Program-made: the position numbers and the translations under genes
The notes under the pieces: model-generated
Seen by the model: only the letters and a program-made list of their open reading frames with translations
Told to the model about the DNA's origin: nothing
Database searches by the model: none
Source: Acidobacteriota bacterium
GTDB lineage: Bacteria; Acidobacteriota; CAIWXX01
Reading direction: 5' to 3'
NCBI GenBank assembly: GCA_016191015.1
Contig: JACPPM010000141.1
Coordinates: 1-36,265, forward strand
Length of the DNA: 36,265 bases
Shown: piece after piece, positions 1 through 36,265 of the stretch
How the letters are laid out: the number at the start of each line of letters is the position of its first letter
Numbering within the stretch: position 1 is the stretch's first letter

Positions 1-147
1 TGCAGGAACGGAGCGGTCGCCTCGGACGATCAGAGTGCCTCGGAAGAACGCTCTCACGCTCCACGCTCCAGGCCCGAGAAGCGGGCCGGACGCTCTCACG
101 CGCGGCGGAGACGCAACCTTTTTGGTTGCGGCTCCGCCGCGTTGGGG
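1..147. repeat. Dispersed intergenic repeat, copy 1, with two hairpins
   Basis: Bases 1-70 match the reverse complement of 9923-9992 with about 7 mismatches, and the right part (CGCTCTCACGCGCGG, then CTCCGCCGCGTTGGGG) matches the rest of that copy. Copy 1 carries two extra segments that are both hairpins. The first, at 71-87, is a perfect 6-bp stem (GGCCCG/CGGGCC). The second, at 102-140, is a 17-bp stem with one mismatch and a TTTTT loop. No gene is visible in this stretch. Confidence 0.75.
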
Positions 148-170
148 ATGACTGCTCATATTTGTATGAT
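142..170 (+). promoter_or_regulatory. Candidate promoter of the metalloprotease gene
   Basis: TTGGGG at 142-147 and TATGAT at 165-170 are 17 bases apart, a standard sigma-70-like layout. Transcription would start near 177, leaving a leader of about 50 nt that contains the ribosome binding site AGGAGGGGAG (211-220). The -35 box overlaps the end of the dispersed repeat. Confidence 0.4.
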
Positions 171-226
171 AACGTGGGCGTGCTGAGACCAATTTGCGAG
201 AGATGATCGCAGGAGGGGAGTTATCG

Positions 227-3200
227 ATGTTGCCAAGGGTGCATTGTTTCGTCTTCATTATGACGTGCGCGTTCGTTTTCCAGACGTCGCCGCGGTGGGC
301 CGCGGGTGCAGTCTCGGCGGATGCAGTCTGGCGAAGCGTCGACGACGATCAGGTTGGCGGTGGGGACACCGTGCCGCCTCCACCGATTACACGCTACTCA
401 ACATTCCAGTTGAACCGCGGCAAGCTGGAATCAGTTCTGGATAAGGCGCCGATGGAGCTCAGCGTCGATGCCCGTAGGCTCGCGCCGATTCTCGACATCC
501 CGATGCCGGATGGCGGCTACGAGCGTTTCAGGGCGGTCGAATCGCCGATCATGGAAGCCGAACTGGGAGCGCGGTTCCCCGAGATCAAGACGTACAGCGC
601 ACAAGGCGTGGACGACCAGACGGCGGCCGCGCGATTCGACTGGACGCCCCTTGGTTTCCACGCAATCGTGACCTCCTCGAAGGGCACCAGCTACGTCGAC
701 CCGTACAGTCGAGGCGAGACGATGTACTACGTCTCGTACTACCGGCAAGACTACCTGCCTGCGGGAAAGCAGTTCTCGTGTCAGGCGGACGGCGCGTTCG
801 ACCTCTGGCCGGACTCCTCCCCAGCCGGCCTCGCTCCCCTCGCCCCGTCAGGCACGACATTGCGCACCTACCGCGTCGCCGTGGCCGCTACCGGCGAATA
901 CACGGCCGCCTATGGCGGCACGGTGGGCGGAGCGCTGGCGGGGATCACGACGACTGTGAATCGAGTGAACGCGATTTACGAACGTGAGGTGGCTGCGAGG
1001 ATGGTCCTCGTCGGAACCGAGACCTCGATCATCTACACTAATTCGGCGACGGATCCGTACACCAACAACAACGGCTCCACGATGCTGGGCCAGAACCAGA
1101 CCAACCTTGATAGTGTCATCGGAGACGCCAACTACGACATCGGCCATGTGTTCAGCACGGGTGGCGGAGGTGTCGCGTACCTCGGGGTTGTCTGCCAGTC
1201 GGGCTGGAAGGCGCGAGGTGTGACCGGATCTTCGAATCCCGTGGGGGACCCTTTCGACGTCGACTATGTCGCCCACGAGATGGGCCATCAGTTCGACGGA
1301 GACCACACCTTCAACGGCTCCACCGGGAGCTGCGGGGGCGGGAATCGATCGTCAACGGCGGCCTACGAGCCGGGTAGTGGATCGACGATTATGGCCTACG
1401 CCGGTATTTGCGGTTCGGAAGATCTGCAGCCGCACAGTGACGACTATTTCCACACCAAGAGCTTTGATCAGATCGCGGCGTTCATCACCTCGGGCGTCAC
1501 CTGCTCGGCCAACGCAGCCACCGGCAATAATCCGCCCACCATAGAAGCCGGGCCCAGCTACACGATACCAATCCGCACGCCGTTCGTTCTGACCGCCACC
1601 GGCAGCGACCCCGACGGAGACGGCCTCACATACTGCTGGGAGGAGTATGACCTGGGAACGCAGTCCCCGCCGAACACCGACAACGGAAGCCGACCGATCT
1701 TTCGTTCATTCCTGCCGGTCACCTTCCCCTCGCGCATGTTGCCCAGGCTGAGCGATGTCCTGTCGAACACATCCACACTGGGCGAGTCACTCCCCACAAC
1801 CAGTCGAACCATGACATTCCGATGCACCGCTCGCGACAACCGCGCAGGAGGTGGAGGAGTCAATTGGGATTCGACCCAGGTGACATCGGTCACTACGGCC
1901 GGACCCTTCGCAGTAACGGCGCCGAATACCGCCGTCAACTGGGGTCAGGGCACCGGCCAGAGTGTGACCTGGAATGTCTCTGGAACCTCGGCGGCGCCGA
2001 TCAGCACGGCGAACGTCAACATCCTGCTCTCAACCGACGGCGGGATCACCTTTCCGTACACACTCGCCTCCGGCACCCCCAACGACGGCGCCCAGACGAT
2101 CGTGGTCCCGGGTGCGACCACAGCGCAAGCACGTATCAAGGTCGAAGCCGCCGGCAACATCTTCTTCGACATCTCCGACACGAACTTCACCGTCTCGAGT
2201 GGCGGCTGCTCCACAATCACCCTTTCGCCATCGAGCCTCACGGCAGGGACGGTCGGCGCGTCATACAGTCAGACAGTGACCGCGAGCGGCGGCACGAGCC
2301 CATACTCGTACGCGCACACAGCCGGGACACTCCCGGCTGGCCTCTCCCTGTCGTCGGGGGGTGTCCTCTCCGGTACACCATCCCTCGCCGGCTCGTTTAC
2401 ATTTACCCTCACTGCCACCGATGCGGGCTCCTGCACCGGCTCGCATGGCTACACGATCGAGGTCACTGGATCTGCCTGTCTGACGATCAACCTCTCACCA
2501 GCCAGCCTTCCGGCAGGCACAGTAGGGACGCCATATAGTCAACCTGTCGCAGCGACGGGCGGCTCCGCACCGTACACCTACTCGCTCCTCTCCGGAGCCC
2601 TGCCACCGCCCCTATCACTCGCCCCGTCAGGGGCCATCACCGGGACGCCGGGTACCGCCGGAGTCTACTCGTTCACCATTCAGGCAAGCGATGCGGCAGC
2701 GTGTACGGGATCGAAAGCATTCGCACTCACAGTCAATGCGGGCGGATGTCCAACGGTTTCTCTCAGTCCATCGACTCTACCGTCCTCTGAGGTGGGAACG
2801 CCCTACAATCAAACTCTCACCGCCTCGGGCGGCTCGACCCCGTACACATACACGGTCGCCGCTGGCTCGCTTCCACCGGGAGTCGCCCTGTCACCCGGCG
2901 GCGTGCTCTCGGGGACGCCGACATCGGGGGGTGATTACGCCTTCAGTGTCGCCGCGACCGACGCCGCGGGCTGCGCGGGTGTCCAGGACTACAACTTGAC
3001 CGTCAGCGGTGGAGGCGGCTACCTCTACTTCGATGACTTCGAGGATGGAAGCGCCTCCGACTGGCGCCAGGTCGGAGGAACCTGGGGCGTTTCCGCTGGA
3101 GACTTGCGAGGCTCCGCGCGGAAGAAGACGGCGACGATTCTATCGCCGTTTGGTGGATGCACGGCGTGCACGGCCGAGACAGAGTGGCAGGTGACGACGG

Positions 3201-3541
3201 CGGGCGCTTCGGCGGCTCTGCTCGCCTGGTACGTGGACGGGGCCAACTACGTCCAGCTCGTCATGTCCGACTCGTCGAACAAGTGGACTCTCGAACAGTA
3301 CGCGGCCGGGAAGCGCGTCGCCTCAAGGAGCCGTCGCGGCCGTATCAGCCCCGGCAAGCTCTACCGAGTCGGCCTCTCGTACAATGGGACGTCCGTCACC
3401 GCCTCGGTTAACGGACGGTCCAAACTCACCATGCCCGCCGCGAGTGCGCCCACGGGGACGATCGGGCTCCGCGTGCCGTCGAGCGGCGGGAGGACGGCCA
3501 CCGCCACCTTCGAACAGATTGGGGTGAAGAGCAATCCCTGA
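227..3541 (+). CDS. Secreted reprolysin-like zinc metalloprotease with three Ig-like repeats
   Basis: Predicted secreted metzincin peptidase of 1104 aa. ATG 227 is chosen over upstream TTG 194 because AGGAGGGGAG lies 6 nt before it and the protein then begins with a signal peptide (MLPRVHCFVFIMTCAFVF...). The zinc site HEMGHQFDGDH is at residues 350-360, with His350, Glu351, His354 and His360, and a Met-turn follows at Met389 (STIMAYAG). This fits the M12B/reprolysin-like bacterial family. A linker domain follows, then three repeats of about 85 aa (roughly residues 670-930) starting SPSSL/SPASL/SPSTL and carrying 'LPAGLSLSSGGVLSGTP'-type motifs, which are putative Ig (He_PIG) domains. The last 180 residues look like a LamG/concanavalin-type beta domain. 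Substrate is unknown. Position 8 of the zinc motif is Asp rather than the usual Gly. The gene stands alone. Confidence 0.88.
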   Translation: MLPRVHCFVFIMTCAFVFQTSPRWAAGAVSADAVWRSVDDDQVGGGDTVPPPPITRYSTFQLNRGKLESVLDKAPMELSVDARRLAPILDIPMPDGGYERFRAVESPIMEAELGARFPEIKTYSAQGVDDQTAAARFDWTPLGFHAIVTSSKGTSYVDPYSRGETMYYVSYYRQDYLPAGKQFSCQADGAFDLWPDSSPAGLAPLAPSGTTLRTYRVAVAATGEYTAAYGGTVGGALAGITTTVNRVNAIYEREVAARMVLVGTETSIIYTNSATDPYTNNNGSTMLGQNQTNLDSVIGDANYDIGHVFSTGGGGVAYLGVVCQSGWKARGVTGSSNPVGDPFDVDYVAHEMGHQFDGDHTFNGSTGSCGGGNRSSTAAYEPGSGSTIMAYAGICGSEDLQPHSDDYFHTKSFDQIAAFITSGVTCSANAATGNNPPTIEAGPSYTIPIRTPFVLTATGSDPDGDGLTYCWEEYDLGTQSPPNTDNGSRPIFRSFLPVTFPSRMLPRLSDVLSNTSTLGESLPTTSRTMTFRCTARDNRAGGGGVNWDSTQVTSVTTAGPFAVTAPNTAVNWGQGTGQSVTWNVSGTSAAPISTANVNILLSTDGGITFPYTLASGTPNDGAQTIVVPGATTAQARIKVEAAGNIFFDISDTNFTVSSGGCSTITLSPSSLTAGTVGASYSQTVTASGGTSPYSYAHTAGTLPAGLSLSSGGVLSGTPSLAGSFTFTLTATDAGSCTGSHGYTIEVTGSACLTINLSPASLPAGTVGTPYSQPVAATGGSAPYTYSLLSGALPPPLSLAPSGAITGTPGTAGVYSFTIQASDAAACTGSKAFALTVNAGGCPTVSLSPSTLPSSEVGTPYNQTLTASGGSTPYTYTVAAGSLPPGVALSPGGVLSGTPTSGGDYAFSVAATDAAGCAGVQDYNLTVSGGGGYLYFDDFEDGSASDWRQVGGTWGVSAGDLRGSARKKTATILSPFGGCTACTAETEWQVTTAGASAALLAWYVDGANYVQLVMSDSSNKWTLEQYAAGKRVASRSRRGRISPGKLYRVGLSYNGTSVTASVNGRSKLTMPAASAPTGTIGLRVPSSGGRTATATFEQIGVKSNP

Positions 3542-3572
3542 GCCTCCTGGCAGCCGTCATTGAGTCACTATG

Positions 3573-3590
3573 GTCCCGGGGGGGCGGGAC
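3573..3590. terminator. Possible hairpin terminator after the metalloprotease
   Basis: GTCCCG (3573-3578) and CGGGAC (3585-3590) form a perfect 6-bp stem around a six-G loop, 32 nt after the stop codon. There is no T-run after it, so intrinsic termination is uncertain. Confidence 0.3.
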
Positions 3591-3664
3591 TTGCGGAAGC
3601 TCCCGCTACCGAATACATGGCATCGTCAAGCTCGAATTGTGGCGCCCGCATAGCTGTCTTTTTG

Positions 3665-3673
3665 TGGTATACT
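3665..3673 (+). promoter_or_regulatory. Extended -10 promoter of the transglycosylase gene
   Basis: TGGTATACT matches an extended -10 element (TGn followed by TATACT, 5 of 6 to TATAAT). No good -35 box sits 16-18 nt upstream, as is usual for extended -10 promoters. The predicted start is near 3680, giving a leader of about 14 nt that holds the GGAGGG at 3685-3690. Confidence 0.45.
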
Positions 3674-3693
3674 TGCCCAAATACGGAGGGAGG

Positions 3694-4413
3694 ATGCGGA
3701 TCGATCCGAGACCGCTCTCGATACTTGCCGCACTGGTGGTCGTGTCAGCGGTTCCTCTCCGTGCCGAGATCTACACGTACGTTGACGAAAAAGGCGTCTA
3801 CACGATCACAAATGTCCCTCCGCAAGGAGCAGTCACCGTCATCGAGGTGCTCCAGGATGCCGTCGAAGGGGTCGACACTGCCCCCGGGCCACTTGGGCTG
3901 AGGCCTGCCACCCCTCCGGAGACGTATGACACGAGCATTGACGAAACCTGCCGTGCACACGGGATTGACCCTGATCTGGTCAGGGCTTTGATCTGGGTGG
4001 AATCCAACTTCAACCCTCGTGCGGTATCGAACAAGGGTGCGCGCGGGCTCATGCAGCTCCTGCCCGAAACGGGAAGGCGATTCGGAGCGATGAACTTATT
4101 CGATCCGGCTGAAAACATTCGAGGCGGCGTCAAGTACCTGCGCTTCCTGATGGACTTGTTCAGCGGCAATACGCGTCTGTCGTTGGCGGCTTACAATGCG
4201 GGTGAGAACGCGGTGCAGCGCTACAACGGAATTCCACCCTACCGTGAGACGCAGGCGTACGTGAAGAGAATCGGTCAGATCTATGGGAAGGACTTGCGCC
4301 TGGCTGCGCAAGTCCCCATCTATCTCGTTCGGGATGCGGACGGCAACGTCGTCTACACCAACAACCCACCAAAGCCGTCCGCCGATCAGAAAGTCGAAAA
4401 GGTTCTCAAGTGA
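3694..4413 (+). CDS. Secreted lytic transglycosylase (SLT family) with DUF4124-like N-terminus
   Basis: Cleaves peptidoglycan glycan strands in the periplasm, predicted from the SLT domain. ATG 3694 is preferred to the upstream in-frame TTG at 3637 because GGAGGG precedes it and the product (239 aa) then starts with a clean signal peptide ending PLRA-EIYTY. Mature residues about 24-45 (EIYTYVDEKGVYTITNVPP) resemble the short DUF4124 beta module. The SLT domain follows: GIDPDLVRALIWVESNFNP with the likely catalytic Glu, then SNKGARGLMQLLPET and LSLAAYNAGENAVQRYNGIPP. A second 'YLVRDADGNVVYTNNPP' segment near the C-terminus echoes the N-terminal module, so the catalytic domain is flanked by two related short modules. 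The TPR/AIM24-like gene follows after 51 nt on the same strand. Confidence 0.9.
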   Translation: MRIDPRPLSILAALVVVSAVPLRAEIYTYVDEKGVYTITNVPPQGAVTVIEVLQDAVEGVDTAPGPLGLRPATPPETYDTSIDETCRAHGIDPDLVRALIWVESNFNPRAVSNKGARGLMQLLPETGRRFGAMNLFDPAENIRGGVKYLRFLMDLFSGNTRLSLAAYNAGENAVQRYNGIPPYRETQAYVKRIGQIYGKDLRLAAQVPIYLVRDADGNVVYTNNPPKPSADQKVEKVLK

Positions 4414-4464
4414 CTTTTCGCCTGCGACTCACGGCTTCCTGACGATCTCGGTTGCGCTTCTACC

Positions 4465-5985
4465 ATGACTGATACTCAAGTCTCCCCGGCGATCGACCAG
4501 GGCATCTTCCTACTGCATCGGAACAAGGGGCGCGAGTTCTTTCAGAGACAGCAGCTCGCCGACGCCGAGCGGGAGCTCGAAGCAGCTGTGAGAATCAGGC
4601 CCGAGGACGAACTGGTCCTCAATCTCCTCGGCATGGTCTACTTCCGCCTGAACAAACTGGATCAGGCCAGAGAGATCTACGAGAAGTTGATCCCCGGCAA
4701 CCCCTCCGTCTACAGCCTCCGGTCGAATCTGGGCCTCATCTACCTCAAGAAGAATCAGTACTCGGAGGCCCAGATCCACTTTGTCGAAGCCGCGCGCATC
4801 GAGCCGGCCAATTCCAAGGCCCACATGTACCTCGGGCTCATCTACGAGCGCCAGAAGAGGTACCTGCAGGCCTTGTCCGAATACAAGCTTGCGAAGAACG
4901 AAAAGATGGTGGCTCAGATCGAGCAGCTGTTGCGAATGTTCGCAGAACGGGGCGAGCCGCTGCCGGCTGCTGCAGCGGAGAAGGTCGAGCCGGCTGAATC
5001 CGCTGCCCCGGTCAAGAGCCCCCCGGTCGCAGCTGTCCCCGCACCGCTTCCACCGGCTGAGCACCGTCCGCCGGAGCTGCCTGAGCCGCCCGAGCCTGAG
5101 GTTTCCTTGCAGTTGCCCCGAGTCCTGCCCGAGTATATGAAGCAGACGGACTTCTTCAACCCGCAGAAGACCGCGGAGACCGAGGCTCAGGTCGAACGAG
5201 CGATTTCGGCGGTTCTCGGACCAACGGCACAAGCGCCGCCCCCGCCGCCGCCAGCCTCCGCTCCAATCTATCAAGCCGAAACACCCGCGCCGGCTGCCGT
5301 GGAGCCGGCGCCTCCAGACGTCGTCTCTTCCATACCGACGGAGGAAACACCGGTGCAACCGCCGCGTACCTCCTCGGCCGCCGAGTCCACCGACGCGCTG
5401 CAACGACTGAGGCTCGTGCCTCTGAACCTCGACCTCCTCACCCAACCCTCAGTCCCGTATCTCAAGTGTGGCGAGGATGAGTTCAGGATTGTGAACAAGA
5501 ACTACCTGGACATCGACTTCCAGGATGGCGTCGCAGCGAGCTCACAACGGCTCATCGGGGCCTGGGGCCTTGCCGACGCCGAGCCGTACGAGGGTATCGA
5601 TGGCCTCGTCTTCTACAGAAAGTCGGGTCGCGCCCTCTTGTATGAAGACCTGCTCCGCATCCACATCATCGATCTGACCGGCGATGTCTTCTTCGTGAAG
5701 CCTGGCTACGTGCTCGCGCTCCAGCCGACGCTGAGGGTGCACTGGGAGGATGCGGAGCTGTTCCGGTTTTTAAAGGTCGACGGAAAAGGAGTCGTAGCTC
5801 TTGCCATCAGCACCTCTCCGATCATCATAGCGATCGATGAGGATGCCCCGCTCCTCGTCGACACCAGCTATCTGGCCGCCATCAGCAGCGCCGGCCCGAT
5901 CCAGCTTGTGCCCTCCTCACGAGCGGGCTTCATCGAGGTGAGAGCCAGAGGTTCGGTCCTGCTCTACCCGGCCACGAGAATGTAG
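4465..5985 (+). CDS. TPR, proline-rich linker and AIM24-like domain protein
   Basis: A 506-aa protein with no signal peptide. Residues about 15-155 are four to five TPR helical hairpins (for example VLNLLGMVYFRLNKLDQARE and KAHMYLGLIYERQKRYLQAL). Residues about 160-310 are a low-complexity linker rich in Pro, Ala and Glu. Residues about 313-506 form a beta-rich domain resembling the AIM24/DUF124 family, with VPYLKCGEDEFRIVNKNY, SGRALLYEDLLRIHIIDLTG and FVKPGYVLALQPTLRV. AIM24-like domains are known as TRAP-like beta folds of poorly defined role, so function here is unknown; a scaffold for protein complexes is a guess. Start ATG 4465 has no obvious Shine-Dalgarno sequence. It may be co-transcribed with the transglycosylase upstream. 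Confidence 0.8.
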   Translation: MTDTQVSPAIDQGIFLLHRNKGREFFQRQQLADAERELEAAVRIRPEDELVLNLLGMVYFRLNKLDQAREIYEKLIPGNPSVYSLRSNLGLIYLKKNQYSEAQIHFVEAARIEPANSKAHMYLGLIYERQKRYLQALSEYKLAKNEKMVAQIEQLLRMFAERGEPLPAAAAEKVEPAESAAPVKSPPVAAVPAPLPPAEHRPPELPEPPEPEVSLQLPRVLPEYMKQTDFFNPQKTAETEAQVERAISAVLGPTAQAPPPPPPASAPIYQAETPAPAAVEPAPPDVVSSIPTEETPVQPPRTSSAAESTDALQRLRLVPLNLDLLTQPSVPYLKCGEDEFRIVNKNYLDIDFQDGVAASSQRLIGAWGLADAEPYEGIDGLVFYRKSGRALLYEDLLRIHIIDLTGDVFFVKPGYVLALQPTLRVHWEDAELFRFLKVDGKGVVALAISTSPIIIAIDEDAPLLVDTSYLAAISSAGPIQLVPSSRAGFIEVRARGSVLLYPATRM

Positions 5986-5992
5986 GTGTCGA

Positions 5993-6008
5993 GCGCACAA
6001 CGGTGCGC
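5993..6008. terminator. Hairpin between convergent genes
   Basis: GCGCAC-AACG-GTGCGC is a perfect 6-bp stem with a 4-nt loop. It fills nearly all of the 24-nt gap between the stop of the AIM24-like gene (+) and the stop of the TRAP permease gene (-). This position suits a bidirectional terminator, although neither side has a clear T-run. Confidence 0.4.
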
Positions 6009-6009
6009 G

Positions 6010-7881
6010 CTAGCCGACTTTCCCCAGCATCCTCAGCACGCCTGTCGTCATGGCAGGCAGGTACGTGATCATCAAGACCCCTGCGCCGAGGATGATGAGA
6101 AACGGCAGAACGTGGCGGTAGAGCTGTGGAAGCGGCTTTCCGAAGCGCGTCGAGGAGAGGAAGAGATTCAGCCCGACTGGAGGAAACAGGAAGCCGAGCT
6201 CCAGATTGGCCAGAAAGATAACCCCGAGGTGGATCGGGTCGATCCCGAATGCCGCCCCCATTGGGGCAATCAATGGCGTCAGAATGACGATCGCCGAGTA
6301 GATCTCGAGGACGCTGCCGAGGATCAACAGGATGACGTTGAGGATCAGAAGAAAGAGGATCGGCGAATGGATATGGGTCTGGACGGTCTCGAGCAGCCGG
6401 TCGGGGATCTGCGCGTCGACCAGGTAGCTGGTCAGGCCCATCGCCGTGCTCAGGAGCATGAGGACAGCGCCAACCAGGGACCCCGCCTTGACCAGGACGC
6501 TTGGCAGATCGCGCAGGAGATGCAGATCACGCATGAAGAGACACTCGATGACAACCGCATAGGCGCAGGCAGCTGCCGAAGCCTCCACCATTGAGGCGAC
6601 ACCGCTCGTGAACAGTGTCACGACCAACACCGGAACCGACAGCTCCCACTTGGCTTCCCACGCAGCGGACCCCAAAACTTTCCATGAAAACGGCTTCGTG
6701 CTCGACTGTTCGCGACGCCCCACGCGAATACCGTACGCGGCCACGAGGACGACGAGGAGCACGCCCGGGACGAAGCCCGCGAGGTAGAGCAAATCGGCGG
6801 GAACGCCCGCGACGACGCTGTAGAGTATGACCGGCAGGCTCGGCGGGAACAGCAGTCCCAGACTGCCGGCTGCCGTGACGAGCCCCAATGAGAATCGCTC
6901 GCTGTACCCCTCCTCTCGAAGCACGGGGTAAACAAGCCCGCCAAGTGCGATGATCGTGATCCCGGAGCCGCCGGTGAAGGATGTGAATACGGCGCACACC
7001 GCAGCGACCAGAACGGCGACGCCCCCGGGCATCCATCCGAACAGCGCGTCGAAGAAATGCACGAGCCTGTGCGATGCCCTCCCCTCGGCAAGGACGTACC
7101 CGCACGCCGTGAGAAGCGGGATCGCCGGCAGCGTCGGCGAGGCGACGAGCCTGTAGATCTCGGCTGAGACCGCGGAGACCGGGACGGCATCTTTGAAGAA
7201 GAGCAGGAGCGCCACGCCTCCCATGGCGACAAAAACCGGCGCACCCAGGAGAGCAGCGATCACAACGCCTCCCAGCAGAATCGGGGTCAGGCTTCCAGCA
7301 TGTGTGGGAAACAGGCCCATGGCAAAGACGGCCGCCACACCAGCGAAGGCCGCGATCTTCCCGGCGGCGCGATCAGAAGCCTGAATGCCGAAACGAAACG
7401 CGATGAGCGCCAGCGCGACCGGCATCACACACTCACTCACCCACTCCGGCAGACCGATCGGCAGGACTCGGCCGAGCTCACGGTCGGCGAGCACGAGCTG
7501 GTAGCTCGCGTAGGAGAGCACTGCGGCAACCGCCGCCGCCGTTGCGTAAGCGAAGATCTGCGCACCGCGCCGGAGCGCTCCTTCCCCAAGAACGGCCGAT
7601 GTCGAGGTCGAGAGCGTCAGGTGTTTCCTCTCGCGAGCCGCGAGGAGCCCGCCGAGGAATGCAAGCCAGAGCGTGAGCTGCTGCAGATACGAGGCCGACC
7701 CGGGAACGTGGAAGCCGCCGAGAGGCCTGCCGGCGATATCAATGAGAGGCAGGAGCGTCGCGAACCCGAACGCAGCCACCAGGAGCGCCTTCTCTATCTT
7801 GGTGGCAATCGCCCTACTCGTCACTCGCTTGCAGCGAGTGGCAGCGGCCGTGGCGAGATTCTTCAACCACCGAATCGTCAC
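6010..7881 (-). CDS. dctQM: TRAP transporter permease, DctQ and DctM fused
   Basis: Membrane component of a tripartite ATP-independent periplasmic transporter, which imports organic acids or similar solutes using an ion gradient. At 623 aa it is a fusion. Residues about 25-180 are the small four-helix DctQ-type subunit, including the motif LWLAFLGGLLAARERKHL. Residues about 195-620 are the large DctM-type subunit with many helices, including VPADLLYLAGFVPG and the C-terminal signature GVIFLANLELGFLFPPVGLN. Fusion of the two subunits is known in this family, including in TatT-associated systems. It is the last gene of the operon, 18 nt after dctP. The substrate cannot be read from the sequence. 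Confidence 0.92.
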   Translation of the reverse strand: MTIRWLKNLATAAATRCKRVTSRAIATKIEKALLVAAFGFATLLPLIDIAGRPLGGFHVPGSASYLQQLTLWLAFLGGLLAARERKHLTLSTSTSAVLGEGALRRGAQIFAYATAAAVAAVLSYASYQLVLADRELGRVLPIGLPEWVSECVMPVALALIAFRFGIQASDRAAGKIAAFAGVAAVFAMGLFPTHAGSLTPILLGGVVIAALLGAPVFVAMGGVALLLFFKDAVPVSAVSAEIYRLVASPTLPAIPLLTACGYVLAEGRASHRLVHFFDALFGWMPGGVAVLVAAVCAVFTSFTGGSGITIIALGGLVYPVLREEGYSERFSLGLVTAAGSLGLLFPPSLPVILYSVVAGVPADLLYLAGFVPGVLLVVLVAAYGIRVGRREQSSTKPFSWKVLGSAAWEAKWELSVPVLVVTLFTSGVASMVEASAAACAYAVVIECLFMRDLHLLRDLPSVLVKAGSLVGAVLMLLSTAMGLTSYLVDAQIPDRLLETVQTHIHSPILFLLILNVILLILGSVLEIYSAIVILTPLIAPMGAAFGIDPIHLGVIFLANLELGFLFPPVGLNLFLSSTRFGKPLPQLYRHVLPFLIILGAGVLMITYLPAMTTGVLRMLGKVG

Positions 7882-7899
7882 GATCCCACAGCACCGTTT

Positions 7900-8913
7900 C
7901 TACTGATGAGCTCTCTGCTTCCGATACTCATCCCGTGACTTCTTGGCTTCGTCGAACGCCGCTGCGGGCACGAAACTATCGCGCAACTGCGGATAGACAC
8001 CTTCAGCCGTCTTTCGCCAGAGATCCACAGCTTGCGGATCCAAGTGGACGACCGCGAGGCCGCGCTTCTGCATTGCCTCCACATCGAGAGGCGCCTTCTG
8101 GCGGATCTCGTCGCGCAGTCGCCGGCCTGCCGCGCGCGCGGCCACGAGGAGCGCAGGGCGAACGTCCGGCGGGACCCGTTCCCACGCGGCCTTCGAGACG
8201 ACGGTGGCTCCGATCAGCACTGCCCACCGCAGATCGGTCATGTTCTTGGCGTGGTTATACCACTGCAGAATGACGGCCGCCTGCGGGGGTGTCGGGAGGG
8301 CCGTGACGAGCCCGGTTTGGAGCGCCGTCGAGATTTCGGTCGCCGGAAGAGGCACGGGTCTGAAGCCCGCCGCCTTCCAGAGCTCGACCGTCTCCGTGTC
8401 GCCGGCCCCAGTGAAGAGCTTGAGTCCCTTCAGGTCCTCCGGCGTCCTGACCGGAGTCTTTGTGAAGAAGTGCACCCAGCCTGCGTCGGTCCAGTTGAGC
8501 ACGACGAATCCCTTCTGTTCGAAAATCCTCTCCAGCCCTGGGCTCATCTTCTCGAGCACCGCGTCGAGCTCCTCGTACGAGTCATACATCATCGGAATCT
8601 GGAGAGCCAGGATCGAGCGATCGATCTGAGCGAGTCCGAGGCTAGTCAGGAGCCCGGCGTTCAAGGTCCCTAGCCTCATCTTCCGTACCACGTCGCCGTC
8701 GTCTCCGGCGACCCCGCCGGGGTAAAGGGTGAGCGTCACCCGCCCGCCTGATACCGATTTCCACTTCTCGCCCATCTCCTGGAGAATCAAGTGCCAGGCG
8801 GATCCTTTGGGAGCGAGTGTGGCCATCTTCATGGGTTGGCCATACGAGCCGCTGGTGATGGCAAGCACTAATCCCGCACTGGTCAGCATCCTCGTGAGGC
8901 ATCGTTGAATCAC
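7900..8913 (-). CDS. dctP: TRAP transporter solute-binding protein (DctP family)
   Basis: Periplasmic ligand-binding subunit, 337 aa, in the usual size range. A signal peptide covers about residues 1-25 (MIQRCLTRMLTSAGLVLAIT...). The mature start KMATLAPKGSAWHLILQEMG is typical of DctP proteins, as are LYPGGVAGDDGDVVRKMRLG, PVRTPEDLKGLKLF and the LQTGLVTALPTPPQAA region. AAGGAG lies 8 nt before the ATG. It is the second gene of the operon, 38 nt after tatT. The Arg usually used to bind the substrate carboxylate cannot be assigned confidently without an alignment, so the ligand is left open. Confidence 0.92.
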   Translation of the reverse strand: MIQRCLTRMLTSAGLVLAITSGSYGQPMKMATLAPKGSAWHLILQEMGEKWKSVSGGRVTLTLYPGGVAGDDGDVVRKMRLGTLNAGLLTSLGLAQIDRSILALQIPMMYDSYEELDAVLEKMSPGLERIFEQKGFVVLNWTDAGWVHFFTKTPVRTPEDLKGLKLFTGAGDTETVELWKAAGFRPVPLPATEISTALQTGLVTALPTPPQAAVILQWYNHAKNMTDLRWAVLIGATVVSKAAWERVPPDVRPALLVAARAAGRRLRDEIRQKAPLDVEAMQKRGLAVVHLDPQAVDLWRKTAEGVYPQLRDSFVPAAAFDEAKKSRDEYRKQRAHQ

Positions 8914-8951
8914 GTCTGAGCTCCTTCCCAGAGGTCACGACCCCGTGGCAC

Positions 8952-9884
8952 TCATTCGATGAAGAGACTGTCGGTGCAGCTCAGAAGCCACCGAGCGCGC
9001 TTTTGCGCGACGAGGTTGGCCATCCGTTGGTCCAGGTCCTTGTCGGGATCTACGGCGAGCGCATCTTCGAGCACCCGCGTGAATTCCACGCGATCTTGAA
9101 TGCCGACCAGCACCGTCTCCGCGTAGCTCACCAGCGGTGCGGCGCGCTTGTGCGCGGACAGCTCCTGAGCCCGCGTCAGATGCTCCCGGGCCACCTGCAC
9201 CGATCCTCCCGCCGACTCGGGCCTGCCCCCTTCGTACGCGATGAAAAAATCATGCACCGCACCGGCGCCGAAGCGTTCATCGAGCTCGAGTGCGCGATGC
9301 ATCAGAGCCTCGGTGAGCGATAGATCCGCTGTGAGCTCAGCGTCTTCCTTCGCCAGCGAGATGGCCGCGCCCCAGGCCGCCGCGGTCCAATAGAGGAAGG
9401 GAACATCCGTGCGTTTCATCACGGCCAGAGCTCGCGGAGCATCGCTACGGAGGGCGGTGCGGAAGCCTCTGTGGGTAACCTCGAGCCCCCGGAGCCCATA
9501 CTCCATGGCCCTCCCATAGAGCTTGCGCGCCCGGCGGCGCATCTCCGTCGCACGGGCCAGATCCTGATCCTCTATGTAATCAGCCTCGCACTGCAGAAAA
9601 GCGTAGGCGTATTGGGTGAATCCGCTGGCCGCTGAAAGCAGCAAGCCTCGATGGCGGGGAGACTGCTCCAGCAGCCCCTCGACGGTCTTCAACGCGAAAG
9701 GGACGGCATCGCGAATGAGCTCGGGATCGTCATCCCGCGCATACACGCTCGTCCCCTCGGCCAACGCGTTGCCGAGAGAGTTGATGGCCATTCGCTTGAT
9801 CGAGCAGCCCGACATCAGCAGGGCCAAAGTGATAAGAATGAGCGATAAACAATTTCCATCCCTCCTCAATCTCTTCTCACTCAT
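8952..9884 (-). CDS. tatT: TRAP transporter-associated TPR lipoprotein TatT
   Basis: A 310-aa lipoprotein with lipobox LLMSGC, so Cys about 26 would be lipidated. The TPR-like helical body includes RAMEYGLRGLEVTHRGFRTAL, VPFLYWTAAAWGAAISLAK and AVHDFFIAYEGGRPESAGGS, characteristic of the TatT family first described in Treponema (Tp0956). TatT is known to associate with the TRAP binding protein and is proposed to help ligand delivery. The order tatT-dctP-dctQM here matches that system. ATG 9884 is preferred to a longer frame reaching 10001, because that extension would translate the dispersed repeat. The strongest Shine-Dalgarno-like run (GAGGAGGG) lies inside codons 6-9, ahead of an out-of-frame ATG. 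Confidence 0.85.
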   Translation of the reverse strand: MSEKRLRRDGNCLSLILITLALLMSGCSIKRMAINSLGNALAEGTSVYARDDDPELIRDAVPFALKTVEGLLEQSPRHRGLLLSAASGFTQYAYAFLQCEADYIEDQDLARATEMRRRARKLYGRAMEYGLRGLEVTHRGFRTALRSDAPRALAVMKRTDVPFLYWTAAAWGAAISLAKEDAELTADLSLTEALMHRALELDERFGAGAVHDFFIAYEGGRPESAGGSVQVAREHLTRAQELSAHKRAAPLVSYAETVLVGIQDRVEFTRVLEDALAVDPDKDLDQRMANLVAQKRARWLLSCTDSLFIE

Positions 9885-9890
9885 TCTGTT

Positions 9891-9992
9891 GCCCCAACGC
9901 GGCGGAGCCGCGCGTGAGAGCGTGGAGAGTGGAGCGTGAGAGCGTTCTTCCGAGCCACTCTGACTGTCCGAGTCGACCGTCCCGTTCCTGCA
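9891..9992 (-). repeat. Dispersed intergenic repeat, copy 2
   Basis: The reverse complement is about 90% identical to bases 1-70 and then continues into CGCTCTCACGCGCGG and CTCCGCCGCGTTGGGG. It lacks both hairpin segments present in copy 1. It lies just upstream of tatT, in the gap between tatT and corA. Confidence 0.75.
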
Positions 9993-10017
9993 TTCCTCCA
10001 TTCCTGCTTTCCTGAGA
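9985..10017. repeat. Half copy of the GCAGGAA-type palindromic repeat
   Basis: TTCCTGCATTCC, TCCATTCCTGCTTTCCTGAG and the following GAGGAGCTCGGAAGATCTTGC correspond closely to the right arm and flank of the palindrome at 36160-36212. Only one arm is present here. Confidence 0.5.
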
Positions 10018-10049
10018 GGAGCTCGGAAGATCTTGCCTCCTCAGATTTC

Positions 10050-10088
10050 TTGCCATTTCCTGTCAACACGCAACTTGTAAGAAACTAA
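10050..10088. repeat. Copy of a 39-nt dispersed motif
   Basis: TTGCCATTTC-n-TGTCAACAC-n-CAAC at 10050-10074 recurs at 29459-29483 with 2 mismatches in 25, and weaker similarity continues for about 14 more bases. In both places it sits just beside a palindromic repeat. Confidence 0.55.
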
Positions 10089-10093
10089 ACACT

Positions 10094-10121
10094 AAACTTG
10101 AAACTTGAAACTTGAAACTTT
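10094..10121. repeat. Tandem heptamer repeat (AAACTTG)
   Basis: AAACTTG is repeated three times perfectly, then a fourth unit reads AAACTTT. It lies in the gap downstream of corA, beginning 38 nt before the 3' end of that gene. It is AT-rich compared with its surroundings. Confidence 0.8.
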
Positions 10122-10131
10122 AGACTCCACC

Positions 10132-11169
10132 TCAGAGCCAGCCGGCCCGTTTGAAACGCCAATAGAGTCCGACGCAGCCAGCGAGGATGAACGTCATGAT
10201 GAAGGGATACCCGAACCTCCAGCTCAATTCAGGCATGAAAGCGAAGTTCATCCCGTAGATGCCGGCCACCATCGTCGGCACCGCGAAGATCGCCGCCCAT
10301 CCAGCCAGCTTCTTCATCGCCTCGTTTTGAGAAGTCGAGATGAGGGAGAGATTGGCTTCGAGGGCACTAGTGAGCAGCTCACGCTCGTTGTCGACCATTT
10401 CGTTGATCCGGATCACGTGGTCATAAACATCACGGAAATAGGGACGCGTGTCCTCCGGGATCAGCTCGAAGTCGTACCGCGTCAGGCGGTTGCAGACGTC
10501 GACGAGCGGCGAGATCGCCCGCTTCACCTCGAGGATGTCCCGCTTGAGACGATAGATCTGCATGGTGGCCTGCCGGTTCAAGGTCTCGACGAAAATCTGA
10601 TCCTCGAGGGTCTCGAGCTTGTCTTCGAGCGCGTCGACGATCGGGAAGTACTGATCGACCACGAAATCCATCACCGCGTAGAGGACGAAGCCGGTGCCCT
10701 TGGAGAGAAGCTGGGGCATCGTCTCGCATCGCGCGCGCACCTCAGCGTAGGACGATGAGGCCCCGTGGCGGATCGTGACAACATAGCGCGGGCCGACAAA
10801 CACATGCGTCTCGCCGTACTCGGTCTGACCCTCGGCTCCCGTCTGCTGCACGGTCCGCAGCACGATGAAGAGTGTGTCGCCGTAGCGGTCGAGCTTCGGG
10901 CGCTGGTGCGCGTGGTGCGCGTCTTCGATAGCCAGATCGTGCAGCCCGAACTCCTGCTGCACCTCCCTCAGCAACGCTTCGCCCGGGTCATGAAGACCGA
11001 CCCAGACGAATTGTTCGGGATCCTTGAGCGCCTCGCTGATGTCCTGGATCGGAAGATCTGCGACCCGCCGCCCCCCACAATACGACACACAGTTCACGAT
11101 GGCACCCGCGTGAGCGCCGGAAAAGCCTATCCTCTCTGCCGCCGCTCCACCCCGATCCCCGTTCGACAT
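10132..11169 (-). CDS. corA: CorA family magnesium/divalent cation transporter
   Basis: Forms a homopentameric inner-membrane channel for Mg2+ (or Co2+/Ni2+). The protein is 345 aa, a usual length. An N-terminal cytoplasmic alpha/beta domain (about residues 25-155) is followed by a long helical region with RLKRDILEVKRAISPL and DNERELLTSALEANLSLIS. There are two C-terminal transmembrane helices. The selectivity signature YGMNF is at about 305-309 and is followed by MPEL in the loop. The ATG at 11169 has GGGAGG close upstream; a second ATG four bases earlier is in another frame and is not used. It is monocistronic, convergent with nothing and divergent from the DUF4160 gene. Confidence 0.93.
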   Translation of the reverse strand: MSNGDRGGAAAERIGFSGAHAGAIVNCVSYCGGRRVADLPIQDISEALKDPEQFVWVGLHDPGEALLREVQQEFGLHDLAIEDAHHAHQRPKLDRYGDTLFIVLRTVQQTGAEGQTEYGETHVFVGPRYVVTIRHGASSSYAEVRARCETMPQLLSKGTGFVLYAVMDFVVDQYFPIVDALEDKLETLEDQIFVETLNRQATMQIYRLKRDILEVKRAISPLVDVCNRLTRYDFELIPEDTRPYFRDVYDHVIRINEMVDNERELLTSALEANLSLISTSQNEAMKKLAGWAAIFAVPTMVAGIYGMNFAFMPELSWRFGYPFIMTFILAGCVGLYWRFKRAGWL

Positions 11170-11465
11170 TCATCCTCCCTTGTGTCTGCGACAACCACGG
11201 GATCCCCCCTATCATCGCCAAAAACACGGCACTCATCAACTCCCACTCGAATTCTCTCACCGTCCGCTGCCAGATCACCACCGAGTCCCACCGAGACAAA
11301 TGAGCTGCGGGCGCCGCGTAATGGCGCGGCAGGTGCCGCGCCCTCCCGAACCATCGATCCGTAGGGCGAGGCTTCTGCGCCGAACCCCTCGTTCGCATCC
11401 GGAGTAACAGATTGTCCCGGGATGAGACGACTTTGACGGTCCCCTCCGACCGCGGCGGCCAGACA
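11170..11465. other. Intergenic gap without a recognisable gene
   Basis: This is most of the 336-nt divergent spacer between corA and the DUF4160 gene. Open frames here have no plausible protein signature and overlap both genes. It should hold the corA promoter, but I could not pick a convincing one. Confidence 0.4.
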
Positions 11466-11493
11466 TTGTGCCCTACGAGCCCGGTGGTAGAAT
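11466..11493 (+). promoter_or_regulatory. Promoter of DUF4160/DUF2442, probably leaderless
   Basis: TTGTGC (11466-11471) and TAGAAT (11488-11493) are 16 bases apart, with TGG directly before TAGAAT forming an extended -10. The predicted start (about 11500) is only about 6 nt before the ATG at 11506, and there is no Shine-Dalgarno sequence. Confidence 0.5.
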
Positions 11494-11505
11494 GAGTCGA
11501 CGAAT

Positions 11506-11745
11506 ATGTCTCCCACGATCTACCGCTCGGGCCCATACCGATTCTTCTTCAACAGCCGCGAGGAGAGTCGCGTGCATGTGCATGTGGCGAGCTCCGACGG
11601 TGTGGCCAAGTTCTGGCTCGATCCGATCGTCGCCCTGGCAACGTGCCATGGGCTCTCTCGGTCAGAGCTGCGCGAGATCGAAGAGACGGTCAAGGAGCAC
11701 GAGAATGAGTTCAGAGAAGCATGGCGCCGTCACTTCGGACAGTGA
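11506..11745 (+). CDS. DUF4160 family small protein
   Basis: A 79-aa protein matching the DUF4160 pattern: it begins MSPTIYRSGPYRFFFNSREE, then RVHVHVASSDGVAKFWLDP, and ends in a Glu/Arg-rich helix (LREIEETVKEHENEFREAW). The family is often encoded next to DUF2442, as here, and such pairs have been suspected to be toxin-antitoxin-like; no activity is established. The DUF2442 start codon lies inside this gene, a 41-nt overlap, so the two are translationally linked. There is no Shine-Dalgarno before the ATG, and the promoter position suggests a leaderless or very short-leader mRNA. Confidence 0.82.
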   Translation: MSPTIYRSGPYRFFFNSREESRVHVHVASSDGVAKFWLDPIVALATCHGLSRSELREIEETVKEHENEFREAWRRHFGQ

Positions 11746-11965
11746 GATCACGAACATCGGCACGACCGGTTTCTGGCTGCTGGTCGACGGTCGCGAGTAC
11801 TTCGTCCCGTACAAAGACTATCCAGGGTTCCGGGACGCGACCGTGGCGCAGATATTCGCCGTCCGCCGGCTGGGACCGACGCAACTGAGCTGGGCGGCCC
11901 TGGATATCGATGTCGAGCTGGAGGCACTCGAGCACCCAGAGCAGTTCCCTCTCCAGTTCCAATAG
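11705..11965 (+). CDS. DUF2442 family small protein
   Basis: An 86-aa protein of the DUF2442 type. Its core TTGFWLLVDGREYFVPYKDYPGF followed by DIDVELEALEHPEQFP is characteristic: these proteins contain 'F.L..G.E..VPF..FP' strands and end near 'DIDLSVEGLL'-like segments. AAGGAG lies 7 nt before the ATG, inside the upstream DUF4160 gene, so this start is well supported. It is the partner in the DUF4160/DUF2442 pair. DUF2442 often acts as the DNA-binding-like or antitoxin half in proposed models, which I treat only as a hypothesis. Confidence 0.8.
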   Translation: MSSEKHGAVTSDSEITNIGTTGFWLLVDGREYFVPYKDYPGFRDATVAQIFAVRRLGPTQLSWAALDIDVELEALEHPEQFPLQFQ

Positions 11966-12232
11966 GCCATCCAACGCTCCCATCCCACCTCTGGAAGTCC
12001 AGCTGCTCACGCTCTACGGACTGGATCTCGTTGCGAACTGTCTCTTCCTCGCTCTCTGGCGCTTTCGCTGGAAGGAGCACATCTAGTCCGAAGCTCAGCC
12101 ACGACTTCCGTCAGTGCTTCTGTCTCGCGCACTACCTGCGATCGCCTCTGGAGCAACTCAGAGTCTCTGTCTCCTGCCACCGCAACTTTCTCCGGACGCT
12201 GAGAGCGCAGAAAGAGATGGCTGGTGCCATGG
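11966..12232. other. Gap between the two small gene pairs
   Basis: About 270 nt upstream of the vapBC promoter. No convincing gene: the small frame at 12031-12240 has no family signature and no ribosome binding site. I see no terminator with a T-run. Confidence 0.35.
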
Positions 12233-12261
12233 TTGACTAATTATACCATTCTTCATAGAAT
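12233..12261 (+). promoter_or_regulatory. vapBC promoter with overlapping palindromic operator
   Basis: TTGACT (12233-12238) and TAGAAT (12256-12261) are 17 bases apart, near-consensus. The palindrome ATTCT-TCAT-AGAAT (12248-12261) covers the -10 box, which suits autorepression by the VapB or VapBC complex. The predicted start is at about 12268, next to ATG 12269, so the mRNA should be leaderless. Confidence 0.65.
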
Positions 12262-12268
12262 CAACCCG

Positions 12269-12541
12269 ATGGCGCTGAACATAAAGAACGCGGCAGTCGA
12301 GCAGCTGGCGGGAGAGGTTGCGGAGCTGGCCGGGGAGACGAAGACCGAGGCGGTGCGGAAGGCCCTCCAGGAGCGGAAGGAAAGGCTCGCCTTCAGAGTG
12401 GTGCGGAAAGATCGTCGTGCGGATCTGCTGCGATTTCTGAAGGAAGAGGTCTGGGCGGCGATACCGCGCGAGCTCCTGGATCGGAAGCGTGATCGGAAGC
12501 GGACAGAAAGAATACTGGGGTACGGCCCGGAGGGTGTTTGA
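12269..12541 (+). CDS. vapB: VapB-type antitoxin
   Basis: A 90-aa antitoxin. The N-terminal part MALNIKNAAVEQLAGEVAEL followed by AGETKTEAVRKALQERKERL is the Rv0623/PSK-type ribbon-helix-helix motif of VapB proteins. It would bind its own promoter and neutralise VapC through the basic C-terminal tail (LLDRKRDRKRTERILGYGP). ATG 12269 is used because the family always starts with this motif; the longer open frame upstream runs through the promoter. There is no Shine-Dalgarno sequence, consistent with leaderless translation. Its TGA overlaps the vapC start. Confidence 0.9.
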   Translation: MALNIKNAAVEQLAGEVAELAGETKTEAVRKALQERKERLAFRVVRKDRRADLLRFLKEEVWAAIPRELLDRKRDRKRTERILGYGPEGV

Positions 12542-12924
12542 TCGTCGACAGCTCGGCAATCGTCGCGGTTCTTCTTCGAGAGCGGGGATTCGATCGGCTC
12601 TTGGAGAAGATGCTGAGCGCCGAGTCTCTCGGGGTTGGCTCGCCAGCTCTGGCGGAAACCGGGATCGTGCTCACCGCACGACTGCCATCTGATGCACGGG
12701 GTATCCTGGCGAGATTTCTGGCCGAGCTCAGCGTTGTCACGATCCCCTTCGGGGATGCACATTGGCGGGAGTCGGTGAACGCCTATAGACGATTCGGAAA
12801 GGGCAGGCACCCCGCCGGGCTCAACTTTGGCGACTGCCTCACCTACGCCACCGCCAAGCTCGCGGCACAACCCCTCCTCTGCACCGGCGACGATTTCAGC
12901 AAGACCGACATCGAAATCGCGTAG
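12538..12924 (+). CDS. vapC: VapC-type PIN-domain ribonuclease toxin
   Basis: A 128-aa PIN-domain RNase, the toxin of the pair. VapC toxins typically cut tRNA or rRNA. The acidic metal-binding residues are present: Asp in MIVDSSA (residue 4), Glu in SPALAETGIV, Asp in NFGDCLTYA and Asp in LCTGDDF. It starts with TTG at 12538, overlapping the vapB stop by four bases (TTGA), with GGAGGG a few bases upstream. That overlap, and the family's usual MIVDSSA start, decide the start codon. The active site looks complete, so the toxin should be functional. It is convergent with the VWFA pseudogene. Confidence 0.93.
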   Translation: MIVDSSAIVAVLLRERGFDRLLEKMLSAESLGVGSPALAETGIVLTARLPSDARGILARFLAELSVVTIPFGDAHWRESVNAYRRFGKGRHPAGLNFGDCLTYATAKLAAQPLLCTGDDFSKTDIEIA

Positions 12925-13011
12925 GCACGCGGGGCGCGAGGCCCAGCAGACATCGTTCTGCCGGACGGTCGATTCCGCTGCCGCTATCCACGGGGCGATT
13001 GGCATCACGAT

Positions 13012-14659
13012 CTACCTGTTAACCAGCGCATCGGTCATGAACGCAGACACAACAACGGAGCTGGCACACGACAGCTTGTCCATCGCCGTCAAGGTCAACC
13101 AATGGTGGCCAGGCGGCAGCCTTTCAGGAAGCTTGATCCTGAAGACCATTCCGTACTCACGCAACCCTTGCCAGTTGCCATGCAAGAATTCGCGGGATTC
13201 GACCGGCAGGATCGCGCCATCGGAAGCGACCACTCGCCATGTGAGGTCGATCTCCGGCTTGCCGTCCGGGTCGAGGGCCATGTCGTATGCCTTGCCCAAA
13301 AGCGTCAGTTCTCCCCCTCCGCTGGTCGAGGGCAGGGCCGGGATCTCTCGGAGATCTGGTTGTCCCATGTGCTCTTCGGCGAGATGAACGCAGCCGCCAA
13401 GGCGAAACCGGATTGGGCCGTCATTGCGAACCGGGATACGCCGACAGCGCAGACACCGGTCTTCATGTTGCGCGCCACAGTACGGATCTCGTAGTTGCCC
13501 GGCACCAAGTCCATGAGGTCGATGTACCGGAAACCGGCCGATCCCGCCGCAGACTTTACCCGAGCCATGCTGTGGCAGTACCCTCGGATTTCCCCGGATT
13601 CGTAGTCCACGGCGAAGGAGAAAACCTCCAGATCAGGACAGATATCTAACGAAAGCTTCTCGAACATAGCAGACGCGATTTCAAGTGCGACGAGGCACCG
13701 CCCTGTCTTACGAGATCCGTCGTTCTGCGACGATGGGCAGGGAGGGAACTGGATGCATCGTGTTGTTGCATCGACTCCGTCAGGAGACTTCGCACTTGCG
13801 ACGACCGAAGCGACCTGGATCTCCTTCTCGAGCGCAGTGTACCGATCGAACGGCTTGTCCTCGTAGTAGCCGCGGCGATGACTGAGCTTCACACCGGCGC
13901 GGAGCACGTCGACGTCGATCTCATGGTACTTGCCCCGGCGTTCCGCTGGTGCACTGTAAGCGAGCAAGTAGTAGGATGCCGTGCCCGCTTCGATCTTTTC
14001 CATGACACCGGCCAAGTCGTTGGTATGCCGGAAGATCAGCCCTCCAGTCTCACGGGAGAGAGATTCGAGCATCGTGTGGCTTCTGAAACCCATGTCGTTG
14101 GTGTCGGCATCCAGTCCCATGGCCGGCGCGCTTCCGCTCGGGTCGTCCCGAGAGAAACGATGGCATCGTGAAGTTGCCCTCGGTCTTTTGCGAAGTTGAT
14201 GAGAAGTGTCGCCCCGGATCCGGTATCGACGCTGAATACAGCGGCCATGTCGAGGGGGTCGAGGTTGTCGGAGATGAACAGATCCGCCGCCGTCCTCGCA
14301 GCCCGAAGCGACGCTCCGTCGTTGAACGTCCGATCGAAGACGAAGGCGAAGTTACGCTGCAGGCGGAGCTGAGATGGGGCTGGAGGGATAATCGAGGATG
14401 CATCGACGGAGCGGTTACCCGGGTCCGCAGCGGCACTGGTCACCCTCGTCGCAAAGATCAGTGCCTGCCGCGCCCCGTCGTCCTTGACGACGAATTCCGC
14501 TGGGCGCAGATCAGTGACAGGCTGACCGTCTTCGCCCACTGCAACGACCGGCACCTCGACGATCGCGACCGTCGCCTGCTGCCCTACCCGCGCACTTGGC
14601 TCTTGGCCGTTGACGTGGAGCGCCTTGAGAATGACACAGGCCAGAAGCGCGAATTGCAT
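13012..14659 (-). pseudogene. Acidobacterial VWFA-like secreted protein, two frameshifts
   Basis: Three consecutive minus-strand frames together give one protein of about 550 aa. Frame 1 (14659 to about 14158) begins with a signal peptide (MQFALLACVILKALHVNGQ), then QQATVAIVEVPVVAVGEDGQ, LRPAEFVVKDDG and the VWFA-type FAFVFDRTFNDGASLRAAR. Frame 2 (to about 13388) holds LESLSRETGGLIFRHTNDL and TASYYLLAYSAPAERRGKYH, typical of the acidobacterial VWFA family. Frame 3 (to 13012) is the C-terminal beta region. Both shifts fit the loss of one base, probably from a T-run near 14157 and a G pair near 13388, on the coding strand. Either a decaying gene or two sequence errors. The upstream BNR gene ends 55 nt before it. 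Confidence 0.75.
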
Positions 14660-14714
14660 CCCGCTCACCCGACGGCGCGGCGCGAATCGGTGTATCTCCC
14701 GATCGCCAGGAATG

Positions 14715-15755
14715 CTACCGAGTACCATTGCAGTACTCCCAATAACTGCACCCGTCACTCATGCCCTGTCCGACGGAGACCCAGGAGACGCCACGATCTG
14801 TCGTTTTTCCGACGCAATCAGAACCGGCATACACGATACCAGGATCTCTCGGATCTATGGCCATGGCGTTGGCAAGGAGGAACTGGCAAACCCTCTCCCA
14901 AGTCGCGCCCCGGTCCGCGCTTCTGAAAATGCCATCGATCCCAGCCCCAACAAGAACGTTCGGATTACTGGCCGAGATCGCCAATGCAGAGACATAGTTG
15001 TCGGGAAAGCCGGTTTTTTGCCAGGTCTTGCCACCATTCCTGGTCCTGTAGAGACCCGTTGTCATCGTGACGGCGTAAATGTTATTCGGCGCTTTTGGAT
15101 CGACCACGAGTTGCGTGACCAGGGCCTCGTCGCTGAGCGAGGTGGGCTTCCAGTTTCTTCCACCATTGGTGCTCTTATGCACGCCGAAGTGGCCAACATA
15201 TACAGTGTTGGGGCGTTTCGGGTCGACCGCTATCGTGCCGGGTTGCAGGATGATGTCTCCAACGGATTCCCACCGTGCCCCCGCGTTGGTGCTCTTGTAC
15301 AGCCCGCCGCCCTCCCAACCCGCATAAATGTTGCTCGTGGTCACGGGATCGATGGCCATCGCGCTGATTCCGTGCAATTCAATGTGCGGGTCACCATTGT
15401 TCGCAGCTTTCCATCTTGCACCCGCATTTGTGGTCTTGAAGATCCCCGCCGCTGCCGTGCCCAGATAGACCACATTGACGTTTTTTGGATCGACCGCGAT
15501 GACCTCGACACTGTTGTCGGTGATACCGCTGTTGATCGCTTTCCACGTGGACCCGCCATTCGTCGTCTTGAAGACACCACCGCCGAACGTGCCGGCGTAC
15601 ACAACTTCTGGATTCTGCGGATCGATGGCAAGACACTCGACCCAATCTATGCCGTCGCGCTGGCTGACTGCGGTCAGGGGAGGCTCCTCGGTAGAGTTCG
15701 CCTGTGAAACCGACGCCACCATCAGGATTGCCGCTAACCCAATCTTGCAACTCAT
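14715..15755 (-). CDS. Secreted BNR/Asp-box repeat beta-propeller protein
   Basis: A 346-aa predicted secreted protein. ATG 15755 follows AAGGAGGG with a 7-nt gap and gives a signal peptide (MSCKIGLAAILMVASVSQA); the longer frame to 15821 has no such support. The body consists of six to seven repeats of about 45 aa with the Asp-box pattern, such as GVFKTTNGGSTWKAINSG, GIFKTTNAGARWKAANNG, GLYKSTNAGARWESVG, GLYRTRNGGKTWQKTG and GIFRSADRGATWERV, each preceded by 'AIDP..P..VYAGT'. This is the VPS10/sortilin-like or BNR propeller family, usually for binding rather than catalysis. It is the first gene of a probable pair with the VWFA pseudogene. Confidence 0.85.
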   Translation of the reverse strand: MSCKIGLAAILMVASVSQANSTEEPPLTAVSQRDGIDWVECLAIDPQNPEVVYAGTFGGGVFKTTNGGSTWKAINSGITDNSVEVIAVDPKNVNVVYLGTAAAGIFKTTNAGARWKAANNGDPHIELHGISAMAIDPVTTSNIYAGWEGGGLYKSTNAGARWESVGDIILQPGTIAVDPKRPNTVYVGHFGVHKSTNGGRNWKPTSLSDEALVTQLVVDPKAPNNIYAVTMTTGLYRTRNGGKTWQKTGFPDNYVSALAISASNPNVLVGAGIDGIFRSADRGATWERVCQFLLANAMAIDPRDPGIVYAGSDCVGKTTDRGVSWVSVGQGMSDGCSYWEYCNGTR

Positions 15756-15978
15756 CGCAATGCCCTCCTTTGCTCGTTTCACTATTCCTCGGCCCAAAGC
15801 CATCTGGTGGCAAGGTGACATGAGGAGACATCACGTGTCTATGCGTGTCCCGACATGGCATGGCGGCCTGGATCTGGGGGTTGGCGCAGACGCTTCTTGT
15901 CCCTCGGTGGTGATTCTATTATCCTCTTACGGCCTCGCCCTGATGCGCCAGAGCATTCTCAGACGATGGAGCCAAGTC

Positions 15979-16356
15979 ATGGTGACGCGTTACATCCGGG
16001 GCTGGAAGGACATCGCCAAGCAGCTCAGGGTGACTGTTCGCCACGCCCACAGATTGGAGGAGACGAAAGCTCTCCCTGTCAGGCGCGATGCTCAGCTCAG
16101 AGAAGTCAGGATACGCAAGGATGAGCTTGAGGATTGGCGGGGGAAGCCAGGTGCGGGACAGCCAACTGCGGTTCCGGGCTCACCCGGCTCGCCGGCATCT
16201 CACGCAAACGGAGGCCGAGCGGTGGGTGGGGAGCCATCCGCGCCCACTCAGGTCACTACAGGTTCGAGGGGACGGCTGCTGCTAGTGCTCCTCGGCGTCT
16301 TGCTCGCCCTGGGGTTCCTCGCAATCGCCATCTTCCTGCCGATCGGCCGGGACTGA
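15979..16356 (+). CDS. HTH protein with C-terminal membrane anchor
   Basis: A 125-aa protein. Residues 6-52 (GWKDIAKQLRVTVRHAHRLE then ALPVRR and IRKDELEDW) are a MerR/excisionase-like winged helix, a module common in Acidobacteria at the N-terminus of longer TPR proteins. A Gly/Pro/Ser-rich linker (about 55-95) and one hydrophobic helix (LLLVLLGVLLALGFLAIAIF) end the protein, so it is predicted to be a tail-anchored DNA-binding protein. ATG 15979 is chosen because GGAG lies 7 nt upstream. It is transcribed divergently from the BNR gene, so it may regulate that gene; this is inference. It may also be the surviving N-terminal part of a larger protein. Confidence 0.65.
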   Translation: MVTRYIRGWKDIAKQLRVTVRHAHRLEETKALPVRRDAQLREVRIRKDELEDWRGKPGAGQPTAVPGSPGSPASHANGGRAVGGEPSAPTQVTTGSRGRLLLVLLGVLLALGFLAIAIFLPIGRD

Positions 16357-16400
16357 CGATGCCTGCTAGCGTGATTCCGAATAGTGTGCCGACGCCGTGT

Positions 16401-16482
16401 TGGTGGCGGTAGGCGCAGGATTCAGCCTTCGGTTGACCACCAAGGCGCCTGGGAAGGCGTGGGCTGAAGCCCGCTGCCACCG
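16401..16482. repeat. Palindromic repeat, GGCTGAAGCC type
   Basis: The left arm (16402-16427, GGTGGCGGTAGGCGC then AGGATTCAGCC) and the reverse complement of the right arm (16460-16482, GGTGGCAGCGGGCTTCAGCC) match with a few differences and a small gap. It lies between the convergent HTH and kinase genes and may act as a transcription terminator. Confidence 0.6.
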
Positions 16483-16522
16483 AGGTGTTCGGATTGCACC
16501 GCTGCTTCGAAAAAGCGCTCCA

Positions 16523-19423
16523 CTACCGCTCCCTTGTTGGAGGCATTCCATAAGACTCACGCAACGCCACAGCACGCTTCGCGATCCGACCGAAGCCGCA
16601 TGCCCGCGCGTCTGACTCAACTGTCTCGAGTGACGTCCTCGCCGCGGCGCCCTTTCCCGAGAGCAGGCCAATCTCCGCCTGCGCGAGGCGAGCCTCCAGG
16701 TGAAGCCCCCTGAGCCTCGAACGAGTGGCATCCGCGAGCGCGGCTTGCAAGACCTGCCCCGCCTGCGTGAGGTTGCCCTCTCCGGCACGCACCCGCGCAA
16801 CTGTAAGGCTGACACGGATCCGCACTCCAGCTTCCCCGCAGCTCTCCAGCAACGGTAGGGTCCGGTCGATTGCTGTTTTCGCCTTGTCCAGATCCCCTGC
16901 ACCTAGATGTGCCCGCGCAAGCACGTCCAGCGCGGCCACCTCCCGGTCGAGTACCTTCTCTGATCGGAAGATCCCTGCGGCCTGTTCCGCGGCCGTCGCT
17001 GCATCTGACGGTCTCCCCTCCTCGACCAATAACGATGCCATCGAGAGCAGGCTCATGGCCCGTGGCAGTGCCAGGCGAAGCGACTCCCGTATCCTGGCGG
17101 CCTCCTCCAACTTCTGTCGGGTCCCGATGAGATCACCTTGGTCGAGCAGGACGTCGCCCTGTGCCTGGAGCGCATGCCCTTCGATATTCTTGTTACCCGA
17201 CTCGCGGGAATAAGCAATCGCCCCCGAGAGGGACTTCGCTGCCTCATCCAGGTTCCCCAATTGGAGGTGCAGCACTCCCAGGTTGATGAGCGCCTCGGCG
17301 GCGCGCAGTTTGTCTCCGGCTTTTGTCGAAATCGCGAGTGCCTCCCTGTACAACCCTAGAGCTGTCTCCCGATCGTCCTCCTGCCACAACATGAAGGCGA
17401 GATTACTCCTGGCCTGCGCCGCGCCCCGACTGATCTCGCTCGTCCGGCGGGTCGCGATCGCATCCCGGGCCATCTTCTTGGCAGCCTCCCGGTCCCCGAG
17501 TTGCCAGATCACGATTGCCATGTTGTTGAGTGCCGAAGCGGCTCCCTCATCGTCTTCGATCTCCCGGTAAATCGACGTCGCTTCCTCGAACGTCCGACGT
17601 GATTCCTGCCAGCTCCCCTGGATTCGAAGGAGGACCGCGAGGTTGTTGAGAGCCCACGCCTCACCCTTCCTGTCTCCGAGTGCGAGGAATAGCTTGCGCG
17701 CCTTCAGGTAGTTCTCCGCCGCATCTGCCAAATTCCCGCGATACTGGTGGACCACCGCGAGATTGACGAGCGCTCGGAGCTCTCCGGCCCGATCGCCCAC
17801 CTCGGCGTAGCCAGCCTGGGCACTGGCGAAGCTGTCGCCGGCCGCCTCGTGATCCCCGAGGTCTCTCAATGCCTCTCCTTCCAGCATCCGGCCTTGGGCC
17901 GCGACGAGACGCGCGCCCACCCTCAGCGCATTCTCGGCGGCGGTCTTCGCGGCTGATCGTTGCGAATGCAGATCGCCAACGGACTTCGCGGCGGCAGCCT
18001 CCGCCAGATCGATCCTTGGATCGCCGCCCAGTGGTCCCGGGAGTTTCCGGAGCGAGGCAAGGGTCGCCAGCGCATCCTTGTGCCTTCCGCTCACAACCTG
18101 TGCCGTCGCGAGCCGGAGACCGTAGTCTACACTGTCCGGAAACTCGTGCCAGATCGCGGCATAGATCTCCACGGCCTTCTCCCACTCTTTGGCGCGTTCC
18201 CGATATCGGGCCTCAATCACGAGCCTGTCCTCGGTCGAGAGCCTCTCCGACATCTGATAGGCCAACTGCGCCTCGTGTCTCGATCGAACATCGTACCCGA
18301 GGGCGAGCCATGTCTCCGAAAGCGCCACGTGTGCGAACGGATACTCCGGCTCAATCTGGATTGCCTTCTCGAGCTGATCTCGCGCGGCCAGCGCATCGAA
18401 AAAGCGGAGTCGTTCGACGCCCTGCGAGTAGTATTGGAGAGTCCCGGTCTTGGAAGGGAGCGAAGACATGAGGGCGGCGGTCCGCGGCGCGTCCAACGAA
18501 GGCGAACCGAGTTGTCTGCGGAGATCGGCACCAAGCCCGCTGACAAGGGCGAGAAGCTCTGAGTCGGGGCCGGTCCTTGTTCCCACGGCCGTTGTTTCAC
18601 CGTTCACAGCGTCTTGGACGCGCACATCGATCCGTACTCCACCGGACAATCCCCCAGCCACAGCAACGTACGATCCCAGGACGACCAGGTCGGCACCGAT
18701 GCTCGCATGGATGCCGCGGAGAGTGTCGGACGCGCTGGAGGCCTCGCCGGTCTCGATCTGCTCTGGCGCCATGTACTCAGGAGTTCCAGCGAGGACAGCC
18801 GTGGACACGGAGGGACTGTGGACATCGAGTGGCCCCGTGCTTCGTGCCAAGCCGAAATCGGTCAATACCGCCTTCAGTGACAGCGGCTGGTCGTCTGTCC
18901 CCACCAGCAAAACATTGCTCGGTTTCAGGTCGCGATGGAGCACCCCTTGCGCGTGGGCGGCCTCAAGCCCGGCCGCCACCTGGCGAATGAGTGGCAGTGC
19001 ATCCTGCGGGCTCAGCGGGCCCAAGCGATCGAGGCGTTGAGCAAGAGTCTCGCCTTCGAGAAACTCCATCGTCAGGAAGACGACACCCTGATCGCTTTCT
19101 GTCGCGCCACCCATCGCGTGTCCGAGATCGTAGACTCTGCAGACATTCGGATGGGTCACCCTTCGAGCCAGCAGCACCTCGCGACGCAACCGATCCGCTG
19201 CCCGCGGCTCCTGCGCCAGGTCGGGGTGGAGCACCTTGAGGGCGACTCGCTGGTGTAGCTCCTCGTCCACGGCTTCGTACACTTCGGCCATCCCACCCTC
19301 GCCGATGAATCGGACAATCCGATATCTCCCGGCCACGAGCTCATCAGGGCGGAAGGTCCGCGCACCGGTTAGGCCCCGGGGCGATTCGCCGGGTTGAGTG
19401 GGCACCGTGCGACCGTCACTCAT
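16523..19423 (-). CDS. Ser/Thr kinase-FlgO-like-TPR protein with missing kinase C-lobe
   Basis: A 966-aa protein. Residues 33-232 are a Hanks-type kinase N-lobe and active site: IGEGGMAEVYE (40-50), VALKVLHP with Lys63, HRDLKPSN with Asp165, TDFGLA with Asp189, and GTPEYMAPEQ (213-222). At about residue 233 the kinase stops and the sequence continues directly as TLRGIHASIGADLVVLGSYV, which is the middle of the FlgO/TolB-like domain that in related proteins follows a membrane helix. So helices F-I of the kinase, the membrane segment and the start of the FlgO-like domain are missing, in frame. The rest (about 330-966) is a long TPR array. Without the C-lobe, kinase activity is doubtful. It lies 23 nt after the receptor remnant, in the same operon. 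The Shine-Dalgarno sequence is weak. Confidence 0.85.
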   Translation of the reverse strand: MSDGRTVPTQPGESPRGLTGARTFRPDELVAGRYRIVRFIGEGGMAEVYEAVDEELHQRVALKVLHPDLAQEPRAADRLRREVLLARRVTHPNVCRVYDLGHAMGGATESDQGVVFLTMEFLEGETLAQRLDRLGPLSPQDALPLIRQVAAGLEAAHAQGVLHRDLKPSNVLLVGTDDQPLSLKAVLTDFGLARSTGPLDVHSPSVSTAVLAGTPEYMAPEQIETGEASSASDTLRGIHASIGADLVVLGSYVAVAGGLSGGVRIDVRVQDAVNGETTAVGTRTGPDSELLALVSGLGADLRRQLGSPSLDAPRTAALMSSLPSKTGTLQYYSQGVERLRFFDALAARDQLEKAIQIEPEYPFAHVALSETWLALGYDVRSRHEAQLAYQMSERLSTEDRLVIEARYRERAKEWEKAVEIYAAIWHEFPDSVDYGLRLATAQVVSGRHKDALATLASLRKLPGPLGGDPRIDLAEAAAAKSVGDLHSQRSAAKTAAENALRVGARLVAAQGRMLEGEALRDLGDHEAAGDSFASAQAGYAEVGDRAGELRALVNLAVVHQYRGNLADAAENYLKARKLFLALGDRKGEAWALNNLAVLLRIQGSWQESRRTFEEATSIYREIEDDEGAASALNNMAIVIWQLGDREAAKKMARDAIATRRTSEISRGAAQARSNLAFMLWQEDDRETALGLYREALAISTKAGDKLRAAEALINLGVLHLQLGNLDEAAKSLSGAIAYSRESGNKNIEGHALQAQGDVLLDQGDLIGTRQKLEEAARIRESLRLALPRAMSLLSMASLLVEEGRPSDAATAAEQAAGIFRSEKVLDREVAALDVLARAHLGAGDLDKAKTAIDRTLPLLESCGEAGVRIRVSLTVARVRAGEGNLTQAGQVLQAALADATRSRLRGLHLEARLAQAEIGLLSGKGAAARTSLETVESDARACGFGRIAKRAVALRESYGMPPTRER

Positions 19424-19446
19424 CTTGCCGGCGCTCTACGTGATGC

Positions 19447-20142
19447 TCAGAATGAATACCGGAGTCCCAGGCGTACGGTCCGCGGATAGAGAAGGTCTGT
19501 CACCTGACCCGTCAGGCTGCGGCGGGGATCAGTGGCGCTGAACGCTCTCTGCAAGACGTTCAGCGGAGTGTTCCTGTTCAGCGCGTTGAACACGTCGAGA
19601 TCAAGGTTGATGATCCCCCTATCGGCGAGCGAGATTGATTTGGAGATCCGGGTGTCCAACTCGACCATGTTCGGGTACCTCCTCTCCCCTGCAACGTTGG
19701 TGCGGACAGCCTTCGTGGAGGAGCCTGGATCGACGAAGAAGAGCACCCTGCAATACATCACCGGAAAGCCCTCACGGGACATCAAGTTGGCCGCCACGTT
19801 CACACCGTACGGCAACTGGTACATGCCATTCCGCACATGAGTCGTGAACCCGTCCAACTCACACAGCAGATCGTAAAGCCCGGGAGAGAGGCGAAGATAT
19901 CGGAAGTTTCCCAGAAGATCAGTGGTCTCCGCCATCGTGCCAATGAGCTGACCGGTGAGGGTGACCGTCGCCCCAGGGAGAGCTCCGCCAGTTTGGTCGA
20001 ACACGCGGCCATAGATGTGACCACTGTCTTGTTGGGCGTGAACGGGAGTGCCGGCCGACAGCGCGATCACCGACAACAGACTCAATCGGGCCGGGCCTCC
20101 GAGAATTCGCACAATCGGCCACGTGCCTCCTAGGCGAGACAT
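19447..20142 (-). pseudogene. Oar-like TonB-dependent receptor, internally deleted remnant
   Basis: A 231-aa open frame made of the two ends of a receptor that is normally about 1000 aa. Residues 1-35 are a signal peptide (ending GTPVHAQ), and 40-104 are the N-terminal carboxypeptidase-regulatory-like domain (GHIYGRVFDQTGGALPGATV, LSPGLYDLLCELDGF). At about residue 105 the sequence jumps to outer-membrane barrel strands typical of the receptor C-terminus: NGMYQLPYGVNVAANL, SREGFPVMY, LDLDVFNALN, and the terminal RTVRLGLRYSF ending in Phe. The plug and most of the barrel are absent, so transport function is lost. AGGAGA lies 8 nt before the ATG, so the gene is probably still translated. It is the first gene of the operon with the kinase gene. 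Confidence 0.8.
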
Positions 20143-20817
20143 CTGCGCATTCTCCTATCGGGCCTGCAAGCTGCCCCGAGAACCCGTCATATGGTCGACG
20201 ATCTCACATGCACCCCGAGCCGGTCAAGCGCGTCCGAGGGCCGTCCGCCGTCCAGACATGCTCCGGCAACCAGTCTCAACCTCATCGGCTCCTCTCCTCT
20301 CGATCATCAGCCGAAGCGGATGTCGACCCTGGGCACGAGATTCATTGGGAACCCCTCGCACGGCAAACACGGGACCCGGCCCTTCATCAGCTTCTCAGTC
20401 CCGCCGCAAAGGAGAATCGTCCGCGCCGTCGGGCCGTCTTCCAGCGAACCGAGCAGCGGCCCGGCATGCTTGCTGAGGACGCGATCTTGGGCTCGGCTCT
20501 GAGCCAGGCCGACGTGCTCAACGTGTGGCGCGTCCTCCGCGTACAAGCCATGTCGATCTACCGGTCCCTCTTGATCCGAGGAGAAAGAAGCTGCCTCGGA
20601 TAAGCACGCAAGATTACCAGACTAGTTCCACAAACGCTTCGCATGCGGAATCGTACAGGTCACATTGACAGCCATTCGCGCCGTGGGTCGAAGGACATGC
20701 ATGTCACACACACACGCCTTTCGACCGCCTTACCCGGTGCGCACATGAGCCCCGCACAGCAATCTCATGGGCTTGGGATCGAGGCGTGGCGGCTCGGCGT
20801 TCAGGAGTTGGAGGAAT
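20143..20817. other. Long gap without a recognisable gene
   Basis: 675 nt between the receptor remnant and the tRNA. Open frames on both strands lack ribosome binding sites and family signatures. The minus-strand frame 20307-20546 shows a faint heptosyltransferase-like C-terminal pattern, too weak to call. No promoter or palindrome stands out. It may be eroded sequence from the same decaying block. Confidence 0.4.
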
Positions 20818-20893
20818 TGGTGGAGCTGAACGGGATCGAACCGTCGGCCTCTTGAATGCCATTCAAGCGCTCTCCCAGCTGAGCTACAGCCCC
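20818..20893 (-). tRNA. tRNA-Ala (anticodon GGC)
   Basis: The minus strand folds into a complete 76-nt tRNA. The acceptor stem is GGGGCTG/CAGCTCC with the G3:U70 wobble that identifies alanine tRNA. The D-arm contains GTAGCTCAGCTGGGAGAGC, the anticodon stem-loop is CTTGA-ATGGCAT-TCAAG with anticodon GGC, and the T-arm is CGGTTCGATCCCG. CCA is encoded at the 3' end (20818-20820). No intron is present. It lies downstream of recO on the same strand but has its own promoter. Confidence 0.97.
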
Positions 20894-20912
20894 ACTCTGC
20901 CGGTCAGCGGGG

Positions 20913-20941
20913 ATGATAGTGCAGGGGCGAGTGGGAGTCAA
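20913..20941 (-). promoter_or_regulatory. Promoter of tRNA-Ala
   Basis: On the minus strand, TTGACT (20936-20941) and TATCAT (20913-20918) are 17 bases apart. Transcription would start near 20906, about 13 nt before the mature 5' end. This is one of the best sigma-70-like promoters in the window. Confidence 0.7.
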
Positions 20942-20949
20942 GAATCGCT

Positions 20950-21020
20950 GAGCGTGGAGCGGAGAGCGTGGAGCGACAACAGGGTCGCGGGGTCTCGGTG
21001 GTTGCTTGGTGACTTGGTGG
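20950..21020. repeat. Fragments of dispersed repeats (GCGTGGAGCG and CTTGGTG units)
   Basis: AGCGTGGAGCGGAGAGCGTG at 20951-20970 resembles the GCGTGAGAGCG/GCGTGGAG part of the repeat at 1-100 and 9910-9945. CTTGGTGACTTGGTGG at 21005-21020 resembles the run at 31964-31996. These are short and imperfect. Confidence 0.4.
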
Positions 21021-21045
21021 TATTGCTGGTCAGGCCGCGCGCGGT

Positions 21046-21795
21046 TCAGGCTTCTCCCAGATTCAGATCGACGATTGAATATGATTTGACGCGGCGCCCG
21101 AGCGTGTGCTCTATGGCGGTTCTGAGATAACGATGACAGGCAAGCGCTATGGCGACGGGAGCAGGGTCCCGGGTCGCCATCTCTGAAGGCGGGGTGCGAA
21201 AGGATTCTGCGATGAACCGGCGTTGCGCCGGCCCCAGGCTCATCCCGGGGCGCGCGCAGCACCGGTCGCATCTGAGCCCGCCGACCTCCGCCATGGCGTG
21301 GAGCGATTCGTCCTCGCCGACGTCCCGATTGCACCCGGCACACCTCCCGATCGAAGGCAGCAGCCCGGCAAGCCGCAGGAGCCAGATCTCGAAGTACGTC
21401 AGCGCCACCCGCCCGTTTCCTTCATTTGCCGCCCCCGCAACCGCCAGCCCCAGGCGGAACAGCGCGTCGTTGGCCTCCTTCTCCTGCGCGAATCCGTCCA
21501 TCAGCTCGGCCACGCATGCCAGCACCGCGGCCGTTTCCCCGCTCTCGGGGAAGTAGCATCGGACGATTTCGGCGCTCTCGACACGAACGAGATCGGACGT
21601 CCCCTTCTCGAAGTAGACGATGTGAGCGTGCGTCATCGGCTCAAAGGCCGGTCCAAACCGCTGCTTCAGCTTGCGCGCCCCCTTCGCCACGCCCCGCAGC
21701 TTGCCTTCGTCGCGCGAGAGAAACGTGACGATCTTGTCCAGCTCGCCCAGCTTCTGGCTCTTCAGGACGATCGCTTCACAACGCTTCAGGCCCAT
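21046..21795 (-). CDS. recO: DNA repair protein RecO
   Basis: Mediator of the RecFOR pathway that helps load RecA on SSB-coated single-stranded DNA. The protein is 249 aa, the usual length. The N-terminal OB-fold is visible in AIVLKSQKLGELDKIVTFLS and KLRGVAKGARKLKQRFG. The helical middle is followed by a four-Cys zinc site, CAGCN then LRCDRCC (about residues 162-189). The closing GRRVKSYSIVDLN is typical of RecO. It is the last protein gene of the phoH-pgpH-ybeY-corC-era-recO operon, 42 nt after era, a neighbour order well known in many bacteria. Confidence 0.95.
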   Translation of the reverse strand: MGLKRCEAIVLKSQKLGELDKIVTFLSRDEGKLRGVAKGARKLKQRFGPAFEPMTHAHIVYFEKGTSDLVRVESAEIVRCYFPESGETAAVLACVAELMDGFAQEKEANDALFRLGLAVAGAANEGNGRVALTYFEIWLLRLAGLLPSIGRCAGCNRDVGEDESLHAMAEVGGLRCDRCCARPGMSLGPAQRRFIAESFRTPPSEMATRDPAPVAIALACHRYLRTAIEHTLGRRVKSYSIVDLNLGEA

Positions 21796-21837
21796 CCGTT
21801 CACAGCAAGGCGGGAACCGCCGGCAGCCGGGACGCGA

Positions 21838-22758
21838 TCAGCCGTCGTCGCCGAGCTCGAGCAATGCGAGCTGCCGCGGGCTATCCCTCCACCGCTCCTC
21901 ATGCTCGACCTGCAGCGACAGATACACCTTCCGGCCGAACACCTTCTCGATCTCTTCGCGCGCCTCCGTCCCCACCATCTTGAGAAACGACCCGCCCTTG
22001 CCGATGACGATCGCTCGCTGCGAGCGTTTCTCTACAAGGATAGAAAAATACAGCCGCCACAGATCCCCTTCCACCTCGTCCTGATCGATCCGCACCGCGG
22101 TCGCCCAGGGAAGCTCCTCGCGCGTGTGATTCAAGATCTTCTCCCGCACGATCTCGGCCGCCCTGAAAACATTCGACCTGTCGGTGATCTGTTCGGCCGG
22201 GAACATCGGCTCGCCCTCCGGTGCCAGCTCCCAGAGCCGGCTCTCCACAAGGCTGGCGTTATCCCCCCGCAGGGCCGAGAGAGGAATGATTTCGGCCGCC
22301 GGCAACGCCTCCCCATACATGCTCATCAGCGGCAGAAGCCTGCTCTTTCTGATCAGATCGATCTTGTTCAGCAGCACCAGGAGTGGTCTGTCGTACGTCT
22401 TGATCGCTTCGATCACGAACTTGTCGCCGCGTCCGAAGCCTTCCGAGGCGTCGACGAGGAGCAGAGCCACGTCCGAGTCCTCGAGCGACGTCATCGCGGT
22501 GCGCAGCATCCGCCGGTTGAGCTTGAAGAGCGGCCGGTGAATCCCCGGGGTGTCCACGAACACGAGCTGTCCCTTCTCGCTGGTCCTGATGCCTAGGATT
22601 CTGTGTCGTGTCGTCTGAGGCTTCTCCGAGACGATGCTGATCTTCTGCCCGATCAGGTGGTTGATCAACGTCGATTTTCCGGCGTTCGGCCGCCCGACAA
22701 CCGCGACCATCCCGAAACGAGTAGCGAGCTGGGTGCTGGGTGCTGGGTTCTCAGGCAT
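21838..22758 (-). CDS. era: Ribosome-assembly GTPase Era
   Basis: Small GTPase that binds 16S rRNA during 30S maturation. The protein is 306 aa. G1 GRPNAGKS is at 22-29, switch I includes QTTRHRILGI, G3 is FVDTPGIH, G4 is LNKIDL and G5 is near IIPLSA. The C-terminal KH domain contains AIVIGKGGSFLKMVGTEAR. The first dozen codons (PENPAPSTQLA) come from a tandem 7-base repeat (three GCTGGGT units on the plus strand at 22728-22748), so this N-terminal extension is probably not conserved. The ATG at 22758 is 23 nt after the corC-like gene; the in-frame Met at residue 17 is a possible alternative start. Confidence 0.96.
   Translation of the reverse strand: MPENPAPSTQLATRFGMVAVVGRPNAGKSTLINHLIGQKISIVSEKPQTTRHRILGIRTSEKGQLVFVDTPGIHRPLFKLNRRMLRTAMTSLEDSDVALLLVDASEGFGRGDKFVIEAIKTYDRPLLVLLNKIDLIRKSRLLPLMSMYGEALPAAEIIPLSALRGDNASLVESRLWELAPEGEPMFPAEQITDRSNVFRAAEIVREKILNHTREELPWATAVRIDQDEVEGDLWRLYFSILVEKRSQRAIVIGKGGSFLKMVGTEAREEIEKVFGRKVYLSLQVEHEERWRDSPRQLALLELGDDG
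22728..22748. repeat. Tandem heptamer (GCTGGGT x3) at the start of era
   Basis: Three perfect GCTGGGT units lie within codons 4-11 of era. On the coding strand this reads as repeated ACCCAGC and encodes part of NPAPSTQ. Because the unit is 7 bases, gain or loss of a unit would shift the frame before the GTPase domain. Confidence 0.75.
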
Positions 22759-22781
22759 ATCTCTACGTGCGCGCCGAGGGC

Positions 22782-24026
22782 CTATTCCTGGATCTTCCTG
22801 ATCCGGACCTTCTGAATCTTGCGGCGATCGCCTTGAAGCACCTCAAACCGCAGTCCCGCGTGCTCGATCGCCTCCCCCTCCGCCAAAACTCTCCCGGCGA
22901 CGGCTGAGACCAGCCCTCCGATCGTATTGGCCTCGGCCGACCGCTCCGTCAGGTTCACCTGAAAGAACTCGCCCACCTTCGCAAGCTCCATGCTCCCGGC
23001 AACAACGTAGCCCTTGCCGCCGTCGCCGACGATCTGCTCCCGGTCCTCGTCGTATTCGTCCTTGATCTCACCGACGATCTCCTCGAGTAGATCTTCGATC
23101 GTCACGAGACCCGACACGCCGCCATACTCATTGACGACCACGGCGAGACTGAGGCGCAGCCTCTGGAATTCGGCCAGCAGCTCCGAGACCTTCTTCGTCT
23201 CCGGGACGAAATAGGCCTGTCGGACCAGCGGCCGGATCACATCGTTGGGACTGGTCACCGAGAGCATGTGGACGAGGTCGCGAGCCAGCACCATGCCCGA
23301 GATATTGTCGAGCGCCTCCGAGTAGACGGGAATGCGCGAGTGTTTCTCCTCAACCACAATCCGTCTCAAATCGCCCACCGTACTGTCCTCTCGAATCGCG
23401 ACGATCTCGATCCGCGGCGTCATGACCTCGCGCACGAGCCGGTCGCCGAAGTCGACAACCGACTTGATCAGTTTCTCTTCGCCCTCCTGGAGAATCCCCT
23501 CCTCCGTGCCGACTTTGATGAAGGCCGTGATGTCCTCATCGTCGATCGCCGCATCACGCTTCTCCCTGACCCACACCTGCTTCATCTTCCTGAACGGAAG
23601 AATCAGAGGCAGGAGGAGGAAGTAGAATCGCTGGAAGGGGGGTGCCAGGAACAGAATCGCGCGGTCCGGTATTCGGTAGGCGAAGGTCCGGGGCACGAGC
23701 TGGCCGAAGATGAGCATCGCAACGACCATTGTTCCGACCGAAATCAGGTACGGGTGCGGCACGCCGGCGCACACGAACGAGTAGACCACCATCATGACGA
23801 TCAGGATCAGGAGGATCTGGCGGCTGAGCTGGAGAGCGATCGAGGCATCCTGGTGCACTTCGAGGAAGTGCACGATATTCTCGAAGCTCTTTTCCTGCCC
23901 GCCCTTGCGCGCCAGCTTCTTGAGCTCGATCTTGTTCAGTGCGCAGAGGCAGACATCGAGCGTGGCGACCATGGTGTAGAGAATCACCGCGATGGGCAGG
24001 ATGAGATGGATGAAGGTTTGCGTCAT
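22782..24026 (-). CDS. CorC/HlyC family membrane protein with CBS domains
   Basis: A 414-aa inner-membrane protein of the hemolysin C/CorC-like family, proposed to act in Mg2+/Co2+ transport or efflux. Residues 1-190 form the DUF21 (CNNM) membrane domain, with helices such as LPIAVILYTMVATLDVCLC, LILIVMMVVYSFVC and SVGTMVVAMLIFGQLVPRTFA. Two CBS domains follow (VREVMTPRIEIVAI, HSRIPVYSEALDNISGMV, LAVVVNEYGGVSGLVTIEDLLEEIVGEI). The C-terminal CorC_HlyC domain ends with RFEVLQGDRRKIQKVRIRKI. The gene lies 10 nt after ybeY and before era, its standard position. The true substrate cannot be told from the sequence. Confidence 0.92.
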   Translation of the reverse strand: MTQTFIHLILPIAVILYTMVATLDVCLCALNKIELKKLARKGGQEKSFENIVHFLEVHQDASIALQLSRQILLILIVMMVVYSFVCAGVPHPYLISVGTMVVAMLIFGQLVPRTFAYRIPDRAILFLAPPFQRFYFLLLPLILPFRKMKQVWVREKRDAAIDDEDITAFIKVGTEEGILQEGEEKLIKSVVDFGDRLVREVMTPRIEIVAIREDSTVGDLRRIVVEEKHSRIPVYSEALDNISGMVLARDLVHMLSVTSPNDVIRPLVRQAYFVPETKKVSELLAEFQRLRLSLAVVVNEYGGVSGLVTIEDLLEEIVGEIKDEYDEDREQIVGDGGKGYVVAGSMELAKVGEFFQVNLTERSAEANTIGGLVSAVAGRVLAEGEAIEHAGLRFEVLQGDRRKIQKVRIRKIQE

Positions 24027-24036
24027 GCGCGGGGCT

Positions 24037-24465
24037 CTACCGGGCGCGGATGAGACGCCGGGGCGGCAGATCTCGCATCAATCGGGTCTCGAGCCGCCGC
24101 ATCTCACCATCGTCGGTCTCGTGGTCGTACCCGAGCAGATGGAGGAAGCCGTGAACGATGAGGTGACGCGCCTCCTCGGCAGCCGGTCTCCCGGCATCGT
24201 GCGCCTGCGAGAGCATCTGCGGCATCGAGATCACGATGTCGCCAAAATAGCCCGCTGATCCGGCCGGGAAGCTCAGCACATCCGTTGTCCCGTCTTTGGC
24301 CCGATACCGCCTGTTGTACCCGCGCATGCGCTCATCGCTCACGAAGACCACAGAACAGCCGCCGTCGACCGACAACCGCGCACCCACATCGGCGACCAAG
24401 CTTGCGACCTTCTCGCGATCCACGCTCGCTGCGCGCGAGAAGTTCTTCACAACCACGTCTGTCAT
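24037..24465 (-). CDS. ybeY: Endoribonuclease YbeY (16S rRNA maturation)
   Basis: Metal-dependent RNase involved in 16S rRNA 3' end processing and ribosome quality control. The product is 142 aa. The zinc site is the conserved HLIVHGFLHLLGYDHE, with the three histidines and the following DH in the family pattern, and TTDVLSFPAG precedes it as usual. ATG 24465 overlaps the pgpH stop as ATGA, so it was chosen over a longer frame to 24597 that lies inside pgpH. The last residues (RRLIRAR) are basic. Confidence 0.95.
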   Translation of the reverse strand: MTDVVVKNFSRAASVDREKVASLVADVGARLSVDGGCSVVFVSDERMRGYNRRYRAKDGTTDVLSFPAGSAGYFGDIVISMPQMLSQAHDAGRPAAEEARHLIVHGFLHLLGYDHETDDGEMRRLETRLMRDLPPRRLIRAR

Positions 24466-26729
24466 GCCTTGCCTTCCTTGCCCTTCCGGACCTCGAACTG
24501 GAAGCCGGGATAGTCGATCCGCCGGTGGTAAACCCCGATCAGGACGCGGAGGAAGGCGCGGGCCACCTGGTCGAGCTCGCGCAGATTGATGTCGCATTCG
24601 TCGAACTGTCCGTCTGCGACGATCGTATCGAGCATCTTCTTGATGACGTTTTTCAGCTTTCCGGGACTCGGGTCTTGCAATGTCCTCGCCGAAGCCTCGA
24701 CCGCGTCAGCCAGCATCATGATCGCCGCCTCCTTCGTCTGAGGCTTCGGCCCCTGATGCCGGTAGTCCTCTTCCTTCACCGGATCCATCCGCGGATCCTG
24801 CCTCTCCTTGGCCTTCGTGTAGAAATAGCTCATCAGCCGCGTCCCATGATGTTGCGGAATGCAATCGGCGATCGGCTTGGGGAGCTTGATGCGCGCGGCG
24901 GTCTCGAGGCCTTCTTTCACGTGGTTCGCAATGATCAGCGCGCTCATGCTCGGATTCAGCTTATCATGCGGGTTCTCGCCCCTCTGGTTCTCGATGAAGT
25001 ACTCGGCCATGCGGATCTTCCCGATGTCGTGGTAGTACGCGGCCGTTCTGAGAAACAGCGGATTCAAGCTGATTGCCTCCGCCCCCGCCTCGGCCAGCGA
25101 CCCGATCAGAATCGAGTGATGATAGGTCCCCGGGGCCTCCAGCATGAGCTGTCGCAATATCGGCAGGTTCAAGTTGGCAAGCTCGAGCAGCTTGATGTCC
25201 GTGATGAAATTGAACATCGATTCGAACATGGGGAGCAGGAACGAAACGAGGATCGACACGAGGAGCCCGGAGAGAAAGGCCATGACGACGATGAAGAGAT
25301 AGGTCTCGGGCGCAGGCTCGGTCTTGACGACGAATTGGAGGATGAGGGAGTAAAACGCGCTGATGATCGAGATGGCCACGCCCGTCCTGTAGATCGCAGT
25401 TCGGTCCTTGTAGTGGCTGCAACCGTAAATCGCGGCGAGACTCCCGAGGAGGCTGTAGAGGACGATGTAGAAGTCCCCCTCGAAAAGCAGTCCCACGATC
25501 GTGCAGTTGAGCAGCGTGTAGATGGTGGCCACGTGGCCGTCGAGAAGGAGAGTCAGAAGGAGGGCGCCGAGCGCAAATGGAATCGCATAGTAGTAGTGCG
25601 GCGACACCTGGAGGAACGACACCGCCGTGGTGCCGGCGATGACCTTGGCCAGCAGATGCAGCGTCTTGTAAGAGACGAGCGACATCGTGACGATCAGGCA
25701 AATGATCGTAAAGGTCTCGTGCGGCGGTTTCTTGCCTCTGTAAAAAGCCTGCAGATAGAACCAGGTCGAGAAGAACAGGGTCGCCAGCAGCACGGCGAGC
25801 CCCAGGACTCCGGCCGCGCTCCCGGTCTGCTCGGAGAGTGCCTCCCGCAGCGCCGCCAGCTCGAGTAGCTTCGCGTCGGTGACTTCGTCGCCCTTTCGCA
25901 GGATCACCCGCCCCCGCCTCAACTGGTAGAAGACCGGCTCCACCTCCCGCTCCGCCGTCCGCTCCCGATAGTCCGTCTCGGTGCCGTTGAGCTGTGTGTT
26001 CGGTCGCAGGAGCTCGCCCGCAAGCAGCACGCAGCTCTTCTTCTGCCATGCCGTCAGATGCGGGCTGAGCTGCACGGATTTCTCGATCGCCCTCTGCAAC
26101 TCCTCCTCACTCCGGACGTCCTTCGCCAGTACCCGCTGCTCCTCCTGAGTCTGGATGTTCCGGATCACGATCTCCCGGCTCCGCCCGCGGGCCGCCAGAG
26201 AACGGGCGGGGGCGATGGGTTGAGCGTAATTCTGCTGGATCGCCTCATCCAGCACCGCCTCGATCTTGGGCGAGTATGCGCTCTTCCCGAGGAACTCGAC
26301 GCTGCCGAGCGACAGGTCGAGCTGATAGTGATCGTAGAGCTCATCCCGCGCGTGCTGTGTGTCGGCGGGAGCTTGGAGCCTTCCCCACTGAAAAGCGTCA
26401 CGGAGGGACTTCGTGATCTTGCTGAACTCAGCAGGGCTGTAATCGAAGACCGGCAGCACCTCGGCCCTGGCATCGGCCCTCCGTTGCGACGTCGTGCCAC
26501 GATCTTCGACTGTGATGTCGACTGGGACCGTGATATCCGCGGCCGCCACTTGTCCTGCCTCATAGCCGGGAATCTTTGTCGGAAGCTGGGGAGAGAGGAG
26601 CACGAGTGCGAGCACACAGGCAGCGACACCAGCCACGGCTGGGCGCGCAACCCACCGGCGCGCGTCACCGCCCGGTGCATCGTCTCTCTTCCGGAACGGG
26701 ACCACCCTGCTCGGCTTGTCCTGATTCAT
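24462..26729 (-). CDS. pgpH: 7TM-HD cyclic dinucleotide phosphodiesterase, PgpH-like
   Basis: A 755-aa membrane protein with the architecture of PgpH, which hydrolyses the second messenger c-di-AMP in Firmicutes. One N-terminal helix ([17 protein letters not shown]) is followed by a long extracytoplasmic 7TMR-HDED domain (about 50-290). Seven helices follow (about 300-500), for example [18 protein letters not shown] and [19 protein letters not shown]. The cytoplasmic HD domain (about 530-720) contains [34 protein letters not shown] and [18 protein letters not shown]. It overlaps both phoH and ybeY by 4 nt, indicating coupled translation. Whether this organism makes c-di-AMP cannot be read from the window. 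Confidence 0.93.
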
Positions 26730-27688
26730 CCCGGTACCCCCTGCTCGCCCCTCCGCCGCTCTTCGTAGGCCTTGATGATGAGCTGCACCAGGGGGTGTCG
26801 CACCACGTCCCGCTCGTTGAAATGGACGAAGGCAATACCCGGCGTACCCGCGAGCAGATCCCTGGCCTCGACCAGGCCCGAAATCCGCCCCTGCGGCAGA
26901 TCGGTCTGCGTGACATCACCGGTGATGATGGCCTTCGAGTCGAACCCGATGCGGGTCAGGAGCATCTTCATCTGCTCGCTGGTCGTGTTCTGCGCCTCGT
27001 CGAGAATGATGAAGGAGTCGTTCAGCGTGCGCCCGCGCATGTAGGCCAATGGCGCGACCTCGATCGATCCCTTCTCCAGGAGAGCGGAGGCTTTTTCGTT
27101 GTCGAGGAGATCGAAGAGCGCATCGTAGAGCGGCCGTAGATACGGATCGACCTTCTGATACATGTCCCCCGGGAGAAAGCCGAGCTTCTCGCCGGCTTCA
27201 ATCGCCGGGCGGGTCAGGATGATCCTGTGGATGCGCTTGTTCAGCAGCGCGGCGATGGCCATCGCCATTGCGAGGTACGTCTTGCCTGTCCCGGCAGGTC
27301 CGATTCCGAATACGATGTCGAATTTTTCGATGGCGGCAAGATACCGACGCTGGTTGATGGACTTCGGCGAGACCTGTTTCTTAGCCCACGGGTGGAGCGG
27401 GGCGCCGGCAAAAAAGTCCTTGAGCTCGAGTGCCTCGTCCTCCTCCAGCAGCTTCATGGCGACCTCCAGATCGCCGGCCTTTGGGGTGTAACCTGCACCG
27501 AGAAGGTCGGAGAACTGGGTGAGCAGCTTCTCGGCGGCGGCCACGGCCTTCTCCTCGCCTTCGATCAGAACCTCGGCACCTCGACCAGAGAGTTTCACAC
27601 CTAACCGATTCTGGAGGTCGATGAGCCTCTTGTCCCGGGCGCCGAAAAGGGACGAGGCAATCCTCTCGTCCAGCGTTATCTTGCGCAT
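26726..27688 (-). CDS. phoH: PhoH-like ATPase
   Basis: P-loop ATPase of the PhoH/YbeZ family, linked to RNA metabolism and a partner of YbeY. The protein is 320 aa. The N-terminal KH-like part (about 20-62) is followed by Walker A GPAGTGKT at 130-137, the PhoH motif [39 protein letters not shown] (Walker B) and [17 protein letters not shown]. It is the first gene of the conserved operon and overlaps pgpH by 4 nt (ATGA). The co-occurrence of phoH, pgpH and ybeY in this order strengthens all three calls. Confidence 0.95.
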
Positions 27689-27720
27689 CGGCAGCGCCGC
27701 ACAACCCGCGGCGCGGGGAA

Positions 27721-27750
27721 TTCATAGGAAGACATCAATTGTCGCCTCAA
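27721..27750 (-). promoter_or_regulatory. Candidate promoter of the phoH operon
   Basis: On the minus strand TTGAGG (27745-27750) and TATGAA (27721-27726) are 18 bases apart, about 30 nt upstream of the phoH start. Moderate match only. Confidence 0.35.
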
Positions 27751-27862
27751 ATGGTAGCAACGCGGTCCGGAGGAGTCAAATCGCGAGTAAGCGAGGGCGC
27801 ACGGTACCGCAACCATCCCTCAGGCATCACAACCCAGGCGGCATAAGTCCTGCGGTGAGATT

Positions 27863-27992
27863 CACCGCGGAGGCGCAGAGGAGGGAAGGAATGGTGGATG
27901 GACCGTCGGCTTCTTCTGTTCGACTTGATTGTGCCGGTTCCCAAGGAAGGAATCAAAAAGGACATCTCTGCGACCTCTGCGTCTCTGCGGTG
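27863..27992. repeat. Palindromic repeat, GCAGAGACG type, long loop
   Basis: The arm CACCGCGGAGGCGCAGAGG (27863-27881) pairs with 27974-27992 at 17 of 19 positions, with 92 nt between. The inner segment shows no gene. It occupies most of the 317-nt gap between phoH and tatC. The right arm is nearly identical to the right arm of the hairpin at 29385-29447. Confidence 0.8.
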
Positions 27993-28005
27993 GGACATGA
28001 GCTCG

Positions 28006-28773
28006 TTATTGCGCACTGGAGTTGTCACCCTCAGACTTCGGTTGCCGCTTGCCGAAGACGAGGGCGATCAAGATGCCGAGGAGGTAAAGGCCGATCAGAG
28101 GGCCGGCGAAGAGCGTCTGAGTCACGACGTCGGGCGTCGGGGTCACGATTGCGGCCACGACAAAGGCCAGCAGAACGGCGTATTTGAAATGGCGGAGAAG
28201 AAACCTGTGCGTCACGATTCCGAACCTCGCGAGAAAGAAGATCAGGATCGGTAGCTCGAAAATGACTCCAACCCAGAGGAGGGTTTTCGACAGGAAGGAG
28301 AAGTACGTATCAACCGTAATGAGCGGCTGGAAATCGGCCCCGGTGGTCAGGAAAAAACGGCACACAACCGGGAAGATCATATAGTAGCCGAACGCCCCTC
28401 CTCCGATAAAGAACAGCGAGGAGAAGAAGACGAAGGGCAGGGCATAGAGGCGCTCGCGGGGGTAGAGTCCGGGCGAGATGAAACGCCACAGCTCGAAGAG
28501 GACCAGAGGAGACGCAAGGAAAAGCGCAGCCAGGAGAGCGACTTTCATGTAGAGGAGAAACGCGGACGGGAGAGCGGTGAAGACAAGCTTCTGGCCGGCC
28601 GGGAGGAACTGGGTAATCGGCCTGGAGAGGAACGCGAAGATCACCTTCGAGAAGTTCCAGCAGACGACGAAGGCGATCACGATCCCCAGGATCGAAATGA
28701 ACAGACGCCTCCGCAGCTCCTCGAGATGCTCGAGGAAAGTCATCTGGTCCGGGTGGGATCGCTTGGAGAGCAA
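28006..28773 (-). CDS. tatC: Sec-independent protein translocase TatC
   Basis: Core receptor of the twin-arginine export pathway, a six-helix inner-membrane protein of 255 aa. The conserved N-terminus MTFLEHLEELRRRLFISILG, then SPLVLFELWRFISPGLYPRE (with the FxxF/P-G-L region) and ATIVTPTPDVVTQ-like AAIVTPTPDVVTQTLFAGP are present. The start is taken as TTG 28773, 7 nt after tatA; the in-frame ATG at 28743 is an alternative but has no ribosome binding site either. It forms a two-gene operon with tatA. Confidence 0.95.
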   Translation of the reverse strand: MLSKRSHPDQMTFLEHLEELRRRLFISILGIVIAFVVCWNFSKVIFAFLSRPITQFLPAGQKLVFTALPSAFLLYMKVALLAALFLASPLVLFELWRFISPGLYPRERLYALPFVFFSSLFFIGGGAFGYYMIFPVVCRFFLTTGADFQPLITVDTYFSFLSKTLLWVGVIFELPILIFFLARFGIVTHRFLLRHFKYAVLLAFVVAAIVTPTPDVVTQTLFAGPLIGLYLLGILIALVFGKRQPKSEGDNSSAQ

Positions 28774-28780
28774 CGGCGCC

Positions 28781-29011
28781 TTACCCGCCGCCTGCCTTGG
28801 TGTCCCCGGGCTCGATTGAACGAGCCGGCGCCTCCTCTATCTTGCGAATCTCTCCCTCGACCGTCGTCTTCAGATCCATGCTCGCACGCCGAAAGTCCGT
28901 CAGCGCCTTCCCCAGATTTCGCCCGAGCTCAGGCAGCCGCTTAGGCCCGAAAACGAGCAGAGCAATCACCAGGATGAAGAGAATTTCCTGGACGCCCATC
29001 GATCCAAACAC
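28781..29011 (-). CDS. tatA: Twin-arginine translocase subunit TatA
   Basis: A 76-aa pore-forming Tat subunit. One N-terminal membrane helix (IGVQEILFI-like VQEILFILVIALLVFG), the hinge FGPKRLPELGRNLGKALTDF and an amphipathic helix with an acidic tail follow the TatA/B plan. The GTG at 29011 gives the typical MFGS start of TatA, whereas the in-frame ATG at 28999 would remove it. No Shine-Dalgarno precedes the GTG, and the promoter position predicts a leaderless mRNA. A single TatA/B-type gene is seen here; tatB may be elsewhere or absent. Confidence 0.93.
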   Translation of the reverse strand: MFGSMGVQEILFILVIALLVFGPKRLPELGRNLGKALTDFRRASMDLKTTVEGEIRKIEEAPARSIEPGDTKAGGG

Positions 29012-29018
29012 GCCGAAA

Positions 29019-29048
29019 AGTCTAGCACCCGGATCGCAAACAAGTCAA
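29019..29048 (-). promoter_or_regulatory. tatAC promoter, probably leaderless
   Basis: On the minus strand TTGACT (29043-29048) and TAGACT (29019-29024) are 18 bases apart. The expected start, about 29012, is directly at the GTG start codon (29011). Confidence 0.6.
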
Positions 29049-29087
29049 ACTACGGAACCGTCCGGGCAAGACTACGGCAAAGTCCCG

Positions 29088-29229
29088 GAAACCGCAGATC
29101 TCACAGATTGACTCGCAGATGTCGCCGATTGCTTCGCGCCGACCCGATAGTGAGGAGCAAGTTGCTCGTCGGTTGAATGCTGGAAGAATCTGCGTAATCT
29201 GCGTGGAAATCTGCGCCATCTGTGGTTTC
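29088..29229. repeat. Palindromic repeat, CGCAGAT type
   Basis: The 43-nt arms (29088-29130 and 29187-29229) are inverted copies matching at 33 of 43 positions, without gaps, around a 56-nt centre. Each arm is itself a series of CGCAGAT/CACAGATT-like units spaced about 10-12 nt apart. The outer ends are GAAACC and GGTTTC. Confidence 0.85.
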
Positions 29230-29384
29230 GCACGGAACGGCCTCGCCCGAGTCGGCGCCTCGACTTTGCCGCAGCCCTGCCGTCCGTGAGATTCAGAGTA
29301 CGCTCAGCAGCGATCGGGGAATCGCGTCATCCTAGCGCGGCATAGCCGCAACCAAGAGCCGCGGGCTCATGGGGATGTCATCTT

Positions 29385-29447
29385 ACCGCAGAGACGCGGA
29401 GAGCGCAGAGGGGGAATCTTTCTCCGCGACCTCTGCGTCTCTGCGGT
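29385..29447. repeat. Palindromic hairpin, GCAGAGACG type, short loop
   Basis: The arm starting ACCGCAGAGACGCGGAG (29385-29410) pairs with 29422-29447 at 22 of 26 positions around an 11-nt loop. It is a compact version of the element at 27863-27992. Confidence 0.85.
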
Positions 29448-29458
29448 GAACAGGTTTT

Positions 29459-29497
29459 TTGCCATTTCGTGTCAACACTCAACGTCCAAGACACTAA
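29459..29497. repeat. Second copy of the 39-nt dispersed motif
   Basis: TTGCCATTTC-n-TGTCAACAC-n-CAAC at 29459-29483 matches 10050-10074 with 2 mismatches in 25; weaker match continues to 29497. It lies 12 nt after the hairpin at 29385-29447. The rest of the 641-nt gap between tatA and the macrodomain gene holds no gene I can recognise. Confidence 0.55.
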
Positions 29498-29638
29498 GGC
29501 TCGGCGAAGCCGGGCCCCGGGATCTCCTCCAAGTTCCTCGGGCCGTGCAGGAGATCCTTCGTCACCGGGTTACGCCCGGCTCCTCAGGATCACGATCGGG
29601 GCCGACGACTGATACTCGCATTTCCCGCGACTTTTGAT

Positions 29639-29644
29639 TAGAAT
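29639..29644 (+). promoter_or_regulatory. -10 box of the macrodomain gene, probably leaderless
   Basis: TAGAAT is 8 nt before the ATG at 29653, which puts the transcript start at about 29651. No convincing -35 box is visible and no Shine-Dalgarno sequence precedes the ATG. Confidence 0.4.
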
Positions 29645-29652
29645 CCCCGCTC

Positions 29653-30213
29653 ATGCCAGAGGCGGGCGTCGAACATACGTTGCCGGGGGAACGGCTCCTG
29701 AGGATCATGCAGGGGGACCTGACCGAGCAGGAAGTCGACGCGATCGTGAACGCCGCCAACAGTCAGCTCGCCCACGGCGGGGGCGTCGCTGGGGCGATTG
29801 TTCGTAAGGGCGGTCGGATCATCCAGGAAGAAAGCGACCGCCTGGCGCCCGTGCCGGTTGGCGAGACGGCCGTCACATCCGCTGGAGCCTTGCGGGCTCG
29901 ACATGTGATCCATGCGGTTGGACCGGTGTGGGGCGAAGGGGACGAGGACCGCAAGCTCGGTGACGCTTTCAGGAACTCCCTCCTGCGCGCGAGCGAGATC
30001 GGCTGCCGATCCGTCGCAATCCCTGCTATCAGCTCCGGGATCTTCGGCTTCCCAAAGGAGCGATGCGCGCGTATCTTCGTGGATGTGGTGGAGGGGTTTT
30101 TCGTACAGGAGCCAGGGTCGAGCTTACGTGAGGTCAGATCAGTCAACATCGACGTCGAAACGGTCGCGATCTTCATGCGGGAAGCGGCCCGGCGCGCACC
30201 GGTGGGTGAGTAG
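29653..30213 (+). CDS. Macrodomain protein (ADP-ribose binding or hydrolysing)
   Basis: A 186-aa single macrodomain that probably binds ADP-ribose or removes it from substrates. The MacroD-like core is clear: LRIMQGDLTEQEVDAIVNAA, NSQLAHGGGVAGAIVRKGG, the substrate loop VPVGETAVTSAG, ARHVIHAVGPVWGEG, and VAIPAISSGIFGFPKERCA. The GGGVAGAI and SSGIFGFP loops that contact ADP-ribose are intact. No toxin or ADP-ribosyltransferase gene is adjacent, so a link to a DarTG-like system is not supported. The likely leaderless start and lack of operon partners suggest a stand-alone gene. Confidence 0.93.
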   Translation: MPEAGVEHTLPGERLLRIMQGDLTEQEVDAIVNAANSQLAHGGGVAGAIVRKGGRIIQEESDRLAPVPVGETAVTSAGALRARHVIHAVGPVWGEGDEDRKLGDAFRNSLLRASEIGCRSVAIPAISSGIFGFPKERCARIFVDVVEGFFVQEPGSSLREVRSVNIDVETVAIFMREAARRAPVGE

Positions 30214-30216
30214 GTA

Positions 30217-30244
30217 GTGACTCGCCCATGCGCTTTGATATCAT
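30217..30244 (+). promoter_or_regulatory. Candidate extended -10 promoter of the ctp gene
   Basis: TGA-TATCAT (30236-30244) is an extended -10 element, with GTGACT (30217-30222) 16 bases upstream as a weak -35. The transcript would start near 30251. Confidence 0.4.
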
Positions 30245-30271
30245 TCTGATGTGAACCGGTTAGAGGAGTTT

Positions 30272-31891
30272 ATGAAAAAGCGCACTGCGGCCTTCATCGT
30301 CCTGACGGTTTTGCTGAGCTCGGTGCTCGGCGCGATATACGGGAGCCAGATCGAGGGACGATCGGGCAAGTGGAGCGAGGATGTGAGGAAGCTCGCGGAG
30401 ATCCTCGACTACGCAGAGCGCTACTACGTGGAGCAATTGAACAGCGAGAACGCGATCTACGGGTCGATCCACGGCCTCCTCAGACAGCTCGATCCTCATA
30501 GCCAGTTCCTGGACCCCTCTGCGTACTCGACCCTGCGAGAAGAGCACCGCGGTCATTTTTACGGACTCGGAATCACGATCCAGAAGATCGAGGACCGACT
30601 CACGGTCATTTCTCCGATCGAGGGAACCCCTGCCCATCGCATGGGAATCCGCGCCGGAGACGTGATCGTGAAGATCGAGAACGAATCGACCAAAGACATG
30701 ACATCAGACCAGGCGGCGAAGAAGCTGCGTGGCCCCAAGGGGACGTCAGTGACGATCGAGATTGCGAGACAGGGGATCGACGAGCTTCTGCGTTTCACCG
30801 TCGTGCGTGATGAGATCCCTCTGCACTCCGTCCCGTACTACTTCATGCTCAGCGACAGGATCACCGGTTTTATCGGGGTGAAGAACTTCACAGAGACGAC
30901 CAGTGACGAGCTGACGGCGGCCATTCATGATCTGGCCGGCCGGGGCATGACCCGCCTCGTCCTCGACCTGCGCGGGAACACGGGGGGCATCCTGGATCAG
31001 GCGATCGAAGTTTCCGACCTGTTCCTCCCCAAGGGTCAGCTCATCGTGTACACGCGCGGGAGGATCCGCGGGTCGAGCCAGGAGTACTACGCGAGCGAAG
31101 ACGGGCAGGAGGAAAAACTCCCGCTCATCGTGCTCGTCAACCACGGCAGTGCATCCGCCGCGGAAATCGTCGCGGGCGCTGTGCAGGATCACGACCGCGG
31201 GCTCGTCATCGGCGAGACCACGTGGGGCAAGGGGCTCGTGCAATCGATCTTCCCGCTCAAGTACAACGCGGCCCTCGCTCTGACCACCTCCAAGTACTAC
31301 ACGCCGACTGGACGGTGCATCCAGCGTGACTACACGAAGTCATTCGAGGACTACTATTTCTCCACCGAGGACGAGATCAAGAGTCTTCCGAGAGGCGAAC
31401 CTCACGTGACGCCGGCCGGCCGGACCGTTTACGGGGGCGGCGGCATCGCGCCGGACATCGAGGTCAGGCAGCCGGACTCGACCAAGTTCTTCGACACCCT
31501 CTCTGCCCGGCGGGTTTTCTTCAACTATGTCACCCGCTTCATTGCCGGCCTCACGCCGCTTGGCAAGAGCTTGAATGTCAAGGATCCGCGTACGGGCCAC
31601 GTCAACCTGAGCAAGGAGTATCGGGTCGGCCTCGAGATGCTTGCTGACTTCCGCGATTTTCTCGCTGCGGAAAAGGTCGACTGCCCCGAAGATCAGTTTC
31701 GCGAGAGCCAGGAGCTGATCACGGAGGCGATCGAAGGCGAGCTGTTCGCCGACCTGTGGGGCAGCGCCGAATCGATGCGTTTGACCGCCGAGGACGACCC
31801 GGTGCTGAAGAAGGCAACCCAACTATTCCCGGACGCCGAGGCCCTTATGGCCAAGGCCTCGGCTCTGGTTGCAACCCGTTCCGACAACTGA
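30272..31891 (+). CDS. ctpA: C-terminal processing peptidase, S41 family
   Basis: Periplasmic or membrane-anchored serine protease that trims C-termini of target proteins. ATG 30272 is used because GAGGAG is just upstream and the N-terminus is then a standard signal/anchor (MKKRTAAFIVLTVLLSSVLG); an in-frame GTG at 30251 is possible. The product is 539 aa. An N-terminal helical part precedes a PDZ domain (about 95-180; YGLGITIQKIEDRLTVISPI, AGDVIVKIENES). The S41 catalytic domain has LVNHGSASAAEIVAGA with the nucleophile Ser295 and GETTWGKGLVQ with the general base Lys320. The C-terminal 150 residues are a family extension. Substrates are unknown. Confidence 0.93.
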   Translation: MKKRTAAFIVLTVLLSSVLGAIYGSQIEGRSGKWSEDVRKLAEILDYAERYYVEQLNSENAIYGSIHGLLRQLDPHSQFLDPSAYSTLREEHRGHFYGLGITIQKIEDRLTVISPIEGTPAHRMGIRAGDVIVKIENESTKDMTSDQAAKKLRGPKGTSVTIEIARQGIDELLRFTVVRDEIPLHSVPYYFMLSDRITGFIGVKNFTETTSDELTAAIHDLAGRGMTRLVLDLRGNTGGILDQAIEVSDLFLPKGQLIVYTRGRIRGSSQEYYASEDGQEEKLPLIVLVNHGSASAAEIVAGAVQDHDRGLVIGETTWGKGLVQSIFPLKYNAALALTTSKYYTPTGRCIQRDYTKSFEDYYFSTEDEIKSLPRGEPHVTPAGRTVYGGGGIAPDIEVRQPDSTKFFDTLSARRVFFNYVTRFIAGLTPLGKSLNVKDPRTGHVNLSKEYRVGLEMLADFRDFLAAEKVDCPEDQFRESQELITEAIEGELFADLWGSAESMRLTAEDDPVLKKATQLFPDAEALMAKASALVATRSDN

Positions 31892-31963
31892 GCCGGAGTT
31901 GCGAAGCGATCCCACAGTTCGGCGACGCGATAGCTCCATATCACCCAAAGGACTGCTCCGACC

Positions 31964-31996
31964 CTTGGTGTGGTTTGGTGTCTTGGTGTCTTGGTG
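31964..31996. repeat. Run of CTTGGTG-type units
   Basis: CTTGGTG at 31964-31970, TTTGGTG at 31974-31980, CTTGGTG at 31982-31988 and 31990-31996. It lies between the convergent ctp and HD-GYP genes and resembles the shorter run at 21005-21020. Confidence 0.6.
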
Positions 31997-32066
31997 GGTT
32001 GGCCGGTCCTTGCACACTCCTACGCGGGCGGAAGCACCGTGACGGCGGCGGCGGCGGTAGTGGCGA

Positions 32067-33221
32067 TCAGCCTGCCGCCATTCCGAGCTGTTCGAAGGAG
32101 GCTGAGTCCGTCATAGGTTTCTGGCGAGAAACCAGCTCCGGCATATCATTGGCCTCAGCGAGACTCTCACCCGCCTCCGCTCTCTCCTTGATCACCCCCC
32201 AGATCCTCTGAGGAATCTGCAGGAATGCCTCGACGACCTTCGGGTCGAACTGCGTGCCGCTGTGCTTGACGACCTCGAGCCTCACCGCTTCGAAATCCAA
32301 CTTCCTGCGGTAGACCCTGTCGCTGGTCATCGCGTCCAGCGTATCGGCCACCGAGAATACGCGTGCCCCGATCGGGATGTCTTCGGCCTTCAGCCCTCGT
32401 GGGTATCCGCTGCCGTTGTATCTCTCGTGGTGTCCGTAGATCACCAGACTCGCATCCTTGAGGAACTCGATATTGCGCACCATCCGGTATCCCAGATCCA
32501 CGTGCGAGCGCATGATCTTCCATTCATCGTCGTTGAGCGGTCCGGGCTTCAGGAAGATCGCGTCAGGGACGCCGATCTTTCCGATGTCGTGCAGCAGCGC
32601 GCCGCGTTCGATTTCGATGATCTGCGAGCGCGGGAGGCCCATCTTGAACGCCAGAGTGACCGTGTAGCCGGCGACGCGCCGGGAATGACTCTGCGTCTCG
32701 AGGTCGCGCGTATCGAGTGCGGCTCCGAGTGCCTCGAGCGTCTGTCTGTAGGTGCTCCGGATCTCGCGGATGGCCCGCTGCAGATCCTGGGTCCGGTCCC
32801 AGACCATCCTCTCGAGATTGAGCTTGTAGTTCTCGTTCTGGACGAGGATCGTCCGCTTCTCGACCGCCTTCTTCAGCGCGAACATCAGATCGGGAAGCGT
32901 GAACGGCTTGTCGAGAAAATCGGAGACACCCGACCGCATCGCCGCGATCGCCGTCTCCTTGTCCGAGTATGCCGTGATCGTGATGATCACGATCTTGGGA
33001 TCGATGTGAGAGATGCGATCGGCGAGCTCGATACCCGTCATCCCCGGCATCTTGAAATCCGTCAGGACGATGTCAATCGCTCGAGCATCGCTCTCCAGGA
33101 TTGAAAGAGCCTCAGACCCGTTCGAGGCCGCCTGCACTCTGTAGCCCTGAGTCTCGAGAAGTTCGCTGAGCTTGGTCCGGATCTCCTCTTCGTCATCTAC
33201 GACGAGCAACTCGAACGCCAT
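32067..33221 (-). CDS. Response regulator with HD-GYP phosphodiesterase domain (RpfG-like)
   Basis: A 384-aa two-component output protein predicted to hydrolyse c-di-GMP. The receiver domain (1-120) has acidic DDEEE near residue 10, phosphoacceptor Asp55 (VLTDFKMPG) and Lys105. A coiled linker (about 120-165) leads to the HD-GYP domain: LLHDIGKIGVPD with His211-Asp212, SHVDLGYRMV, HHERYNGSGYPRG with GYP at 272-274, and VADTLDAMTSDRVYR. The motif reads NGSGYP where most members have DGSGYP. AAGGGGG precedes the ATG. No histidine kinase is encoded nearby. The NtrC-type regulator is 91 nt upstream on the same strand. Confidence 0.93.
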   Translation of the reverse strand: MAFELLVVDDEEEIRTKLSELLETQGYRVQAASNGSEALSILESDARAIDIVLTDFKMPGMTGIELADRISHIDPKIVIITITAYSDKETAIAAMRSGVSDFLDKPFTLPDLMFALKKAVEKRTILVQNENYKLNLERMVWDRTQDLQRAIREIRSTYRQTLEALGAALDTRDLETQSHSRRVAGYTVTLAFKMGLPRSQIIEIERGALLHDIGKIGVPDAIFLKPGPLNDDEWKIMRSHVDLGYRMVRNIEFLKDASLVIYGHHERYNGSGYPRGLKAEDIPIGARVFSVADTLDAMTSDRVYRRKLDFEAVRLEVVKHSGTQFDPKVVEAFLQIPQRIWGVIKERAEAGESLAEANDMPELVSRQKPMTDSASFEQLGMAAG

Positions 33222-33312
33222 TCAGACCCCCTTCAACGTCGTAACAATTCCCACGCCCATAGGACGCCCCACATATTCATCGGCATTCCGCGCGGGGGAC
33301 ATTATAGCCGGG

Positions 33313-34788
33313 CTACTCGGTCGCGGCGTCCTCGTCCAGATCTCCTTCCTCGCGCGAGATCTCGAATCGCTTCATCTTTTCGACGAGGGTTGTGCGCTTC
33401 AGGTGGAGCAGCTCCGCGGCCCGGACCTTGTTGCCACCCGTGCGCTTGAGGCTCTGCAGTATCAGCTCGCGCTCGATGTTGGAGACGAGCGATTGGAAAT
33501 GCACGCCCTCCTCAGGGATCTCGAACCCCAGCAGCGACCGCGGCGGCTCGACCTTCTGAATCTCCTTGCTCAGATCGCTGACGAGGATCTGCGTCCGTGT
33601 GCCGCTCAGAATGACCGCCCGCTCGATCGTGTTCTCGAGCTCTCTGACGTTGCCCGGCCAGGGATAGGCCATGAGCTGCCGCAGCACCAGCTGAGAAATG
33701 GTCTTCGTCGGCTCGCTGAGGTCCTTGCAGAACTTCCGCACGAAGTGCAGGGCCAGCAGAGGAATGTCCTCCTGCCTCTCCCTCAGTGGCGGGAGTTGGA
33801 TCTGAATCACGTTGAGCCTGTAGTAGAGGTCCTCCCGGAAGGCGCCCGCCTTGACCCTCTCGGCCAGGTCGGCATTCGTCGCCGCGATCACACGGACATC
33901 CACCTTCACCGGAGTCGAACCCCCGACTCGTTCGAACTCCCTTTCCTGCACCACCCGCAGCAGCTTGACCTGTAAACTGGGGCTCATGTTTCCGATCTCG
34001 TCGAGGAATATGGTCCCCTTGTGCGCCTGCTCGAAGCGGCCGATCCTGGTCTGGATGGCCCCCGTGAACGCCCCTTTCACGTGCCCGAAAAGCTCATCCT
34101 CCAGCAGGTTCTCCGGGATCGCGCCACAGTTGATGCTAATCAGCCGGTTGTCCCGCCTCGGCCCGTTATAGTGAACCGCCCGCGCGATCAGCTCCTTGCC
34201 CGTCCCTGTTTCACCCATCACAAGAACGGTCGACGTGTTGTTCGAAACGAGCTCGATCAGGCGATATACCTCATCCATCGCATCGCTGTGCCCCACGATA
34301 TTGCTGAATCTGTACTTCTCCTTGAGCTGCTGGCGCAGGTAGACGTTCTCGCTCTTCAGCCGGCGCTGCTCGAGGGCCGCGCGGATCAGGAGAGGGAGCT
34401 TCACCAGTTCGAATGGCTTCGATACGAAGTCAAACGCGCCCATCTTGATCGCGTCCACCGCCGTCTCGATCGTCCCATACCCTGTCATGATGATGACGAT
34501 GATGTCCGGGTAGAGCTGCATCGCCTCGCGCAGAACCTCCACCCCGTCGTATTCGGGCAGCCTCAAGTCGGTCAGAACCACATCGTACGGATGGCGACGG
34601 ATCATGTCGATAGCCTCCGCGCCCCCGCTTGCCTGATCCACCGCAAATCCTTCACCGCGAAGGAATGCGACAGCGGCCTCCCTGAAATCGGCCTCATCTT
34701 CCACAACGAGGACCACTCCGGCGCCCTCCCCGCCCGGACGATCGATCCCGTTTTCTGTCGTTTGGCCGGCCGGATGTTGTCGTCCCAT
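33313..34788 (-). CDS. NtrC-family sigma-54-dependent response regulator
   Basis: A 491-aa bacterial enhancer-binding protein that activates RNA polymerase with sigma-54. The receiver domain (about 25-140) carries phosphoacceptor Asp74 (DVVLTDLRLPE) and Lys124 (FVSKPFE). The AAA+ domain (about 162-400) has Walker A GETGTGKE (192-199), the sigma-54 contact loop GAFTGA (239-244), and Walker B GTIFLDEI. The Fis-type helix-turn-helix is at the C-terminus (LILQSLKRTGGNKVRAAELL then LKRTTLVEKMKRF). A 24-residue N-terminal tail before the receiver is unusual but has no motif. It is transcribed divergently from the small unknown gene. A partner kinase is not in the window. Confidence 0.95.
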   Translation of the reverse strand: MGRQHPAGQTTENGIDRPGGEGAGVVLVVEDEADFREAAVAFLRGEGFAVDQASGGAEAIDMIRRHPYDVVLTDLRLPEYDGVEVLREAMQLYPDIIVIIMTGYGTIETAVDAIKMGAFDFVSKPFELVKLPLLIRAALEQRRLKSENVYLRQQLKEKYRFSNIVGHSDAMDEVYRLIELVSNNTSTVLVMGETGTGKELIARAVHYNGPRRDNRLISINCGAIPENLLEDELFGHVKGAFTGAIQTRIGRFEQAHKGTIFLDEIGNMSPSLQVKLLRVVQEREFERVGGSTPVKVDVRVIAATNADLAERVKAGAFREDLYYRLNVIQIQLPPLRERQEDIPLLALHFVRKFCKDLSEPTKTISQLVLRQLMAYPWPGNVRELENTIERAVILSGTRTQILVSDLSKEIQKVEPPRSLLGFEIPEEGVHFQSLVSNIERELILQSLKRTGGNKVRAAELLHLKRTTLVEKMKRFEISREEGDLDEDAATE

Positions 34789-34802
34789 GTGGAAGAGTCA
34801 AT

Positions 34803-34832
34803 ATTTTGACACCTCACCAGCGGCACTGTCAA
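34803..34832. promoter_or_regulatory. Divergent control region with inverted TTGACA sites
   Basis: TTGACA at 34806-34811 and its inverted copy TGTCAA at 34827-34832 are 15 bases apart, a possible dyad operator. Read on the minus strand, TTGACA (34827-34832) with CAAAAT (34803-34808), 18 bases apart, is a candidate promoter for the NtrC-type gene. Confidence 0.4.
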
Positions 34833-34902
34833 TTCAAGCTAAAGGTTCGGCGCGCTGGTGCCGATACCGTAAGAGAAGGAGAGGAGCTCGAAAGGCAAGT
34901 CA

Positions 34903-35211
34903 ATGGCGACCATAAACGGCCAGATGTACGAGCTCCTGCGTACCTATCAGCGCGAGCTGAATCAGCGGGAACCTGGGACCCGGCAGACCGCGACCAAGGA
35001 AGCTGAGACATCCTTCAGCAACGTCCTTGAAAGGGTGATGGGCTCCGATCAGTCCGAGACTTCGCCACCGGTGGAGGCGTCGAACGAAGCCACGAAATCT
35101 GACGGACAGCGGCGTGAGTCCGAGATGCTGGAGACACTCAACTATGATCCGGCCGGGTACCTCGTCAACAACAACCACGGGCGCCAGTCGATTATCGACT
35201 TCTTCCAGTGA
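34903..35211 (+). CDS. Small protein of unknown function in the signalling cluster
   Basis: A 102-aa protein I do not recognise. It begins MATINGQMYELLRTYQRELN, has an amphipathic helix (FSNVLERVMG), a polar disordered middle rich in Ser, Glu and Thr, and a short C-terminal segment (MLETLNYDPAGYLVNNN then SIIDFFQ). No membrane segment or signal peptide. A purine-rich stretch (AAGGAGAGGAG, with GAAAGG nearer the ATG) precedes the start. It lies between the NtrC-type gene (divergent) and the REC/coiled-coil gene (same strand, 120 nt downstream). A role as a small regulator or binding partner of the neighbouring signalling proteins is possible but unproven. Confidence 0.6.
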   Translation: MATINGQMYELLRTYQRELNQREPGTRQTATKEAETSFSNVLERVMGSDQSETSPPVEASNEATKSDGQRRESEMLETLNYDPAGYLVNNNHGRQSIIDFFQ

Positions 35212-35331
35212 CCGGCCCCCGTCGGGCACCACCAGCCCCGCAGGGGACCGCCTGCCTTCACGGCGCATGCGGCGGATGGACGAGGCGCTCCCTGCAAGTT
35301 TCCAGTTGCTTTCGGAGGCGGTTCACGTAGA

Positions 35332-36015
35332 ATGACCCTTGATATGTTCGCAACACCGACGGCATTCCGCATTCTCATCGTCGACGACGACGCCGATATG
35401 AGGGATGCGCTGGCGAGCTATTTTCGGCAAAAAGGGCTGACCCTCCTCACTGCCCGCGACGGCCTCGAGGCGGTCAGCCTCATCGAAGGCTCCGCAGACC
35501 CGTTTCAAATCGTGCTGACCGACCTCGTGATGCCGCAGAAGAGCGGCCTCGACGTGCTCAAGGCGGCCAAGGACAAGTTCCCCGACGTGCATGTCGTGAT
35601 CATCACGGGCTACGCGTCCCTGGAAACCGCAATCGAGGCCGTGCGCCTCGGCGCGTATGACTATCTGACCAAGCCGTTCAAGTTTAGCGAAATCGAGATT
35701 CTTCTGAAAAACATCGGCGAGCGAATCGGACTGCTCGAACAGAATCGCGATATGCACAGGAAGCTGCGAGATCTCCACGATCGCCTCGACTCGCTCAGCG
35801 AAGGCAAGAGCAAGGTCGACCGCAATATGAGGGAGCTCGAGCAGGGGGTCGCGGCCAACACCCGCAAGCTCGATCAACTGGTCGAGTCCGTCGCCGCGAT
35901 GCGAGAGCAGGTGAAGGACCTGACCGAGGCGATTCAGAAGGCCACCCGACGCCCCCCCGCCGCGCCTGAGCCGCAAGAGGCACCGCGCGAAGGCTCGCGC
36001 AGCATTCGCCTTTAG
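35332..36015 (+). CDS. Response regulator with C-terminal coiled coil
   Basis: A 227-aa protein. The receiver domain (about 12-130) has the acidic trio VDDD near 17-20, phosphoacceptor Asp64 (VLTDLVMPQ), Thr92 and Lys114 (YLTKPFKF). The rest (about 130-205) is a predicted coiled coil with heptad-like DLHDRLDSLSEGKSKVDRNM and AANTRKLDQLVESVAAM, then a Pro/Ala tail. There is no DNA-binding or enzymatic output domain, so signal output is probably by protein-protein contact or dimerisation. GGAGG lies about 12 nt before ATG 35332; Met5 (35344) is an alternative start. The receiver is closest in style to the NtrC group of this cluster. Confidence 0.9.
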   Translation: MTLDMFATPTAFRILIVDDDADMRDALASYFRQKGLTLLTARDGLEAVSLIEGSADPFQIVLTDLVMPQKSGLDVLKAAKDKFPDVHVVIITGYASLETAIEAVRLGAYDYLTKPFKFSEIEILLKNIGERIGLLEQNRDMHRKLRDLHDRLDSLSEGKSKVDRNMRELEQGVAANTRKLDQLVESVAAMREQVKDLTEAIQKATRRPPAAPEPQEAPREGSRSIRL

Positions 36016-36080
36016 TCTCTGAGAGGTTGAGGGCATACACGGTATGGCAAAACTCTCGGGGGGCGAGATCTTCCGGACTC

Positions 36081-36193
36081 CTCTCAGGAAGGCAGGAAGG
36101 GAGGAATGCAGGAACGGAGCAGTCATCTCCGGAGCTCAGGGTGGCATCGAACAGACCCCTTCCTGCCTTCCTAACTTCCTGCTTTCCTGAGAG
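36081..36193. repeat. Palindromic repeat, GCAGGAA type
   Basis: The arms CTCTCAGGAAGGCAGGAAGG... (36081-36114) and 36160-36193 are inverted copies matching at 30 of 34 positions around a 45-nt centre. Each arm is made of GCAGGAA/GAGGAA units about 10 nt apart, strongly purine on one strand. One arm also occurs at 9985-10017. Confidence 0.85.
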
Positions 36194-36261
36194 GTGCTCG
36201 GAAGGGTCTTGCAGCGTGCCTGGGTCTTGCCTGTTTGATTGCGGCTCCGCCGCGTTAGGTT
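36107..36261 (+). repeat. Dispersed intergenic repeat, partial copy 3
   Basis: TGCAGGAACGGAGC at 36107-36120 equals bases 1-14, with weaker similarity to about 36145. The end TTGATTGCGGCTCCGCCGCGTT (36236-36257) resembles 123-144. It is interleaved with the palindromic repeat, and the middle differs, so this copy is diverged. No gene is visible from 36016 to the end. Confidence 0.55.
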
Positions 36262-36265
36262 TCAA

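Follow-up and report, generated by a model that had tools for sequence, protein, structure and literature searches.

Two adjacent genes on the minus strand of a 36,265-nucleotide stretch of an acidobacterial contig (the window) encode a TonB-dependent receptor and a Ser/Thr kinase that lack internal regions present in their homologues, and both are still open reading frames. The question is whether these short genes are remnants of a lost pair, products of an erroneous assembly, or parts of a system that is still in use. The explanation that we favor, with a probability of about 0.77, is that a redundant receptor-kinase pair was recently inactivated by one internal deletion per gene, probably at short direct repeats. 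The features on which the analysis is based are the following.

16523..19423, minus strand: Hanks-type Ser/Thr kinase-TPR gene (P0001), internally deleted; 966 aa, compared with 1112-1200 aa in intact homologues
18725..18739, minus strand: kinase join, directly after the APE helix, where the Ala-Ser-Asp that starts helix F is fused to the middle part of the domain that separates kinase and TPRs; both sides of the alignment overlap here, with a possible short repeat around (C)CCGACA, deduced from paralogues
19424..19446, minus strand: intergenic gap between receptor and kinase genes, 23 nt, GCATCACGTAGAGCGCCGGCAAG, read from the sequence
19447..20142, minus strand: TonB-dependent receptor gene, internally deleted (Oar-like; CarboxypepD_reg N-terminus plus the last barrel strands); 231 aa, compared with 961-973 aa in intact homologues
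19829..19832, minus strand: receptor join at residues 104/105, from the homologue alignment; homologue residue ~92 is joined to ~841-853, and the blocks meet at 19831/19830
20147..20156, minus strand: AGGAG region resembling a Shine-Dalgarno sequence, ahead of the receptor start, read directly from the sequence, at a plausible distance from the ATG

Extent of the deletions in the receptor and kinase genes

The receptor was compared with six full-length homologues of 961-973 aa, two from the genome of the window (6.43 Mb in 349 contigs), where they lie on contigs C68 and C168, and four from G001, an uncultured Acidobacteria MAG of CAIWXX01 that was the sole other genome of the class compared. 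For the kinase, seven intact kinase-TPR homologues of 1112-1200 aa were used, six from the window's genome (contigs C68, C198, C219 with two copies, C288 and C312) and one from G001. No closer relative with an intact locus was present in the collections searched, where two contig scans returned only the sister MAG and distant matches; a plasmid search was negative, and a literature search for the architecture gave no match. A preliminary description of the locus had proposed a large in-frame internal deletion in each gene, and the two-block alignments to the six receptors and the seven kinases bore this out. The breakpoints that it gave, 18724 and 19830, were right within a few bases, and the 23-nt spacing and the good ribosome binding site of the first gene (AGGAG before the receptor ATG) were found as described.

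The alignment of the short receptor with the six homologues was confined to residues ~20-104 and 105-231, encoded by blocks that abut in the window (20085..19831 and 19830..19450), and in two homologues the N-terminal block extended to residue 120 (BLASTP). Between these blocks 745-757 aa of the homologues are missing, and with them the plug and the greater part of the barrel: the short receptor does not have the plug and the complete outer-membrane barrel of the six homologues. The CarboxypepD_reg domain is retained (PF13620, residues 43-105, E 8.8e-10, Pfam), and so is the C-terminal aromatic residue of the last strand, as the protein ends RYSF, like its homologues. Oar-like TonB-dependent receptors (PF13620 plus PF25183), which are abundant in Acidobacteriota, share with the short receptor the signal-peptide-like start, the PF13620 domain, the conserved last ~127 residues and the C-terminal Phe, but not the absence of ~750 aa, a loss that takes in the entire plug and the greater part of the barrel. 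Transport is impossible for a TonB-dependent receptor that is devoid of these parts.

In the window, at 19783-19830 (minus strand), the join exchanges the last CarboxypepD_reg strand for NGMYQLPYGVNVAANL, which is similar to the usual ending of the domain; this likeness is probably a coincidence. Upstream of the receptor gene come a tRNA-Ala gene (GGC; 20818-20893, minus strand) and then recO and a gene for an Era-like GTPase. The intact receptor of contig C68 is preceded, at a distance of 10 nt, by a 249-aa ORF (583-1332, plus strand) that by eye resembles an ECF-type sigma factor and gave no Pfam match at E<=1e-3.

Residues ~20-233 and 229-955 of the kinase aligned with the seven intact homologues, and the ~195-205 aa that are absent correspond to the C-lobe after the APE motif, the membrane segment and one half of the domain that comes after it. 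The N-lobe and the catalytic motifs (G-loop, Lys, HRD, DFG and APE) are present in the alignment, and a TPR array follows the kinase match (Pfam). The Pfam Pkinase match (PF00069) covers positions 1-179 of the 263 of the profile, whereas 252-254 is reached in intact relatives, and the complete C-lobe (helices F-I) is lacking, with profile positions 180-263 absent. P0001 ends earlier than all other N-terminally complete kinase matches above 45 bits in the genome; two weak fragments are the only matches that end before it. Hanks-type Ser/Thr kinases fused to TPRs (PF00069 plus TPR_12) have in common with P0001 the glycine loop, the VALK Lys, HRDLKPSN, DFG, APE and the full TPR array; unlike them, P0001 stops at profile position 179 of 263 and is devoid of helix F and what follows it, of the membrane segment and of half of the following domain. 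An active fold is not expected of a Hanks kinase whose C-lobe is missing from helix F onward, despite its HRD, DFG and APE motifs. The domain between kinase and TPRs had been called FlgO-like; no FlgO model matched P0001 or its intact relatives at E<=1e-3 (Pfam).

This intermediate-domain/TPR module also occurs without a kinase in three ORFs, L091 (932-4018, minus strand), L092 (2217-4610, plus strand) and L093 (1488-3866, minus strand), the first of which begins with a Trans_reg_C winged-helix domain. The proteins with this module appear to form a family of modular sensors whose N-termini can be exchanged.

Both short products are almost certainly inactive in the roles of their families, since one has lost the receptor plug and barrel and the other the kinase C-lobe. 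Intact paralogues of both genes remain in the genome, so that this loss is tolerated.

Short forms, assembly and related remnants

It had been pointed out that exactly these short architectures, if found elsewhere as a family form, would speak against deletions. Queries spanning the joins were run against Acidobacteriota genomes, 396 for the receptor and 297 for the kinase, and outside the window no credible contiguous match across either join was found in them. The matches stopped at or near the joined residues, and the few weak ones that passed a join were in long open frames or of low identity, which fits full-length proteins aligned by chance. As the short forms are absent from the other Acidobacteriota genomes searched, a normal short architecture of the families is ruled out within these collections, and we leave it next to no probability.

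The main alternative to a recent inactivation is an artefact of the assembly or of a mixture of strains, in which the joins would be confined to the assembly or to a minority of the cells, the resident genes being intact. The fragmentation of the genome (349 contigs) and the multi-copy nature of the families speak for this alternative, but the homology at the junctions, as estimated from paralogues, is below ~10 nt and thus shorter than the usual assembler k-mers, so that a false join driven by repeats is unlikely. The middle of the receptor, moreover, was not found as an orphan piece elsewhere in the assembly, where it occurs solely within the full-length frames of other receptors; each join preserves the frame exactly, and the neighbouring genes of the pair appear whole by Pfam. 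We regard this alternative as unlikely.

Damaged members of both families were observed at other loci. The receptor subfamily of G001 comprises four intact genes and two C-terminal remnants:

G001 contig C137, 5132-5455, minus strand: receptor remnant in which residues ~567-587 are joined in frame to ~876-963, preceded by a stop and lacking an N-terminus (L087)
G001 contig C52, 185-355, plus strand: receptor remnant with residues 908-963 only, adjoining unrelated sequence (L088)

In the window's genome, a Ser/Thr kinase domain on contig C328 (5299-5927, plus strand) is split over two overlapping frames (profile positions 1-97 and 82-202), and is either a damaged kinase gene or the result of a sequencing frameshift, and contig C110 carries a short fragment of the kinase family. 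Together with the receptor remnants, these cases indicate that internal deletion or truncation affects these multi-copy families in both genomes, while intact copies remain. Within the short flanks examined, 14 other kinase homologues had no receptor homologue next to them; on contig C68, receptor and kinase are ~4.8 kb apart and convergent.

Junctions and retention of the reading frame

In the favored explanation, the locus was a two-gene unit that would have encoded an outer-membrane TonB-dependent receptor and then a Ser/Thr kinase with TPRs. Each gene would have suffered one internal deletion, in separate events, probably via illegitimate recombination or replication slippage between short direct repeats, so that the receptor would lose the plug and the greater part of the barrel, and the kinase its C-lobe from helix F onward, together with the membrane segment and a portion of the domain after it.

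The kinase join in the window reads GCG TCC GAC ACT CTC; the paralogues have, e.g., GCC TCC GAC ATC on the left side and GCG CCC GAC ACC on the right side, and the ends of the deletion could have shared ~6-10 nt around GCG(T/C)CCGACA. At the receptor join, CAT GTG CGG AAT GGC, the shared part could have been ~3 nt (GTG). These repeats were deduced from paralogues of 40-60% identity. The window itself contains no notable repeat that falls at both joins, and the D4 repeat (23 nt, 74%) lies near the joins, not at them, and is chance-like. From the junction codons a short-repeat deletion is plausible, and the common deletion mechanism suggested earlier is to that extent worth considering. Between strains of Haloquadratum walsbyi, many deletions are reported at direct repeats of 4-20 bp (PMC3119063); the present pair shares with them the large size of the deletions and ends that are compatible with short repeats, but differs in that its repeats are deduced from paralogues rather than seen in an intact allele.

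The preliminary description took the chance of both deletions staying in frame as about 1 in 9, and read the retention of both frames as possible evidence of selection. We counted all identical 6- and 8-mer pairs located 300-2600 nt apart in the intact homologues (the first 1700 nt in the case of the kinases). The distance was a multiple of three in 57% (6-mers) and 63% (8-mers) of the receptor pairs, and in 45% and 53%, respectively, of the kinase pairs; codon-shuffled controls gave about the same values as the real sequences, and base-shuffled ones ~33%. Repeats of 6-8 nt are codon-phased, so that 45-63% of the deletions between them are in frame, and the probability that both deletions are in frame by chance is ~0.25-0.33 (1 in 3 to 1 in 4) if short repeats were used, which replaces the earlier figure. 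In addition, had the pair been out of frame, it would not have stood out as two open genes, and the C137 remnant of G001 has a similar in-frame join with no translated product to protect. There is thus no statistical case for selection from the in-frame retention.

Age of the deletions or constraint on the frames

No stop or frameshift is present in the ~1,197 codons of both ORFs, for which ~1.1 nonsense mutations and ~3.6 indels (~4.6 in total, from the actual codons and assuming 0.1 indel per substitution) are expected per 1% of neutral divergence. Unless the frames are constrained, neutral divergence since inactivation would be below ~0.6% (95%), a rough bound because some indels preserve the frame. 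Regions essential to both families are lost, as in pseudogenes, and no further disabling mutations were found in the two ORFs: the kept parts retain 0.90-0.91 of the invariant columns, and the intact paralogues 0.68-1.0. The intact frames and the retained columns fit recent events. The lack of stops and frameshifts would be compatible with either recent inactivation or continued constraint, and recency fits it without an extra assumption.

Constraint would mean that selection kept both frames, either because the short proteins still act, i.e., a secreted CarboxypepD_reg domain with few strands and a half-kinase with TPRs, or because translation through the first gene avoids polarity on the second. 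The clean frames and the invariant residues, held as well as in intact paralogues, agree with this, and the kinase-less proteins L091, L092 and L093 of the same genome make a TPR-only role conceivable; these proteins, however, retain the half-domain that is absent from P0001. The frequency with which codon-phased repeats would leave both genes in frame and the lack of any relative with the same short form (396 and 297 genomes) also count against selection, as does, weakly in view of the shallow alignment, the AlphaFold model of the short receptor, in which only the N-terminal domain has any confidence (mean pLDDT 39.6). We consider such selection improbable, and give even less credit to a working miniature pair, expressed and maintained, in which a periplasmic or outer-membrane CarboxypepD_reg fragment would accompany a soluble, catalytically dead kinase-TPR scaffold.

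With the recent inactivation of a redundant pair as the preferred reading, the locus as such represents ordinary gene decay, and truncated pseudogenes of this kind will be listed as ordinary genes by gene callers. The general by-product of the analysis is the phasing of repeats, by which 45-63% rather than 33% of deletions are in frame, so that in-frame deletions that are counted as evidence of selection need correction for codon-phased repeats inside high-GC3 genes.
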